DNA of 64,000 nucleotides from positions 574,015-638,014 of the forward strand of contig NZ_GG700630.1 of the NCBI RefSeq assembly GCF_000162875.1, written 5' to 3'. The position numbers and the translations under genes are program-made. This DNA is from Slackia exigua ATCC 700122. Its GTDB lineage: Bacteria > Actinomycetota > Coriobacteriia > Coriobacteriales > Eggerthellaceae. Below, piece by piece: positions 1-64,000 of this stretch (the first letter of the stretch is position 1; each line of letters opens with the position of its first letter). The notes under the pieces are model-generated. The model was not told where the DNA came from. It did no database searches and saw only the letters and a program-made list of their open reading frames with translations.

Positions 1-1308
<1,308 letters not shown>

Positions 1309-1541
1309 GAAGCCCGGGCCCGCAGGCCCGGGTAAGACGCTTCCGTGACGTCCCGTCGACCCGGCCCTTCTCATCTTCGGGGCCGGCCCCCCGCGAGGGG
1401 GGCCGGGTCCCCGTGAGACGGGTCCGTCTCGTTTTCGGAAATGTGGTCCGAATGTCTAGGATTCCATGAATTCGCTTGCGTCACAGTATCCGGCTTTCAA
1501 GGTTCCCCGCGCCTTAGGGATCGCCCTCGGCGCGAAGAAAT
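1309..1541 (-). other. 16S rRNA leader with boxA-like antitermination element
   Basis: This is the transcribed leader between the rrn promoter and the mature 16S 5' end. Minus strand 1506-1487 reads GGAACCTTGAAAGCCGGATA, close to the boxA leader element of Gram-positive rRNA operons (TTCTTTGAAAACT-type), which recruits NusB/S10 for antitermination. Strong GC-rich hairpins follow (for example 1313-1332), probably the upstream half of the 16S processing stem. No coding potential is apparent. Confidence 0.7.
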
Positions 1542-1594
1542 ATACTAGGCATCTTCCGTGCGTCTGTCAACGGATGAAATTAACTTTTTCTTGC
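1542..1594 (-). promoter_or_regulatory. rRNA operon promoter
   Basis: On the minus strand a perfect -35 TTGACA (1570-1565) is followed by a 17-bp spacer and a -10 TAGTAT (1547-1542). An A/T-rich stretch just upstream (1594-1573) looks like an UP element. The predicted start is near 1535, about 225 nt before the 16S. It is one of the strongest sigma-70-type promoters in the window. Confidence 0.85.
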
Positions 1595-1834
1595 ACCGCC
1601 TTGTACCCGCCGAGGATCGATGCGACATTCCTGTCTTTGAACTGGAAGTTCATCTATAACGGAATCCAAGTCCACCCAAAGCAAGCCTCTGCACGCATCA
1701 TACGTAAATCCAGATGGAACGAGAGCGCGTGGGAAACGCAGCTTTGCCGACACGACCGATCGACCATGCAAAGCAGCCCTCGTTCCTCTGCGGGGAAACG
1801 GCGCAAGCAAGGGAGACGCGCGGGCGCAACGCAG

Positions 1835-1868
1835 CAGTCCTCGCTCCCGCGCAGGGGAGCGAGGACTG
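1835..1868 (-). terminator. Perfect 14-bp hairpin downstream of tyrS
   Basis: Arms 1835-1848 (CAGTCCTCGCTCCC) and 1855-1868 pair perfectly around a 6-nt loop, about 60 nt after the tyrS stop. There is no clear U-tract on either side, so it may terminate weakly or stabilise the 3' end. The rest of 1571-1928 shows no gene. Confidence 0.6.
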
Positions 1869-1928
1869 TTCGAATGCATCGATGGCGCCCCAATCCTGCA
1901 GCGGGCGTGCCTCCGCCGGCGAGCTCCG

Positions 1929-3146
1929 TTACGGCAAGCGGAAGAACTTCTTCTTCCCCACCTGTATTTCCGCATGCGCAAGCAGGGAAGGATCGAGGCT
2001 GTAGGATTTCGGCGCGAGCGCAACGCCTCCGATCTTGACGCCGCCGCCGTCGATGAGACGGCGCGCTTCGGAAACGCTTCCGGCCGCCTTCGCCTCGACG
2101 AGGAGCTTGGCGAAATAGACCGTCCCTTCCTCATTCGGCTCGAGGGATACCTCCACGACGGGCGCATCCTCGGGGAACCCGTGCTTTTTGAATTTGAGGT
2201 CGAAGTCGGCCTCGGCGGCCCGAGCCGCTTCGGCGTCGTAATACGCCGCGACGATATTGCGCCCGAGCGCGCGCTTCACCGCATTGGGGTGCAGCTCGCC
2301 TGCAGCAAGGCCCCGTTCGATGCCGTCGATGGCGTCGACGTCCTCGGTCGACGCGAGCTGGTAGTATTTGACCATGAGCTCGTCGGGAATGCTCATGACC
2401 TTGCCGAACATATCGTTCGGCTCGTCGGTGAGGCCGATGTAGTTGCCGTAGCTCTTGGACATCTTCTGGACGCCGTCGGTTCCTTCGAGAAGAGGGAGCG
2501 TGAGGGCGACCTGGGGTTCCATTCCCATCTTTTCCATCAGTTCACGGCCCGCGAGCAGGTTGAACAGCTGATCGGAACCGCCGATTTCGACATCCGCCCC
2601 GATGACGACGGAATCGTACGCCTGCATGACGGGATACATGAATTCGTGCAGGGCTATGGGGCGACCTTCGGTGTAGCGCTTATGGAAGTCGTCACGCTCG
2701 AGAATGCGCGCCACGGTGAAGTTGCTCAAGAGCTTGAGCAGGTCGGCCATCTCAAGGCTCAGAATCCATTCGGAGTTGTAGCGCAGCGCCGTGCGGTCGG
2801 GATCGAGGATCTTGAATGCCTGGTCGACATATGTCCTGGCGTTTTCCGCGATCTTCTCGGGAGAAAGCTGCGGACGCGTGGCGTTGCGTCCCGACGGATC
2901 GCCGATCAACGCCGTTCCGTCGCCGATGATGAGCGTGACGCGATGGCCGAGATCTTGGAACTGGCGAAGCTTGCGCAGCGGGACGGCATGCCCGAGATGG
3001 ATGTCCGGCGCCGTAGGATCGACGCCGAGCTTGATGTTGAGGGAAACGCCCTTTTTCAGCTTCTCGAGAAGAAGCGGTTCCGGAACCACCTTGTCGGCAC
3101 CGGAAGAGATGATATGAAGCTGTTCTTCGGGAGTTATCGGACTCAT
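1929..3146 (-). CDS. tyrS: Tyrosyl-tRNA synthetase
   Basis: This class I cytoplasmic aminoacyl-tRNA synthetase charges tRNA-Tyr. The 405-residue protein has the HIGH-type motif HLGH (in DPTAPDIHLGHAVPLRKL, about residue 45), the KMSKS motif (in KMSKSYGNYIGL) and a C-terminal S4-like RNA-binding domain. Length and sequence fit the TyrRS subfamily whose N terminus reads like MS-TPEEQL. I chose ATG at 3146, which gives that N terminus. The purine-rich GAGGAG sits directly against it, an unusually short spacing, and a GTG at 3191 is the alternative. It follows the U32 gene by 75 bp on the same strand. No T-box structure was seen upstream. Confidence 0.95.
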   Translation of the reverse strand: MSPITPEEQLHIISSGADKVVPEPLLLEKLKKGVSLNIKLGVDPTAPDIHLGHAVPLRKLRQFQDLGHRVTLIIGDGTALIGDPSGRNATRPQLSPEKIAENARTYVDQAFKILDPDRTALRYNSEWILSLEMADLLKLLSNFTVARILERDDFHKRYTEGRPIALHEFMYPVMQAYDSVVIGADVEIGGSDQLFNLLAGRELMEKMGMEPQVALTLPLLEGTDGVQKMSKSYGNYIGLTDEPNDMFGKVMSIPDELMVKYYQLASTEDVDAIDGIERGLAAGELHPNAVKRALGRNIVAAYYDAEAARAAEADFDLKFKKHGFPEDAPVVEVSLEPNEEGTVYFAKLLVEAKAAGSVSEARRLIDGGGVKIGGVALAPKSYSLDPSLLAHAEIQVGKKKFFRLP

Positions 3147-3221
3147 CTCCTCTATATAAGGTTCAGTACGGCGATTCGTGCATCCTAGCACAACGGTCCT
3201 GCGCCGCAGGACGATGGCGGA

Positions 3222-5687
3222 TCATTCGACCGGACGGAACATATGCCCGGTCGTCCTGCCTTTGAGCTTGTCGACCGCCGATCCGCCGTTGAGCGCGAGC
3301 GAGCGGGCGCGAACCGCCCGCGAAACGGCCTCGGAGGCCTCTTCGACGCTCAGCAGCGTCGCATCGACCATGAACGAGGAAACGCCCGCTTCGATAAGCT
3401 CGGGAAGCAGATGGACGATATCGAGCGCGATGCCGTTATAGAGATGGCTGCGCCCGCAGACATCCGTGATGATCGGAAAGCGGTAGCCCTTGCGGTCCTT
3501 GTAGTAATGCGCGCTGCGTCTGCGCACGCATTCTCCGCAGCGCTGATCGCAGGGGCCTTCGCTCATGAGCATGCAATGCTCGGCGACCATGAGCTCTTGG
3601 AAGCCGGAAACGGTCAGGCCGAGACCGATCGGTGCATCGGGCGCGAGATCCTTGATCTGGCGAAGCGTGAGCTCGGGCGAAAGCCACGCCGTTCGCGCGC
3701 CGAGCATGCGGACGGCATCGAGCGACCAACGGTTCGTCAAGGGAACGTGCGGGCCCACTTCGACCGCAGCTCCTTCTTCGATCCCCCGAACGACCTCGCC
3801 GAACGATTCAGCGAGGAGGGGTTTGCCGGATTTGACGTACTGCCAGGGATCGAAGTCTCCCCCGTCCTTGTTCATGGCAGGCTTATCCACGACAGGCATC
3901 GCCACGATCTTGCGCCCCGGATATCCCGCCTGATCGACGGCATCGACCAGGCATCCGGCAACCGTCGCCGTGCCGCGCTTGTAGTTAAGCGCGGGAACGT
4001 AGACATCGTCGGCCCCGGCCTTGCGCGCGGCTCGTGCGCATGCGGGATTCGATGCCATCGCAACGATACGGATGTCGCCCGTTCTCGCAGGCGGAAGAGA
4101 GCGTCTCTTCGTCCGCTTCGCAAGGATGCGTCCCCGATATGCGGCAAGCATCTCGTCCTCAAGGGCATTGAGCGCCTGGGTCCGCGCCTTATGCAGGGCC
4201 GAGAATCCGATGCCGACCCCTTCGTCGAGATCGACCTCGAGAACGGAGAATTCGAACGGGGTGGCGCCCAGGCGGTCGATGTGCTCGCACGCCTCATCGA
4301 GCGTCACCGGCTTGGTGCGGGCCGCTTCGATGACGGCTCCCGTCCAATCCACGCTCGCCGAGCCCGATGAAAGGCGGATGGCAAGAGGCTTCCCTATGTT
4401 CATGGCCACCTGAGCGCGGACGAGTATCTTCGAGACGGAGGCGCGAGGGTCGAACGCAAGCGAAGCGTTCCGCACGCGGAACACGCGATCGCCCTTGAAC
4501 GCGCGCTTAGGCACGGAAAGCGTCACGAACCCGCCCTCGGATGCGCCTTCGGGAACCTCGGAGACGAAATTGCCCCTGCTCGTCCAGAATTCGAGCAGAT
4601 CGCCTGCATGCAGATCGACATCGGTCACGAAGCCGACGCCGCCTTCGGTCGAGTCGGCGATGCGGCCGACGAAGACGCCGCGATTGTTCGGCCGCCCGTA
4701 GCCCATGATGTCGTTTCCGCGCCTGCCAGACAGATACGCAGTCGTGAATCCCCTGCTGAAAGCTTCGGACAAAGCGCGTCTGTCTTCTTCGGGAACGGCA
4801 CGCGCCGTCTCTGCCGCATCCATGGCGTCACCCATGCCGGAGCATTCGGCGTCGAAGGCGTCGGCGAGCCGATCGAGCGCACGGCGATAGATCCCCACAA
4901 CCGTATGAACGTAGTCGGCGGATTTCATCCGGCCTTCTATCTTCAGGCTGTCCACGCCCGTCGCGACGATTTCGGGAATGGCGTCGACGACGGAAAGGTC
5001 TTTGGGAGACAGCAGGTGCTCGCCTTCGGAAGGAAGCGCGCCGTCGACCGACGCGCTCCGCAGCTCGTAGGGAAGCCGGCAGGCCTGGGCGCACATGCCT
5101 CGATTCGCCGAGCGCGAACCGACCATCGAGCTCATGAAGCACTGCCCCGAATAGCAGACGCACAGCGCGCCATGACCGAATGTTTCGGTCGTCATGCCGA
5201 GCGCATGGGCCTCTTCGGTAAGGCGGGCCAGCTCGTCGAACGCAAGTTCGCGCGCGAACGTCACCCGGCTCGCCCCGAGGGCGGCCACGGCGCGGACGCC
5301 GTCGACGTTATGGATGTTCATCTGGGTCGATATATGCATCTCCAGGTCGGGAAGCACGCGAGCCACCTCGCTCGCAAGCCCGATATCCTGGACGATGGCC
5401 CCGTCGATGCCGCGACGCCACGCCTGGCATACGAGCTCAAGCGCCCGCTCCTCTTCGCCCGGAAGGATCTCCACGTTGATGGCGAGATAGATCCGGACCC
5501 CGCGCAGGTGCGCGAAATCGCATGCCTCCCGAAGGGTTTCGAGCGTGAAATTCCCCGCGTTCCTGCGCGCGTTGAAATCGTCGAGGCCGAGATAGGCCGC
5601 ATCGGCTCCGGCCGCCACGGCCGCGCGAAGGCATTCAGCGTCTCCAGCTGGGGCTAAAAGCTCGATCGTTCGGTATGGGTTGAGCAT
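3222..5687 (-). CDS. U32 peptidase-family protein, long form with C-terminal extension (probable RNA hydroxylation factor)
   Basis: The 821-residue protein starts with the U32 signature (LLAPAGDAECLRAAVAAGADAAYLG) and carries the family cysteine cluster near residues 175-205 (CVCYSGQCF, then MCAQACRLPY). More cysteines near 730-745 (CDQRCGECVRR) may help bind an Fe-S cluster. Family knowledge: bacterial U32 proteins such as RlhA and TrhP take part in 23S rRNA or tRNA wobble-uridine hydroxylation and are not proven proteases; others are annotated as collagenase-like. The second half adds a DUF3656-like and repeat-type domain, about twice the length of the short paralogues. ATG 5687 is preceded by AAGGA at a 7-nt spacing. 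Which RNA is the substrate cannot be decided here. Confidence 0.85.
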   Translation of the reverse strand: MLNPYRTIELLAPAGDAECLRAAVAAGADAAYLGLDDFNARRNAGNFTLETLREACDFAHLRGVRIYLAINVEILPGEEERALELVCQAWRRGIDGAIVQDIGLASEVARVLPDLEMHISTQMNIHNVDGVRAVAALGASRVTFARELAFDELARLTEEAHALGMTTETFGHGALCVCYSGQCFMSSMVGSRSANRGMCAQACRLPYELRSASVDGALPSEGEHLLSPKDLSVVDAIPEIVATGVDSLKIEGRMKSADYVHTVVGIYRRALDRLADAFDAECSGMGDAMDAAETARAVPEEDRRALSEAFSRGFTTAYLSGRRGNDIMGYGRPNNRGVFVGRIADSTEGGVGFVTDVDLHAGDLLEFWTSRGNFVSEVPEGASEGGFVTLSVPKRAFKGDRVFRVRNASLAFDPRASVSKILVRAQVAMNIGKPLAIRLSSGSASVDWTGAVIEAARTKPVTLDEACEHIDRLGATPFEFSVLEVDLDEGVGIGFSALHKARTQALNALEDEMLAAYRGRILAKRTKRRSLPPARTGDIRIVAMASNPACARAARKAGADDVYVPALNYKRGTATVAGCLVDAVDQAGYPGRKIVAMPVVDKPAMNKDGGDFDPWQYVKSGKPLLAESFGEVVRGIEEGAAVEVGPHVPLTNRWSLDAVRMLGARTAWLSPELTLRQIKDLAPDAPIGLGLTVSGFQELMVAEHCMLMSEGPCDQRCGECVRRRSAHYYKDRKGYRFPIITDVCGRSHLYNGIALDIVHLLPELIEAGVSSFMVDATLLSVEEASEAVSRAVRARSLALNGGSAVDKLKGRTTGHMFRPVE

Positions 5688-5753
5688 GGTGTTTTCCTTA
5701 AAGAAGGTAACGTGGTTTTGCGCGAGCCATGCGTTTCAGGTATCGTGTCTCGC

Positions 5754-7952
5754 ATGAGAACACGGAGAAAAACGCGCGATGCGCGTACCCACGGAATCTC
5801 GTGGGTTCTTATCATCATTCTTGTCAGCCTCTGCGTCGTTGGATACGGCGGATATCGCGGCGTCCTCGCCCTGTTCGATTCATGGACGGACGATCTCCCC
5901 GACGTCAACGATGCCGACGCGTTCCAGCTCGCGGAAAAGACCACGATCCTCGCAAACGACGGCTCCACCGTACTTGCGGAATTGTACCTCGAAAACCGCG
6001 AGCCGATCACAATCGACAAAGTAAGCCAATATGTTCTCAACGGCACCGTCGCGACGGAGGACGAACGCTTCTATCAGCATAAAGGCGTCGACCTCCAAGG
6101 CATAGCGCGTGCCGTCGCCGTGAATCTGACCGGCGGACAGGAAGGCGCATCCACGATCACGCAGCAATTCGTGCGCAACACGCTCCTTTCCTCAGAGATG
6201 AACGACATCACGGTCAAGCGCAAGGTGCGCGAGATGGAGCTGGCCATACAGCTCGAGAAGATCTACGGCAAAGACGAGATCCTGATGATGTATCTCAACA
6301 CCATCAACTACGGCGACGGGTGCTACGGCATCCAGTCGGCCGCGCAGCATTATTATTCCGTCGATGCCTCCGACCTGACGCTCGCGCAGGCCGCGACCCT
6401 TGTCGGCATTCCGAACTCCCCGACGCTCTACAACCCCGTCCAGAATCCCGACAACGCGCTGCAACGCCGCAACCTCGTGCTTTCGCGCATGCTGACCAAC
6501 GGGTATATAACGCAGGATGAATACAACGACGCCGCCGCCGAGGACCTCGATCTCGACGTCGAAGAGCCCAGCAGCAGCGACGGCATCTACAAGTACCCCT
6601 GGTTCACAAGCTACGTCCGCGACACCCTTGAGCAGCAGTACAGCACCGACGTGGTGTTCAAGGGCGGCCTGACGGTCACCACGACCATCGACCCCCAGAT
6701 GCAGGAATACGCCGAGGAGGCCGTCGAGAACGAATACAACTCCGGCACGATGCTTGATGGACAGGAGATCGCGCTCACCTGCGTCGATCCCCATACGGGA
6801 TTCATCAAGGCCATGATCGGCGGCCGCGATTATTCCGAAGACCAGTTCAATATCGCCACGAGTTCCAAAGGAAGGCAGACGGGATCGTCCTTCAAGATGT
6901 TCACCCTGGCGACCGCCATCAACCAGGGAATCGACCCGAACAAGACCTTCATCGACTGCAACGGCCCCGTCACGGTCAGCGGAGCGACCATCTACAACTT
7001 CGGACACCACAACTACGGCACGCTCAGCATCGCCGACATGACCGCATGCTCGTCGAACACCGGCTATATCAGGCTGGTCACCGGGAAAGGCGGCGTCGCG
7101 CCCCAGTCCATCATCGACATGGCGACCTCCATGGGGCTGTCCGGCGCCACCCTGAAGCCCTATCCTTCCATCACGCTCGGCACGGGCGAGGCGAACACCA
7201 CCGAGATGGCGAGCGCCTATGGAACGCTGGCAGCCAACGGCGTCCATCATGAGGCGACCGGCATCGTGAAGGTGGTCGACAGGAACGGCAACGTTCTCGT
7301 GGACAACACCAACGGAACCGATGGCAAGCAGGTCATCTCGGGCAATGTCGCCTATGCGGTGACGCAGGTGCTCAAAGGCGTCGTATACAAGAGCAACGGC
7401 ACCGCGCATGCCGCCGCCCTCCCGAGCGGCCAGGTCGTCGCCGGCAAGACCGGCACGACCGACTATTGGCGCGACCTGTGGTGGTGCGGTTACACGCCGC
7501 AGCTCTCCTGCTCCGTCTGGGTCGGCTCGCGCGACAACACCCTTATCCAATACTCGAGCACCTGGGCTCAGGATGTCTGGCGCCACTTCATGACCGATGC
7601 GCTTTCAGACTATCCCATCGAAGACTTCAAGAAATACGATCCGCCCGCATACAGCTCCAAATTCGCAGGTTCGTCTTCCGACAAGAAGAGCGACGATACG
7701 AAGACCGCCGAGGAGAAGGCGGCCGACGACTCATCGAAAGATACGACTGAGACGCAAACTCCCGCGGCCACGGACAATCCCGGCACCGATAATTCGAATA
7801 CGAATACCACCCCGACCCCGAACCCGAACCCGGGCAACGATCAGCCCTCGCCGACCCCCAACCCCGGTGGCGGCGAGACGCCCAACCCCGATCCCGGCGG
7901 CGGAGGTGGTGGCACCGAACCCGGCGGCGGCGAGACGCCGGCCACGCCCTAG
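5754..7952 (+). CDS. Class A penicillin-binding protein (bifunctional glycosyltransferase/transpeptidase)
   Basis: This membrane-anchored enzyme polymerises glycan strands and cross-links peptidoglycan outside the cell. It has a short basic cytoplasmic tail and one TM segment (about residues 17-38). The GT51 domain has EDERFYQHKGVD, GASTITQQFVRN and RKVREMELAIQLEK. The transpeptidase domain has SSFK (catalytic Ser, about residue 378), SSNTGY and KTGTT (about 564). The last 90 residues are a Pro/Asn/Gly-rich low-complexity tail with TPNPNPG and PNPGGGE units, probably wall-spanning. The start is uncertain: ATG 5754 gives the usual basic N terminus, but GTG 5712 has a better Shine-Dalgarno (AAGAAGG). 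The gene is divergent from the U32 gene across a very short gap. Confidence 0.93.
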   Translation: MRTRRKTRDARTHGISWVLIIILVSLCVVGYGGYRGVLALFDSWTDDLPDVNDADAFQLAEKTTILANDGSTVLAELYLENREPITIDKVSQYVLNGTVATEDERFYQHKGVDLQGIARAVAVNLTGGQEGASTITQQFVRNTLLSSEMNDITVKRKVREMELAIQLEKIYGKDEILMMYLNTINYGDGCYGIQSAAQHYYSVDASDLTLAQAATLVGIPNSPTLYNPVQNPDNALQRRNLVLSRMLTNGYITQDEYNDAAAEDLDLDVEEPSSSDGIYKYPWFTSYVRDTLEQQYSTDVVFKGGLTVTTTIDPQMQEYAEEAVENEYNSGTMLDGQEIALTCVDPHTGFIKAMIGGRDYSEDQFNIATSSKGRQTGSSFKMFTLATAINQGIDPNKTFIDCNGPVTVSGATIYNFGHHNYGTLSIADMTACSSNTGYIRLVTGKGGVAPQSIIDMATSMGLSGATLKPYPSITLGTGEANTTEMASAYGTLAANGVHHEATGIVKVVDRNGNVLVDNTNGTDGKQVISGNVAYAVTQVLKGVVYKSNGTAHAAALPSGQVVAGKTGTTDYWRDLWWCGYTPQLSCSVWVGSRDNTLIQYSSTWAQDVWRHFMTDALSDYPIEDFKKYDPPAYSSKFAGSSSDKKSDDTKTAEEKAADDSSKDTTETQTPAATDNPGTDNSNTNTTPTPNPNPGNDQPSPTPNPGGGETPNPDPGGGGGGTEPGGGETPATP

Positions 7953-7970
7953 CGCATCCTATGCACCGCC

Positions 7971-8008
7971 ATGCGAAAACCCCGACCATGCGGCCGGGGT
8001 TTTCGCAT
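7971..8008 (+). terminator. Terminator after the PBP gene
   Basis: Perfect 14-bp arms ATGCGAAAACCCCG (7971-7984) and 7995-8008 enclose a 10-nt loop. The A4/T4 tracts lie inside the stem, so it could work in both directions. The hairpin at 55250-55289 has the same architecture. Confidence 0.8.
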
Positions 8009-8122
8009 ATCCCGCGACATCGCGGCGCAGCGCACGAAGACGCAGGCGTATGTTCCGGAGCCGGATGCAGACGGGGCTTTGGACGAGCATTGCCGGGCAT
8101 CGGCGATCTTCATCTTCCGCAG

Positions 8123-8131
8123 TGGTATCAT
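8123..8131 (+). promoter_or_regulatory. Extended -10 promoter of mrp
   Basis: TGGTATCAT (TG-n-TATCAT) lies 47 bp before the mrp start, with no good -35 at 17 bp. The identical 9-mer precedes infC on the other strand (14341-14333). Confidence 0.55.
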
Positions 8132-8177
8132 CGCCTAGACACACTGCTCCGTTCTGACTTTCATCAAGGGGGATGAT

Positions 8178-9023
8178 ATGAGCGAAGAATCGAACGAAAC
8201 GCCGAATCCGGAAACCTGCGGCCACGAATGCAGCGGATGCGCGAGCGCCAGCAGCTGCTCATCGCGCGCGCCCGAAAAGCTCAAGCCGAACGCCGTTTCT
8301 TCCATCGATCACGTCGTCGGCATCGTAAGCGGCAAAGGAGGCGTCGGCAAAACGCTCGCCACCTGCCTTCTCGCTTCAGAGCTGCATAAGAAGGGAATGT
8401 CCGTCGGCATTCTGGATGCAGACGTGACCGGGCCTTCCATCCCAAAGTCGTTCGGCGTGAAAGGCCCTCTGCGCGGAACCGAGACCGGCATCAATCCGGG
8501 CATGAGCAAAGAGGGCATCGAGATCGTTTCCACCAACCTCATGCTTCCCGAGGAGGACATGGCGGTTGCATGGCGCGGTCCGGTCCTTTCGGGCATCATC
8601 AACCAGTTCTTCAGCGAAGTGAACTGGGGGCATCTCGATTACCTGCTCGTCGACATGCCTCCGGGAACGAGCGACGCATTCCTGACCGTCTTCCAATCCC
8701 TGCCGGTCGAGAAGATCATAACCGTTTCCACCCCGCAGGAACTCGTCGCCATGATCGTCGGCAAGGCCGTCAACCTCGCAGGCGAGATGAATATCCCGGT
8801 CGTCGGGCTCATCGAGAACATGTCCTACTACCTCTGCCCGCATTGCGGCGAGAGGCTCGGCATCTACGGAGACTCGAAAGCCGAGGAAGTCGCTCGACGC
8901 TACGACATTCCCACGTGGGCAACCCTGCCGATCGATACGCGGTTCGCGCAGCTCGTCGATGCGGGGGATATCGTTTCCTACGAGCTCGACGGCGCGCTCG
9001 ATTCGATCATCGAAGCGATCTAG
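8178..9023 (+). CDS. mrp: Mrp/ApbC/NBP35-family P-loop Fe-S cluster carrier ATPase
   Basis: This 281-residue cytoplasmic ATPase probably assembles or carries 4Fe-4S clusters for target proteins. It has a deviant Walker A GKGGVGKT (about residues 53-60), a conserved DADVTGPSIP segment, and the Mrp motif MPPGTSD. The C-terminal CPHCGE supplies the conserved CxxC for the bridging cluster. The N terminus adds a cysteine-rich segment (CGHECSGCASASSC, residues 14-27) as in NBP35-type proteins, so it may hold a second, N-terminal cluster. ATG 8178 is preceded by GGGGGATGAT. The gene is monocistronic, flanked by hairpins on both sides. Confidence 0.9.
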   Translation: MSEESNETPNPETCGHECSGCASASSCSSRAPEKLKPNAVSSIDHVVGIVSGKGGVGKTLATCLLASELHKKGMSVGILDADVTGPSIPKSFGVKGPLRGTETGINPGMSKEGIEIVSTNLMLPEEDMAVAWRGPVLSGIINQFFSEVNWGHLDYLLVDMPPGTSDAFLTVFQSLPVEKIITVSTPQELVAMIVGKAVNLAGEMNIPVVGLIENMSYYLCPHCGERLGIYGDSKAEEVARRYDIPTWATLPIDTRFAQLVDAGDIVSYELDGALDSIIEAI

Positions 9024-9041
9024 CTCAGCGATCGATAGATT

Positions 9042-9085
9042 CGAACCGGAGCAAGGCCGGATTTTCCCGATCTCGCTCCGGTTCG
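9042..9085 (+). terminator. Hairpin after mrp
   Basis: Perfect 11-bp arms CGAACCGGAGC (9042-9052) and 9075-9085 enclose a 22-nt loop, 19 nt after the mrp stop. There is no strong U-tract. Confidence 0.55.
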
Positions 9086-9147
9086 CCGTCGCCTCATCCA
9101 ATATCGATTGCGGCTATGAAGAAAACTCGACGTGCGCGAATTTCTCC

Positions 9148-9176
9148 TTGCCTTAGCCGAATGCTATGAGTATTAT
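9148..9176 (+). promoter_or_regulatory. Promoter of tRNA-Ala
   Basis: A -35 TTGCCT (9148-9153), a 17-bp spacer and a -10 TATTAT (9171-9176) place the start near 9183, about 24 nt before the tRNA. Confidence 0.75.
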
Positions 9177-9206
9177 TACGGAGTTGCCTTTCAAGGGCAT
9201 CTGTTC

Positions 9207-9282
9207 GGGGCCTTAGCTCAGCTGGGAGAGCGCATGGCTGGCAGCCATGAGGTCAGGGGTTCGATCCCCCTAGGCTCCACCA
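9207..9282 (+). tRNA. tRNA-Ala (anticodon GGC)
   Basis: This is a 76-nt cloverleaf with encoded CCA. The acceptor stem GGGGCCT/AGGCTCC has the alanine identity pair G3-U70. The anticodon stem CATGG/CCATG encloses loop CTGGCAG with anticodon GGC, which reads GCC and GCU. The T arm is CAGGGGTTCGATCCCCCT. It is a single-tRNA transcription unit with its own promoter and terminator. Confidence 0.98.
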
Positions 9283-9290
9283 TATTCCGT

Positions 9291-9326
9291 CTAAGGGCCG
9301 AAGCCTCGCTTCGGCCCTTAGTTTTT
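9291..9326 (+). terminator. Rho-independent terminator of tRNA-Ala
   Basis: Perfect 14-bp arms CTAAGGGCCGAAGC (9291-9304) and 9308-9321 enclose a 3-nt loop and are followed by TTTTT. Confidence 0.92.
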
Positions 9327-9610
9327 GCATCATCCTCTTCCTCGCATCAACGCCATGATGGATCCTCGCGCATGAAGACGCATCTGCAGTCTTCATGGGG
9401 CCTATCGTCGGGATCCGTTCGGAAGGCGTGCGCATCGCATTGCGAATGCGCACGAACGAACGGCAAGAACGCATCGTCATTCCGTCCGTCTTTCCCGAAG
9501 ATATCAAGAGCATTCGCTCCGCATGACCGCAAGATCTGTGCAAAACCCCGGCAAGATGCCCTTGATAGCCTCCCTTGCATCTGAGACAGAGGGAGACTAT
9601 AGGAGGATCT
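9327..9610 (+). other. Leader region of the surface-protein operon
   Basis: No gene is supported here. It holds two inverted repeats: CATGAAGAC/GTCTTCATG (9371-9379 and 9389-9397) and GTGCGCAT/ATGCGCAC (9429-9436 and 9447-9454 within 1-2 nt). They may structure a long 5' leader of the LPKTG gene. I looked for a known riboswitch core and found none I could support. Confidence 0.35.
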
Positions 9611-12055
9611 ATGCACTGGCCATACTGCCTGCAACGCCGAAACGTCATCGCATTTCTCACGCTGGTCGCCATGGCGATCGCGGCGTCGATCGCAAGCTAC
9701 GCGATGCAACCGCATGACGCCGAGGCTGCGGAAGGGACGATTTCAGGAACCGCGCATGTCGAAAGGATCATGGGGAGCAAGGATCCGACGCTTTTCAACG
9801 TCACCATGCCCGACGGCCAGGTGCTTGTCGGATCGTGCCTCGACCCTGAGCTTCCTGCGCCGAAAGACGGCGACTATGAATTCGTGGCTACGCGAAACGA
9901 CGAAGGAACCTACGATGTCGATGTCAAAACCCAATACACGACCATGGATATCCATGAAGTCCATGAATGGAGCATCCCTGCCATCGAAGCCGATCCACCT
10001 TACACGACGCAACGCGTCGGCGATTTCCGATGGGACGGAGGCAAGGGATCGATCCGGCTCGTCAAATCCTCTTCTCTCCCTGATTTCACCGAAGGAAACG
10101 ACCTCTACGACCTCGCCGGAGCCGAATACGGCATCTACGCCGACGAAGCGTGCTCCAGCTTCGTCACGCGGCTGAAAACGTCGTCGGACGGCACCGCGAC
10201 CGCCGAGCTTGCCCCAGGTCGCTACTACGTGAAGGAAATCGCGCCTTCGAAGGGATACGAGATAAGCGAAGAGGTCATCGAGGTCGCGATACATGCCGGC
10301 AAAGAGACAAGCGCCAAGGCCCAGGAAACGCCTCGCTGCTACGATGCGGACATCATCGTGAAGAAGATCGACCACGAGCTTGCCGAGACAGGATCGGAGG
10401 AAAACGGGGCGGCGCAAGGATCGGCAACGCTCGCAGGCGCCGTCTTCGAAGCGACGTTCTATCCGGGAACGGGCGACTGCGCGATGCGCACCTGGAGATT
10501 CAAGACCGATACGCACGGCATCATCCGACTCGACGAAGCGCACAAGACCGAAGGAGACGCGCTGTTCTTCCATGATGGAAAGCCTGCGATACCCCTCGGC
10601 CGAATCGAGATGCGAGAGGTCGAGGCGCCCCAAGGATACCTGCCCGTCGACGATACGATACGTCTCGATCTATCCGATGCATCCCAGAACCCTCGCCTCG
10701 TCGTGAACCCTGCAACCGTTTCCGAACGCGTCAAACGCGGAGGAATATCCCTGCAAAAGCTCGACAAGGAAACGGATAGGCCCGAACCCTCGGGCAAAGC
10801 AGCGCTCGAGCGCGCGACCTATGACATAACGTCGGATAATCCGGAGCCCATCATCGTCAACGGCGCAATCGTCAAGAAGGGAGAGGTCGCCCTATCGCTG
10901 ACGACCGATGCGAACGGCTTCGCGACGACGAAAGACGATGCGCTCCCCTACGGTCGCTACGTGGTTCGCGAGACGGTCGCGCCTGAAGGGTACCTGATCG
11001 ATGATGCGTTCGAAGCTCGCGTGGATGTATCCGACCATCATGCCGTCGTGGAGGCGCCGCGCGCAAAAGAACAGATCAAACGTGGAGACATCTCCTTTGT
11101 GAAGCGCGCGAGCTCCGGGCAGGAAACGATGCCGAACGTCGTGTTCGCGATCACGTCCGAAACGACGGGCGAAAAGCATGTCATCGTGACCGACGAGAAC
11201 GGAATCGCATCGACGTCGGCGGAGCATACCCTCCATACGCTCGAGACGAATGAGAACGATTCGGCATTGGATGAAGATGCCGGTAGATCTTCGCTTCCGA
11301 AACGAGGCGTCTGGTTCTATGGCGTGAAGAACCGCGCCGACGGACAAGAGCCCCATGACGATCTCGGCGCCCTGCCCTATGACTCCTACACGCTCGAGGA
11401 GCTGCGATGCGCCGCCAACGAAGGCAAGGAACTCGTGACGCAGAAGCACATCACGATCACTTCCCATGCAAAGACCATCGATCTGGGAACCATCGAGGAC
11501 GACGACATGGTCGTGAAGACGCCCCGCATCGGCACCGTCGCGAAGGATGCCGGCGACGGCGATGCGATCATAGACCCGACCGCCGGCCAACGCATAATCG
11601 ATACGGTCGCCTACGAAGACCTCGAGCCCGGCACGACCTATCGCATCGAGGGACGGCTCATGGACAAGGAGAGCGGCAAAGAGCTCGTCGTGAACGATAC
11701 CCAAGCAACAGCGCAGGTGGAATTCACACCTCAGGAGTCGAAGGGTACGTGCGATGTCTCCTTCGACATCGATGCAGGCGATCTAGGCGGAAAGAAGATC
11801 GTCGTATATGAACGGCTTCTCGAAAAAGACGACGTCGTGGCAACGCACGAAGACATGGACGCAGCAAGCCAAACCGTCTCCGTCGCGCCGAGGGAATCTC
11901 CTCGGGGACCGCTCCCGAAGACCGGGCTGTTCGTTCTTGAGCATGGGAAAGAGATCGCAGCGACGATCGGCGCAGGGCTTCTCATCGTTGCAGGATCGGC
12001 CGTCCTGAGAAAAAGGATATCCGCATCCAAAAGCGCGTCGCGCTATCGCTGGTAG
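9611..12055 (+). CDS. LPKTG-anchored SpaA/VaFE-domain surface protein (pilin-like adhesin)
   Basis: This 814-residue secreted protein is probably attached to the cell wall by sortase. It has an N-terminal signal peptide (hydrophobic AFLTLVAMAIAASIASYAM). Several prealbumin-fold (SpaA/Cna-B) repeats follow, recognisable by segments such as LAPGRYYVKEIAPSKGYEIS and LPYGRYVVRETVAPEGYLID, in which K and E residues could form isopeptide bonds. A VaFE-type domain is next (DPTAGQRIIDTVAYEDLEPG). The end is LPKTG, a TM helix and a basic RKR tail. ATG 9611 follows AGGAGG. A class B-type sortase gene is 19 bp downstream. There is no separate shaft or tip pilin, so a monomeric adhesin is as likely as a polymeric pilus. 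Confidence 0.88.
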   Translation: MHWPYCLQRRNVIAFLTLVAMAIAASIASYAMQPHDAEAAEGTISGTAHVERIMGSKDPTLFNVTMPDGQVLVGSCLDPELPAPKDGDYEFVATRNDEGTYDVDVKTQYTTMDIHEVHEWSIPAIEADPPYTTQRVGDFRWDGGKGSIRLVKSSSLPDFTEGNDLYDLAGAEYGIYADEACSSFVTRLKTSSDGTATAELAPGRYYVKEIAPSKGYEISEEVIEVAIHAGKETSAKAQETPRCYDADIIVKKIDHELAETGSEENGAAQGSATLAGAVFEATFYPGTGDCAMRTWRFKTDTHGIIRLDEAHKTEGDALFFHDGKPAIPLGRIEMREVEAPQGYLPVDDTIRLDLSDASQNPRLVVNPATVSERVKRGGISLQKLDKETDRPEPSGKAALERATYDITSDNPEPIIVNGAIVKKGEVALSLTTDANGFATTKDDALPYGRYVVRETVAPEGYLIDDAFEARVDVSDHHAVVEAPRAKEQIKRGDISFVKRASSGQETMPNVVFAITSETTGEKHVIVTDENGIASTSAEHTLHTLETNENDSALDEDAGRSSLPKRGVWFYGVKNRADGQEPHDDLGALPYDSYTLEELRCAANEGKELVTQKHITITSHAKTIDLGTIEDDDMVVKTPRIGTVAKDAGDGDAIIDPTAGQRIIDTVAYEDLEPGTTYRIEGRLMDKESGKELVVNDTQATAQVEFTPQESKGTCDVSFDIDAGDLGGKKIVVYERLLEKDDVVATHEDMDAASQTVSVAPRESPRGPLPKTGLFVLEHGKEIAATIGAGLLIVAGSAVLRKRISASKSASRYRW

Positions 12056-12074
12056 GCATCGACAGGGAGCGACA

Positions 12075-12986
12075 TTGCATATGAGAGCACGATTCCTCTA
12101 TACCGTAGGCGCAGCATGCATCCTGCTGGCCCTCGGAGGAGCCATCTTCATCGCCCGCGCGCCTGCAGACCAAGGAGCTAGATCCCCCTTCGACGGGAAT
12201 GCGTCGAACGATCGCGGAGATATGCCGGCAGCTCGAAGCAACGAGCCGCCGGCAGGCGCGGCCGCCGGCGACGATGGAAGCGACCCTTGGCAACGCCTCG
12301 CTATGGTGAATCCCGATGCGATCGGATGGATCGATGTGCCGGGAACACGCATCGACCACGTCGTCGTCGCAAGCCCGCCCGGGTATCCGGACTGGTATCT
12401 TTCCCACGACTTCCAAGGACGGAGAAGTTTCGTGGGATGCCCCTATCTGGACGCAGCCTGCGGGAATTCTCTAAGCGATACGCCGGGATGCTTCATCGTC
12501 TACGGACACAACCTCGGGCCGATCGACGGCGGCATGTTCGGCGATTTCGAGAACTACCGAGATGAGGACTGGAGAAGCGATCGATTGCGCGGGACCTTGC
12601 GGACGCCTGCAGGCGACATCGTCCTCGAATTCTTCGCCGCGGAAACCGTGGACGCATCCCGGACAGGAATCGAAGACCTCGGCATCAGCATGAACGACCT
12701 CGAAGGATCCATGGCCGCCATAGCGAATCGCTGCGGATTCAAGGAACTGCAGAAGTCGAAGCAGAACGCGACGCTGCCGACGTACGTCGGCAGCCAGGCC
12801 GCGGATGATGCATGCGGAATCGAAGGAGGACCGACGGCATGCGCAGACGGGCATGCGGGCGAACCGCGCGCTGAAGACAGCCTCTTCGTGTTCTGCACCT
12901 GTTCGTACACGACCTGGAGCAACGAACGAACGCTCGTCTACGCGCGAGGGCACATGAAAGAAGCCCCTGACGGGGCTTCTTCCTAA
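12075..12986 (+). CDS. Class B-type sortase
   Basis: This membrane-anchored transpeptidase probably anchors or polymerises the LPKTG protein encoded just upstream. It has an N-terminal signal anchor (about residues 9-27), then the sortase fold with catalytic His in FIVYGHNLGP, the class B landmark MFGDFENY, catalytic Cys in LFVFCTCSY (second Cys of CTC), and Arg in ERTLVYARG. The usual TLxTC is replaced by FxFCTC, which adds a second cysteine two residues before the nucleophile. The best-spaced start is TTG 12075 (AGGGAG, 5-nt spacer); ATG 12081 would remove two residues. A 30-residue Ala/Asp/Gly-rich linker follows the TM. The C-terminal codons overlap a terminator stem. Confidence 0.88.
   Translation: MHMRARFLYTVGAACILLALGGAIFIARAPADQGARSPFDGNASNDRGDMPAARSNEPPAGAAAGDDGSDPWQRLAMVNPDAIGWIDVPGTRIDHVVVASPPGYPDWYLSHDFQGRRSFVGCPYLDAACGNSLSDTPGCFIVYGHNLGPIDGGMFGDFENYRDEDWRSDRLRGTLRTPAGDIVLEFFAAETVDASRTGIEDLGISMNDLEGSMAAIANRCGFKELQKSKQNATLPTYVGSQAADDACGIEGGPTACADGHAGEPRAEDSLFVFCTCSYTTWSNERTLVYARGHMKEAPDGASS
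12957..12982. terminator. Bidirectional terminator between sortase and rplT
   Basis: The hairpin AAGAAGCCCC-TGA-type loop-GGGGCTTCTT lies within the last codons of the sortase gene and about 30 nt beyond the rplT stop. It is placed to end both convergent units. Confidence 0.75.
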
Positions 12987-13009
12987 CAGGCAAGAACCGT
13001 ATGCTCGGC

Positions 13010-13363
13010 CTAGAGGGCTTTCTTGGCAACCTCGACCAGCTGGGCGAATGCATCGGGATCGGTGATCGCCATGTCGGAGAGGACCTTGCGGTCGAGGGTG
13101 ATCCCGGCCTTTTTGAGCCCGTTCATGAACTTGGAGTAGGACAGGCCGCTGATGCGGGCGGCCGCGTTGATGCGGGTGATCCAAAGGCGGCGGATTTCGC
13201 GCTTCTTATTGCGACGATCGCGATAGACGTACTGCAGTGAATGCTGGACCTGCTCTTTAGCCGCACGATACGAACGGGACTTGGCGCCATAGTAGCCCTT
13301 GGCACGGCTCAGAACGACGCGACGCTTCTTATGAGCGTTGACTGCACGCTTTACACGAGGCAT
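13010..13363 (-). CDS. rplT: 50S ribosomal protein L20
   Basis: L20 binds 23S rRNA during early 50S assembly. The 117-residue, very basic protein starts [18 protein letters not shown] and has the family core [17 protein letters not shown] and [13 protein letters not shown]. It is the last gene of infC-rpmI-rplT. In other bacteria L20 represses this operon by binding the infC or rpmI leader; the attenuator-like hairpin ahead of infC fits this. Confidence 0.98.
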
Positions 13364-13384
13364 TGAAATTCACTTCCTACTCTA

Positions 13385-13579
13385 TTATTTGCAGAGACGG
13401 GCGCGGACGACCTTCTTGTCGGCGCTGGAGACCAGGCCGTCGTGGCGGAAACCACGGATGCGCTTGGGGCTCTTCTTGGTCTTGATGTGGCTCTTGTAGG
13501 CCTTGCCACGGACGATCTTGCCGGTGCCCGTAACGCGGAAGCGCTTCTTGCTGCCGCTGTGAGTCTTCATCTTAGGCAT
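13385..13579 (-). CDS. rpmI: 50S ribosomal protein L35
   Basis: The 64-residue basic protein has the family pattern [24 protein letters not shown] 13579 is preceded by AAAGGA with a 6-nt spacer; in-frame codons further upstream are non-coding. It is the second gene of the infC operon and ends 21 bp before rplT. Confidence 0.97.
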
Positions 13580-13613
13580 GAGGGTTCCTTTCTCATTCAT
13601 ACCTTAACGCCGA

Positions 13614-14183
13614 TTATTCTTCGACCTTGTCGCTTTCCTTCGCCTGGCCCTTGGGAGCCTTCTTCGCCGCCGATGGAAGCGGCGCGATCATCATATGCAT
13701 ATTGCGTCCCTCCATCTTAGGAGCGCTTTCGATGACCGCAACGTCCTTCAGGTCGTCCGCGAGGCGTTCCAAAATGGAAAGACCTTGTTCGGGATGCGCC
13801 ATCTCGCGTCCACGGAACATAATAGTGATCTTGACTTTGGCGCCATCGGCGAGGAAGCGCAGGACATGCTTCTTCTTGGTCGTGTAATCCCCGATATCGA
13901 TCTTCGGGCGGAACTTCATTTCCTTGATTTCGACCTTGGTCTGGTTCTTACGCGCCTGCTTCGCCCTGATGGCCTGATCGTATTTGAACTTCCCGTAATC
14001 CATGATGCGGCACACGGGAGGATTGGCGTTAGGCGCGATCTCGACGAGGTCGAGACCTTCCGTCTCGGCGATGCGAAGCGCCTCGCGCGTGCTGAAGATG
14101 CCCATCTGAACACCGTCATAGCCGATGAGACGACACTCGCTCACCCTGATCTCGCCATTGAGCCTAGGCTCTTGAGCTGCTAT
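13614..14183 (-). CDS. infC: Translation initiation factor IF-3
   Basis: IF-3 keeps 30S subunits free and checks start-codon and initiator-tRNA choice. The two-domain protein is visible: the N domain (RLNGEIRVSECRLIGYDGVQMGI), the linker with the IF-3 signature around DYGKFKYDQ, and the C domain (KIDIGDYTTKKKHVLRFL) followed by an Ala/Lys-rich tail. The start is unusual. The only strong Shine-Dalgarno, AAGGAGG (14198-14192), overlaps the GTG at 14192, ruling out normal spacing, and lies 8 nt before ATA at 14183-14181. Rare AUU, AUA or AUC starts are known for infC and underlie its autoregulation, so I place the start at ATA. Confidence 0.93.
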   Translation of the reverse strand: MAAQEPRLNGEIRVSECRLIGYDGVQMGIFSTREALRIAETEGLDLVEIAPNANPPVCRIMDYGKFKYDQAIRAKQARKNQTKVEIKEMKFRPKIDIGDYTTKKKHVLRFLADGAKVKITIMFRGREMAHPEQGLSILERLADDLKDVAVIESAPKMEGRNMHMMIAPLPSAAKKAPKGQAKESDKVEE

Positions 14184-14217
14184 TGCGCTCACCTCCTTGG
14201 CCGTTTCCGGCCGCTAG

Positions 14218-14252
14218 AAAAAATTCCCTGCGCGGCATGCGACAGGGAATTC
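14218..14252 (-). terminator. Attenuator-like intrinsic terminator in the infC leader
   Basis: On the minus strand a 9-bp stem (14251-14243 with 14230-14222, AATTCCCTG type) and 12-nt loop are followed by six T (14223-14218). It lies about 20 nt before the infC Shine-Dalgarno and more than 300 nt after hisD, so it is placed as a leader attenuator, as in L20-controlled infC operons of Firmicutes. Confidence 0.75.
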
Positions 14253-14332
14253 GAAACGTGGATCTATTCGAAGAACCCATCGGCATGGCCGAACCAGGTG
14301 GAGGACCTACGTCCCCTCTTGTGACGGGTGGC

Positions 14333-14364
14333 ATGATACCACATGACAGCGCTCGCGCGAGCGC
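14333..14364 (-). promoter_or_regulatory. Extended -10 promoter of the infC operon under a GC palindrome
   Basis: TGGTATCAT (14341-14333, minus) is an extended -10. The perfect 16-bp palindrome GCGCTCGCGCGAGCGC (14349-14364) covers the position of the -35 and could be an operator. The rest of 14365-14555 contains nothing I can assign. Confidence 0.5.
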
Positions 14365-14555
14365 GAAGAAGCCCGTCGCGCCGCGCAAAGGCATAGACGC
14401 TCCACAAGCATCCCCTTCGCCGGATCGCGCTCGATGCTCGCTCGGTGCTCGAACGCAGAGCGGCATGTCGGCGGAAACGGCCGGCGAGCAGAGGATCATG
14501 GCCCGCGACGGAAAACCGTGCACGCCCGTCGCGCCCTCTCATAGGGACGGCGACG

Positions 14556-15926
14556 CTACGCCTTCGGTCGGTCGAGATCGAACGGCCAGGCGATGCGATG
14601 CAGATCGGCGGGATCGATCGAAGCGAGCGAGGCTTCGCCCTCTTCGAGGATCCTGCGTCGCAGGCCGACGGAAAGCGCATGCGACCACAGGCCTTCGGCC
14701 TGCGCCATGACCTGGACGGCAGGACCGTCGGCAGCAAGCCCTTCAGGGGTGTAGCAGATAATGGACGAGCGCTTCACGAAATCATCCACGGACAGCGGAT
14801 TGGAGAAAGCTGCCGTGCCGCCCGTCGGAAGCGTGTGGTTCGGCCCGGCGACGTAGTCTCCTAAAGGCTCGCTCGACCAGGGACCGATGAAGATGGCGCC
14901 GGCGTTACGGATGCGACCGAGCAGACTCATGGCATCGACGCAGTGAAGCTCGAGGTGCTCGGGAGCGATCACATTCACGGCATCGACCGCCTGATCGAGC
15001 GTCGGAGCGACGATGACGACCCCTTCGTCTGCAAGGGATGCGGCGGTGATGCCCGCGCGCGGACTCGCCTCGACCATCGAAGGCAGAAGCTCCTGCACCT
15101 GAGCAGCAAGTGCAGCATCGCAGGTCACAAGGTAGCAGGCGGCGAGCGGGTCGTGTTCGGCCTGAGCCATGAGATCGGCGGCCACGACCGCAGGAAGCGC
15201 CGTGGAATCGGCGAGGACGCAGACCTCGGAGGGGCCGGCGACCATATCGATCCCGACATCGCCCGACACCAGGCGCTTGGCTGCGGCGACATAGGCGTTG
15301 CCCGGCCCGACGATCGTATCGACTTTGGGAATCGATTCGGTTCCGTAGGCGAGCGCGGCGATGGCCTGCGCGCCGCCTACCGCGTAGATCTCGCTCACGC
15401 CGGCGATCTTGGCGGCGGCCAACGTATAGGGGGAGATGCCGCCTTCCTTCTGAGGAGGCGTGACCATGACGACCTTCTCCACGCCGGCGACCTTGGCAGG
15501 TATCACGTCCATAAGCACCGTCGAGGGATACTGCGCGCGCCCGCCGGGAACGTAGACGCCGCTTGCGGCGACGGGCGTCACCTTGACACCGAGGATCGTG
15601 CCGTCAGGTCTTGTGGAAATCCAAGACTGCGTCACTTCCCTCTCGTGAAATTCCTTGATCTGACGTGCGGCTTTCTCAAGCGCTTCGACGAAACGCGCAT
15701 CCACGCGCTCGAAGGCGGCGTCGACGAGCGCGGGATCGACGCGGAAATCCTCGACCTCGATGCCGTCGAATGCGAGGCAGAAATCCTTCAGCGCGGCATC
15801 TCCGCGCTTTCGCACCTCCGCCACGATGCCTGCAGCGCTCTCGAGCACCGCAGCAGGAAGCGACCCTTGGCGAGGCAGTTGCCCGGGCTGCAGATATTCG
15901 CCTTCCGCAAGCGTGATATTCCTCAT
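14556..15926 (-). CDS. hisD: Histidinol dehydrogenase
   Basis: HisD catalyses the last two steps of histidine biosynthesis, oxidising L-histidinol to L-histidine with 2 NAD+ and a catalytic Zn. The 456-residue protein has the signature GPSEVCVLADSTALP followed by AEHDPLAACYLVT, and the Zn/base region APEHLELH. ATG 15926 (MRNITLAEGEY) lies 9-11 nt after GGAGGGG; ATG 15935 is possible but touches that sequence. No other his gene is in the window, so the pathway is split or encoded elsewhere. A 7-bp inverted repeat overlaps its promoter region. Confidence 0.95.
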   Translation of the reverse strand: MRNITLAEGEYLQPGQLPRQGSLPAAVLESAAGIVAEVRKRGDAALKDFCLAFDGIEVEDFRVDPALVDAAFERVDARFVEALEKAARQIKEFHEREVTQSWISTRPDGTILGVKVTPVAASGVYVPGGRAQYPSTVLMDVIPAKVAGVEKVVMVTPPQKEGGISPYTLAAAKIAGVSEIYAVGGAQAIAALAYGTESIPKVDTIVGPGNAYVAAAKRLVSGDVGIDMVAGPSEVCVLADSTALPAVVAADLMAQAEHDPLAACYLVTCDAALAAQVQELLPSMVEASPRAGITAASLADEGVVIVAPTLDQAVDAVNVIAPEHLELHCVDAMSLLGRIRNAGAIFIGPWSSEPLGDYVAGPNHTLPTGGTAAFSNPLSVDDFVKRSSIICYTPEGLAADGPAVQVMAQAEGLWSHALSVGLRRRILEEGEASLASIDPADLHRIAWPFDLDRPKA

Positions 15927-15994
15927 GTCCGCCATCCCCTCCGTCGGATTCTGCATGAAGCACCGATGAAGAGATGCTCCATGTACGTAAGAGC

Positions 15995-16020
15995 ACTTTA
16001 TCACTCTATTCTAATAAAGT
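15995..16020 (-). promoter_or_regulatory. Inverted repeat at the hisD promoter
   Basis: ACTTTAT (15995-16001) and ATAAAGT (16014-16020) flank an A/T-rich core that holds a possible -10 TAGAAT (minus strand). It is a candidate operator; the regulator is unknown. Confidence 0.4.
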
Positions 16021-16094
16021 ACTCGAGAAAAACGATGGCTAGAAAAGCACACACCTCTGCATGCGTGCATATCGGACGGGAAGACGGCAGGCGA

Positions 16095-16796
16095 TCAGCA
16101 GGAAGCGGACAGACGAGCCACCATCGCTTCGACGAATCGTTCGGCGACGGCGGCAGCGGCTTCGCGATTGCGCAGATAGACATCGAATCCCGGATCGGCA
16201 GGCGTGTCGGTCACACCCCTGACCGATATGAAGCCGGCTCCCAAGACCTTGCAGACGTGCGCCATCGCGGCCGTTTCCATGTCGGCGGACAGAGGCGCCA
16301 AAGAGCGCGCGAGCTTCTCATGGTCGCCCTCGCCGATGAATCGCTCCCCCGTCACCATGCAGCCGAATCCGACGGTGCGTCCGAACGACGCGGCGACCTC
16401 GCGCGCCGTTTCGAGCAGGGATTCGTCCGAGGCGAACCATTCTTCGGGAGAGACGGTCATGTGGGAATCGGACATGAACGAGGCGTCCAGATCGTGATAG
16501 GCGCTTCGGTCGGCCACGACGATATCGCAGACGTCGAGCCCCTCGACCAGGGCGCCCGCCGTCCCCGCATTCACGACGACGCCCGCGCCGAACGAATCGA
16601 TGAGCGTCTGCGTCGCGATCGCGGCGTTGACTTTGCCGATTCCGCTGAATACAAGGAGGACGTCGGCACCCGAGAGGCGGCCTTCGTAGGCGACGAGCAT
16701 GCCGTGCGCATGCTCGCGCACGTCGGACATGCGCGCAAGGAACGGGTCGCGCTCGGTCTCGGTGGCGCAGACGATGCCGATCGCGGGCTTCTCCAT
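16095..16796 (-). CDS. mtnN: 5'-methylthioadenosine/S-adenosylhomocysteine nucleosidase
   Basis: This enzyme hydrolyses MTA and SAH to adenine and the thioribose or ribosyl-homocysteine, recycling products of SAM use. The 233-residue protein has the nucleoside-phosphorylase-fold motifs IGIVCATETERDPF, VFSGIGKVNAAIA, NAGTAGAL and the catalytic SADMETAAMAHV, where Met-Glu binds the ribose. The N terminus MEKPAIGIVC is chosen because GAGGAG overlaps the rsfS stop five nt earlier. It starts 2 bp after rsfS and is probably translationally coupled to it. Confidence 0.93.
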   Translation of the reverse strand: MEKPAIGIVCATETERDPFLARMSDVREHAHGMLVAYEGRLSGADVLLVFSGIGKVNAAIATQTLIDSFGAGVVVNAGTAGALVEGLDVCDIVVADRSAYHDLDASFMSDSHMTVSPEEWFASDESLLETAREVAASFGRTVGFGCMVTGERFIGEGDHEKLARSLAPLSADMETAAMAHVCKVLGAGFISVRGVTDTPADPGFDVYLRNREAAAAVAERFVEAMVARLSASC

Positions 16797-16798
16797 GC

Positions 16799-17218
16799 CT
16801 ACTCCTCGGTCGGCGCGTCGGCGGCGGGAGCGGCCGCCTCGTCCTGGGAGCCTTCGAGCTCGAAGTCGACGCGCGGGGCATCCGTCCAAACCTCTTCGAG
16901 GCGATAGTAATCGCGTCCTTCGGGCTGGAAGATATGCACGATGAAGTCGCCGAAATCGAGCAGCGCCCAGAAGCCTTCCCGAGCGCCCTCGACGCCGAAC
17001 GGCTTCACGCCCGCCTGTTTGAGCTCCTCTTCCTCGATCGCATTGAGAACCGCGCTGATCTGGCGATTATTCTGCGCCGTGACGATGACGAAATAATCGG
17101 TCACGTCGACGAGGTCGCGCACGTCCTGGATGATGATGTCGGTCGCTTTCTTGCCGTCCGCCGCGCGGGCGGCGATAAGCGCCTTATCCAACGATGAGAG
17201 GCCTTTATCCTGAGCCAC
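16799..17218 (-). CDS. rsfS: Ribosomal silencing factor RsfS
   Basis: RsfS binds L14 on the 50S subunit and blocks 30S joining when nutrients are short. The 139-residue protein shows the family core TDIIIQDVRDLVDVTDYFVI, GAREGFWALLDFGDFIVHIF and a C-terminal YYRLEEVW. The start is GTG 17218, with AAGGAA seven nt upstream. It continues into mtnN. A 204-bp gap separates it from yqeK. That gap contains an extended -10 (TGGTATCCT, minus 17280-17272) but no gene; related genomes often have an LCP-family gene there. Confidence 0.95.
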   Translation of the reverse strand: MAQDKGLSSLDKALIAARAADGKKATDIIIQDVRDLVDVTDYFVIVTAQNNRQISAVLNAIEEEELKQAGVKPFGVEGAREGFWALLDFGDFIVHIFQPEGRDYYRLEEVWTDAPRVDFELEGSQDEAAAPAADAPTEE

Positions 17219-17422
17219 GTTGATTTCCTTCCGTCGAAGCGACCCTGTCGGCCGCATTGCATTCGAACGAATAGGATACCAGCTGGACGTGCATCTCGCA
17301 CGATGCGCACATGACGTTCGCGCTAAACGCATGCCGTGCCGTTGCGTCGCACGCACCGCCGCATCGCAGCGAATGCCGCATCCTCGGAAGCGATGGCGAA
17401 CGACCCGAGGAGCGAATCCTCC

Positions 17423-18019
17423 CTATGCGGACTTTCCTGCGCAGGCGCGCTTGAGCGCAAGCGCGTTGTATACGGAAAGCGAATCAGGATAGACGACCAT
17501 GCCGGCGCCGATGAGATAACGCAGCGTGGATGCGTAGGCCTGGAAGAAAAGCTCGTCGAGGTTTACCGTTCCCACCGCATCGCGCAAAGCCTGGACGTGC
17601 GGATACGTACGCCCCGGCTCTATCATGTCCGCGATGAAGACCACCATGTCGAGTCCGCTCATGTCCTCTGCGCCGCAGGTATGGCGCGCGACGGCCTGCA
17701 GGACGGCGTCGGAAAGCTCCGGGAATTCGTCGCGCAACGTCGCCGCAGCCGTGAACGAATGCAGCACCCCCGGCGCGTTCTTGCGCACGTATTTCGGGGC
17801 GCAACCGAGCTTTTTCGCCTTGCGACGCAGCTCATCGGTGGAAAGCGCCTTGTCCCAGTCATGCAGAAGCCCCGCTACGGCCGCAGCATCCTCATCGATG
17901 CCGTAGATGCGGGCGAGACGGACGGCGGTTTGGGACACGCCCAGGCTATGGCGATAGCGCGACGGTTTCAGACGTTCCTCGAGCCGCATGCGCATCTCTT
18001 CGAATCGTTCGGCGTCCAT
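17423..18019 (-). CDS. yqeK: HD-domain diadenosine tetraphosphatase-type protein YqeK
   Basis: The 198-residue HD-superfamily hydrolase has RYRHSLGVSQTAVRLA (first His) and GLLHDWDKAL (HD motif), then a family-typical VARHTCGAEDMSGLDMVVFIADMIEPGR-like segment. Family knowledge: YqeK proteins cleave Ap4A symmetrically to two ADP. ATG 18019 has AGGAGG at 8 nt. It sits 18 bp after nadD, the usual nadD-yqeK-rsfS order. Confidence 0.92.
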   Translation of the reverse strand: MDAERFEEMRMRLEERLKPSRYRHSLGVSQTAVRLARIYGIDEDAAAVAGLLHDWDKALSTDELRRKAKKLGCAPKYVRKNAPGVLHSFTAAATLRDEFPELSDAVLQAVARHTCGAEDMSGLDMVVFIADMIEPGRTYPHVQALRDAVGTVNLDELFFQAYASTLRYLIGAGMVVYPDSLSVYNALALKRACAGKSA

Positions 18020-18037
18020 GAACGAAACCTCCTCAGG

Positions 18038-18751
18038 CTATTGGGAAACCGTCCGGTAAAGGCCGCGGTCGCGGATGAAATCGAACACCTCGCGCGGCAC
18101 GAGATAACGGACGGAGCGGCCTTCGGACACCATGCGGCGCAGATCGGTCGAAGAAATGGACAGTGCCGTGACCTCGACCTCGGACACGCGGAAGATACCC
18201 GCGTGCGTACGCATGTAGCGGCGCCGCGAGTCGGTCACTTCGAATCCAGGCCTGGTCACGCCCACTAGATGCGCCAGGCGCCCCAGCTCGTCGGCATGGC
18301 GCCATTCGAGGATGCGGAACAGCGCATCAGCCCCGGACACGAAGAACAGCTCGACGTTCTCGGGAAAGTGAGCGCGCAGCTCGCGCAGGGTGTCAACCGT
18401 GTATGTCCGACCTGGTCGATCGATCTCGATCCGGCTTGCATCGAACCGTGCGTTCCCTTCGATGGCGAGACGTACCATTTCGTACCGAAACTCCGCCGCA
18501 GTCACAGGCGAACCGTGCTTCATCCATGGATCGCCCGTCGGCATGAAGACGACGCCGTCGAGCCCGAATCGATCGGCAACCTGTTCGGCGCAGGCAAGAT
18601 GCCCCACATGGATCGGGTCGAACGTACCGCCCATGATGCCGAGGCGAAACGACACGTCTGGATCGCCGAAGCCCAATCGATCGAACCGGGGCGATACACG
18701 CACGGGATCCCCCGGACGGGATGCGTATGCGGAAAGACCGGCGTTCATCAT
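18038..18751 (-). CDS. nadD: Nicotinate-nucleotide adenylyltransferase
   Basis: NadD adenylates nicotinate mononucleotide to deamido-NAD+ in NAD biosynthesis. The 237-residue protein has the nucleotidyltransferase motif GGTFDPIHVGHL (about residues 41-52) and the C-terminal ISSTDLRRMV (ISxTxxR). About 36 residues precede the usual start of the fold. Because ATG 18751 is close to proA (6 bp), a later start inside the extension is possible but no better ribosome site was seen. Confidence 0.94.
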   Translation of the reverse strand: MMNAGLSAYASRPGDPVRVSPRFDRLGFGDPDVSFRLGIMGGTFDPIHVGHLACAEQVADRFGLDGVVFMPTGDPWMKHGSPVTAAEFRYEMVRLAIEGNARFDASRIEIDRPGRTYTVDTLRELRAHFPENVELFFVSGADALFRILEWRHADELGRLAHLVGVTRPGFEVTDSRRRYMRTHAGIFRVSEVEVTALSISSTDLRRMVSEGRSVRYLVPREVFDFIRDRGLYRTVSQ

Positions 18752-18757
18752 GCCTCG

Positions 18758-20059
18758 CTACTTTCTGACCTGGCCTGAGCCATGCACGATATACTTGGTC
18801 GACGTCAGCGCATCGGTCGCGAACGGCCCGCGCACGTGAAGCTTCTGGGTCGATATGCCGATCTCGGCACCGAGACCGAAGCATCCTCCGTCGGAAAAGC
18901 GCGTCGAGGCATTCGCGTATACGACGGCCGCATCCACATCGCGAAGGAAAGCCTGCACGGCATCATGGCCCCGAGGGTCGTCCTCGTCGGCGACGATGCA
19001 TTCGGAATGCCCCGTTCCATAGCGGTTGACGTGCGCGATGGCCTCGCGGACATCGTGCACGGACTTCACGCTTATGTCCATGGAGAGGTACTCGCGCCCC
19101 CAATCGCTCTGCTCGGCGGCGCGGAAGGGAATGCCCTCCTTGTCGAGCAGGGCCGCCGTACGATCGTCGACATGGAGCGTGACGCCGGCATCCGTCAACG
19201 CACGCAGGATCACCGCAAGGGGGGCTCCCGGCGCATCGGCAAGCGATGCGTCGTAGAGCAGGGATTCGCAGGCATTGCACACGCCGATGCGCTGGGTCTT
19301 GGCGTTGACGAGGATATCGCGCGCCATGGACGGGTCGGCCGATCCGTGCACGTAGACATGGCAGTTGCCCACCCCGGTTTCGATGACCGGGACCTTCGCA
19401 TGTTCAACGCAATGGCTGATAAGAGCCGCGCTTCCGCGAGGAATGAGCACGTCGACCGTGCCGCGAAGCCCCATGAGCTCGTCGGCGGACGCATGGCCCG
19501 CGTCCGCAACGAGGCTGACCGCGTCGGCGGGAAGTCCGGCGGACACGACGCCTTCGCGCAGCGCATCCGCGATGGCGACGTTGCTGAGCCGCGCCTGCGA
19601 GCCGCCGCGCAGCACGCAGGCGTTGCCCGCCTTCAAGCAGATGCCGGCCGCGTCGGCCGTGACGTTCGGACGCGCCTCGTAGATGACGGCGACGAGCCCG
19701 AGCGGCACGCTGACCTTCGCGAGACGGAGGCCTTCGTCGATCGTGCGTTCTTCAAGGACGCGCCCGATCGGATCGGGAAGCGCGACGAGATCCTCCAGGG
19801 CGCATGCCATGGATTCGACGCGCTCGGGCGTCAAGAGCAAGCGATCGATGAGCGACGGCGCCATGCCGGCCGCACGTCCGGCCTCGATATCGCGCGCGTT
19901 CTGGGCGCAGATGCCGTCCTTGTGCGCGCGCAGGCATCCTGCCATGAGCCTAAGGGCCTGATCGCGCACCTCGACCGAACTCGATGCGACGGCGCGCGAC
20001 GCCTCCTTGGCCACGAGGGCGAGCGCCCGGATGCCGGAAGATTCGGATTCCCTCGTCAT
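18758..20059 (-). CDS. proA: Gamma-glutamyl phosphate reductase
   Basis: ProA reduces gamma-glutamyl phosphate to glutamate semialdehyde with NADPH, the second step of proline synthesis. The 433-residue aldehyde-dehydrogenase-fold protein has the family segments VPLGLVAVIYEARPNVTADA and ALCLKAGNACVLRGG-like (LKAGNACVLRGGSQA), the catalytic Cys in GVCNACESLLYD, and the conserved C terminus AEIGISTQKLHVRGPFA. Its ATG overlaps the proB stop by 4 bp (ATGA). Confidence 0.97.
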   Translation of the reverse strand: MTRESESSGIRALALVAKEASRAVASSSVEVRDQALRLMAGCLRAHKDGICAQNARDIEAGRAAGMAPSLIDRLLLTPERVESMACALEDLVALPDPIGRVLEERTIDEGLRLAKVSVPLGLVAVIYEARPNVTADAAGICLKAGNACVLRGGSQARLSNVAIADALREGVVSAGLPADAVSLVADAGHASADELMGLRGTVDVLIPRGSAALISHCVEHAKVPVIETGVGNCHVYVHGSADPSMARDILVNAKTQRIGVCNACESLLYDASLADAPGAPLAVILRALTDAGVTLHVDDRTAALLDKEGIPFRAAEQSDWGREYLSMDISVKSVHDVREAIAHVNRYGTGHSECIVADEDDPRGHDAVQAFLRDVDAAVVYANASTRFSDGGCFGLGAEIGISTQKLHVRGPFATDALTSTKYIVHGSGQVRK

Positions 20060-21155
20060 TCGAACACCACCAATTCATCTCGATGCACGACGGTCCCCTT
20101 CTCGATGCGCGCCGCTTCGGACGAGACCTTCGCGAGACCTCGAGCCAGAACGCCGCCGGCAGGCGTCGCGACGTCGATGACGTCGCCTGCGGCGAATTCC
20201 CCGACGACGTCGACGACGCCGACGCCGAGCAGAGACGATCCGCCTTCGACGAGGGCGCACGCCGCGCCTTCGTCGATGATCAGACGGCCTTTGACCGAAT
20301 TGCCCAGCGCGATCCAGAGCTTGCGCGGCGTCATTTCATGACGTTTCTCGCGCGCTTCGAAGAAGGTGCCGATCGAAGGTTCGTCCGCAAGCGCCGACGC
20401 AACGGCGTCGGTGGCGCGCCCCTGACAGATCACGAGCGGGATGCCGGCGGCTTCGAGCACGCGGGCCGACGTGAGTTTCGTGACCATGCCGCCCGAACCG
20501 ACCGTGCTGCCCGGCCCCGACGCGCCTTCCATGATCCGCGACGTGACGTGCGTGACGCGGGAAAGCAGCCGCGCATCGGGATCGGTCTGGGGATTCGCCG
20601 TGTATAGGCCGTCGATGTCGGAGAGGATGACGACCCGGTCGGCATCTATCATGCACGCGACCAGGGCTGCGAGCGTATCGTTGTCGCCGAATCTGATCTG
20701 CTCGACCGATACGGTGTCGTTCTCGTTGACGATAGGGACGACGCCGAGTTCGAGCAGACGCCGAAACGTGTCGCGCGCGTGCAGATACGCGTGGCGATCG
20801 GCCGTGTCGCGGCGCGTGAGCAGCACGAGCGAGATCGTGATGCCGTACAGCGAGAAGACCTTGTCGTACGCGGAGAGCAGCGCACGCTGGCCGACGGAGG
20901 CCGCGGCCTGCACCGTCGGCATGTCGCGAGGACGTTCCACGGGAAGCCCCAGGGTCTCAAGCCCTGCGGGGATGGATCCCGAGCTCACAAGCACGACCCG
21001 CCATCCCGCCGCACGCGCCGCATGGATTTGGCGTGCAAGGTCGACGAGATACGGCTCCTCTATGCGCCCGGAATCGCCCGTGAGCGTCGAGGATCCGACC
21101 TTGATGATCGCGATGCGGGCGGTGCCGCCGGCTCTTTCGCGTGGCGCACGAGCCA

Positions 21156-21156
<1 letters not shown>
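20056..21156 (-). CDS. proB: Glutamate 5-kinase
   Basis: ProB phosphorylates glutamate with ATP, the feedback-regulated first step of proline synthesis. The 366-residue protein has the amino-acid-kinase domain (IAIIKVGSSTLTG; NENDTVSVEQIRFGDNDTLAA; LLSDIDGLYTANP-like) and a C-terminal PUA domain from about residue 275. ATG 21156 shares its A with the obg stop (TGATG), showing translational coupling; GTG 21159 is the alternative with slightly better spacing. Confidence 0.96.
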
Positions 21157-22629
<1,473 letters not shown>

Positions 22630-22658
22630 CATGCGGTATCGCTGAAAATGCGAGGAAG

Positions 22659-22943
22659 CTATTCAGCGGCTTCCTCGGAAACGGGAACGACGCTCACGAT
22701 GCGACGGGGCTTCTTGGTGCGACGCGTCTGCTTCCTGAACACGACCTGACCCTCGACCAGAGCGAACAGGGTGTCGTCTTTGCCGCGGCCGACATTCGCG
22801 CCGGGATGGAAATGGGTGCCGCGCTGACGGACGATGATGTTGCCGGGGATGACGTGCTCGCCGCCGAAACGCTTGACGCCGAGTCGCTGCGCGTGAGAAT
22901 CGCGCCCGTTGCGGGAGGAGCCGAGACCCTTCTTATGTGCCAT
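22659..22943 (-). CDS. rpmA: 50S ribosomal protein L27
   Basis: The 94-residue protein has the L27 pattern [16 protein letters not shown] and [15 protein letters not shown]. Its N-terminal tail starts directly AHKKG, with no Firmicutes-type Prp-cleaved leader. It lies 18 bp after rplU. Confidence 0.98.
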
Positions 22944-22961
22944 GATACTACCTGCCCTTCG

Positions 22962-23321
22962 TTATTCTTCGGTCTGCGCGGCTTCAGCAGGCGCGGCCTT
23001 GACGGGAGCTTCGTACGTAACGTCGCCGATCTGGGTGATCTGGATGCGGGTCAGCCTCTGGCGATGACCGCGGAGCCTCTTGTAGTTCTTGCGCTTCTTG
23101 AACTTGAAGACGAGCTGCTTCTCGCCTTTGAACTGCTCGAGGACGGTCGCGACGACCTTGGTCTTCGCGGCATCGGTAAGCTCGACGGAAGCACCGTCGA
23201 CGACGCAGATGGCTTCAAGCTCGATGTGCTGGCCCGGCTCGACATCGATCTTCTCGATGTTGATCTTATCGCCAGGAGCCACCTTATACTGCTTACCACC
23301 GGTTTTAACGATTGCGTACAT
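22962..23321 (-). CDS. rplU: 50S ribosomal protein L21
   Basis: The 119-residue protein starts MYAIVKTGGKQYKVAPGDKI, typical of L21, with KKRKNYKRLRGHRQ near the end. ATG 23321 is six nt after AAGGAG. It is the first gene of rplU-rpmA-obg with its own strong promoter. Confidence 0.98.
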   Translation of the reverse strand: MYAIVKTGGKQYKVAPGDKINIEKIDVEPGQHIELEAICVVDGASVELTDAAKTKVVATVLEQFKGEKQLVFKFKKRKNYKRLRGHRQRLTRIQITQIGDVTYEAPVKAAPAEAAQTEE

Positions 23322-23357
23322 GTAAATCTCCTTGAATGAGTCAAAACGCAAGCCGAT

Positions 23358-23386
23358 ATTGTACATACGCCACCAAATCGCGTCAA
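23358..23386 (-). promoter_or_regulatory. Promoter of rplU-rpmA
   Basis: On the minus strand TTGACG (23386-23381), a 17-bp spacer and TACAAT (23363-23358) give a near-consensus promoter starting near 23351. The rest of 23387-23616 (polA 3' side) holds no gene. Confidence 0.85.
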
Positions 23387-23616
23387 CGACTATTGCGACC
23401 GTGGCCATATTTTTCGCAAGATATGGGCTTCTGCGAATGCGCGCCATCGGGACGACGGTTCGAAGCAGACGAACGTCCAAGGGGAAAGGGACGCAGGAGA
23501 CTTTCCGGCGACCTTCAAGCAGCCGTCCAATTGTACGCTAGTTGCCCGGCAAGCGCACTATCACCTGATGAATTCGCCGTTTCATCGCAAAACGCCGACA
23601 AGGCGCCGCGCGGGCG

Positions 23617-26334
23617 CTAATGCGCCTCGGCCCAGGTCTTCGCGCTCTGTACATCGACGATCAAGGGAACCTCGAGCGTGACGACGTTCGTCATCGCATC
23701 GCGCACGAGCGCGCCGACCGCATCGAGCTCGGAGACCGGGACGCTCAGGTCGAGCTCGTCGTGGACCTGAATCATGACCTGTGCGGCGAAGCCGCCGTCG
23801 ACGAGCCTGCGCTGGACCTCGTTCATGGCCATCTTGACGATGTCGGCCGCGCTGCCCTGCATCGGATGGTTCATCGCCGTGCGCTCGCCGAAGCCGCGCT
23901 GGGCCGGGTTCTTCGCCTTGAGTTCGGGAATATGCCGGCGCCGCCCGAACATGGTCGTCGCATATCCGCACGCGCGCACCTCCTCCACCGTGCCGTCGAG
24001 GAATGCGCGCACGCCGGGATAGGCTTCGAAGTAGCGATCGATCATCTCCTGGGCTTCCTTGAAGCCGATACCCAGGTTCTGAGCCAGGCCGAAAGCCTGC
24101 TGACCGTACACGATGCCGAAGTTGACGGCCTTCGCGCGGCTGCGCATGGACGGCGTGACCTCTTCGAGGGGCACGCCGAAGACGCGCGCGGCGGTCGAGG
24201 CGTGGAAGTCGGCGCCGGAGCAGAAGGCATGCACGAGATGCTCGTCTCGCGACAAGTGCGCGAGAAGCCGAAGCTCGATCTGGGAATAATCCGCCGACAT
24301 GAAGAGATCGCCTGTGCGCAGAGGCACGAAGCACCCTCTGATGCGGCGGCCGAACTCGGTGCGCACGGGAATGTTCTGCAGGTTCGGATCGGATGAGGAC
24401 AGACGTCCTGTGGTCGTGACCGTCTGGTTGAAATGGGTATGCACGAGACCGTCGCCCGCGCGCATGCGCGGCAGCGCCTCGATATAGGTCGATTCCATCT
24501 TCGCGAGCTCGCGGTAGCGCAGGATCTCGCGCGCGATGGGATGCACGTCCTCGAGCTTCGAAAGGGTCTTCGCATCCGTCGAATATCCGCGCTGGGTCTT
24601 CTTGCCGTGCGGAAGCCCCAGCTTTTCGAAGAGGACGACGGAAAGCTGCTTAGGGGAATCCAGGTTGAATTCCTCTCCTGCGAGCTCGAAGACGCGCGTG
24701 CGGATGCCGTCGATCTCCTCGGCGACGGAACGGCCCATCTCGGCGAGGGCGTCGACGTCGATGCGCGCGCCGACGCGCTCCATGACGGCGAGGACCGGCA
24801 CCAGGGGAAGGTCGATGTCGTAGTAGCAGGAGCGCGTGCCGACGGAGCGGCCGGACGTCCCGTCGGGCGAGGCCTCTTCGGCATCGCACGCCATGGCGCC
24901 ATCGAGGGCGCGGGCCAGGCGGGGCGCCACGAAAGCGTGCGCGCAGGCCTCGTCGCACGCGTCGTCGAAGGCAGGCAGGGACGCCGCCAGGTATTCCTCG
25001 CACAGCGTGGCGTAATCGTACGAAGACGCGTTCGACTGGAGCAGATAGGCCGAAAGCCCGATGTCGAAGGCGCGCGCCGACAGAAGCTCGGCAGGAGCGA
25101 CGAAGGCCTCGCGCGAAGAATCGGGAGGATACGCGCGCTGCATCGTCGCCTTCGCATCGAGCGTGCAGAAGCACCCGTCGCGCACGATGCGGGCCACGGC
25201 GGCGATCGCATCCTCGTTCTCGAAACGGACGACGTCATGCCCGTCGGACACGAAGGCGATGCACGCGCTTTCGAAGAGAGATGCCTGCGCAGGCTCCACG
25301 ACCTCGACGCCGAGCACGAGCGCACCTTCGTCCGCGAGCATGGAGGGGACCGCATCGGCGCGCGGCGCGAGCCATGCCTCGAGCAACGCCCGAGCCGCAT
25401 CGCCCGTCGCGGGATCGATGTCGGGCAGCTCGATCGACGCGGCCGAGGGAAGATCCCCTTCCCCGCCGATAAGCGCGAGCACGCGCGCCAGATGGGACGA
25501 GAACTGAACCGCGCCGAAGGCCTCTGCGACCGCGGAGGCCGCGAAGGAGGGAAACGCTGCGGATTCGAGATCGAGCTCGAAGTCGAGATCCTGCACGATG
25601 ACCGCGAGATCGCGGCTCAAATAGGCCTGATCGCGATTGTCGGCGAGGTTCTGGAGCTGCTTTCCCTTGAGCTTGTCGAGGTTCTTGTAGATGCCGTCCA
25701 TGCTCCCATAGGCCTGCAGCAGCTTGGTGGCGGTCTTCGGCCCGATGCCCGGCACGCCGGGAATGTTGTCGGCCGTATCGCCCTGCAACCCGAGGAAGTC
25801 GGGGAACTGCGCCGCGGTCACGCCATACCGTTCGAGCACCTCGTCGGGACCGTAGATCACGACATCGGTGATGCCCTTCCTGGTCGTCACGACGCGCGTA
25901 TGGTCGGAAACGAGCTGATAGGCGTCTTTATCGCCGGTGACGAGCAGCGTGTTCCAGCCGAGCGCCTCGTCGCGCGCCGCGATAGTGCCGAGGATATCGT
26001 CTCCTTCCCAGCCCTTGACCTTCACGACGGGAATGCCCATGGCATCGAGCAGGCCTTCGATGACGGGAAACTGCACGCGCAGCTCGTCGTCCATCGGAGG
26101 GCGCTGGGCCTTGTACGCCTTCATCGCCTCGATGCGGTGCGTAGGCTTGCCGGCGTCGAAGGCGCAGACGATGGCGTCGGGACGCGCGTCCTCATAGAAT
26201 TTGAGCAGCATCGACATGAACCCGAACGCAGCGTTGGTCGGCGTGCCGTCGACGGCGTTCATGGTGGGCGGCACTGCATGATACGCACGGTGCATCAGGG
26301 AGTTTCCGTCGATAACGGCGATGGTCCTCGGCAT
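23617..26334 (-). CDS. polA: DNA polymerase I (proofreading domain probably inactive)
   Basis: Pol I fills gaps and removes RNA primers. The 905-residue protein has the 5'-3' exonuclease/FEN domain (residues 1-290; IDGNSLMHRAYHA, LQGDTADNIPGVPGIGPKTA) and the family A polymerase domain (SADYSQIELRLLAHLS; RSRAKAVNFGIVYG; QVHDELDLSVP). The middle 3'-5' exonuclease-like domain lacks the metal-binding DxE pair: the Exo I site reads LVLGVEVVE. Proofreading is therefore probably lost, as in several Gram-positive Pol I enzymes. ATG 26334 follows AAAGGA. Confidence 0.97.
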   Translation of the reverse strand: MPRTIAVIDGNSLMHRAYHAVPPTMNAVDGTPTNAAFGFMSMLLKFYEDARPDAIVCAFDAGKPTHRIEAMKAYKAQRPPMDDELRVQFPVIEGLLDAMGIPVVKVKGWEGDDILGTIAARDEALGWNTLLVTGDKDAYQLVSDHTRVVTTRKGITDVVIYGPDEVLERYGVTAAQFPDFLGLQGDTADNIPGVPGIGPKTATKLLQAYGSMDGIYKNLDKLKGKQLQNLADNRDQAYLSRDLAVIVQDLDFELDLESAAFPSFAASAVAEAFGAVQFSSHLARVLALIGGEGDLPSAASIELPDIDPATGDAARALLEAWLAPRADAVPSMLADEGALVLGVEVVEPAQASLFESACIAFVSDGHDVVRFENEDAIAAVARIVRDGCFCTLDAKATMQRAYPPDSSREAFVAPAELLSARAFDIGLSAYLLQSNASSYDYATLCEEYLAASLPAFDDACDEACAHAFVAPRLARALDGAMACDAEEASPDGTSGRSVGTRSCYYDIDLPLVPVLAVMERVGARIDVDALAEMGRSVAEEIDGIRTRVFELAGEEFNLDSPKQLSVVLFEKLGLPHGKKTQRGYSTDAKTLSKLEDVHPIAREILRYRELAKMESTYIEALPRMRAGDGLVHTHFNQTVTTTGRLSSSDPNLQNIPVRTEFGRRIRGCFVPLRTGDLFMSADYSQIELRLLAHLSRDEHLVHAFCSGADFHASTAARVFGVPLEEVTPSMRSRAKAVNFGIVYGQQAFGLAQNLGIGFKEAQEMIDRYFEAYPGVRAFLDGTVEEVRACGYATTMFGRRRHIPELKAKNPAQRGFGERTAMNHPMQGSAADIVKMAMNEVQRRLVDGGFAAQVMIQVHDELDLSVPVSELDAVGALVRDAMTNVVTLEVPLIVDVQSAKTWAEAH

Positions 26335-26478
26335 TCGGGTTCCTTTCGCGGGGACGGCGCCCCATCAGGATCGTGTCATGCCTGCCAGTATACGGCGCGG
26401 CATGGCGCCGGCAGGACGTCGGAACATCGAGCGAATGGAAAAAGCAGGGGCTCGCCGAGCGGGCGGGCGCGATGGATG

Positions 26479-27399
26479 TCAGCGCTTCTGGGGACGCGCC
26501 GTCGCGTGAAGCCTGTCGTAGCGCTCGACGTTCGGGTTCGCTCCGTTGACGTAATGCTCGCTCAGCTTCGCGAGGATCTCGTCGGCATGGGCCGAAGGAT
26601 CGTCGAAGGTCAGATCGAGCTCCCAGGAATCGACCAGAGGAGAGATGCGTCCGAGCATGTAGCCGTACAGCTCGATGAGGGTCGCCCTGTCCGTTTCGTA
26701 AGCGCTGTTGGGCGCGAACACGAGACCGCGCATCTCATCGCATGTGGACGAGACATCGTCCTCGAGGGCCTTGGCCTTCTCGTAGGCCGCCTGGCGGTCG
26801 CTCATGGACGAGGACTCGAAGGTGCCGTTGTAATCGTCGACGCAGGAAAGCAGGCGCGAGCGGAACCCGTCGAGTTTATCGTAATAGCCGGTCAGCGCCG
26901 TATAGGCCTCGTCTTCGGACAGAGCCGTCGACGCCGTGTCGTTCACGATGGCCGCAGGCTCCGCCGAAGGCGCATCGCTCTCGGGCGAATCTGCGGCATC
27001 GTTCGCGGAACCGCCCGATGCAGCCGGGGGCGCTGAAGGCGCATCGGAAACCTTCGTCGTGGACAGGAGGTAGCCCGCGACGAGCGCGCAGACGATGACG
27101 ATGAGCGCGATCGGCACGAGGATCGCCGCACGCCGCTTGGGAACGGCGGTGTCCTGCGTGAAGCGACGCGCCTTTCCCGAGGAGACGACGACCTTGTCGG
27201 ACATCTCGGTGATCTTCATGCGCTGCGTGTCCTCGACAGGAAGGCGCTCCCCCTCCACGATATCGAGGCCGCGCAGGGGATCGACCGCATCGGGAGAGCC
27301 GTCCAAGGTCACGACCTGGGTCGTGCGCGCGCCGCATGACGGGCAGTACCGCGCGTTCTCGTCGAGGCGCGCACCGCACCATGTGCAATATCCGGCCAT
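26479..27399 (-). CDS. Zinc-ribbon membrane protein of unknown function
   Basis: The 306-residue protein starts with a zinc ribbon (CTWCGARLDENARYCPSCGA: CxxC-x10-CxxC, residues 4-22). A basic linker and one TM helix (AAILVPIALIVIVCALVAGYLLS, about residues 86-108) follow. The outside part begins Ser/Ala/Asp-rich and continues as a helical domain. The topology (ribbon inside, domain outside) suggests an envelope sensor or scaffold, but no function is supported. AGGAGG is six nt before ATG 27399. It lies 51 bp after era on the same strand. Confidence 0.8.
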   Translation of the reverse strand: MAGYCTWCGARLDENARYCPSCGARTTQVVTLDGSPDAVDPLRGLDIVEGERLPVEDTQRMKITEMSDKVVVSSGKARRFTQDTAVPKRRAAILVPIALIVIVCALVAGYLLSTTKVSDAPSAPPAASGGSANDAADSPESDAPSAEPAAIVNDTASTALSEDEAYTALTGYYDKLDGFRSRLLSCVDDYNGTFESSSMSDRQAAYEKAKALEDDVSSTCDEMRGLVFAPNSAYETDRATLIELYGYMLGRISPLVDSWELDLTFDDPSAHADEILAKLSEHYVNGANPNVERYDRLHATARPQKR

Positions 27400-27450
27400 G
27401 GAAGCCCTCCTTTCAAGCATGTCATCCCGCGCGGCGGCGGGAGTCCGGTT

Positions 27451-28356
27451 CTAGATGCCTTCGCCGTATCCGAAACGGCGGATCTGGTTCAGATCGCGAC
27501 GCCAGTTCTTCTTGACCTTGACCTGCAGATCGAGAAACACCTTGCAGCCGAGCATCTGCTCGAGGTCGAGGCGCGCCTCGATGCCGACGCGCTTGATGGC
27601 CGCGCCGCCCTTGCCGATGATGATGCCTTTCTGGCTGTCGCGCTCGACGAAGACGGTGGCATAGATACGATACATGTCTTTGGCGCGGTCGTATTCGAGG
27701 TCGTCGGCGACGACGCCGATGCTGTGAGGCACTTCGTCGCGATAGCTGCGCAGGATCTTTTCGCGGATGAACTCTGCGACGATGACCTCGAACGGCTGGT
27801 CGGTATCCATGTCGTCGGGAAACCACTTGGGCCCTGCGGGCAGGGCTGCGATGACCGCCTGGACGAATCCGTCGACGTTGAAACCGGTTTTCGCGGACAG
27901 GACGATCTCATCGTCCCAGGAATCGAGGGCACGGGCAGCATTGAGCTGGTCCTCCACGATCTGCGCATCCACTAGGTCGGCCTTGCTGAGCACGAGGATC
28001 TTGCGCGGGGCCTTCGCCGCGCGCACCTGGTTCGCGACCCATTCGTCGCCGCGGCCGAAAGGCTGGCTCGCATCCACCACGAATGCGACGACATCGACGT
28101 CTTCGAGCGCCATGATGGCGGAGGTGTTGAGCTCTTCGCCCAGGGCGTCGTGCGGTTTGTGCAGGCCCGGCGTGTCGACCATGACGACCTGCGCGTCATC
28201 GGTCGTGAGAATGGCGCGGAAGCGATGGCGTGTGGTCTGAGCGGTGCTCGACGTAATGGCGACCTTATGTCCGACCACGGCATTGATCAGCGATGACTTC
28301 CCTACGTTAGGGCGTCCGACCAGCGTCACGAAGCCGCTCTTGAACTGATTCGACAT
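27451..28356 (-). CDS. era: GTPase Era
   Basis: Era binds the 3' end of 16S rRNA and assists 30S maturation. The 301-residue protein has the G domain (GRPNVGKSSLINAV; DTPGLHKP; SKAD in place of NKxD) and a C-terminal KH domain (GIIIGKGGAAIKRVG). ATG 28356 (MSNQFKSGFV) follows GAGGGG. A TATAAT-like -10 occurs upstream on the minus strand near 28470-28465. Confidence 0.96.
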   Translation of the reverse strand: MSNQFKSGFVTLVGRPNVGKSSLINAVVGHKVAITSSTAQTTRHRFRAILTTDDAQVVMVDTPGLHKPHDALGEELNTSAIMALEDVDVVAFVVDASQPFGRGDEWVANQVRAAKAPRKILVLSKADLVDAQIVEDQLNAARALDSWDDEIVLSAKTGFNVDGFVQAVIAALPAGPKWFPDDMDTDQPFEVIVAEFIREKILRSYRDEVPHSIGVVADDLEYDRAKDMYRIYATVFVERDSQKGIIIGKGGAAIKRVGIEARLDLEQMLGCKVFLDLQVKVKKNWRRDLNQIRRFGYGEGI

Positions 28357-28474
28357 GAAGGTCCCCTCGCTCGCTTCCCCGGCCGAACCGACATCGACCG
28401 CATCGATGGATCCGCTCCTCGGACGGCGCGAACGACGCGCGAGGTGCGGGATGAACGACACGATTATATATAAG

Positions 28475-28502
28475 AAGAAGGCCCGCCGAAGCGAGCCTTC
28501 TT
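28475..28502 (-). terminator. Terminator of the hydrogenase operon
   Basis: On the minus strand AAGAAGGCTCGC-TTCG-GCGGGCCTTCTT forms a 12-bp stem capped by a UUCG tetraloop, 36 nt after the hyaC stop. The T-tract is short and broken by C. Confidence 0.8.
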
Positions 28503-28538
28503 GCATCCAAGCGAACGAGCAGGCATCTAGCGCAGATG

Positions 28539-29213
28539 CTACTTCTGCTCCTCGGCGAGGACGACGTGGCGCTCCACGTCGTAGTGCAGACCTTCATGCT
28601 CCTTGCCGAAGAACATCAGCTTGGAAGGCGCGAAGCCTTCGATGTTCGCCAGGTAGACATGGATGAAGATGAAGATGACGAAGACGAACATCATGAAGTA
28701 GTGGATGATGCGCACCGCCATCGTTCCACCGAGCGCCGCGGTCAGGCCGGCCGTCGCGCCCATCGTGGGACCCCAGATGCACAGACCCGTGACGAACATG
28801 ATGAGGATGAGCACGGGAATCAGCAGATAGGAGATCTTCTGGGGAACGCCGAGCTTCGCGGACTGCGGATGATCTTTCTTCATGAACAGGTAGTACTTGA
28901 TCCAGGCACCAAGCTGGTGACGGTTGTCGGCCTGCGGCAGCCAAGTCTTGTAGTCCTTGACGACCGCGCGGGTGCCGCCGGTAGGGGCGGACTTCACGAC
29001 GAACGCCATGATGACGCGAACGAGGCAGTTGATCGTCAGCACGAAGCCGAAGAAGATATGCGCGCCGCGTGCGATGCCCATCACTCCTGGGACGAACGGA
29101 AAATGTATGATGCAGCCGGAAATGATCAGAAAGACCATGGCCACGAGGTTGATCCAGTGCGTAATGCGGAACGGCAGCGGATGAGCCTCGTCGTAATGCG
29201 CGAGATGGGCCAT
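28539..29213 (-). CDS. hyaC: [NiFe] hydrogenase b-type cytochrome subunit
   Basis: This membrane cytochrome passes electrons from the hydrogenase small subunit to quinone. The 224-residue protein has four predicted TM helices and candidate haem-ligand histidines in FRITHWINLVAM, ARGAHIFFGF and IIHYFMMFVFVIFIFIHVY. Its ATG follows the hyaB stop with no gap. The TM architecture fits the HyaC/HupC/FdnI family. Confidence 0.92.
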   Translation of the reverse strand: MAHLAHYDEAHPLPFRITHWINLVAMVFLIISGCIIHFPFVPGVMGIARGAHIFFGFVLTINCLVRVIMAFVVKSAPTGGTRAVVKDYKTWLPQADNRHQLGAWIKYYLFMKKDHPQSAKLGVPQKISYLLIPVLILIMFVTGLCIWGPTMGATAGLTAALGGTMAVRIIHYFMMFVFVIFIFIHVYLANIEGFAPSKLMFFGKEHEGLHYDVERHVVLAEEQK

Positions 29214-30887
29214 TTACTTCACCCCCCAAGGGCTGGTGACGGTTTCGAACTTCTTGCCCGTCTTCGGTTCGACCACATGCACGGCGCAGGCGGTGCAGGG
29301 GTCGAAGCTGTGGACGGTGCGCAGGGCGTGGATCGGCTTTTCCATATCGGTCACGGGAACGCCGATAAGGGCCTGCTCCATGGGGCCGTGGACCCCGTCG
29401 GGATCGAGCGGCGCGATGTTCCATGTCGTCGGAATGATGATCTGATAGTCCTGGATCTTGCCGTTCTTGACCTTCTCCGAATGGTAGAGCGCGCCGCGCG
29501 GAGCCTCCCAGAAGCCCGTGCCTTCGCCTTCGACGGCGTCGGACTTCGTGAAGTAGGTGCTGTCGCCGCCCTTGATGGCTTCGACGAGCTCGGCGAGCCA
29601 TTCCTTCATGAGCGTCGCGACATAGAGCGTCTCGACCTGACGAAGAGCCGTGCGGCCGATCGTCGAGGAGAACGGGGAGAGATCGCCCGGTGTGCCGCCC
29701 AGCGCGACGAGGAGCGCGTCGACGTGCTCCTTGATGAACTTGTCGCCGCGCACGTAGGCGACGAGCACGCGGGACGCGCCGCCCATCTCGAGCGGCTTGC
29801 CGTCGTAGCGGGCGCACTTGTTCCAGGTGTAGCGATCGTCGGTATTGTATTCCGTGTATTCCGGATTGACGCCCTGCTCGAAGGGGGGCAGGTCCTCGGA
29901 ACCCGAATACCAGGAATGGCCCACGTACTCGGTGATCTTGGATTCTTCCACCTCGGAGAGCTGGTAGTTGCCGTCGGGACCCAGTTCGATGACGCCGGAG
30001 GGCATGTAACGATCGGCCATCTTGAAGGACTCGCGCTCGAAGACGCCCCAGGCGCCGTAACGACGGCAGCCGGCACCGAAGTTGAACGCCTCGGGGTAGA
30101 ACTTGCCGAGCGCGATCGAATCGGGCACGGCGACCGCGGCAACCCAGTTGTACAGACGATCGATCAGGCCCTTGAGGTCGTCGAGCTTCTGGTCGGTGGG
30201 AACGAACATCGTGCCGCCGGGAATGAGCGTCATGACGTGCGGCATCTTGCCGCCGAGCACCGCGGCGATCTCGGAGGCGGTGCCCTGCATCTCGAGCGCC
30301 TCGAGATAGTGGGCCGTCATGATGAGGTCGGCTTCAGGCGTGAGGTTGTATTCATTGGTGCCGTCGGCGTACTGCTCGGCCGTCGGGAACCAGTTGCCGC
30401 TGAAGATGGACAGCTGGCCGTTGTCGGCGAAGCGGGCGAGACGGTCCTGCAGCGAGACGAAGTCGGCGTTCTTCAGGCCGTATTCTTCGGCAACGTCATA
30501 CGCGAGGCCCGTGTCCGCATTCAGCGCGTTGAGCGGGTTGACGTAGTCGAGCGCGGCGAGGTTGTACAGCCAGAGGATATGGCTGTGCAGGAACTGGGCG
30601 CCCTCGAGCATGTTGCGGATGATGCGCGCGCTGTTCGGAATCGCGATGCCGTACGCCTTCTCGGCGGCGATGGACGCCGCATGGGCGTGGGACACCGGGC
30701 AGACGCCGCAGATGCGCTGGACGATCTGGGCCGCATCCTGGGGGGTGCGATCGCGGACGACGAGCTCCATGCCGCGGAAGCATCCGCCGGAGACCCATGC
30801 ATCGGTGACGATGCCGTCGTTGACTTCCATCTCGACGCGCAGATGGCCCTCGATACGGGTAATCGGGTCAATCGTGGTGCGTGCCAT
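29214..30887 (-). CDS. hyaB: [NiFe] hydrogenase large subunit
   Basis: This subunit holds the Ni-Fe(CN)2CO active site that splits H2. The 557-residue protein has the N-terminal RIEGH region and the L1 ligands RICGVCPVSHAHA (CxxC). The C-terminal ligands are DPCTACAVH, followed by a 20-residue extension. In this family a maturation endopeptidase removes everything after that His once Ni is inserted. No protease or hyp gene lies in the window. It starts 3 bp after hyaA. Confidence 0.97.
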   Translation of the reverse strand: MARTTIDPITRIEGHLRVEMEVNDGIVTDAWVSGGCFRGMELVVRDRTPQDAAQIVQRICGVCPVSHAHAASIAAEKAYGIAIPNSARIIRNMLEGAQFLHSHILWLYNLAALDYVNPLNALNADTGLAYDVAEEYGLKNADFVSLQDRLARFADNGQLSIFSGNWFPTAEQYADGTNEYNLTPEADLIMTAHYLEALEMQGTASEIAAVLGGKMPHVMTLIPGGTMFVPTDQKLDDLKGLIDRLYNWVAAVAVPDSIALGKFYPEAFNFGAGCRRYGAWGVFERESFKMADRYMPSGVIELGPDGNYQLSEVEESKITEYVGHSWYSGSEDLPPFEQGVNPEYTEYNTDDRYTWNKCARYDGKPLEMGGASRVLVAYVRGDKFIKEHVDALLVALGGTPGDLSPFSSTIGRTALRQVETLYVATLMKEWLAELVEAIKGGDSTYFTKSDAVEGEGTGFWEAPRGALYHSEKVKNGKIQDYQIIIPTTWNIAPLDPDGVHGPMEQALIGVPVTDMEKPIHALRTVHSFDPCTACAVHVVEPKTGKKFETVTSPWGVK

Positions 30888-30890
30888 ATC

Positions 30891-32120
30891 CTATCGCCCT
30901 CCCTTCTTGATGTCTTCCAGAACCTTGTCGTCATACACGCCGATCGACTTGTCGGGGTGCTTGGCATCCCATGCGCGCACGGGTTCGAAATCGGCGCCGT
31001 TCGGGACGCGCCCGGCGGCCTTCATGCCGAAGCCGTGCGCAACGAGGGCGACAGCTTCGATGCCGATGATGCCCAGCGCGAGCGTCGTCGGCTGGAAGAT
31101 GAAGTCGCCGATGCGCAGATCGCGATGACGCTTGTTGAACGGAGCATTGACCTGGACCCAGTTGTCTTTGGGATTGTGCGGATCGGCCTCGCAGCATCCG
31201 ATGCAGGGTCCGCCGGAACGGATGCACCAGCTGCGGCCGCGGTTGTACATCGCGACGCCGCAGTTCGCCTTGGTCTGAGGCCCGCGGCAGCCGAGCGGGT
31301 AGAGGCAGTAGCCCATGGCTTCCTCGGGAGAACCGTATTCGTAGACGAACTCGCCGTTCTCGAAGTGGCCGCGGCGTTCGCAGTTGTCGTGGACGGTCTG
31401 CGAGAACACTTCCTTGGGCTTGCCGAAGGCGTCGAGCTCGGGAAGCTTGCCGAGCATGACGACGCTCACGAGGCAGGCGACGAGCCACTCGGGGTTGCCC
31501 GGGCATCCGGGGATGTTGATGACGGGCGTTTCGATGCCGCGCTCTTCAAGGAGCTGCTGAACGCCCATGGCGCCTGCCGGATTGGGATCGGCGGCCATCC
31601 AGCCGCCGTTGACCGCGCACGAACCGATCGCGATGACGGCATTGGCCTTCTCGGCCGTTTCCGCCAGGATGTCGGTGCCCTTCTCCTCCGCGACGCGGAG
31701 GGCCCAGTCGTCGAAGCCGCGCAGGACGGCCCCTTCGTAGACGAGCACGAAGTTGCCCGCCTCCATGGTCTGACGGCGCGCCTCCTCCATGCTGTAGCCC
31801 GCGGCGGCGGACAGCGTCTCGTTGTAGTTGCATGAGATCATCTCAAGCACGACGGACGCAGGGTCGGGGTCGGCCGATCCCGCGAACGCCTCGGTGCAGC
31901 CGGTGCAAGAAGCTCCCTCGATCCAAATCGCCGGATAGAGTCCCCCTTCTGCAGCGCCGATCACCGATTTCTCGACAGCTTCAGCTACGCGTGGAGCAGC
32001 GGCTTTGCTCAAGCCGACCATGACCGCAACCGTACCGCACATCTTCATGAAGCTGCGGCGGCTGACGCCGCGAGATTCAAGGATATCCTGGAATTTCGTG
32101 GCAGTGGCCTGATTGTCCAT
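30891..32120 (-). CDS. hyaA: [NiFe] hydrogenase small subunit, Tat-exported
   Basis: This Fe-S subunit relays electrons from the active site to the cytochrome. The 409-residue precursor has a Tat signal (SRRSFMK, about residues 20-26). The proximal cluster motif is EGASCTGCTEAF, with further cysteines in SCAVNGGW, PGCPGNPEW and CRGPQTKANCG-type segments. A C-terminal hydrophobic helix (about 350-370, LALGIIGIEAVALVAHGFGM) anchors it in the membrane. The set is a periplasm-facing, uptake-type group 1 enzyme; the Coriobacteriia clade (1i) is my inference. AGGAGG precedes ATG 32120. Confidence 0.96.
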   Translation of the reverse strand: MDNQATATKFQDILESRGVSRRSFMKMCGTVAVMVGLSKAAAPRVAEAVEKSVIGAAEGGLYPAIWIEGASCTGCTEAFAGSADPDPASVVLEMISCNYNETLSAAAGYSMEEARRQTMEAGNFVLVYEGAVLRGFDDWALRVAEEKGTDILAETAEKANAVIAIGSCAVNGGWMAADPNPAGAMGVQQLLEERGIETPVINIPGCPGNPEWLVACLVSVVMLGKLPELDAFGKPKEVFSQTVHDNCERRGHFENGEFVYEYGSPEEAMGYCLYPLGCRGPQTKANCGVAMYNRGRSWCIRSGGPCIGCCEADPHNPKDNWVQVNAPFNKRHRDLRIGDFIFQPTTLALGIIGIEAVALVAHGFGMKAAGRVPNGADFEPVRAWDAKHPDKSIGVYDDKVLEDIKKGGR

Positions 32121-32168
32121 ACGTACACCTCCTCTTTCCTAACTGCTGACAAACCGATACCGCTATTG

Positions 32169-32199
32169 TGCGTGAAAGGAATGCGTACGATGCGTGAAA
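32169..32199 (-). promoter_or_regulatory. Tandem repeats upstream of the hydrogenase operon
   Basis: TGCGTGAAA occurs at 32169-32177 and 32191-32199 (plus-strand reading), exactly 22 bp apart, so on the same DNA face 50-80 bp before hyaA. The remainder of 32121-32421 contains no gene. A tandem binding site for an activator is possible. Confidence 0.45.
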
Positions 32200-32421
32200 T
32201 CAACGGATCGATGACGCCCTATCGTCAAAAGGCGAGAAGGTGTTACCCTGCAAACATAACTTCACACTGATTCGACGTTCCCCCTTGCGGCACAGATGCT
32301 ACCCGATATACGCGTTCTTGCATGGGAACAGATGCACGGATTTGTAAAAATTCCTGCGCAGACGGCGCATGATTCACACAACCCTCACGCGCGTAACACT
32401 CGTCTCCGGGCGATCGAACCG

Positions 32422-33303
32422 CTAGTCGCACACCTTCCATGCATCGCCTTCGCGTTCGATGAACCCCTCGCGCGCAAGGTCGGCGAGGATCGAGCGCACG
32501 TCGTCTTCCGACGGGGCGTCGCGCCCCTCCGACCGTTCGAATGCGGAAAGCCGCTGCGCAAGCGTGTCGCCGTCCATCCGGCCGGCGCCCATGACCTCGC
32601 GCAGGAGCCAGGCCCGTTTCTGGCGGCGCGATCCCGGAAACGCGCTCTGGCGCACGTACGCCTTGGCTGCGCGGGCGGGATTGCTGCACGTCCGCTTGAG
32701 CTCGGCGCCGTAGTCGAGCAGCGCGTAATACCATCCGCGCACGTCGGCGTCCGGACATGTCGCCTCGACGAGGGGACGGATATCCTTGTCGGGCACGTCC
32801 TGGGCATCGGGGAAGAAATGATGGATGAAGACGGCGCGCACATTCGTCTCGATATACGTGGATGGCGCGTCATGCGAGAACGCCATGATGCCGGCCGCCG
32901 TCGAGGGTCCGATGCCCGGCAGCGCGACCAGCGCTTCGTAGGTTTCGGGAAGATGCCCCGCGAAGTCGCGCACGCAGATGTCGGCGGCCTGCTTGAGCGC
33001 GAGCGCGCGGCGGTTGTATCCCATGCCCTGCCATTCCTCGAGCAGGTCGATCCGGGCGGATGCCGACAGCGCATCAAGGGTCGGGAACCGCGCCATGAAG
33101 CGCCCCCACCGCGTGAGCACGCGTGCGACCTGGGTCTGCTGCAGCATGACCTCGGATACCCAGATCGCATACGGATCGGTCACGTTGCGCCAGGGAAGAT
33201 CGCGATACAGACGCGCGCCTTCTGCACGCACCTGCTCGCAGAAGGCGCGAAGGGATGCGTCGTCGATGCAGGGAGAGCCGTCCGTCGATGCGGGGCGCCT
33301 CAT
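32422..33303 (-). CDS. MutY-like HhH-GPD DNA glycosylase without Fe-S cluster motif
   Basis: Probable adenine glycosylase removing A opposite 8-oxoguanine. The 293-residue protein keeps the MutY N-terminal core: catalytic Glu in WVSEVMLQQTQV, and the helix-hairpin-helix LPGIGPSTAAGIMAF. The usual Asp of the active site is replaced by Glu in YIETNVRAVF. After ALLDYGAELKRTC the four-cysteine 4Fe-4S loop is missing, and the C-terminal NUDIX-like domain is replaced by about 60 unrelated residues. Cluster-lacking MutY proteins are known in some anaerobes, so activity is plausible. Its ATG overlaps the Rrf2 gene stop by 4 bp (ATGA), implying co-translation. Confidence 0.82.
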   Translation of the reverse strand: MRRPASTDGSPCIDDASLRAFCEQVRAEGARLYRDLPWRNVTDPYAIWVSEVMLQQTQVARVLTRWGRFMARFPTLDALSASARIDLLEEWQGMGYNRRALALKQAADICVRDFAGHLPETYEALVALPGIGPSTAAGIMAFSHDAPSTYIETNVRAVFIHHFFPDAQDVPDKDIRPLVEATCPDADVRGWYYALLDYGAELKRTCSNPARAAKAYVRQSAFPGSRRQKRAWLLREVMGAGRMDGDTLAQRLSAFERSEGRDAPSEDDVRSILADLAREGFIEREGDAWKVCD

Positions 33304-33716
33304 CGCCGGGGGTTTCTTCCGTGCCGGAAGAGGTCGTCGAGCGTGATGCTCGCATAGTAGGCCTTCAGCATGGATTCCGCATGCTTCCAGACCGCGTGGA
33401 ACTCGCAGCCGTCGCGGCGGTCGCAGAAGCGCTCGTCATTGGTGCAGGCGGTCATGGAGATGGGGCCCTGCACGCATTCGAGCACATGAAGGAGCGTGGT
33501 CGTGGACGGATCGCACGCAAGCGCCAGCCCGCCCCTCGCGCCGCGCTCGGCGCGCAGGAGGCCGGCATGCACCAGGTCGTTCTGGATGCTGCGGGCGAAG
33601 GCGTACGGGATGCCCTCCTGCTCCGCCACTTTAGTGACCGATATGACCTTGCCGTCGTTCTTGTAGGCCGCGCGGATCATGCGGCAGGCATAGTCGGTGC
33701 GACGATTCAGATCCAT
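33300..33716 (-). CDS. Rrf2-family transcriptional regulator
   Basis: The 138-residue protein has the Rrf2 winged-helix (MDLNRRTDYACRMIRAAY; AERGARGGLALA) and three cysteines in CTNDERFCDRRDGC that match the cluster-binding pattern of IscR/NsrR-type sensors. It probably binds an Fe-S cluster and senses redox state, NO or iron. It is co-transcribed with the MutY-like gene, suggesting a repair/oxidative-stress unit. The target is unknown. Confidence 0.9.
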   Translation of the reverse strand: MDLNRRTDYACRMIRAAYKNDGKVISVTKVAEQEGIPYAFARSIQNDLVHAGLLRAERGARGGLALACDPSTTTLLHVLECVQGPISMTACTNDERFCDRRDGCEFHAVWKHAESMLKAYYASITLDDLFRHGRNPRR

Positions 33717-33840
33717 GAACGTTTCTCCCCTGTCTCAATCCATGTGCGACGACGCGGCGCCTTCCTCTCGCCGCGCCATCGTGCGCGCCGTCTTCCCACG
33801 CGGAGGCGGCGCGCCTGTCGGTGCGTACGGCCGCCGGCCC

Positions 33841-35577
33841 TTAGAGCCCCTCGGTCGGAGCCCCTGCCTGATCGGATCCGAAGCCGTCTTCGGACGTTCG
33901 TCCGACCTCCTGCTCCAATGCGGCGATCTCGTCGCGGAATTCATGCAGGACGGCCGATTCCATCTGACGGTATTCGACGGAGTCGAGCGGCTGGAAACTC
34001 GCCAGATGCTCGTACATCATCGCCTGGGTCACCGGGATATAGCGGCGCGCGCGCATGCCCTGCCGATACGCGTCTTCGAGCGCTTCGCGCGCGGCCATGA
34101 CGATATCGGTTCGCGCAAGGTTGCGCGACATCCGCGTCAGGCTGCCGAAGTCGAGCCCGCGGATGGACGGGTGGCGCTGCGCGATGGCGCGCCAGATACG
34201 GCGCCGCTCCGACTCGTCGGGCAGATAGATATCGATGACGTCGATAGGCTCGAGAAGGTCGTACAGAAAGCCGGAATCGTTCGTCTCGCCGCCGATGGAG
34301 GCGAACACGTGAACGTCCGGGCTCTCGATCGCGGCGCGCAGCCACATGAGCGTCTGATAGGCGATCTGCATGGGCATAGGCAGAGAATGCTCAGCGTCGT
34401 CGTCGGAGGAAGCCATGGCCTCTTCCATCGGGGCGAGCCATAGGTCGATGTCCTCGAGTATGAGGACGCTCGGCGATTCCACGGTCATCCGGCCGGGCGC
34501 GAAACGCGGGGAGCGATCGGCCGAAACCGTGAACGAAAGCACAGGAAAACCTTGCGAACCGCTTTGGATGCGCATCCGCATGGCAGGAAGGCCGACCTCG
34601 TTGGCGGCGGCTTCCATGAATTCCGCCGCATCGGAGCGGGCGGAAGCCCGCAGGACGATCGAGCCGACCGCGGAAAGCCCGTCGAGCCCGTGGCATTCGC
34701 GCAGCATGCCCATGATCTCTTGATACGCCTCGTCGTGTTCGATGCCTATGCCGAGGGACCGGACGTCTTCGATGATGCCGTCGTATCCGACGAGGTCGGA
34801 GAAATTGGGATGCCTGGGTTCGGCTGCCTCCGCCTTCGGGGAAGACCCTTTGCGGGAAGAGGCCGCCTTGGCGGCGATGATCTTCACCTTGGGACGCGAC
34901 GGCCCCGCTGCGGATTCATCGGACGCCGATCCTTCCGGCTGCGGCGCGCCATCGGCCGGCATGCGCGGACCGTCTGGGCCGACAGCCGTCGAGGACAAGT
35001 CGGACAGGTCGGATGCCTGGGCATTCCCGGTTGCAGAGCCGTCTTCGCCGCGCATGGCATGTTCGTCCGCCGCCTCGGCAAGGCGTGCGAGCCCCTCGGC
35101 CATGGCTTCCACCGCCCCGTCGGGCAGCGAAAGCGCGGAGACGCTTTCGAGATCGACCGCTTCCCCGAGGGTGCCGGAGATGATGTCGGAGATGCGCTCG
35201 AGCTCGTCGCGCGAGAAGCCGAATTCCGTCGCCTTATCGAAGGCGAGCTCTTGCAGCATGGCGTTGCAATCTTCGAGCTCGGCATCGCTCAGGTGCGGCT
35301 CGAGCTTGTCGTAGGCGTATTCCGCGATGGAACGTTCCTTAAGGCTGCATGCGAGATTCCACGCCTCGCGCAGCGCCTCGAGCGCGTCGTCGGGCACGAG
35401 AGGGGATTCTGCGACGAGCGCTTCGTAGGCGCCCAGATATAAATGCATCGCAAGCTCGGGGTTCACGGCCTTCGCAGCGCGCGCCTGGGCGAGATAGTCG
35501 GCGGCGGTCCGCGGCGCTTCGGCGGGATCGTTCGAATGATTCGCGAAGTTCATATCGTCATGATGCCTGTCGAACAT
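33841..35577 (-). CDS. AAA-like protein lacking the Walker A motif
   Basis: The 578-residue protein has a helical N-terminal half (about 1-190), an acidic/Ser-rich linker and an FtsH-like AAA module. The module starts at NFSDLVGYDGIIEDVRSLG. Where GPPGTGKT is expected it reads SIVLRASARSDAAEFMEAA, so the P-loop is absent. Walker B-like SVLILEDIDLWL and the lid region (YLPDESERRRIWRAIAQRHP) remain. It probably does not hydrolyse ATP and may be a scaffold or partner. The start is chosen downstream of a promoter (-10 at 35626-35621), which excludes ATG 35622; ATG 35553 is an alternative. Confidence 0.7.
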   Translation of the reverse strand: MFDRHHDDMNFANHSNDPAEAPRTAADYLAQARAAKAVNPELAMHLYLGAYEALVAESPLVPDDALEALREAWNLACSLKERSIAEYAYDKLEPHLSDAELEDCNAMLQELAFDKATEFGFSRDELERISDIISGTLGEAVDLESVSALSLPDGAVEAMAEGLARLAEAADEHAMRGEDGSATGNAQASDLSDLSSTAVGPDGPRMPADGAPQPEGSASDESAAGPSRPKVKIIAAKAASSRKGSSPKAEAAEPRHPNFSDLVGYDGIIEDVRSLGIGIEHDEAYQEIMGMLRECHGLDGLSAVGSIVLRASARSDAAEFMEAAANEVGLPAMRMRIQSGSQGFPVLSFTVSADRSPRFAPGRMTVESPSVLILEDIDLWLAPMEEAMASSDDDAEHSLPMPMQIAYQTLMWLRAAIESPDVHVFASIGGETNDSGFLYDLLEPIDVIDIYLPDESERRRIWRAIAQRHPSIRGLDFGSLTRMSRNLARTDIVMAAREALEDAYRQGMRARRYIPVTQAMMYEHLASFQPLDSVEYRQMESAVLHEFRDEIAALEQEVGRTSEDGFGSDQAGAPTEGL

Positions 35578-35620
35578 TCTCACCAGCCCCCTTCGATGGT
35601 CGTAACTCGCTTGGCAGATC

Positions 35621-35649
35621 ATTTTATACGGTTACCGCAGCGCTCACAA
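35621..35649 (-). promoter_or_regulatory. Promoter of the AAA-like gene
   Basis: On the minus strand TTGTGA (35649-35644), a 17-bp spacer and TAAAAT (35626-35621). Just upstream a hairpin with TTTTATTT (about 35697-35650) may insulate it from antisense transcription. Confidence 0.6.
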
Positions 35650-35833
35650 ATAAAACCCGCCCATGCACACGCACTGCGCACGCATGGCGGACGCGGGCAT
35701 GCGCAGCCGGCGAACGACATGATGATTCCTTGAATCGAAGCGAAGCACGGTATGCTTGAAGCGCGAGAACGAAGCGATCGGCGCTCGGCGCGACAGATCG
35801 CGACGAGGCCGCATCCTGCGCGAAGGAGGCTCC

Positions 35834-36439
35834 ATGAACGAAGGCACGCAGAACGGCGAAGGGGCATCCACGCGCAACGATACGCTCGGCCGCGCATCTG
35901 AAAAGGATGCCGCAGGCCATGCCCGATGCGCAGAGGAACCGCAGCGCATCGCCTCGGGACGCACGCTTCCCGACGGAAGCGTCGCCTACGACGCGCGCGA
36001 AGCGCACCCGTTCATCGCGCTTGCAGCGCCCGTCGTCGCCATCATCGTCGTCGTCTGCTTCGTAGCCGCCTTCATGCACACCTTCACCGGCGCGACCGAA
36101 GCGGAACCGCCCACGCAGATCACCGATCAGAAGACCGCGAACACTCCGGCCGACGCGCGTTTGAAGCCGAGCGTCGAGACCGACGCGGGCAGCCCGGCGC
36201 GCTTCGACGCCATCGAACTCGAGGACGGCACCAGGCTGACGCTCGCGATATCGGAAAACGGAACGACGGTCGTCGCCGACGAGGCGCTTGTCGGCGAAAA
36301 GATCGGCGACGGCATCGCGACCGACGACGATACGCGAGACGACGAAGCGTGCGCGGCGTACGCCTACGACGACCTCTCGCATCCGTATGCGGTGTATTTC
36401 GAGAGCATCGGCATGAGCTTCGCCGCAGACGCAGCGTAG
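35834..36439 (+). CDS. Single-pass membrane protein of unknown function
   Basis: The 201-residue protein has a polar N terminus and one TM helix (FIALAAPVVAIIVVVCFVAAF, about residues 60-80). An acidic exported domain rich in Asp, Thr and Ala ends DLSHPYAVYFESIGMSFAADAA. AAGGAGG lies four nt before ATG 35834. I recognise no family. It is convergent with the HAD gene, 19 bp away. Confidence 0.7.
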   Translation: MNEGTQNGEGASTRNDTLGRASEKDAAGHARCAEEPQRIASGRTLPDGSVAYDAREAHPFIALAAPVVAIIVVVCFVAAFMHTFTGATEAEPPTQITDQKTANTPADARLKPSVETDAGSPARFDAIELEDGTRLTLAISENGTTVVADEALVGEKIGDGIATDDDTRDDEACAAYAYDDLSHPYAVYFESIGMSFAADAA

Positions 36440-36458
36440 GCAGGCGCGCCGCGAAACG

Positions 36459-37211
36459 TCATTTCTCCACCGGACAGGTCCAGTCGAGGACGTTCCATCC
36501 GCGGCGCTTCGCCTCCCGTTCGAGCGGGTTGTCCGGAGAGACGGCGAAGGCGTTGTCGGCGGCGGCGAGCAGAGAGATGTCGGAATGATGGTCTCCGAAC
36601 GCCGCGGCAAGACGCCACTTCCCCTCCCCATAGCGCGCCTGAGCGTAGGCGCGCAGCGAACGGACCTTATGGATGCCTTCGATGCACGGACCGTCGACGC
36701 GCGTCGTGTACAGGCCCCGCCGATCGACTTCCATGCGGGTGCAGATGCAGGCGTCGAAGCCGCGCTCCTCGCGCGCGCGCTGCACGATCGGGTCGAACGT
36801 CGCCGAGACGATGACGACCTCCGCGCCGATCGCGCGCAGCTCCTCCATGACGCCGGCGGCTTGCGGACGGAAACGCTTCTGCCCTTCGATGACCTCGTCG
36901 TAGAAATCGCGCAAAAACGCATCGACCTCTTCGCGCGCACGCCCCTCGAACGCGGTGAACACGAGTCCGCGCACCCACGCCTCGTTCTGAGGAAGGCGCA
37001 GCTTGTAGGCCGCCGCCCACGCAAGGATCTTGCCGATGACGCGTTTGCCGAGCATGCCGCGCTTCTGGAGGTAGCGCACGAGAAGCACGGGGGAATTCCC
37101 CTGGATCGCGGTGCCGTCGAAATCGAAGGCGGCGATCAAGTGCTGGCCGGGATGTTCGATCGCGACGCGCGCGACCTGGTCGATGACGGCGTTGTCCTGA
37201 TCGTCGAGCAT
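36459..37211 (-). CDS. HAD-superfamily IB (SerB-like) phosphatase
   Basis: The 250-residue protein has motif I AAFDFDGTAIQGNS (nucleophile and acid/base Asp), motif II VVIVSATFDP and motif III/IV AAFGDHHSDISLL. The long insert after motif I (RYLQKRGMLGKRVIGKILAW) is typical of HAD-IB proteins annotated as phosphoserine-phosphatase-like; the substrate is not certain. It starts 3 bp after agcS, so both may act on amino-acid pools. Confidence 0.88.
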   Translation of the reverse strand: MLDDQDNAVIDQVARVAIEHPGQHLIAAFDFDGTAIQGNSPVLLVRYLQKRGMLGKRVIGKILAWAAAYKLRLPQNEAWVRGLVFTAFEGRAREEVDAFLRDFYDEVIEGQKRFRPQAAGVMEELRAIGAEVVIVSATFDPIVQRAREERGFDACICTRMEVDRRGLYTTRVDGPCIEGIHKVRSLRAYAQARYGEGKWRLAAAFGDHHSDISLLAAADNAFAVSPDNPLEREAKRRGWNVLDWTCPVEK

Positions 37212-37214
37212 GGC

Positions 37215-38633
37215 CTACTTGCTTTCTATAAGGGGAATCTCGTCTTCGCAGGCCTCGTCGAGATTGCCGTCGTAGACGTAGTGCCTGGTCTCCTTGGCGA
37301 TGAGCGCGGACAGGGCCAGCACCATGATGATATTCGGAACGGCCATGAACGCATTGCCGATATCGGAGATGGTCCAGACGACATCGCCGACGCCGATGGC
37401 GCCCAGGAACCCGACGATCACGTACACGATCTGATAGGGACGGATGGCCTTGCGGCCGAAGAGGTAGGTGATGCAGCGGTTTCCGTAGTAGCTCCAGCCG
37501 AGGATCGTCGAATAGGCGAACGACACCATGCCGAGCACCAGCACCGGCGTGCCGACGTAGGGCAGCGTGGAGAAAGCGGCGCTCACGAGCGCGGCGCCTT
37601 CGGAGATGGATCCCGCGGCCATGATCTCGGGATGCGCGAGCAGGGCCGAGACGACCACGACGCCCGTGATGAGGCAGATGACGACCGTCGACCAGAACGT
37701 GCCGGTCATGGCGATGAGCGCTTGGCGGGCAGGGTTCTTGGTCGCGGCGGCGGCGGCGACGATCGGCGCGGTGCCGAGGCCCGATTCGTTGGAGAACAGG
37801 CCGCGCGCGCAGCCGAACTGCAGCGCGATCATGATGCCCGACCCCACGGCGCCGCCGAACGCGGCTTTGGACGTGAACGCGCATTCGATGATGGTCGCGA
37901 ACGCATCGCCGATATAGGGCGCGTTCCACGCGAGCATGACGAGGCAGCCGCCGACGTAGGCGACGGCCATCACGGGCACGAGCTTCTCGCACACCTTGGA
38001 GATGGACCGAACGCCGCCGAAGATGACGAGCGCGACCGAGACGGCGATGACGAGCCCGATGCCCCAGGCGGGCAGATCGGGGAAGCTGGATTCGATGATG
38101 CCCGTCATGGCCGCGGACTGCACGGCGGAACCGGTGCCGAGCGTCGCGATGACGGCGAAAACGCAGAATAGGACGGCTCCGAGCTTCGCCCACCAAGGCG
38201 TCGTCCCGTCGGCGCGCTTGAACGCGCGCTCCCATGCGTACATGGCGCCGCCGAGCATCTCTCCGCCGGAATCCTTCACGCGATACTTGACCGAGGCATA
38301 GACCTCGGAGTACTTGGTGGCCATGCCGAAGACGCCGGTGAGCCACATCCAGAAGACGGCACCCGGGCCGCCTGCGAGGACGGCGGTCGCCACGCCGACG
38401 ATCGATCCGGTGCCGATGGTGCCTGCAAGCGCCGTGACCAGGGCTCCGAATTGGCTGACGTCTCCTTCGGCCCCATCGTCGTCGGTCACCGACATCTTGA
38501 TGGCGAGAGGAAGCTTACGCTGGATGAAACCGGTGCGGACGGTCATGAACAGATGCGTTCCAAGAAGCAGAACGATCATCGCAGGGCCCCACACGGTTGC
38601 ATCGATTGAGTTCAGTACACGTATGATATCCAT
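37215..38633 (-). CDS. Alanine/glycine:cation symporter (AgcS/DAACS family)
   Basis: The 472-residue inner-membrane protein has about ten TM helices and the family signature GTIGTGSIVGVATAVLAGGPGAVFWMW. It imports alanine or glycine with Na+ or H+. ATG 38633 lacks a Shine-Dalgarno; a TATAAT -10 at 38648-38643 places the start of transcription only a few bases upstream, suggesting a leaderless mRNA. A 20-bp palindrome overlaps the -35 position. Followed by the HAD phosphatase. Confidence 0.92.
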   Translation of the reverse strand: MDIIRVLNSIDATVWGPAMIVLLLGTHLFMTVRTGFIQRKLPLAIKMSVTDDDGAEGDVSQFGALVTALAGTIGTGSIVGVATAVLAGGPGAVFWMWLTGVFGMATKYSEVYASVKYRVKDSGGEMLGGAMYAWERAFKRADGTTPWWAKLGAVLFCVFAVIATLGTGSAVQSAAMTGIIESSFPDLPAWGIGLVIAVSVALVIFGGVRSISKVCEKLVPVMAVAYVGGCLVMLAWNAPYIGDAFATIIECAFTSKAAFGGAVGSGIMIALQFGCARGLFSNESGLGTAPIVAAAAATKNPARQALIAMTGTFWSTVVICLITGVVVVSALLAHPEIMAAGSISEGAALVSAAFSTLPYVGTPVLVLGMVSFAYSTILGWSYYGNRCITYLFGRKAIRPYQIVYVIVGFLGAIGVGDVVWTISDIGNAFMAVPNIIMVLALSALIAKETRHYVYDGNLDEACEDEIPLIESK

Positions 38634-38642
38634 AGTCGATGG

Positions 38643-38674
38643 ATTATAGGCACGTTGAACTTTCAAAAGTTCAA
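38643..38674 (-). promoter_or_regulatory. agcS promoter under a 20-bp palindrome
   Basis: The -10 TATAAT (38648-38643, minus) is preceded by TTGAACTTTTGAAAGTTCAA (38674-38655), with perfect 9-bp arms around TG. A repressor bound here would block the -35 region. Confidence 0.7.
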
Positions 38675-38734
38675 GATGCCGCCGTTATTCGAATCTGTAA
38701 GAAATATATTTCCGAACGCTTACCGCACCGTATG

Positions 38735-38764
38735 GGCGAAAGCCTCCCGAAAGAGGCTTTCGCC
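38735..38764 (-). terminator. Hairpin after the AIM24 gene
   Basis: Perfect 12-bp arms GGCGAAAGCCTC (38735-38746) and 38753-38764 enclose a 6-nt loop, about 70 nt downstream of the AIM24 stop. No U-tract on the minus strand. Confidence 0.6.
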
Positions 38765-38832
38765 AGGATGTTCATGCATGTTCAAGAACGGTGCGCCGAC
38801 AAAGCGATCCGCAAGGGAACCATGAACCGTTC

Positions 38833-39642
38833 CTATTCCCCGGAAGACAGGAGCGCCGCCGCGATCGGTCCCGTGGGAGACGTCGGGCACATGAGCACGC
38901 GGCCGGTGCCGCGATAGACGTTCACGAGGCCTTCGCCGCTCGCCGCGGATCCGATGAGCGATTTGGTCGTGCGCTCGACCGTGAACTGGAGGCTCGGCGA
39001 CCAGGCGACGGCCATGGATCCGTCGATCTTCACAACGTCGTTGTCGAGATCGATCGTGATGAGCTCTTCCTGCGGGACGGGGCTTTCGAGGGCGACGACG
39101 CCGTCGCCGTAGAGACCGAGGCTGAACAGGCCCTCACCGCCGGCCACGGCAGACGATACGTTGGAGCGCATGACGGCCTTGGATTCGACGTTGCCCATGG
39201 AGGCGAGGAACATGCCGTCCTCGACGACCACGCCGCCGCCCCAGTTCGCCTTGAGGTCGTGGAGGAGGATGAACTTGTACGTCGGCTCCAAGATGACGGT
39301 GCCCGTGCCCGTATAGCGAGGTTTGATGGCGCTTTCGCTGGTGACCATGCCGCGCGCCATGCTCTTAAGGAGCCCGCCTGCGCCCTTGATGTCGGTCGTG
39401 GCCTCGACGGAACCGAGGATGACCTGCATGGCGCCCGCCTGGGTGATCAGGTCGCGGCCGTCGCCGGCGAGGTTGGCGACGACCTGGCGCTTGCGCACAT
39501 GCATCTTGCCCATGAAATATTCGTTCTGGGCGTTGAAATGGCTGACCGAGGGGTCGCGCTCGTATTCGAGGACATCGAATCCCCCGACGCTCTGGGTGAC
39601 GGAACGCGTCTGCGTGGTGAGTCCGTACAGGTTGAAGCTCAT
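38833..39642 (-). CDS. AIM24/TIGR00266-family protein
   Basis: The 269-residue protein fits the AIM24 beta-rich fold: LEYERDPSVSHFNAQNEYFMGKM near the N terminus, GAGGLLKSMARGMVTSES in the middle and TVERTTKSLIGSAASGEGLVNVYRGTGRV near the C terminus. The biochemical role of bacterial members is not established. GGAG lies five nt before ATG. It is monocistronic with an extended -10 (TGGTAGAAT, 39722-39714). Confidence 0.9.
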   Translation of the reverse strand: MSFNLYGLTTQTRSVTQSVGGFDVLEYERDPSVSHFNAQNEYFMGKMHVRKRQVVANLAGDGRDLITQAGAMQVILGSVEATTDIKGAGGLLKSMARGMVTSESAIKPRYTGTGTVILEPTYKFILLHDLKANWGGGVVVEDGMFLASMGNVESKAVMRSNVSSAVAGGEGLFSLGLYGDGVVALESPVPQEELITIDLDNDVVKIDGSMAVAWSPSLQFTVERTTKSLIGSAASGEGLVNVYRGTGRVLMCPTSPTGPIAAALLSSGE

Positions 39643-39713
39643 AGGATCTCCTTCGTGCTACGGCCCGTGAAGGGCAGGCGTGCGACCCCGTCGCAGGGGG
39701 TCCTGACCCCCGC

Positions 39714-39722
39714 ATTCTACCA
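39714..39722 (-). promoter_or_regulatory. Extended -10 promoter of the AIM24 gene
   Basis: TGGTAGAAT on the minus strand, about 70 bp before the start; the same TGGTA block occurs ahead of mrp, infC and rsfS. Confidence 0.5.
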
Positions 39723-39739
39723 TCGCAGGCACGGGTTCC

Positions 39740-41617
39740 CTATCGTGCCCCGGATTCGATCGCGTCGTCGCATCCCTCGAACTGCGCATTGTAGAGATCG
39801 GCGTAGAACCCGCCTTCGGCCAGGAGGGAGCCGTGCGTGCCCTGCTCGACGACGTCGCCGCGGTCGATGACGAGGACCAGATCCGCCGAACGGATCGTGG
39901 AGAGGCGATGCGCGATGACGAACGCCGTCCGGCCCGCCATGAGGTTGTCCATCGCCTTCTGGATGCGCTCTTCGGTGCGCGTATCGACCGAGCTCGTCGC
40001 CTCGTCGAGCACGAGGATCGACCGGTCCGCGAGGATCGCGCGCGCGATGGTGAGCAGCTGGCGCTGGCCGGACGAGATGTTGCTCGCCGCCTCGTTGATG
40101 ACGGTGTCGTAGCCGTGCGGCAACGTGCGGACGAAACGATCCGCATGCGCCGCTCGGGCCGCCGCCTCGACCTCCTCGTCGGTCGCGTCGAGGCGGCCGT
40201 AACGGATGTTCTCGCGGATCGTGCCGTTGAACAGCCAGGCGTCCTGAAGCACCATGCCGAAGGCCGACCGTAGGTCCTCGCGATCGAAATCGCGCACGTC
40301 ATGCCCGCTCAGGCGGATCGATCCCCCCTGGACGTCGTAGAAGCGCATGAGCAGCTTCACGATCGTGGTCTTCCCTGCGCCCGTCGGCCCCACGATGGCG
40401 ACGGTCTGACCGGCCTTGATCCGAGCCGAGAAGTCGGCAATGACGGGGCGGGCGGGGTCATAGCCGAAGCGCACGTGATCGAAGGCCACGTCGCCCGCGA
40501 TATCGCTCGACGAGGCGCACGGCACGGCGTTTGCGGCTTCGTCGGCCTCAAGGAACTCGAAAACGCGCTCGGCTGCGGCCGCCATCTGCTGCAGCACGTT
40601 CGCGACCTGCGCAAGCTGGGTGATCGGCTGCGTGAAGTTCCTGACGTACTGGATGAACGCCTGGATGTCGCCGACCGTGATGACGCCGCGAATCTTGAGA
40701 TACGCGCCGAACACCGCGACGACGACGTACCCGAGATTCGCGACGAAGTTCATGACCGGCATCATGAGCCCAGAGATGAACTGGGATTTCCATGCCGAGG
40801 CATAGAGCACGTCGTTGGTGCGATCGAACTCCTCGACCTCCTTGCCCTGACGGTTGAAGGCGCGCACGACCTCATGGCCCGAGAACGTCTCCTCGATCCG
40901 AGCGTCGATATCGCCGAGGCTGTCCTGCTGGGCCTTGAAGTACTTCTGCGAACGTTTCACGAGCTGCGAGACGAACAGCCCCGATACGGGGATGACGAGC
41001 ATCGCCACGAGCGTCATGGGAACGTTGATGGACAGCATCATCGCAAGCACGCCCACGACCGTGACCGTCGACGTGATAAGCTGCGTCAGGCCCTGGTTGA
41101 GGCTCTGTCCAAGCGTGTCGACGTCGTTGGTGATGCGCGAAAGGATGTCGCCCGCGGTGCGCTTCTCGATGGATGAAAGCGTCATGCGGCCGATCTTCTC
41201 GGAGATGCGACGGCGCATCTCGAAGGCCGTCTGCTGCGACACATAGGCCATAAGCCAGCTCTGCACGAACGAGCAGGCGGCCGACACGAGATAGAGCGCA
41301 AGCGTCGTGGCCAGGATGCGCGCGACCGCTTCGAAATCGATGCCGCCCGTCCCGGCGATCTTGGCGGCGATGCCCTCGAAAAGCTCGGTCGTCGCCGTGG
41401 AAAGGACGCGCGGGCCGACGATGTTGAAGACGGTCGATCCTATGGCGAAAACGACGAGGACGACTATCTGGATCTTGAAACGACCCATGAAGCGCGCAAG
41501 CTTGCGCATCGTGCCTTTGAAATCGACGGCCCGCTCGCCTTGGATGAGGGCGGCTTCAGGACCGCGCGGGCGAAAGCCCCTCCGGTTCTTCCGCGAAGGA
41601 TCCTGCCTGTCCGCCAT
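39740..41617 (-). CDS. Heterodimeric ABC exporter, catalytic half
   Basis: The 625-residue half-transporter has six TM helices (about residues 35-330) and an NBD with Walker A GPTGAGKTT, signature NISSGQRQLL, Walker B ILVLDEATSSVD (catalytic Glu present) and the H-loop IAHRLSTI. It pairs with the upstream half to export drugs, lipids or peptides (MdlAB/LmrCD-like). ATG 41617 shares its A with the upstream stop (TGATG). Confidence 0.92.
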   Translation of the reverse strand: MADRQDPSRKNRRGFRPRGPEAALIQGERAVDFKGTMRKLARFMGRFKIQIVVLVVFAIGSTVFNIVGPRVLSTATTELFEGIAAKIAGTGGIDFEAVARILATTLALYLVSAACSFVQSWLMAYVSQQTAFEMRRRISEKIGRMTLSSIEKRTAGDILSRITNDVDTLGQSLNQGLTQLITSTVTVVGVLAMMLSINVPMTLVAMLVIPVSGLFVSQLVKRSQKYFKAQQDSLGDIDARIEETFSGHEVVRAFNRQGKEVEEFDRTNDVLYASAWKSQFISGLMMPVMNFVANLGYVVVAVFGAYLKIRGVITVGDIQAFIQYVRNFTQPITQLAQVANVLQQMAAAAERVFEFLEADEAANAVPCASSSDIAGDVAFDHVRFGYDPARPVIADFSARIKAGQTVAIVGPTGAGKTTIVKLLMRFYDVQGGSIRLSGHDVRDFDREDLRSAFGMVLQDAWLFNGTIRENIRYGRLDATDEEVEAAARAAHADRFVRTLPHGYDTVINEAASNISSGQRQLLTIARAILADRSILVLDEATSSVDTRTEERIQKAMDNLMAGRTAFVIAHRLSTIRSADLVLVIDRGDVVEQGTHGSLLAEGGFYADLYNAQFEGCDDAIESGAR

Positions 41618-43950
41618 CACGCACGCTCCCTTCCGAGCTCCTCGTCGGAAAGCTGGGAGGATGCGATTTCCCCATATGCGGGGCAGATCCTCAGGAGCTC
41701 TCGGTGAGTGCCCGTCCCCACGACGCGGCCTTCGTCAAGGACGACGATCCGATCGGCGTCCCTGATGGTGGCGATACGCTGGGCGACGATGATGACCGTC
41801 GCGTTCCCGAGGGCTTCGCCGAGGGCGCGCCGCACCGCGGCATCGGTTTTGTAGTCAAGGGCGGAGAAGCTGTCGTCGAACAGGTAGGCGCGCGCATCCG
41901 CCGCGATCGCGCGGGCGATGGCGAGACGCTGGCGCTGGCCGCCCGACACGTTCGCGCCGCCTTGGCTCACGGATGAATCGACGCCCTCTTCCTTGGACGC
42001 GACGAAATCGGACGCCTGAGCGACGTCCAGGGCCAACGACGTCCTGTCGGCCGATATGGATTCGTCGGCGAACGACACGTTGCTCGCGATGGTCCCCGCG
42101 AAGAGAAACGCCTTCTGCGGAACGTATCCGAGCTGAGCGCGCAGATCGGCCTGCGCCATATCGCGCACGTCGACGCCGTCCACCCGGATGGATCCGGACG
42201 TCGCATCGTAGAAGCGCTCGATCAGCTTGAGGACGGTCGACTTGCCCGATCCGGTCGAGCCGATGATGGCAAGCGTTCGGCCGGGCTCCGCAACGAACGA
42301 CACATGCTCGAGCGCGGGTTCGGCATCGTCGCCATAGGAAAAGGAGACATCGTCGAATTCGATGCGTGCACCGCCGAGGCGATCGAGCATAGAGGATGTA
42401 TGCGCATGGAACCCGTCTTCAAACGATACCTCGGCGAGGGACTCGCCATCGGAGGACGCGGATACCCGTCCCGACGCGGACGAGCGGCAGGACGCTTCCC
42501 CGGCCTCTCCCGCATCGAACGGGCGATGCGGCTGCGCAGGATCGACGATGGCCGGAACCGTCTCGAGCACCTCGTTGACGCGCTGGGCCGCTACATCGGC
42601 CCTCGGCAGGAAGATGAAGACGATGCCGATCATCATGAACGACATGATGATGACCATGGAATACGTGATGAACGCGATCATGTCGCCGGTCTGGATGGTG
42701 CCGTCGTCGATATACGATCCTCCCACCCACACGATCAAAACCGAAACGGCGTTCATGACGAGCATGATCGCCGGCTGAAGCAGCGCCATCGTCCGATTCG
42801 TGAACAGCTGCGCATCGCGCAGCTCGCCCGATGCCGCAGCGAATCGTTCCTCTTCGTATGCGCGCCGTCCGAACGCCCTCACGACCAGAATGCCCGAAAG
42901 CATCTCGCGTGCGACGAGGTTCACGCGATCGATAAGCTTCTGCATGCGGCGGAACTTGGGCATGGCGATCGCAAGGATGATGGAGAGCATCACGGCGATG
43001 ACGACGACGGCAAGCACGATGATCCAGCTCATGGCAAGATTCGTGCGGGAAACCATGACGATGCCGCCGACCGCGAGGATCGGCGCATAGAGCACCATGC
43101 GCAGCACGATGACGAGCACCATCTGGATTTGCTGGATGTCGTTCGTGCCGCGCGTGATGAGCGACGCGGCGGAGAAACGGTCGATTTCGGCATCCGAGAA
43201 CGAAACGACCTTCTTGAACAGCGCGCTGCGCACATCGCGCGCGATCTTCGCGGCCGTGCGCGATGCGATGAGGGCGACGAATACCGAGGCGACCACCATG
43301 ACGGCGGTCATGCCGAGCATGCGCGCGCCGATCGAGACGAGCGCGTCCATCTGCATCGCATAGGTATCGTACCCGAGCGCCCGATACTCGGCGATGGCCG
43401 CCTGGATGCCCTGCTGTCTGACGACCTGGGTGAATGCATCGTCATCCAGATCGGCGAGCTGCGAAAGGCGGGCATCGCCGCCGGCCGCATCGGCCGCCTG
43501 CTCCATGGCGTCCTGGATGTCCCCCTTCGTCAAAGCGCCCGCATCGTAGGCCTCGCGCATCCGGGCAAGCCGATCGGCGTCGAGTCCTGCGACGGAGCCG
43601 TCTTCGGCCATCGAGACGACGAGCAGAGGAAGGCTCAGGGCGTCGTCGAGATCGGCGCGGTGCGCGCGGCCGTACGCGTTAAGTTCCCAGGTTCCTGCAT
43701 CGGTTTCGTCATACGAGGATTCGATCAGGGCTTCATCGTCCTCGCTTGCGAGCATCGTGGCGAAACTGCGGGTCGAATCGCGCATCTCGGTCGGGCTCGC
43801 GTCCTCGATGCCGGACTGCTGGATGCCGACGTCGATGATGTCCGACGTCAGAGCAGGCAGGGACAGATCGGCGAACGCCTGCACGATGAGCAGCGCGGCG
43901 ATGGCGAGCACGGCCGGAATCGAATGCCTCAGATAGCCGAATACGCGCAT
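41617..43950 (-). CDS. Heterodimeric ABC exporter, half with large extracellular insert
   Basis: The 777-residue half-transporter has TM1 (VLAIAALLIVQAFADL), then about 150 residues of acidic, helical sequence before TM2 (about residues 40-195), much longer than the usual short loop. Its NBD has Walker A GSTGSGKST and signature NVSGGQRQRL. Walker B ends AYLFDDSFSALD, with Asp in place of the catalytic Glu, and the His-loop has Q (VAQRIATI). It is the degenerate site partner. GAGGTC is just before ATG 43950. A palindrome lies at its promoter. Confidence 0.9.
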   Translation of the reverse strand: MRVFGYLRHSIPAVLAIAALLIVQAFADLSLPALTSDIIDVGIQQSGIEDASPTEMRDSTRSFATMLASEDDEALIESSYDETDAGTWELNAYGRAHRADLDDALSLPLLVVSMAEDGSVAGLDADRLARMREAYDAGALTKGDIQDAMEQAADAAGGDARLSQLADLDDDAFTQVVRQQGIQAAIAEYRALGYDTYAMQMDALVSIGARMLGMTAVMVVASVFVALIASRTAAKIARDVRSALFKKVVSFSDAEIDRFSAASLITRGTNDIQQIQMVLVIVLRMVLYAPILAVGGIVMVSRTNLAMSWIIVLAVVVIAVMLSIILAIAMPKFRRMQKLIDRVNLVAREMLSGILVVRAFGRRAYEEERFAAASGELRDAQLFTNRTMALLQPAIMLVMNAVSVLIVWVGGSYIDDGTIQTGDMIAFITYSMVIIMSFMMIGIVFIFLPRADVAAQRVNEVLETVPAIVDPAQPHRPFDAGEAGEASCRSSASGRVSASSDGESLAEVSFEDGFHAHTSSMLDRLGGARIEFDDVSFSYGDDAEPALEHVSFVAEPGRTLAIIGSTGSGKSTVLKLIERFYDATSGSIRVDGVDVRDMAQADLRAQLGYVPQKAFLFAGTIASNVSFADESISADRTSLALDVAQASDFVASKEEGVDSSVSQGGANVSGGQRQRLAIARAIAADARAYLFDDSFSALDYKTDAAVRRALGEALGNATVIIVAQRIATIRDADRIVVLDEGRVVGTGTHRELLRICPAYGEIASSQLSDEELGRERA

Positions 43951-44044
43951 ATGACCTCGTTTCCCTGCGCGCACGCCATGTTCCCTGCGCACGCGCCATG
44001 CAGGCGCGCCGTCGGCATCGATGCGGCAGCGCATGCCCCCTTTT

Positions 44045-44069
44045 AATAGTTTTAAACAATTGTATTGTA
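44045..44069 (-). promoter_or_regulatory. ABC exporter promoter and operator-like palindrome
   Basis: The -10 TACAAT (44069-44064, minus) is followed by the 17-bp imperfect palindrome AATTGTTTAAAACTATT (44061-44045) spanning the predicted start. A MarR/PadR-type repressor site is plausible. Confidence 0.5.
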
Positions 44070-44124
44070 CGCCATGTTTTTGCGGGACACGAGGGGGATC
44101 GTGCGCACGAAGCACACGCGAAGC

Positions 44125-45264
44125 CTATCCCTGCATGGGTTGAGGGATCAGAGGCCAGAGCAGCATGCCTGCGGAGGTCAGCGATACGTCCCCGCCCTTG
44201 CGCTTTACAAGTCCCATAGACTCGAGCGACGCGAAGAACGCCTCGGCATCGGGATCGTGCGCATCGAGCGGCACGCGCTCGAGCGCACCGAGCCGACAGC
44301 AGGCAAGCCGGAGACGGCGCGCCCGGTCGTCTTCTTCGACGATACGATCGAATACGGCGTCCGGCGACGCGGAGCATTCGACATACGTCGCATAATCCGA
44401 TGTCGAATGGCAGAGAAAACCGTCGGCGACGGTCCTGGCATCCAGCCCGAACTCGAAGAAGTCGCAGCCTTGAAGCCGTGCATCATCGAACGCGCTTCGC
44501 GCTCCGGTTCGCACGAACAGGTCGCATGACCGATGCGCGAACCCTTGGCCTGCGAGAAAATCACGCGCGGCATCGAAGAGCAGGGATGCGTCGTCGATGC
44601 CCGCGGCATGCGCCGCAAGCGTTTCGTCGAGAGCGCCCGATCCTATGATCGAGCCTCGATACGGCTCGATGCGAATGCGTTTCGACTCGAAGCCCACGCA
44701 CGCGCGCAGCGTTCGACGGAGGCTCTGAGGCGTTTGCCCGGGAATGCCGACGACGATGACGGCCTCAAGGGTATCGACATGGAACCTGTCGAGGAAGAGC
44801 ACGGCGTTCCGCACGGCATCCGCATCGTAGGTCGCGCCGATCGCGGCGAGCTCGCGTTCGTGCACGCTTCCCACGCGCAGCGACACCGCATCCACACTGC
44901 CCTGGGACCATCCGGTCAGGCTTGCGGTGCACACGGTCTGGGGCAGCGCCTCCACGCAGGCTTCGCATCCATGCGCCAGGGGAAGCCCGCGGCGCGCCGC
45001 CGCCACGATGCGGCCGAGGCGGTCGCCGTTCATGATGCTCGGGCTTCCCCCGACGACCCGCAGCGCCTCGAACGTCACGCCGTCGAAATCCCCGCGGCGC
45101 GCCGATGCGGCCATCTCCGCCTCGAGCGCATCGAGATAGGCGCTCCTCGCCGCCGCGTCCCCTGTATACGACGCGCGATAGCCTGCAAGCTCGCGCGCCG
45201 ATTCCTTCATCTGGAACGGGATATTGAGCGAAAGCGTCGCTCGGGCCCGCCGCGTATCGTTCAT
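44125..45264 (-). CDS. HemW-like protein without the radical-SAM cysteines (probable pseudoenzyme)
   Basis: The 379-residue protein aligns by eye along its length with HemW, the radical-SAM haem chaperone. LSLNIPF matches LYIHIPF, VVGGSPSIMN matches GGGTPSLLS, AVSLRVGSVHERELAAIG matches the IGVQS region, and VVGIPGQTPQSLRRTL matches MGLPGQT. The CxxxCxxC cluster motif after IPF is replaced by Q18, S22 and E25. It therefore cannot bind the canonical 4Fe-4S/SAM site. AGGAGG precedes ATG 45264 and the frame is intact with good codon use, so the gene is expressed rather than decayed. The neighbours are the ABC exporter and the FAD reductase. Function unknown. Confidence 0.75.
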   Translation of the reverse strand: MNDTRRARATLSLNIPFQMKESARELAGYRASYTGDAAARSAYLDALEAEMAASARRGDFDGVTFEALRVVGGSPSIMNGDRLGRIVAAARRGLPLAHGCEACVEALPQTVCTASLTGWSQGSVDAVSLRVGSVHERELAAIGATYDADAVRNAVLFLDRFHVDTLEAVIVVGIPGQTPQSLRRTLRACVGFESKRIRIEPYRGSIIGSGALDETLAAHAAGIDDASLLFDAARDFLAGQGFAHRSCDLFVRTGARSAFDDARLQGCDFFEFGLDARTVADGFLCHSTSDYATYVECSASPDAVFDRIVEEDDRARRLRLACCRLGALERVPLDAHDPDAEAFFASLESMGLVKRKGGDVSLTSAGMLLWPLIPQPMQG

Positions 45265-45321
45265 CGCCCTTCCTCCTTGCCGACCGTGCATGCATGCTCG
45301 GCGCTCTGCGCCATGAGAGCA

Positions 45322-45364
45322 GCGCGCCGTCCGGCATCGGAGGGAGGGGAGCCGAACGGCGCGT
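45322..45364 (-). terminator. Hairpin after the FAD reductase gene
   Basis: A 14-bp stem with one mismatch and one G-T pair (45322-45335 with 45351-45364) lies 17 nt beyond the stop. No U-tract. Confidence 0.6.
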
Positions 45365-45380
45365 GCCATGCGAAGATACC

Positions 45381-47306
45381 CTAGAGGTGGGCCACCGTCT
45401 TTCCGGCAAGCCACCCATGCGTCATGGCCATACCGATCGAGTTGCCGGCGAACGGCGTGCTGTACCCGAAGCCGTAGCGGCCGCCCAGGCAATTCCCGGC
45501 AGCGTAGAGGCCCTTGATCGGCGTCCAGTCCGCCTGGCGCAGCACGTTCTGCGTCTCATCGGTGACGAGTCCGGACATGGTCACCATCATCGGCGCGGCG
45601 GTATGGGACAGCTCGGCCGTCCCGCCGTAGAAAGGCGGCGTATCGATGGGCACCATGTAGGCCTTGTCCTTGCCGTAGTCGGTATCGCCGTCTGCGGAGG
45701 CGCACAGCTCGTTGTAGTGTTCGATGCTTTCGACGAACGTCTTGGCCGCATCGCCCGAGTACCCCAGAAGCCCCGCAAGCTCATCGAGCGTGTTCGCGGC
45801 GAAGACGACGCTCTTCATCATCTTGCGCTCCGCCAGAGCCGCGAGTCCGACCTCCGTGCCTTGCGTAGAGCCGACCTCGACGGCCGCCATCTCGGATTCA
45901 AGCCGATCCATGTAGTCGTCCATGCCGAAGTTGGGCGCGCCGTGGTCGAGGGGCGCTCTGCCGACGGTCTGTTTCCAGTTGGCATCGGACACCCAGCAGG
46001 CAAGGCCTGCCGGCTGGCGCAGCCCCACCGGACCGAGCTGAGGAATGGCCCCTTCGTTGCAGAAGCGCTTGCCGTCGGCGTTGGCCATGTACACGGGCGC
46101 CGTGCCCCATGGACCGCTGGCGCCGCCGCCGATGCTCATCCAGCCGCGCGGGGTCGGCTCGATCATGCCGCCCGCCCAGCATCCCATCTTATGGCCGGTG
46201 CCGGCGCGAAAGCCGCTCTGGGTCCAGTCGTCTTTGGTCGAACCCGCCCTCTCGGCCCATTCCATGCCTTCGTTGAGCAACGCCCAGCACATGGCGGGAT
46301 CGCCGATGAAATCGCCGGCCGCGAGAATGACGCCCTTGCGCGCCTTGAAGCGCACCTGCCCGTCGGATCCTTCCGCGATAAGCCCGGTGACGTCGCCGGC
46401 CTCGTTCTGCTCGAGCACGATGCCCGTGTGCTCGAAGAACCACTGCGCGCCGTTCTCCTGCGTATGCCTGACGATGTACTTATGCACGAATTCGATGTTG
46501 TTGCCCTGATAGCCGTAGAACTGGATGTTGCACGGCCAGGTCTTGTAGCCGCCGCACTCGATCGGATAGCTGACATCGGCGCCGCTCCAGGCAGCTTGGG
46601 TGTTGCAGAGCGGGTAGTCGAACATGTTCGACATGTCGAAGGTTCCCTCGTCGGGCACATCCTGATCAGGAAGGAGCACCATCGTGCCCTTCAGATACAC
46701 GTTGCTGTCATCGGCCTTGCGGTCGGCCTCGTAGCTGTCGTAGATCTCCTTGTAGCGGTTCACCATGGCGCCCGAATTCTGCACGAAGGCGCGGACGATG
46801 TCGGGATTGACGCGGCCTCCGGCACGCTTGCAGAACTCCGCGGCGATCTCTCCGGTGTTGAACGGACCGAAGCCGCGCTTGATGAGGATGTCCGAATTCA
46901 CATGGCCGATATCCTCGCCGTACCATCCTGCCATGTTCGTTCCGGTTCCGTCCAGGTCGACATAGCTCGACCAGGGCTGCATCTCGACGACGCCGACGGT
47001 GGCGCCCTCGTCGACCGCGCCGCATGCGGCCATGAGGCCGGAATGCCCGCCGCCCAGGACCACGACGTCGAACTCGTATTCGTTCACGATCTTCGATTCA
47101 TCGACGGCCGGAGCCTCCCCTAGCCAGTCGCCCGGCCCGCAATATCCCGTCGTGCGATCGGCGGCGCCGGACTGGGCGGAACCCTGGCCCTGCACCTCCT
47201 GCGCCTGCTTCGGGCTGCACCCGGCAAGCGCGGCGGCGGCGCCCGCCCCCACGGCTCCGACCGCGGCACCCTTGAGGAAGTTCCTGCGAGATAGCTTCAA
47301 CATCAT
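45381..47306 (-). CDS. Tat-exported FAD-dependent reductase (fumarate reductase-like flavoprotein)
   Basis: The 641-residue protein has a Tat signal (SRRNFLKG, residues 6-13) and a lipobox-like LAGC (27-30), so it is exported and possibly lipid-anchored. The FAD-binding motif VVLGGGHSGLMAACGAVDEG begins near 70, and the C-terminal flavin region GRYGFGYSTPFAGNSIGMAMTHG ends the fold. No haem-binding CxxCH is present. Family knowledge: such FAD_binding_2 proteins act as terminal reductases for fumarate, urocanate or aromatic/xenobiotic acceptors with an external electron donor. The acceptor is unknown. It is divergent from a LuxR sensor, a recurrent pairing in Eggerthellaceae. Confidence 0.88.
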   Translation of the reverse strand: MMLKLSRRNFLKGAAVGAVGAGAAAALAGCSPKQAQEVQGQGSAQSGAADRTTGYCGPGDWLGEAPAVDESKIVNEYEFDVVVLGGGHSGLMAACGAVDEGATVGVVEMQPWSSYVDLDGTGTNMAGWYGEDIGHVNSDILIKRGFGPFNTGEIAAEFCKRAGGRVNPDIVRAFVQNSGAMVNRYKEIYDSYEADRKADDSNVYLKGTMVLLPDQDVPDEGTFDMSNMFDYPLCNTQAAWSGADVSYPIECGGYKTWPCNIQFYGYQGNNIEFVHKYIVRHTQENGAQWFFEHTGIVLEQNEAGDVTGLIAEGSDGQVRFKARKGVILAAGDFIGDPAMCWALLNEGMEWAERAGSTKDDWTQSGFRAGTGHKMGCWAGGMIEPTPRGWMSIGGGASGPWGTAPVYMANADGKRFCNEGAIPQLGPVGLRQPAGLACWVSDANWKQTVGRAPLDHGAPNFGMDDYMDRLESEMAAVEVGSTQGTEVGLAALAERKMMKSVVFAANTLDELAGLLGYSGDAAKTFVESIEHYNELCASADGDTDYGKDKAYMVPIDTPPFYGGTAELSHTAAPMMVTMSGLVTDETQNVLRQADWTPIKGLYAAGNCLGGRYGFGYSTPFAGNSIGMAMTHGWLAGKTVAHL

Positions 47307-47530
47307 GTCCCCTCTCCTTGATCCTTCTTGTCCCATGCGCCTGATCGGGCAGGGCGCATGGGAATCGTAGGCACAGGATGGAATCCAAAAGGGGCAATCT
47401 TTCCCATCAGAGGCCTCCCCTGAGGTTCCAAAATGTTCTATTTTTCTTGATTCAATACGTTTTCCCAGTTCGCAAGCAGAGAGGCATCGGAAGGGGCCGC
47501 AGAGGCGCGACCGCGCGCGACGGATGACGC

Positions 47531-47536
47531 TACAAT
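47531..47536 (+). promoter_or_regulatory. -10 element of the LuxR gene
   Basis: TACAAT, 27 bp before the GTG start and without a clear -35. Its position argues against the upstream ATG 47524 as the start. Confidence 0.4.
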
Positions 47537-47562
47537 GGCAATCGAACCGAGGGAGGGTCGAA

Positions 47563-49044
47563 GTGTCGAACCGTTCACGAGGAGGGCATGTCCTCCCGTC
47601 CATAGATCCGCGCGCCGCCGTCGGCTTCGCATGCACATGCGCATGGGGACACTATCTGACGGTCTTCGCGTTTCCCGCTTCGGCGGGACGCCTCTTCTCG
47701 CCCCTTGCGATCCTCTTGGCCGCCGCGTGGCTGCCCGCGATCCTGCGCCCGCTGCGCGAGCTTGCACGCCTTGACGGACCCCCGTCGCGACGCATCCTCG
47801 GCAGCGCAGCCATCTATGCCGCCGCGACGTTCGCCGGATGCCTGTCGCTCGTGCAGGCGGCCGCCCCTCTCCCGATCTCCGCCGCGCTTGCCTGCGCGAC
47901 TGGCGGCGGCCTGGCATGGGCCGCTCTGGCATGGGCGCATGCGCTTTCCCGGCTGGATGCTCGCCGTCGCTTCGGCACGGCCCTCGCCGCGCTGCCGATG
48001 TTCGGATGCCTCGACTGGGCCGCGGAATTCGTTCCCGAAGCCGGCCTGGGCGTCATGGCCCTGGCGTGCGCGGCGATAGGCATCGTCCTGCTGCATGCGT
48101 CCGGCGCCGAGACGGAAGCGATCGCCGACCAGGAACCGCCGACCGTCAAGGCCGAACGGCTCGCATGGAGCACCGTCCGTCCCTTCCGTCGCTTCGTCGG
48201 AGCCTACCTCGTCTATGCCTTCGTGTTCGGCATCACCTTCGGCGTATCGGGGTTTTATCACGCCTCCGGCGGATTCGGGGAGCAGGCCTGCATCGCCGGA
48301 TTCGGGCCGGCATGCGTCATAGGCGGGTGCCTGCTGCTCGTCGCCTTCGCCGTTCGGCAAGAGAAATTCGGGCTCGGCACGCTGAGCCAGATCATAAGCC
48401 CGCTGCTTGCCGCGCTCTTCCTGCTGCATATGCTCTTCGACACGCTGTTCTCGACGTGGCTTCCGAGCATCACCTTCTCGCTCTGGTGGATCGTTTTGAC
48501 CTTCCTGTTCCTCACGATGGTCGATCTGGTATGGCGCACGCCGTCCGATGGACGCACGCTCGGCTTTGCGGTCTGCTGGGCGCTTGTGCAGACCGCTCTC
48601 GCTGCAGGCGCGGTAACCGCCCAAGTCACGTCGTTCGTCTTCGGAACCGCCACGCTGACCGCGAACGCCATCACGGCATGCTCGCTCGTGCTCGTCGTCA
48701 TCGCGACGGCGATGCTCGTCGGTGCGCCCACTCCGTTCAGCAAGGCGCCCGACGAGCTCGGGTGCGCCGAGGGCGATGCGCCGCATGCGGCCATGCCCGG
48801 CACGGTCGCAGATCCGCTGCTCGGCATCTGTGCGGATATCGCTCGTACGCACGATTTGACCTCCCGTGAGGAAGAGGTGCTCGTGCTGCTTGCGCAGGGA
48901 CATACGCGCAACGGCATCGCCCGCAAGCTCGTCGTTTCGGATAACACGGTGCGCGCGCACGTCAAGAGCATCTATCACAAGCTGCACATCCATTCGAAGC
49001 AGGAGCTCGTGAACATCGTCGATGCGCGTCGCGCCGCGTACTAG
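47563..49044 (+). CDS. LuxR-type regulator with multi-TM membrane sensor domain
   Basis: The 493-residue protein has about 420 hydrophobic residues forming roughly 10-12 TM helices, then a C-terminal LuxR/GerE helix-turn-helix (LTSREEEVLVLLAQGHTRNG, VVSDNTVRAHVKSIYHKLHI). It probably binds a small molecule or senses membrane state and controls the divergent FAD reductase. GTG 47563 has GGGAGG at 6 nt. One-component membrane LuxR regulators of this type are expanded in Eggerthella and relatives. Confidence 0.88.
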   Translation: MSNRSRGGHVLPSIDPRAAVGFACTCAWGHYLTVFAFPASAGRLFSPLAILLAAAWLPAILRPLRELARLDGPPSRRILGSAAIYAAATFAGCLSLVQAAAPLPISAALACATGGGLAWAALAWAHALSRLDARRRFGTALAALPMFGCLDWAAEFVPEAGLGVMALACAAIGIVLLHASGAETEAIADQEPPTVKAERLAWSTVRPFRRFVGAYLVYAFVFGITFGVSGFYHASGGFGEQACIAGFGPACVIGGCLLLVAFAVRQEKFGLGTLSQIISPLLAALFLLHMLFDTLFSTWLPSITFSLWWIVLTFLFLTMVDLVWRTPSDGRTLGFAVCWALVQTALAAGAVTAQVTSFVFGTATLTANAITACSLVLVVIATAMLVGAPTPFSKAPDELGCAEGDAPHAAMPGTVADPLLGICADIARTHDLTSREEEVLVLLAQGHTRNGIARKLVVSDNTVRAHVKSIYHKLHIHSKQELVNIVDARRAAY

Positions 49045-49047
49045 CGA

Positions 49048-50172
49048 TCAGGCGTCGAATTCCGCAAGCGCCTCTCCAAGAAGCTCCAAGCCCTTCTTCA
49101 GAACCTCTGTATCGGCGCAATAGCCGAGACGCGCGCCGCAGGGAAGCTCGAAGCGGTTGCCGGGAATCAGCAGCACGCCGCGCTCATGCAAAAGCTTCAA
49201 GCAGAACTCTTCGTCGGATATCGGAATGTCGAGGCGGATGAACGACGTTGACACGCCCTTGGGCGCCACCCAGGAGACGCGCGGCTGGGAATCGACCCAT
49301 GCCTGCGCGATGGCGCGGTTCTCGAAGATGATCTTCCTGTTGCGCTCGAGGATCGCCTCGCGATTGCGCAGGACATAGGTCGCAAGCGCATCGTTGAACA
49401 CGCCGCCGCAGATCATCGAGTAATCACGCAGGACGCGGATGGCATCGGACACTTCGTCGGGACCGATGACCCAACCGATGCGCGCCGCAGGAACCGAATA
49501 GGTCTTCGAAACGGAATTGGTGACGACGGCCTTGTCGTAGATATCGATCATCGATTCATAGGCGTCGGTATCCTCCATCGGAAGATAGACCTCGTCGCAC
49601 AGAACGTAGGCGCCGACGGACGCCGCCACGTCGGCGATCTGACGGAGCATGTCGGACGAAAGAACCGTGCCGATGGGATTCGACGCGTTGTTGATGCAGA
49701 TCAGCTTCGTGTCAGGACGCACGAGACGCTTGAGGTCCTCGATATCGGGCGCCCAGTCGAGCTCTTCCTTGAGTTCCCAGTATTCGACTTCGGCGCCGAG
49801 GGAGCGCGGAATCTCGTAGAGAGGCGAATAGGTCGGCCACTCGGCAATGACGTGGTCGCCCGGCTTCACGAGCACGAGCAGCGCGTTCATGTTCGCGCCC
49901 GTGCATCCGTTCGTCTGCAGGATGTTGCGTGGGTCCAGATCCTTCTTATAGAGCTTCGCGACCTCTTCCTTGAACTCCGCCGAACCCTCGATCCAACCGT
50001 AGTTCATCTTTTCGTCGTTCAAACGCTCGTAGAACGTCGCACCGTCCTTGCCGTCCAGGGCAAGGAGTTCTCCCATCGTAAGGGACGAGATCGTGGACTG
50101 CGCGATGTCCCACACCGCATCATGCTCGTTGACGTTGAGCCAGTCCTCGCAGCCGATGGTCTTGAATTCCAT
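49048..50172 (-). CDS. PLP-dependent class I/II aminotransferase
   Basis: The 374-residue fold type I enzyme has ASNPIGTVL, CDEVYLPMED (PLP-binding Asp) and the Schiff-base Lys in NSVSKTYSVPAARIGW, with a C-terminal substrate Arg region GARLGYC. The substrate is not decidable from sequence. Its place after arcA and the antiporter suggests use of an arginine-derived or related amino group. AGG-rich sequence precedes the ATG; a terminator-like hairpin separates it from the antiporter. Confidence 0.88.
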   Translation of the reverse strand: MEFKTIGCEDWLNVNEHDAVWDIAQSTISSLTMGELLALDGKDGATFYERLNDEKMNYGWIEGSAEFKEEVAKLYKKDLDPRNILQTNGCTGANMNALLVLVKPGDHVIAEWPTYSPLYEIPRSLGAEVEYWELKEELDWAPDIEDLKRLVRPDTKLICINNASNPIGTVLSSDMLRQIADVAASVGAYVLCDEVYLPMEDTDAYESMIDIYDKAVVTNSVSKTYSVPAARIGWVIGPDEVSDAIRVLRDYSMICGGVFNDALATYVLRNREAILERNRKIIFENRAIAQAWVDSQPRVSWVAPKGVSTSFIRLDIPISDEEFCLKLLHERGVLLIPGNRFELPCGARLGYCADTEVLKKGLELLGEALAEFDA

Positions 50173-50252
50173 GCTTCAGCCTCCGATTCGCAAACGGGGC
50201 GCACCGCCGGGACAGGATGTCCTATCGACCGGCGGCACGCCGATAGATATGG

Positions 50253-50283
50253 AAAAGGCGGGGAAGCGCTCCGCTCCCCCGCC
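50253..50283 (-). terminator. Terminator/attenuator between antiporter and aminotransferase
   Basis: On the minus strand GGCGGGG (50283-50277) pairs with CCCCGCC (50263-50257), followed by TTTT (50256-50253), 27 nt after the antiporter stop. Some transcripts probably end here. Confidence 0.7.
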
Positions 50284-50309
50284 CTTAGAACCGCCGTGCT
50301 CGCTTCGTC

Positions 50310-51791
50310 CTAGAAAACCGGGATGAAGCCGGTGAAGGTCAGCGGGATGGAAATGATGCCGATGACGGACAGGATCACGGCAATGGTGATTTCACCCTTG
50401 CTCATGGTCGCATCATTCTCGCCGCGGGCCTTCTTATAGAAGAACCAGCCGGGAACGTACCCGAGGCAGGCGAGCATCAGGAACGGCAGACCGGTGAAGA
50501 TGACGCCGAACACCTGGAAGGCGAGCGCGAGCGCGCCGATGATGCACTGGCCGATGTCATGATTCTCGATCGAATGCTTGACCTGGTACGCAGCGGCGTA
50601 AGCCCACGTGATGACGATGGTCACGGTGCACATGGAGATGGCGAACGTGTACGCATCCGCCGCGAACGTCGCGATGACGATGAAGATCTGCGTGCAGGCG
50701 CCGACGATGATCAAGGACATCTGCGGGGAGTTGTTGGCGTTGCGCTTATCCCACGCCTTCGGGAGCAGGCCGTGGCCGGCGAGCATCGAAGAGGTCTCGG
50801 CAGGAAGCATCGTGAAGGACAGCCAAGAACCGAGAACCGAGATCATGATGGCGACGGAGATGAACGTGCCGCCCCAACCGGGAGCCATGGCTTCGAAGAC
50901 GGAAATCGTGGCAGGCTTGGGAGCCGCGACGAGCTCTTCGTACGGAAGAACGCCGTAGGGAAGCACGGAAGCGCCGATGTAGAGGACGAGCAGGACGAGC
51001 AGACCGACGATAGTGGCAGAGCCGATTTCAGACTTGACCTTCGCGCGACGCGACATGACCGACGCGCCCTCGATGCCGATGAAGACCCACATCATGATCA
51101 GGATGCAGCTCGTGACCTGGGTGGGAACGTCGCCGAGATCGACGCCGGTGGTCGCCATGACGGTGGCGTTACGGCTCAGGGTGCCCCAGAAGTCTTCGGT
51201 GAAGACGCCGGCCTGGAAGCTGAACGCGGCGAACGCGATGAAGATCAGGATGGAAGCGATCTTCACGAACATGACGAACGCGTTGAGGCCCGAAGCGCTT
51301 TCGACGCCGCGGATGACCAGATAGGTCAGGCCCCACAGGAAGAAGGAGACGACGAGCACGCCGATGAGCGTGGGGTTGCCGGTCTCGACGCTCGAGAAGA
51401 CGCCCGGCATGAACCCGCCGAGGCAGTAGTCGGAACCGAGAACCTGGGCGAGCATCGTGCCGAAGCCGACGTTGCCGAGCCAGGCGGACAGCCAGTAGCC
51501 CCAGCCGGAGATGAAGCCGTGCACGGGGCCGAAGCCGGCCTCGGCGTAGGCGACGGCGCCGTCGAGCTCAGGGCGCTTCGTGCCGAGATTCGCAAGGGAA
51601 AGGGCGAGGAACAAGAAGCCGAGCCCGCAGACGACCCATGCAATGAGCGCAGCGCCCGGGGATGCGACGTTTGCGAGCTGCCCGGTGAGGGCGAAGACGC
51701 CCGAACCGATGCAGGAGGAGACGACGAAGCCCACGAGGCCGATGAAGCCGATGCCCTTGGGATTATCGACCTGCTTTTCAAGAGAAGCCAT
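50310..51791 (-). CDS. arcD: Arginine/ornithine antiporter (APC superfamily)
   Basis: The 493-residue membrane protein has 12-14 TM helices with the APA family start GFVVSSCIGSGVFALTGQLA and YAEAGFGPVHGFISGWGYWLSAWLGNVGFG. Next to arcA it most likely swaps external arginine for internal ornithine, feeding the deiminase pathway. ATG 51791 has AAAGGA at 7 nt. Specificity is inferred from context; other basic amino acid antiport is possible. Confidence 0.85.
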   Translation of the reverse strand: MASLEKQVDNPKGIGFIGLVGFVVSSCIGSGVFALTGQLANVASPGAALIAWVVCGLGFLFLALSLANLGTKRPELDGAVAYAEAGFGPVHGFISGWGYWLSAWLGNVGFGTMLAQVLGSDYCLGGFMPGVFSSVETGNPTLIGVLVVSFFLWGLTYLVIRGVESASGLNAFVMFVKIASILIFIAFAAFSFQAGVFTEDFWGTLSRNATVMATTGVDLGDVPTQVTSCILIMMWVFIGIEGASVMSRRAKVKSEIGSATIVGLLVLLVLYIGASVLPYGVLPYEELVAAPKPATISVFEAMAPGWGGTFISVAIMISVLGSWLSFTMLPAETSSMLAGHGLLPKAWDKRNANNSPQMSLIIVGACTQIFIVIATFAADAYTFAISMCTVTIVITWAYAAAYQVKHSIENHDIGQCIIGALALAFQVFGVIFTGLPFLMLACLGYVPGWFFYKKARGENDATMSKGEITIAVILSVIGIISIPLTFTGFIPVF

Positions 51792-51865
51792 CGCATAATC
51801 CTTTCTGATGATCGTGTCCGGTACATCCGGACAATGAACGTTGAAGCCGCGAAGAACGGCGAGGA

Positions 51866-51893
51866 CCGCGTCCGACCCGGAAGTCGGACGCGG
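51866..51893 (-). terminator. Strong hairpin between arcA and the antiporter
   Basis: Perfect 11-bp arms CCGCGTCCGAC (51866-51876) and 51883-51893 enclose a 6-nt loop, without a T-run. It may be an RNA-stability or partial termination element that lowers antiporter expression relative to arcA. Confidence 0.5.
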
Positions 51894-51959
51894 GGAACGC
51901 GAGGACCCGGGCTCGGAGCGCATGCGCGCTCACGAGCCCGAAACGATGCCGACGTTCGA

Positions 51960-53213
51960 CTAGAGATCTTCGCGAGCGAAAGGCATGCTCATGCAGCGCG
52001 GGCCGCCACGGCCGCGGGAAAGCTCCGCCGAAGGAACGACCAGAAGGTTGAGGCCTTCTTTGTCGAGGACCTCGTTGGTAACGGAGTTGCGCTGATAGAC
52101 GCAAATCGTGCCAGGCGCGACGCACAGGGTGTTGGAGCCGTCGTTCCACTGCTCGCGCGCAGCTGCGACGGGATCGCCGCCGCCGCACTGGATGAGCTTG
52201 ACGGCGTCGAGGCCCATGGCCTTCGCCAGGACATGCTCGAGGGTGTCGTTCATCTCTTCGATCTTGACATCGCCCTCGGAGGCGCCCTTGGTCATCTTGA
52301 AGACCTGGAGGGTGCCCATGATGCCCGGGTGGATGGTGAACTTATCAATGTCGATCTGCGTGAAGACGGTGTCCAGATGCATGAAGGCACGGGAGACCGG
52401 GATGTTGAACGCGTAAATCGTGTCGATTTCAGATTCAAGCTCCTTATCCCAGAACAGGGTCTGAGCAAGGGTGTCGATGGCGGCTGCCTGCGTGCGCTGC
52501 GAAATGCCGATGGCAAGCGTATGCGCATTGATGTTCAGGACGTCGCCGCCCTCGATGTGGTACGTGGCGTTGCGACGATACCACAGAGGGGCTTCGTTGT
52601 AATCGGGATGATCGCGGAAGATGTACTTGCCGAAGATCGTCTCGCGATTGCGCGTGACCGAGAACATGCGGTTCAGGGTGACGCCCTTGCCCACGATCGC
52701 GAAGGGATCGCGCGTGAAATAGGTGTTGGGCATGGGGTTGATCAGGAGATCGGTTGCAGAATCCTGACCGAAGCCGACAAGGTCGGCAAGAAGGTTCGAG
52801 GAAGTCGCGGCGGGGAGCTCGAGCTCGTTCTTGCGGATACCCGCGATGCACTTCTCGACGAAGGCCTGGGTGCCTTCGATGGAGTCCATGAACTCCTTGA
52901 CGGCGGCGCGAGCCTTCTTGCCATGGAGGCCGGACTCGTCGAGCCACTGGTTGGTGAATTCCTCACGCGACCCCGCGGCATCAAGCGCCTCGGCGGTCAG
53001 CTTCTCGAGGTAGAGAACCTCGGTACCCTGCTCGCGCAGGATTTCGGCGAAACGGTCATGCTCAGCTTGTGCTACTTCGAGGAAGGGTACATCGTCGAAA
53101 AGCAGGCGCTCGAGATCATCGGGAGTGAGGTTCAGCAGTTCCTCTCCCGGACGATGGAGCAAGACCTTCTTCAGGCGACCTATTTCGCTATGGACGTAAA
53201 GCCCGTTAGCCAT
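51960..53213 (-). CDS. arcA: Arginine deiminase
   Basis: ArcA hydrolyses arginine to citrulline and ammonia, the entry step of the ADI pathway. The 417-residue protein has the N-terminal KKVLLHRPGEELLNLTPD, FTRDPFA, YHIEGGDVLNIN, HLDTVFTQID and the nucleophile Cys in RGGPRCMSMPF. All expected catalytic residues are visible. AGGAGG is seven nt before the ATG. No arcB or arcC lies in the window, so ATP-forming steps must be encoded elsewhere. Confidence 0.97.
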   Translation of the reverse strand: MANGLYVHSEIGRLKKVLLHRPGEELLNLTPDDLERLLFDDVPFLEVAQAEHDRFAEILREQGTEVLYLEKLTAEALDAAGSREEFTNQWLDESGLHGKKARAAVKEFMDSIEGTQAFVEKCIAGIRKNELELPAATSSNLLADLVGFGQDSATDLLINPMPNTYFTRDPFAIVGKGVTLNRMFSVTRNRETIFGKYIFRDHPDYNEAPLWYRRNATYHIEGGDVLNINAHTLAIGISQRTQAAAIDTLAQTLFWDKELESEIDTIYAFNIPVSRAFMHLDTVFTQIDIDKFTIHPGIMGTLQVFKMTKGASEGDVKIEEMNDTLEHVLAKAMGLDAVKLIQCGGGDPVAAAREQWNDGSNTLCVAPGTICVYQRNSVTNEVLDKEGLNLLVVPSAELSRGRGGPRCMSMPFAREDL

Positions 53214-53760
53214 GGGTTCCTCCTACTCTTTCCGTGCCGTTGCGCGGCACATTCCGATACGTAGCGTGCATGAGAAAAACCCGGTGAGGCTCCGCGTTTT
53301 TCATTGCAGCCGCGAAGATATTATCATGAAAAAAATACATCTGATAGGTATTGTAAATATTGGATTACGTGTCAAAATAGCAGTACATATACACTTAAGA
53401 ATGTATCATTTATGCATATTTCGGATGAAATATGCATTTTTTATTATGCTCTCATCTTCCGCTGCATAGGCAGCATCCGAACCTTCGATTGAATGACATG
53501 GGTTGATTCAATCCGCTGATTAGTTCATACAAAGAGAGATCCGTACAGCATCTTCCAAAAACGTGCATAACGCGACTGTTTTATCCGATTCCTGAGAAGT
53601 TTCCGAAGGCTTACATGCATATGCTCGGCACATTTGAACGCGTCGAGACAATCGGTGAATGCATGCGGGAGCGCTCGATCGCGCGAGAGGCTTCGGAAGC
53701 GTCGGTTCCGCATGCGGAAGATGGGTGAATCGGGCGAGCCGCAGAACGCGGGCCGGGAAT
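53214..53760. other. A/T-rich intergenic region upstream of arcA
   Basis: No gene is supported over 547 bases. The stretch 53300-53460 is strikingly A/T-rich compared with the rest of the window and should hold the arcA promoter. TTGACA (minus 53375-53370) is present but its nearest TACAAT is only 14 bp away. A perfect 11-bp inverted repeat sits at 53412-53437. A second inverted repeat, GATTGAAT/ATTCAATC, is at 53487-53494 and 53506-53513. Confidence 0.5.
53412..53437. promoter_or_regulatory. 26-bp operator-like inverted repeat upstream of arcA
   Basis: Arms ATGCATATTTC (53412-53422) and GAAATATGCAT (53427-53437) are perfect around GGAT. An ArgR-type or other dimeric regulator could bind it. 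Confidence 0.55.
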
Positions 53761-54296
53761 TCAGCACGACCACTCCCAAGCGGATGCGGCGGCGACGAAT
53801 TCCGAGGCAATGGTGCCGATGGTCGCGCGGTTCCAGACGATGCCATAACGCATATGCGTTCCCAAATCGGACAACGGCACCTGCGCGACGGAATCGAAAT
53901 TACGGCACATGCTGGGCGGCATGCAGGTCATGCCGTTTCCGGCGGCCACCAATGCCACGGTCGCCTCATAATGGTTGCCCACGCAGGCGCGTTCTATTCT
54001 AACGCCGGCACGCTCAAGCATCCCTTGCAGTCGGCCGAAGAATCGGGGAGAGATTTCGGGATCAGGCATGAACAGCCGTTCGCCACGCACATCGCCCACG
54101 CTCAGCCGTTCGTGGCAGGCCAGCCGATGATCCGACGGCATCACCACCGATATGCCTTCGGTGAGCAAATCCAGCCTGCCGAGACTGTCATCGCCTTCCA
54201 CCTCCGACATTTCCATGAATGCGATATCGAGATCTCCGGTGCGGACCTGTCCAAGCAAATTCGTCCACGTATCAATGGTCAGACGTATGCTCGAAG
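53761..54296 (-). pseudogene. LysR-family regulator, 5'-truncated (effector domain only)
   Basis: The reading frame gives the LysR effector-binding domain from about the SIRLTIDTWTNLLGQVRTGD segment, through MPSDHRLACHERLSV and VALVAAGNGMTCMPPSM, to the natural stop at 53761. The N-terminal winged helix (about the first 90-100 residues) is absent, and the frame hits a stop just past the junction near 54297. There DNA switches directly into a flavoprotein gene on the other strand. It is a remnant unless translated from the internal ATG near 54258. Confidence 0.8.
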
Positions 54297-55169
54297 CCGA
54301 ATGGCCTCAAGGGCATGACGGATTGCGACGGTTCGGGCCACAAGCTCGGCTGCTGGGCCGGCGGCGCGATCGAAAGCCATCCGCGCCCCGTCGCAGGCGA
54401 CGCCCCTTCGATCTCATTCGGCCCCTGGGGCTCCACCCCCTGCCTGTTCCTCAATTGCAACGGCGCGCGATTCATGAATGAATCCTACGCAGGCCTCGTG
54501 CTCGCGCAGTCGCTTCGCCAGCCCATTAACAAGGACGCAGGCATGGTCGGCAACTTCGCCATCATGGATAAGAAGTACATGCAGTACATCCAGAAGGCAG
54601 GTCTCGACCATGGAGCTCCGAACTGGGGCTTCCCCGAAGGCATCGAAGAATTCCAGCAGGAGATGGAATCCGCCGATCCCGCAGCCGGCACCGTCAAGGT
54701 CCGCGGCCTTGAGATCGCGAACCGATCGATGCCCTTCATGAACGACATCTTCGTCGGCTCGACGGTCGAAGAGGTTCTGACCAACGCCGGCCTCACGGGC
54801 GATGCCCTCGAAGCGGCCAAGGCCAGCGTCGAACGCTACAACCAGATGTGCGCCGACGGCGTGGATGCCGATTTCGGCAAGAAGGCCGATCTGCTCATTC
54901 CCATCGACGAAGCGCCCTTCTACATCGCCACGCAGGGCACCCAGAACCTGTACGGCCCAGGCCTCAACACCCTTGCCGGGCTGTGCGTCAACGGCAACTA
55001 CCAAGTGCTCACCGCGTCGAAGAACGCCGTCATCCCCGGATTGTTCGCTGTCGGGAATTGCATGGGCGAGCGGTACGGCAACGCGTACAACTGCCCTTCC
55101 GCCGGAAACAACATGGGCAACGCGATGACGAGCGGACGCGTCGCCGGCAAGTTCGCCGCCCGAAGCTGA
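54297..55169 (+). pseudogene. FAD-dependent reductase, C-terminal half only
   Basis: From NGLKGMTDCDGSGHKLGCWAGG to GNCMGERYGNAYNCPSAGNN the frame matches the C-terminal half of the exported flavoprotein family; compare RAGTGHKMGCWAGGMIEP in the intact gene at 45381-47306. Tat signal, FAD Rossmann motif and about 300 N-terminal residues are missing. The open frame runs back to 54219, but that part is antisense to the lysR fragment and not homologous. It is probably non-functional. A terminator follows at 55250. Confidence 0.8.
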
Positions 55170-55249
55170 CGCGACGAGAGACGCGGCGGCAAGCCGGTCC
55201 ACCGCATGGAGCCCTTCCCGCACGGGGCCCACGTGATGGCCGCCTGCAG

Positions 55250-55289
55250 ACGAAAACCCCCATGCCATCCCTCCGGCTTGGGGGTTTTC
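55250..55289. terminator. Bidirectional terminator between the FAD fragment and the Fe-ADH gene
   Basis: Perfect 11-bp arms CGAAAACCCCC (55250-55260) and 55279-55289 with A4/T4 inside the stem, serving two convergent genes. It resembles 7971-8008. Confidence 0.8.
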
Positions 55290-55346
55290 GCATGGAGCAT
55301 CTGCGCTATCGGAATGAGTGCGCCCTGCTCGATCCGGAATACGCCC

Positions 55347-56558
55347 TTACTCGACCCGCGATCCGGCGATGACGTAGAACATCCGACGAAGCTCTTTCTC
55401 GTCCATGAGCACGGGCACCGGGTACAAGGGGTTGGCCTCCGCATCGGCATTAAGCGCCATCTGGGGGATGTCGATCTCCTGCACGCCTTCGACGTACCGG
55501 GGCATTCCCATAGAAGCGTTGGCCTCGTCGATCCAGGCGATGAACGCCGCGGCGGCGTCGGCGGCCGACATGTCGCGAGAGGCGATTCCCGCAACCCTGG
55601 CGAGGCGCGCGAGCTTGGAATCGATCGCATGGCCGTACGCGCGCAGCATGTGCGGGAGGATGATCGCGTTCGCAAGCCCGTGCGCAATGCCGTAGCGCCC
55701 GCCGAGCGCATGGGCCATGGCGTGCACGTACCCCACGTACGAGCGCGTGAACGCGACGCCGGCGCAGTAGGATGCCTTCAACATGGCATCGCGCGCCTCA
55801 AGGTCGCCGCCATGGCGGTATGCTCGCAGGAGGTTGCCGTGGATAAGGGAAACGGCCTTCTTGGACATCGCACGCGTGCGGCGCGTGGTGCTGCGGCCTA
55901 TATACGCCTCGACCGCATGCGTCAGGGCGTCCATGCCCGTCTGAGCGGTGACGGACGGCGGCAAGGAAGCCGTCAGCCTCGCATCGAGCACCGCATACTT
56001 CGGTATGAGCCTGAAATCGTTGATGGCGTATTTGAGACGCTTCGCCTCATCGGTCACGACGGCGGCGACAGTCGTTTCGCTGCCCGACCCGGCCGTGGTC
56101 GGAACGCAGACGAGCAGCGGGACGGGACGGCGGGAAAACGAGATTCCGCGCGCATCTGACAGGGTTGAATCCGGGTCGGCGATCAAACGGGCGGCCGCCT
56201 TCGCGCAATCCATGGGCGAACCTCCCCCGACGGCGATAATGCCATGCGCGTCGTGATGGAGGTATTCCTCGCGCGCGTCTTCGACGTTCGCCACGGTCGG
56301 GTTGGGAACCACTCGATCGAACACACGATACGAAACGTGCGCCTTTTCAAGGGCATGCGTCAGATTGTCGAGCATGCCCGATGCCGCGATGCGGGGCCCG
56401 GTCACGATAAGCACGCGCGCGACATGCTCGCTCACGCATGCGGCGGCGACGCCTTCCATCGTCTGCATGATTTCCGGCTCGCGATACGGAAGAAGCGGCA
56501 TGGCCGCGCGAAAGACCGTCTGCTGAAGGCGGCAGCGAATGCGCCTGCCCGTTCTCAT
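55347..56558 (-). CDS. Iron-containing alcohol dehydrogenase (type III)
   Basis: The 403-residue NAD(P)-dependent cytoplasmic dehydrogenase has the nucleotide-binding GGGSPMDCAKAAA, VPTTAGSGSETT, and the metal ligands in TGMDALTHAVEAYI (Asp, His) and HALGGRYGIAHGLANAIILPHML (His residues). The substrate is unclear; butanol-, propanediol- and lactaldehyde-type enzymes share this pattern. ATG 56558 is chosen by AAAGGGG at 7 nt. Confidence 0.92.
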   Translation of the reverse strand: MRTGRRIRCRLQQTVFRAAMPLLPYREPEIMQTMEGVAAACVSEHVARVLIVTGPRIAASGMLDNLTHALEKAHVSYRVFDRVVPNPTVANVEDAREEYLHHDAHGIIAVGGGSPMDCAKAAARLIADPDSTLSDARGISFSRRPVPLLVCVPTTAGSGSETTVAAVVTDEAKRLKYAINDFRLIPKYAVLDARLTASLPPSVTAQTGMDALTHAVEAYIGRSTTRRTRAMSKKAVSLIHGNLLRAYRHGGDLEARDAMLKASYCAGVAFTRSYVGYVHAMAHALGGRYGIAHGLANAIILPHMLRAYGHAIDSKLARLARVAGIASRDMSAADAAAAFIAWIDEANASMGMPRYVEGVQEIDIPQMALNADAEANPLYPVPVLMDEKELRRMFYVIAGSRVE

Positions 56559-56656
56559 CGACATGCCCCTTTCCCCGAGCGTCCATGCCCGCATCGGACC
56601 GAAAGGCACAGTATACTCCGTTCCGCTGCGACCGCTCGATAAGGCAAAGGATTGCG

Positions 56657-57913
56657 TTACTTTTCGCTTCCCCAGGTCAAAAGCGTACGTGAATCTTCAA
56701 GCGAGCGGATGCGCGTGCAGTCCTGCATCATTTCGAGAACGCCGCAGAAGGTGCCGTCCTCGTCGCGCACGGCCTTGTAATAGATATAGATGAAGGCGCC
56801 GGGCTTGTTGATCCAGAAATCGACCTCGTCCTCTTCCCCGGCGCGGAACTTCTCGACGATCTCCTGCACGATATGCACGCTCGCGCGCGGGTGGCAGTTC
56901 TTCACATCGCGCCCGATGACGTTCTTGCTGCGAGGAAAGATGCGATGGTCGGTATCGGAGTAGAACTTCACGATCTCGTGCTCGTCGACGAACGAGATAT
57001 CCAGCGGAAGGTTCTGAAGCATGAGATTCACCTGGGAAAGCGTGAGCTTGCCCGTCTTCATGTCAAGCTCGGCGTCGGGACCGGCGGCGATGCCGTGCTT
57101 GCCGAGCAACGCCGCGAGCTCGTCGACGAACGTCGCGTCCGGCGAAGAGGCGGCCTTCTGCTCGCGCTCCAGAGCGCGATGGTCCACATCGAGGTCGAGC
57201 CATGCGTACCCGATCTCCGCATCTCCCGACTTCATCGCTTCGAATTCCTCGGGTGTGATCATCTTGAGGGATGTCGGGAAGAGGATGGATTCCTCCTTGG
57301 CCATAAGGTCGCGCAGATCGGCGACGATGGTCTGCTGCCGTGCGATGAAGGCGTCGTCATCATCGGCATCCAGCAGGGCGCGCGCGTCGCGGATCTCGTC
57401 GCGCACGTAATCGTCGAGCGTCCACATCGTCGTCGTGGGGCGCGTGAACCCTTTCTGCTCGAGCACGGGATACAGCTGCATCTGTTTACGGGAAAGGTGG
57501 CGTTTGACCTGCATGAGTCGATCGTACAGCTCTATCCACTGGTTCTTGATGAGCGGGTATTGAACCAGATCCTCGATCTCGAGCAGAATCTTCTTGCATG
57601 CCTCGTTTTCCTGCATATACCGCGAAAGCGGATGATCGGCGGGCAGCCCCTCCATGCCGGTCTGGAGGATTCCTTCGAACAGTGCGAGCTTGCCCTGGAT
57701 GTCTTCCTTGCGGCACTGGTCGGGATCCTCCTCGGTGAACATCTGCTCGGCGAGGGCGATCTCTGCCGGCGTGCAGGATCCGACGCGTTCTTCGAGCGTG
57801 GCGCGCGCCTCGTCGAACGAGAGCTTGCCGTTCTCGTAATCCTCTTCGACACGGACCATCAGCTTGACCTTCGCCACGTCCACCTGGCCGAGATGCTTCT
57901 TCATATCTTCCAT
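56657..57913 (-). CDS. DUF438/hemerythrin-like protein with C-terminal PAS domain
   Basis: The 418-residue soluble protein has a DUF438 helical start (residues 1-70). A hemerythrin-like helical bundle follows with candidate metal ligands in DHPLSRYMQEN, HLSRKQMQLYPVLEQKG, MAKEESILFP and related positions. The last 120 residues form a PAS domain (ISFVDEHEIVKFYSD, NCHPRASVHIVQEIV, GTFCGVLEMMQDCT). Such proteins are common in anaerobes and probably sense O2, NO or redox state; no output domain is attached. AAAGGA is eight nt before ATG. Two regulatory sequences lie at its promoter. Confidence 0.88.
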   Translation of the reverse strand: MEDMKKHLGQVDVAKVKLMVRVEEDYENGKLSFDEARATLEERVGSCTPAEIALAEQMFTEEDPDQCRKEDIQGKLALFEGILQTGMEGLPADHPLSRYMQENEACKKILLEIEDLVQYPLIKNQWIELYDRLMQVKRHLSRKQMQLYPVLEQKGFTRPTTTMWTLDDYVRDEIRDARALLDADDDDAFIARQQTIVADLRDLMAKEESILFPTSLKMITPEEFEAMKSGDAEIGYAWLDLDVDHRALEREQKAASSPDATFVDELAALLGKHGIAAGPDAELDMKTGKLTLSQVNLMLQNLPLDISFVDEHEIVKFYSDTDHRIFPRSKNVIGRDVKNCHPRASVHIVQEIVEKFRAGEEDEVDFWINKPGAFIYIYYKAVRDEDGTFCGVLEMMQDCTRIRSLEDSRTLLTWGSEK

Positions 57914-57938
57914 GCCGCGTATCCTTTCCGTAATGGTA

Positions 57939-57955
57939 TTAGCTTGAGCTAACTT
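57939..57955 (-). promoter_or_regulatory. Motif AAGTTAGC-N5-CTAA at the DUF438 gene start site
   Basis: Minus 57955-57939. It is shared with 61037-61021 ahead of the ECF operon at the same spacing and overlaps the predicted transcription start here. Confidence 0.6.
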
Positions 57956-57996
57956 CTATCACGGCACGAAGAAATTTTATGTTGTCGCAACAACAT
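57953..57996 (-). promoter_or_regulatory. CRP/FNR-like site and extended -10 of the DUF438 gene
   Basis: The near-perfect 18-bp palindrome ATGTTGTTGCGACAACAT (57996-57979) is centred about 41.5 bp before the start predicted from the extended -10 TGATAGAAG (57961-57953). This is the class II position of CRP/FNR activators. Confidence 0.55.
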
Positions 57997-58051
57997 CTGA
58001 GAAAAAATCGAAGGATGGCGATCGCGCTCGATACGTCGCATAGGGTCGAAT

Positions 58052-58075
58052 CGACGAGCGCCGCATCGCTCGTCG
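58052..58075 (-). terminator. Hairpin downstream of the ECF operon
   Basis: Perfect 9-bp arms CGACGAGCG (58052-58060) and 58067-58075. A second, 11-bp hairpin (58161-58189) lies inside the last codons of ecfA. Neither has a U-tract. Confidence 0.45.
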
Positions 58076-58149
58076 TCTTGCCGATAACGATTTTCGGCAC
58101 ATCGTCACGTTTTCTGTCCTGAAAAGCAAGGCTTGGCACAAAAGCCGTT

Positions 58150-59616
58150 TTAAGATGCCAAAGCTGCCAAGATGCGTTCTTGGCAGCTTCCCACATCAAA
58201 ACAGATAGCCTGTCCCGACCCCTTGATGTGAATCGCCTTGTCGCATGACTCCATGATGAATTCGAAGTCATGCGTGATGACCAGAACAGCCTTTCCCTTC
58301 GATGCAAGCGCCCTAAGGCGAGCGGCGACCTTACGCATGCTTCGATAATCCAATCCGCTAGTCGGCTCATCCAATATTATGACGGGAGCATCGATAAGTT
58401 CGGCGACAGCGATGGTCAACCGCTGCTTCTGGCCTCCCGAAAGCGCCATTGGATGAACGTCTTTGAAGCTCAAGAGCCCGTAATCATCTAGAATCGCACG
58501 CAGGTCATCTTCCGGCAAGCGGGGTGCGTTCATCCGCAGCTCATCCCAAACGCTGTCACCGAATAGCTGGCAATCGGTGTTCTGCATGACGAAGTATGCC
58601 GCCCGCCGCCGCGATTTCCGGGACATAGGGACGTCGCGAATGAAGATGCTTCCTCCCTTCTCTTTCAGAAGGCCGCAGACAAGCTTCGCAAGCGTCGTCT
58701 TTCCGATGCCGTTTCGTCCGACGATTGCCGTAATGCAGCCGGATCTCGCTTCAAAATCAAGACCCTCGAATATGACGCGGGATGCCGCCGAATAACGAAG
58801 ACCCCGTATCGCGAGACCTGATCCCGTCGTCGTAAAGAAACGAGCGCCGGCGCGAAGCCTATCCAAGCGAGGCGATCTGATGCCGAGCTCAGCGCGACGA
58901 TTCTCAGCAAGTGCCATCAACTCGGAAGAGGTATAGGTCGCGACTATAGATCCACCGTCCATGTAGATGAATCGGTCGACGACGCCTATGAGGTAATGGA
59001 TCCGATGTTCGGCCACCACAATGGTGCAACCCTGATTTTTGAGCCTTGCCATCAGGCATGACAATGCTTCGACAGATGCCATGTCAAGATTCGATGACGG
59101 CTCGTCGAACACGTAGACGGAAGGCTTCACCGCATTCACCGACGCAATGGCGAGTTTCTGCTTCTCGCCATTCGACATCGGGTGTATCGAACGCCCCTTC
59201 AAAGTCTCGGCCTTCACGAAAGCGAGCGCCGCATCGACTCGCGCATCAAGGAGCTCGTGCGCAACCCCATAGTTTTCCATGCCGAACGCAACCTCGTCTT
59301 CAGTCAGGCTCGCGAAGAATTGGCTGCGAGGATCTTGGAACACGGATCCGACCACACGTCCGATCTCGCTCAACCGAGCTGTACGCACGTCAAGGGACCC
59401 TACCTGGACGCATCCTGCAAGGGATCCCCCATAGTATGCCTCCGCGAGACCGTTTACGACACGCGTCACCGAAGTCTTCCCGCAACCTGAGGGACCCACG
59501 ATAGCCACCGCTTCGCCAGACGAAATAGAAAAAGAGACATCCGTCAGGACAGGGGTATGCGAAGCGGGATACGAAAGATATATCCCATCGAGCCGTATCG
59601 CCGCAGAATCGCTCAT
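58150..59616 (-). CDS. ecfA: ECF transporter ATP-binding protein with two fused NBDs
   Basis: The 488-residue protein joins two ABC ATPase domains. The first has Walker A GPSGCGKTS, signature MSNGEKQKLA (degenerate at the second position) and VYVFDEPSSNLD. The second has GRNGIGKTT, LSGGQKQRL and VIILDEPTSGLD. Together they replace the usual EcfA/EcfA' pair and power the module. Its ATG overlaps the ecfT stop by 4 bp. Codon use looks less GC-rich than in the housekeeping genes, a hint of transfer. Confidence 0.92.
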   Translation of the reverse strand: MSDSAAIRLDGIYLSYPASHTPVLTDVSFSISSGEAVAIVGPSGCGKTSVTRVVNGLAEAYYGGSLAGCVQVGSLDVRTARLSEIGRVVGSVFQDPRSQFFASLTEDEVAFGMENYGVAHELLDARVDAALAFVKAETLKGRSIHPMSNGEKQKLAIASVNAVKPSVYVFDEPSSNLDMASVEALSCLMARLKNQGCTIVVAEHRIHYLIGVVDRFIYMDGGSIVATYTSSELMALAENRRAELGIRSPRLDRLRAGARFFTTTGSGLAIRGLRYSAASRVIFEGLDFEARSGCITAIVGRNGIGKTTLAKLVCGLLKEKGGSIFIRDVPMSRKSRRRAAYFVMQNTDCQLFGDSVWDELRMNAPRLPEDDLRAILDDYGLLSFKDVHPMALSGGQKQRLTIAVAELIDAPVIILDEPTSGLDYRSMRKVAARLRALASKGKAVLVITHDFEFIMESCDKAIHIKGSGQAICFDVGSCQERILAALAS

Positions 59617-60305
59617 GCAAGAAATCCTTTATCGAAAACGACGCATGAGAATGCAATCGCCATGGAAATGATCGAAAGCGCCGCGTCATGACAGCCGAAC
59701 CTGATGGCACGTCGGCAGGTATGTTCCCCCGGCGACGAGATGCCCCTGCTTTCCGCCGAAGCGGCGAGCTCTTCTGCAATCCTGGATGATCTGAGCATTA
59801 CAGGCGTTACCACATGCTCGAACGTTCTGAGAGGATGACGAAACGAAAGCAGTCTTCTCATTCCAAGAGCCTCGAATACATCTCTGAACTCACCTTCCAC
59901 TGCTGGAAGAAAGCGCAGCATGAACGTCAGTGGGAGCGCCGCCATATCGGGCACGCGCATTTTCTTGCAAACTGCGACGACCTCGCCAGGCGGCATGCCC
60001 AAGAGGGGCTCGGCGGCCATAAGCATGATCGTCGTTCTCACGAGAATGAATAGAAACATCTCAGGAAGAAGGAAGGTAAGACCGTTCCCATTTGAGACGA
60101 CCCTCATCATGCCGAGCACCAACGCAATGAGCGCATAGATGAGCGCATGGCGGCCCAGACCTTGAATCGCCAGGTACAGGACGAGAAACACCATAAGGGC
60201 ATAGAGGGTGATGTCGCTCGTCAACAAAGCGACGAGCGACATCACCAGAACCGCGACGACAAGCTTCGCACGAAAGTCGAAGTGAACGTCTGCCTTCGGG
60301 ATCAT
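59613..60305 (-). CDS. ecfT: ECF transporter transmembrane (T) component
   Basis: The 230-residue membrane protein has the EcfT fold, with about five TM helices, coupling-helix segments (RVPDMAALPLTFMLRFLP) and the Ala-Arg/Ser-Arg motif region ELAASAESRGIS. It couples the ATPase to the S component. Its ATG follows the S-component stop with no gap. Confidence 0.9.
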   Translation of the reverse strand: MIPKADVHFDFRAKLVVAVLVMSLVALLTSDITLYALMVFLVLYLAIQGLGRHALIYALIALVLGMMRVVSNGNGLTFLLPEMFLFILVRTTIMLMAAEPLLGMPPGEVVAVCKKMRVPDMAALPLTFMLRFLPAVEGEFRDVFEALGMRRLLSFRHPLRTFEHVVTPVMLRSSRIAEELAASAESRGISSPGEHTCRRAIRFGCHDAALSIISMAIAFSCVVFDKGFLA

Positions 60306-60944
60306 CTACCTGACCGATCCCATCTTCTTGAAATGCTTGACAACGATCCTGTTGCTGATGACGCAACCGAGCACCGCAAGCACGACCGTCACGGCAAGGC
60401 TGACGCACACCCAGAAGGGATCGGTGTAGAACTGCGTCTGAACCTGAATCTGGGCATCGCTGACGCCCGTGGCCAGGAAGGCGTCGTGGAAGAACCAGAT
60501 CTCAGACATGCCATGCATGGCGCGAACGAGGGCGCATATCACCCAAGAGATAGCAATCCTCTTGATACTCCGGTACGAGCTGGCGCCAATCATGGACAGC
60601 TCGGCGATGATTCCTCCGCCGATAAACCACGGCACCATGAACGGCCCCATCATGAGGCCAGCGACAATCGCCCACATCAGGTTATACACGAATGCCGGAC
60701 CATGCGTGCCGACCTTCATGCACATATACACGTAGAATGGAGATAGAATCAATGCCGCGCCGGCAGCATTGAAGATCATCGAGTAGAACAGCGAAGCGCC
60801 CGTAAGAATAGAGTATGCCATGAACACGACGAACATAATGGCGCAGAATATACCTATCGTCGCGAAGTCCCTCACCGAAAGGCGGACGCCTCTTACCGGC
60901 TCCGCCGTTTCCGCCGGCATCGTTTCCGTTTCCTTATCTGGCAT
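60306..60944 (-). CDS. ECF transporter S component, MptD/Trep_Strep-like
   Basis: The 212-residue protein has a short acidic tail and about five or six TM helices (FATIGIFCAIMFVVFMAYSI, NLMWAIVAGLMMGPFMVP and others), ending with a basic VVKHFKKMGSVR. It resembles the MptD/Trep_Strep S-component family, whose substrate is not established. ATG 60944 has AAAGGA at 6 nt. First gene of the S-T-A operon, divergent from an AraC regulator. Confidence 0.8.
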   Translation of the reverse strand: MPDKETETMPAETAEPVRGVRLSVRDFATIGIFCAIMFVVFMAYSILTGASLFYSMIFNAAGAALILSPFYVYMCMKVGTHGPAFVYNLMWAIVAGLMMGPFMVPWFIGGGIIAELSMIGASSYRSIKRIAISWVICALVRAMHGMSEIWFFHDAFLATGVSDAQIQVQTQFYTDPFWVCVSLAVTVVLAVLGCVISNRIVVKHFKKMGSVR

Positions 60945-61020
60945 GACGATCCTTTCTCCCTTGCCGCTTCGAGGAGCATGCCTCCTCAAAGAGAAGCCAT
61001 GAGCGAACCCTCCTCTTGTG

Positions 61021-61037
61021 TTAGTCGATGCTAACTT
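61021..61037 (-). promoter_or_regulatory. Motif AAGTTAGC-N5-CTAA upstream of the ECF operon
   Basis: Minus 61037-61021, 77 bp before the S-component start; second copy of the motif at 57955-57939. Confidence 0.6.
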
Positions 61038-61076
61038 TCGCCATGAATCCATTGACGTGCATGCGCCCTCATCTGT

Positions 61077-61108
61077 AATTTGAAATATGAATAATGGAAT
61101 TTGAAATA
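61077..61108 (+). promoter_or_regulatory. Tandem 11-bp repeats, AraC-type sites
   Basis: AATTTGAAATA at 61077-61087 and 61098-61108, exactly 21 bp apart, 27 bp before the araC-family start. Tandem half-sites two helical turns apart are typical of AraC/XylS binding. Confidence 0.65.
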
Positions 61109-61134
61109 AATTCTTACAGAAAAGGACTCTTCGG

Positions 61135-62163
61135 ATGGAACTCGATAATGCCCTTAACCGCTTCACGCACGAAGAGCGCTCGATCTTTGCCGAGCAGCTG
61201 CGCCAACTGAAGGCCGAACCATATCCCATAGCCTACGGCCTGCTGACAAGAATAGACACGGAGGACTCCCTGGGATGGTTCTGGGCAGGAAACAGCGAAG
61301 AAGGATGCCTGGTAACCATGAAGAGGCTTCTCCAGAAGCGCGATATGGAGCTGATCGAACGGCCGTCGAGCCGGTACTGGTGCCTATCCCTTCTGACGAG
61401 CATAAGCGCCGAAACATTCCTCAAGACGCCTGAGGGACGCGCCGAGAGAGTTCCCGTCGACGACTTGAAAGAACCTTTATCTCCCGAGCTGAAGCAACAC
61501 CTGCTGGCCTACGAGATGGCCCCCGGCATGCATGCGTATCAGCTGAAGGAAGGCAACTCCTATCAGTCATGCAGCATCAACCTGCTCCCGACATTCCTCG
61601 AGAGGATAGGACGGGATCTTCTAACATCGCCCAGCGACCTGAAGAAGGCCCTGCGGCACACACGCTCGCTCGATCGCGCGCTTGAACTCCGTAAGACGCT
61701 CGGATCCTTTTCAATCGGAAGAATGGAACTGCCGGGCGCCCGGTTGTACCTGTCAGGAAAGGTGCGCCAAGCCATGGCCGATACCATCGATTTCCATCTA
61801 TCGGACAGAAGACAGGAAGGTTCCCTGACCGACCTTGAGATATCGAACCGCGTCAAGATATGCATCGCCGACGACGTCGCACGACCGCCTTCGCTCGACG
61901 ACCTCGCAGCAGCGTTGCTCGTCAGCAAAACGAAACTATGCCAGGCATTCATGCGGGCAAACGGCATGACCATAGGATCTTATCTCGCCCGCGCGAGATT
62001 AACACGAGCCCAAGACCTGCTCATACAGTCGGATAAGACCATCGCCGAGGTGGCTGCGGATGTCGGCTTCAAGCATCAGAGCAATTTCAGCCTTATGTTC
62101 AAGCGCCTCACAGGGCAGAGCCCGAGCGAATGGAAAGCGTCGAAGCGAGACGCCGCACTATGA
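61135..62163 (+). CDS. AraC-family transcriptional regulator
   Basis: The 342-residue protein has an N-terminal effector domain I do not recognise and a C-terminal double helix-turn-helix: PSLDDLAAALLVSKTKLCQA (HTH 1) and TIAEVAADVGFKHQSNFSLM with FKRLTGQSPSEW (HTH 2 and signature). AAAAGGA is nine nt before ATG. It is divergent from the ECF operon and probably controls it and itself through the tandem repeats at 61077-61108. Confidence 0.9.
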   Translation: MELDNALNRFTHEERSIFAEQLRQLKAEPYPIAYGLLTRIDTEDSLGWFWAGNSEEGCLVTMKRLLQKRDMELIERPSSRYWCLSLLTSISAETFLKTPEGRAERVPVDDLKEPLSPELKQHLLAYEMAPGMHAYQLKEGNSYQSCSINLLPTFLERIGRDLLTSPSDLKKALRHTRSLDRALELRKTLGSFSIGRMELPGARLYLSGKVRQAMADTIDFHLSDRRQEGSLTDLEISNRVKICIADDVARPPSLDDLAAALLVSKTKLCQAFMRANGMTIGSYLARARLTRAQDLLIQSDKTIAEVAADVGFKHQSNFSLMFKRLTGQSPSEWKASKRDAAL

Positions 62164-62165
62164 AC

Positions 62166-62196
62166 GAGCCTTCGCCGAAACACGCGGCGAAGGCTC
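62166..62196. terminator. Convergent terminator between araC and the rhodanese gene
   Basis: Perfect 12-bp arms GAGCCTTCGCCG (62166-62177) and 62185-62196 enclose a 7-nt loop. Confidence 0.75.
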
Positions 62197-62227
62197 TGCG
62201 AGCAAGTCGGTTCATGCCTGAAGTGCG

Positions 62228-62638
62228 CTACTTCTCGATATCGTAGGGCCAGCTCGAGATTCCGCCGAAGTCGACAACGTTCGTGTAGCCGAGCGACGCC
62301 AGCGTCTTGGCCGCCTGCTTGCTGCGGTTGCCGCTGCGGCAATAGACGAGGATCAGCTGGTCTTTGTCCGTAAGAACGCTTTCCGCCTTGCTGGCGACGT
62401 CGTTCAGGGGAAGCAGGGTCGCACCAGGCACATGCCCTTCGGCGTATTCGCCCTCCGTGCGCACGTCCAGGATGACGTAATCCTGTTCGGAATCCATCAG
62501 CTCTTTTGCTTCTTGAGCTGTAACCTGGCGAAACCCTGAATCGTTTCCTGCGGTGCCACCGCTCAAGAAACCTGAACAACCAACAAGCGCCGCTCCTGCG
62601 ACCAGCAGGACGGCAAGGACTATCAACGTATGATTCAT
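62228..62638 (-). CDS. Rhodanese-domain lipoprotein
   Basis: The 136-residue protein has a lipoprotein signal (lipobox LVGC, about residue 21) and one rhodanese domain (YVILDVRTEGEYAEGHVPGA) with active-site loop VYCRSGNRS containing the catalytic Cys. It probably handles sulfane sulfur outside the membrane. AGGAGG is before ATG 62638. It lies 49 bp after napH, so it may belong to that unit. Confidence 0.92.
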   Translation of the reverse strand: MNHTLIVLAVLLVAGAALVGCSGFLSGGTAGNDSGFRQVTAQEAKELMDSEQDYVILDVRTEGEYAEGHVPGATLLPLNDVASKAESVLTDKDQLILVYCRSGNRSKQAAKTLASLGYTNVVDFGGISSWPYDIEK

Positions 62639-62687
62639 CGTGCACCTCCTGCCCCGCAGGATACCAGGAAATGCCATGCGATCGGTA

Positions 62688-63614
62688 TCATTCGCGCAAA
62701 CGGCCGGGGCGGCTCAGCGAAGCGCCTTCCGCCGCCTGCGGCTTCGGGAACGGAACCGCAGGCCCTATGCTGAGCGCATCCGTCGGACAGACGTCGATGC
62801 ACCGTCCGCACAGCATGCAATCCCCCGCACTTACATGATCGGCGCCTTCGTCCAGAACGCCGTCGAGGATCTCGGGGTCGCAGAGGCACACGGCGCGGCA
62901 CGCGTCGCAGTGCACGCAGCGCTCAGCATCCATCTTGACGCTGACCAGACCGAACGTGCCGATCGCTTCGTAGAAGCCACCCAGGGGGCAGAGCGCCCGG
63001 CACCATACGCGCTCGGCCCAGAAGAGCTCGGCCACCACAATGGCGGCCATGGTGAAGCCGCCCGCCAACGATCCGAAGAGCATGCCCCTGTTCAGAAACG
63101 CGATCGGGCTGAACATCTCGAATACCAGCATGCCGGTGATCGCGCAGATAACCAACACCACGATGGAGACGATCATTTTCGTGCGCCGGGGAAGCGCATG
63201 GACGGCGACCGAAAGCCCCAGCTTGCGACGTAGCCAATCGACACCTTCGAGCGCCAGGTTGGCTGGGCAGATCCACCCGCAGAACGCACGCCCCCGCACA
63301 AGCCCGTACACAAGCAGGGGCGGCACGGCGGCAAGCACCGCCCCGGCCGTGATGCTCGCGCTCGCCGCCAGAACCTCTAGCAGGGCATACGGATCGAGCA
63401 CGTTCACGCCGACGACCGACGAGGAGGCAAGCGACCCGAAGAACGGCAGGTCCGAAGGAACGACCGAAAGCTCTTCCTTGCCGCTGACGAGCCCGAACAG
63501 GCCCGTTCCCGATACGATCACGGGCGCGCAGAAGAGCTCCAGCACCGCGATCTGCACGATGCGGCGCGCTATGCCGATTCTTCCCTTGACGTTCTTTCCA
63601 GGCCGTGCAGTCAT
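62688..63614 (-). CDS. napH: NapH-type membrane ferredoxin (4Fe-4S quinol dehydrogenase subunit)
   Basis: The 308-residue protein has four to five TM helices, two CxxxCP motifs (FCGWICPANLALEG and WCRALCPLGGF) and two C-terminal 4Fe-4S sites (CVHCDACRAVC and CMLCGRCIDVC). NapH passes quinol electrons to periplasmic nitrate reductase, usually with NapG. It lies 45 bp after napD. A quinol-oxidising partner of another reductase cannot be excluded. Confidence 0.88.
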   Translation of the reverse strand: MTARPGKNVKGRIGIARRIVQIAVLELFCAPVIVSGTGLFGLVSGKEELSVVPSDLPFFGSLASSSVVGVNVLDPYALLEVLAASASITAGAVLAAVPPLLVYGLVRGRAFCGWICPANLALEGVDWLRRKLGLSVAVHALPRRTKMIVSIVVLVICAITGMLVFEMFSPIAFLNRGMLFGSLAGGFTMAAIVVAELFWAERVWCRALCPLGGFYEAIGTFGLVSVKMDAERCVHCDACRAVCLCDPEILDGVLDEGADHVSAGDCMLCGRCIDVCPTDALSIGPAVPFPKPQAAEGASLSRPGRLRE

Positions 63615-63659
63615 TCCCTCTGCCTTCTCCCCTCTTTTTCCGCAGGTGAAGCCGGTCGG

Positions 63660-63938
63660 CTACTCGGCGGGCGACCGATCGCCCGACACGCGCGAAGGGT
63701 TCACCGTCGGATCGTCCTCGAAATTGAAATACACGAGTCCGACGCCGTACACCCCTTCGATGTCCATGAAGGTCGCCGCGATGTCATGGGATTCGACGGA
63801 GGTCTCGGCCTCGATGGTGACGACGATCTTGCCTTCCTCGCATCCGTGGACCTCGACTCCGGGGATGGCCGCCAAGGCCTCGGCCGCCGTAGATGCCTTA
63901 TCGGCGACGGCATTCACTACCAAGCTGGAAATAACCAT
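63660..63938 (-). CDS. napD: NapD-type chaperone
   Basis: The 92-residue cytoplasmic protein has a ferredoxin-like NapD fold: MVISSLVVNAVADKASTAAE, IPGVEVHGCEEGKIVVTIEA, DIEGVYGVGLVYFNFE. NapD binds the NapA Tat signal during maturation, so napA should lie upstream beyond the window. GAGGAAGAG precedes the ATG. Confidence 0.85.
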   Translation of the reverse strand: MVISSLVVNAVADKASTAAEALAAIPGVEVHGCEEGKIVVTIEAETSVESHDIAATFMDIEGVYGVGLVYFNFEDDPTVNPSRVSGDRSPAE

Positions 63939-64000
63939 GTCTCTTCCTCATGACGTACTCGCGTTCGACCGGCATGCGCGCCTGCATCGCACGCACGCGC
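63939..64000 (-). other. Window edge upstream of napD
   Basis: One minus-strand frame ends with TGA at 63949-63947, just before the napD ribosome site, and could be the end of the preceding nap gene. Too short to identify. Confidence 0.25.

Follow-up and report, generated by a model that had tools for sequence, protein, structure and literature searches.

Substrates of the Tat system are folded and loaded with their cofactors in the cytoplasm prior to export, and dedicated chaperones such as TorD and DmsD serve the Tat-exported molybdoenzymes. In Eggerthella and its relatives, flavin reductases reduce compounds of dietary, host, and drug origin, digoxin reportedly being one of them, and we know of no dedicated maturation factor for such reductases. 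On the side of the HemN-like proteins, PsgB (TIGR04419) is already known as a protein that is, by its name, a non-iron pseudo-SAM protein, and HemW has been described without radical SAM activity (PMC11442138, in excerpt). Excerpts of PMC10320005 and PMC11834973 report HNxxYW as the haem motif of HemW, and the former also describes CgdH2 of Campylobacter as binding haem without HNxxYW.

The stretch of DNA analyzed here, called the window, comprises 64,000 nucleotides of Slackia exigua ATCC 700122 (Eggerthellaceae; assembly GCF_000162875.1), read from positions 574,015 to 638,014 of the forward strand of contig NZ_GG700630.1. It encodes a HemN-like protein without the cluster cysteines, for which we use the working name HX, next to a flavin reductase. 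The results below on the absent cysteines, fold, pairing, co-inheritance, and purifying selection on close cluster-free relatives were all obtained by computation. The features of the locus are as follows.

44125 to 45264, minus strand: HX, a cluster-free HemN-like protein of 379 amino acids (open reading frame, family models, predicted structure, and alignments).
45188 to 45219, minus strand: HX residues 16 to 26, the site of the radical-SAM CX3CX2C motif, where Q18, S22, and E25 stand (alignment columns; coordinates reckoned from the ATG at 45264).
45272 to 45278, minus strand: ribosome-binding site AAGGAGG of HX, 7 bases before the ATG (sequence).
45381 to 47306, minus strand: flavin reductase of 641 amino acids with an FAD_binding_2 domain and a twin-arginine lipoprotein-type signal, upstream of HX and 116 bases apart from it.
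47524 to 49044, plus strand: LuxR-type regulator, divergent from the reductase (Pfam).

The HX frame runs on the minus strand from the ATG at 45264 to the stop at 44125. A preliminary description, made from the sequence alone, had reported an intact frame with a strong ribosome site, the landmarks IPF, GGSPS, and IPGQT, and the replacement of the three cluster cysteines by Q18, S22, and E25. The frame, the ribosome site, and the landmarks were all found in the sequence (residues 15 to 17, 72 to 76, and 174 to 178, respectively), and alignments with motif-keeping relatives agree that the three replaced residues fall in the cluster-cysteine columns. No export signal was seen in the protein, and HX should reside in the cytoplasm.

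Structure prediction gave the radical-SAM barrel that the preliminary description had anticipated. The AlphaFold model of HX is a confident barrel (mean pLDDT 90.5, pTM 0.90), its least certain block being residues 21 to 30, just after the missing motif (pLDDT 55). Over 352 residues it aligned with HemN (1OLT) at Z 29.9 and rmsd 4.1. Z fell to 14.7 for the next entries, and many further matches at Z 12 to 15 were radical SAM enzymes. Since phmmer also matched HX to 1OLT (E 0.0024), the likeness between HX and HemN goes beyond chance. Of the features that define the radical SAM superfamily, HX has the barrel and lacks both CX3CX2C and a match to PF04055: no Pfam model, PF04055 included, matched it at E 0.001, and a PF04055 scan of its own genome returned 17 places, HX not among them.

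All NCBIfam matches of HX were to HemN-like families, each well under its own cut-off. The STM4012 family (NF006067) gave 84.1 bits against a cut-off of 380 and ChuW/HutW (TIGR04107) 67.5 against 400, while HemW (TIGR00539) gave 47.8 against 205.4 and HemN (TIGR00538) 34.4 against 324.95. The PsgB model TIGR04419 (cut-off 300 bits) did not match HX at E 0.001, so that HX passes the score test of neither PsgB nor HemW. In addition, the columns of the HemW motif HNxxYW read FDDARL in HX. HX is therefore not HemW, and we do not keep the name HemW-like that the preliminary description had given it; the identification with PsgB was rejected on the model score. Weak matches to TIGR04419 occur in 7 of 20 HX relatives, and a scan of 129 genomes from the taxonomic family gave no score as high as its 300-bit cut-off.

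Relatives of HX were collected by a profile search of 395 genomes of the order, which gave at least 40 places, counting the window, with scores of 212 bits or higher; counts are minimum values, as the best five candidates per genome were taken in the profile search, the best four in the order-wide HX search, and the best three in the reductase search. A score of 212 bits served as the boundary between HX and HemW; the block taken for HemW starts at 203 bits, and part of it was read. One protein at 186 bits (L143), whose match is short, unlike most of the full-length HemW matches, was added to make 41 relatives, and a fragment (L076) was left out of the tree and the residue counts. Hosts of the relatives include Eggerthella sinensis, Rubneribacter badeniensis, Gordonibacter sp. 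An230, Adlercreutzia muris, and a Coriobacteriia MAG. Orthologues of HX occur in other genera of the order, and the orthologue group consists of the window and 10 other loci. Within the genus, all 12 genomes gave a match to HX, but in the 11 others this was an ordinary HemW with CX3CX2C and HNxxYW, so that HX itself is present in 1 of 12; S. exigua has an ordinary HemW as well. A search of 296 genomes across the phylum gave no place outside the order above 240 bits, and the seven out-of-order loci that were read all encode HemW with both motifs. HX was thus not seen outside the order in this phylum sample, in which weak copies could hide among HemW.

Three side observations concern the distribution of the gene. 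Among the matches listed, none of the 11 other genomes of the genus has the reductase or the HX of the window (44125 to 47306), and the window reductase is up to 79% identical to reductases of other genera, which suggests that the pair was possibly acquired by transfer. The S. exigua genome contains a second HX-like gene (L003, or L076:3527-4264; about G000:C1:648865-649584) that is N-terminally shortened and adjoins a LuxR-type frame. Its locus of 20 kb contains no reductase, and the gene looks like a remnant after partner loss. In a Coriobacteriia MAG, L075:9674-11047 encodes a HemN-like protein that is cluster-free, has a long tail of low complexity, and has no adjoining reductase; the genes before it appeared by eye to be ACT-domain, indolepyruvate oxidoreductase-like, and CoA-ligase-like.

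By its descent from the HemN/HemW group, HX could carry haem or a tetrapyrrole, the role ascribed to HemW, in the service of the electron supply of the reductase; haem binding and delivery by HemW, with no radical SAM activity, have been reported (PMC11442138, in excerpt). Yet HNxxYW, present in 8 of 8 aligned HemW proteins and in 28 of 28 HemW loci, occurs in 0 of the 41 relatives of HX, the organism has its ordinary HemW (L002), and Pfam found no haem domain in the window reductase. Because CgdH2 binds haem without HNxxYW, the absence of the motif is not decisive against haem. As far as the alignments can tell, haem carriage by HX is not favoured by the missing motif, and we regard it as very unlikely.

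We then compared the cysteine state across the family. CX3CX2C is intact in 14 of the 41 relatives and not intact in the remaining 27, of which 14 keep no cysteine, 10 keep the first only, and 3 have the spacing CX3CX5C. In these last three (L138 to L140, from G371, G379, and G380), the sequence reads PFC...C with the third cysteine shifted, an arrangement that might still bind something and may represent an intermediate state or another kind of metal site. One genome of the order, G272, carries both kinds of HX, a copy that has lost CX3CX2C at 365,629 to 366,534 and a copy with the motif at 673,997 to 675,157. Eight of the eleven members of the HX orthologue group, the window copy among them, are cluster-free, and three (L067, L068, and L069) keep the motif. 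The window copy is thus not alone, and a lone mutation or sequencing error is ruled out, as seven orthologues and further members of the family lack the motif too. A tree built without the cluster columns, with HemW (all cysteines present) as the outgroup, placed the window HX, on a long branch, together with six other cluster-free proteins (support 99/94); the eighth, L070, joins these seven at 93/77. The cysteine state changed at least six times on the best tree and 5 to 7 times over the bootstraps, three changes being forced by well-supported branches; the count does not separate gain from loss, several of the branches are long, and two doubtful joins were flagged. As the HemW outgroup has all the cysteines, we read these changes as repeated loss rather than gain.

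The HemN residues E145, Q172, and D209, which belong to its SAM residues, follow a related but looser pattern. L067 to L069 keep the residues aligned with all three, and all eight cluster-free members of the group are without those aligned with Q172 and D209. Even among the 14 motif-keeping relatives, the Q172-aligned residue is kept in 3 and the D209-aligned residue in 5. Fisher tests of cysteine-bearing against cysteine-free proteins, not corrected for kinship, gave 0.034 for Q172, 0.0027 for D209, and 0.73 for E145, the last position showing no difference between the two kinds. Cysteine loss and SAM-residue loss hence appear only partly linked in the alignments.

These comparisons bear on whether HX is still an enzyme, though not a radical one, in which the pocket of the cluster-free barrel would modify the flavin, the reductase, or the substrate or product of the reductase. 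The conserved PQTV..SLTG and GIPGQT, which would lie at the presumed open end of the barrel, and the three cysteines kept by 14 of 41 relatives are what such an enzyme might show, but the SAM-aligned positions vary among the relatives, and sequence change is faster in HX than in the reductase: compared with L061 to L066, the window reductase is 73 to 77% identical and HX 31 to 38%. We consider a non-radical enzyme unlikely.

The dN/dS ratio, calculated with our own Nei-Gojobori script, was 0.07 to 0.49 in 11 close pairs without intact CX3CX2C (the pairs are not independent) and 0.02 to 0.23 for the reductases of those pairs; of two cysteine-bearing HX pairs, one gave 0.60, at a dS of only 0.02, and the other 0.26. 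Purifying selection acts on the close cluster-free relatives, and the window copy itself has no close relative in the genomes searched, so the word maintained, used in the preliminary description, applies to the relatives rather than to the window copy. A decaying relic that is not yet disrupted would account for a gene found in 1 of 12 genomes of the genus, on a long branch, and with a truncated, reductase-less relative in the same genome. Set against this are the intact frame with its strong ribosome site, the confident fold, seven cluster-free orthologues that stand beside an orthologous reductase, and the purifying selection in the close cluster-free pairs; the relic is disfavoured, and we hold it to be extremely improbable.

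HX has a very regular neighbour. A reductase frame homologous to that of the window lies within 1.7 kb in 38 of 40 HX relatives, with distances measured between stop-to-stop frames, and L143 has one too; no reductase was present in the loci of L075 (12.6 kb) and L134 (19.5 kb). In HemW control loci, a reductase lay within ~1.5 kb on each side in 0 of 28, compared with 8 of 14 HX loci of the same size. Two partners were reassigned by hand: that of L079, where the nearest reductase is of another kind and the likely partner, chosen by tree position (circular for that pair), is 6.8 kb off, and that of L124, where a long open frame misled the distance. We define a reductase-paired HemN-like group by a place beside the orthologous flavin reductase; the window HX belongs to it, with its reductase on the same strand. 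Nothing on this pairing appeared among the listed results of searches of the open-licence literature.

The tie to the FAD reductase at 45381 to 47306 that the preliminary description had suggested is also inherited. Elsewhere in the order, at least 12 orthologues share 60% identity or more with the window reductase; with its own locus, 11 have an intact context and all 11 carry HX, and the other two run off their contigs. By comparison, 0 of the 11 next-closest reductases (41 to 49% identical, in loci of 7 to 15 kb) have HX; for two of these unpaired reductases, L119 and L120, the contig ends about 0.5 kb away or less. The clades of the HX and reductase trees correspond, and the identities of HX and reductase are correlated (Spearman 0.42 over 38 pairs, equalled in 0 of 2000 permutations). 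A twin-arginine motif is present in 35 of 38 paired reductases, but unpaired reductases carry such signals too. The reductases have a C-terminal GRxAG-like motif whose arginine position (residue 632) differs between the two kinds: W, Y, F, or A stands there in 37 of the 38 paired proteins and R in the other, and R in 15 of 17 unpaired ones, with K and a gap in the others. That this residue goes with HX is a hint only, as the sequences offer 2 to 4 phylogenetically independent contrasts, and a search for cysteine columns marking all paired reductases found none. The residue, identity-correlation, and contrast comparisons were made without 22 divergent reductases, one of which is the L137 partner.

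Other genes of the neighbourhood follow HX less closely. The ABC exporter at 39740 to 43950, to which the preliminary description had also tentatively linked HX, is not supported as a partner, since ABC genes gave no match in the 10 other loci of the HX group; in a set of 20 loci, the ABC matches were only ATPase-domain matches in L071. The LuxR-type regulator is a probable companion, but a less constant one. A sensor or regulator, acting for example on this LuxR neighbour and kept near the reductase for expression control, could explain the LuxR-type matches in 7 of 10 other group loci and the place of the LuxR gene in L061 to L063 and L066, where it separates the reductase from HX. However, L067, L069, and L070 had no LuxR match (L069 and L070 are short contigs, and the L067 reductase begins near a contig end), and in 25 of 39 pairs HX directly follows the reductase on the same strand, the others being convergent (6), divergent (4), or with HX upstream (4). 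We find a regulatory role quite unlikely; the prevailing gene order suggests instead that HX is coexpressed with the reductase.

Our preferred reading, to which we give about an even chance, is that HX has ceased to be a radical-SAM enzyme and is instead dedicated to a single exported flavin reductase as its partner; proteins of this kind are probably helpers of exported flavin reductases and not enzymes themselves. A protein that has no signal and keeps to one Tat-exported flavoprotein would most simply be read as serving its maturation or quality control. HX would bind the immature reductase in the cytoplasm, keep it back or stabilize it until FAD is loaded, and then release it to the Tat system. 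The ancestor may have been a HemN-like radical-SAM protein that already accompanied such reductases, with the partner function surviving as the cluster was lost several times.

Several results support the dedicated partner: a barrel closest to HemN in which the cysteines and the Q172 and D209 equivalents are lost in all eight cluster-free group members; the adjacency (38 of 40), the co-inheritance (11 of 11 against 0 of 11), the matching clades, and the correlated identities in several gene orders; and the mixed cysteine states with one reductase group, together with the low dN/dS. P108, T110, V111, and L116 are invariant in ten aligned proteins, cysteine-bearing and cysteine-free, that accompany one orthologous reductase group, and the job of HX for a window-type reductase thus seems not to need the cluster. 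The reading is weakened by L075 and L134, which have no reductase, by Tat signals that are not special to the paired reductases, by the partial linkage of cysteine and SAM-residue loss, and by the faster evolution of HX.

We propose more tentatively, at somewhat less than an even chance, a class of flavoenzyme maturation factors derived from the radical-SAM fold, each serving one Tat-exported Coriobacteriia reductase, in which the [4Fe-4S]/SAM machinery was discarded several times independently and the function was kept. If so, cysteine-bearing and cysteine-free versions do the same job and the radical chemistry is dispensable. A partner that marks a subset of reductases would help to sort the many paralogues and perhaps to obtain active enzyme, and repeated cluster loss with the partnership kept would offer a natural series for the passage from an enzyme fold to a non-enzyme.

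Among known systems, HemN (PDB 1OLT) shares with HX the barrel and the C-terminal region, as the 352-residue alignment indicates, but HX is without the cluster cysteines, scores under the TIGR00538 cut-off, and is 18% identical. The haem chaperone HemW is likewise HemN-like and likewise described, in the excerpt of PMC11442138, without radical SAM activity; HX differs from it in having neither CX3CX2C nor HNxxYW, in scoring far under the TIGR00539 cut-off, and in being paired with a reductase, which HemW loci are not. The STM4012 and ChuW/HutW families, the best-scoring named families for HX, are both named radical SAM proteins. PsgB, by name a HemN-related non-iron pseudo-SAM protein, is likewise without iron, and it is the TIGR04419 model score that sets it apart from HX. 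TorD and DmsD offer the way of working that we propose for HX by analogy, in which one cytoplasmic partner gene stands beside the gene of one Tat-exported oxidoreductase; they differ in fold and have molybdenum enzymes as clients, and we do not claim membership of their group for HX. We rate HX as a pseudoenzyme from a known superfamily whose partner is new and highly regular.
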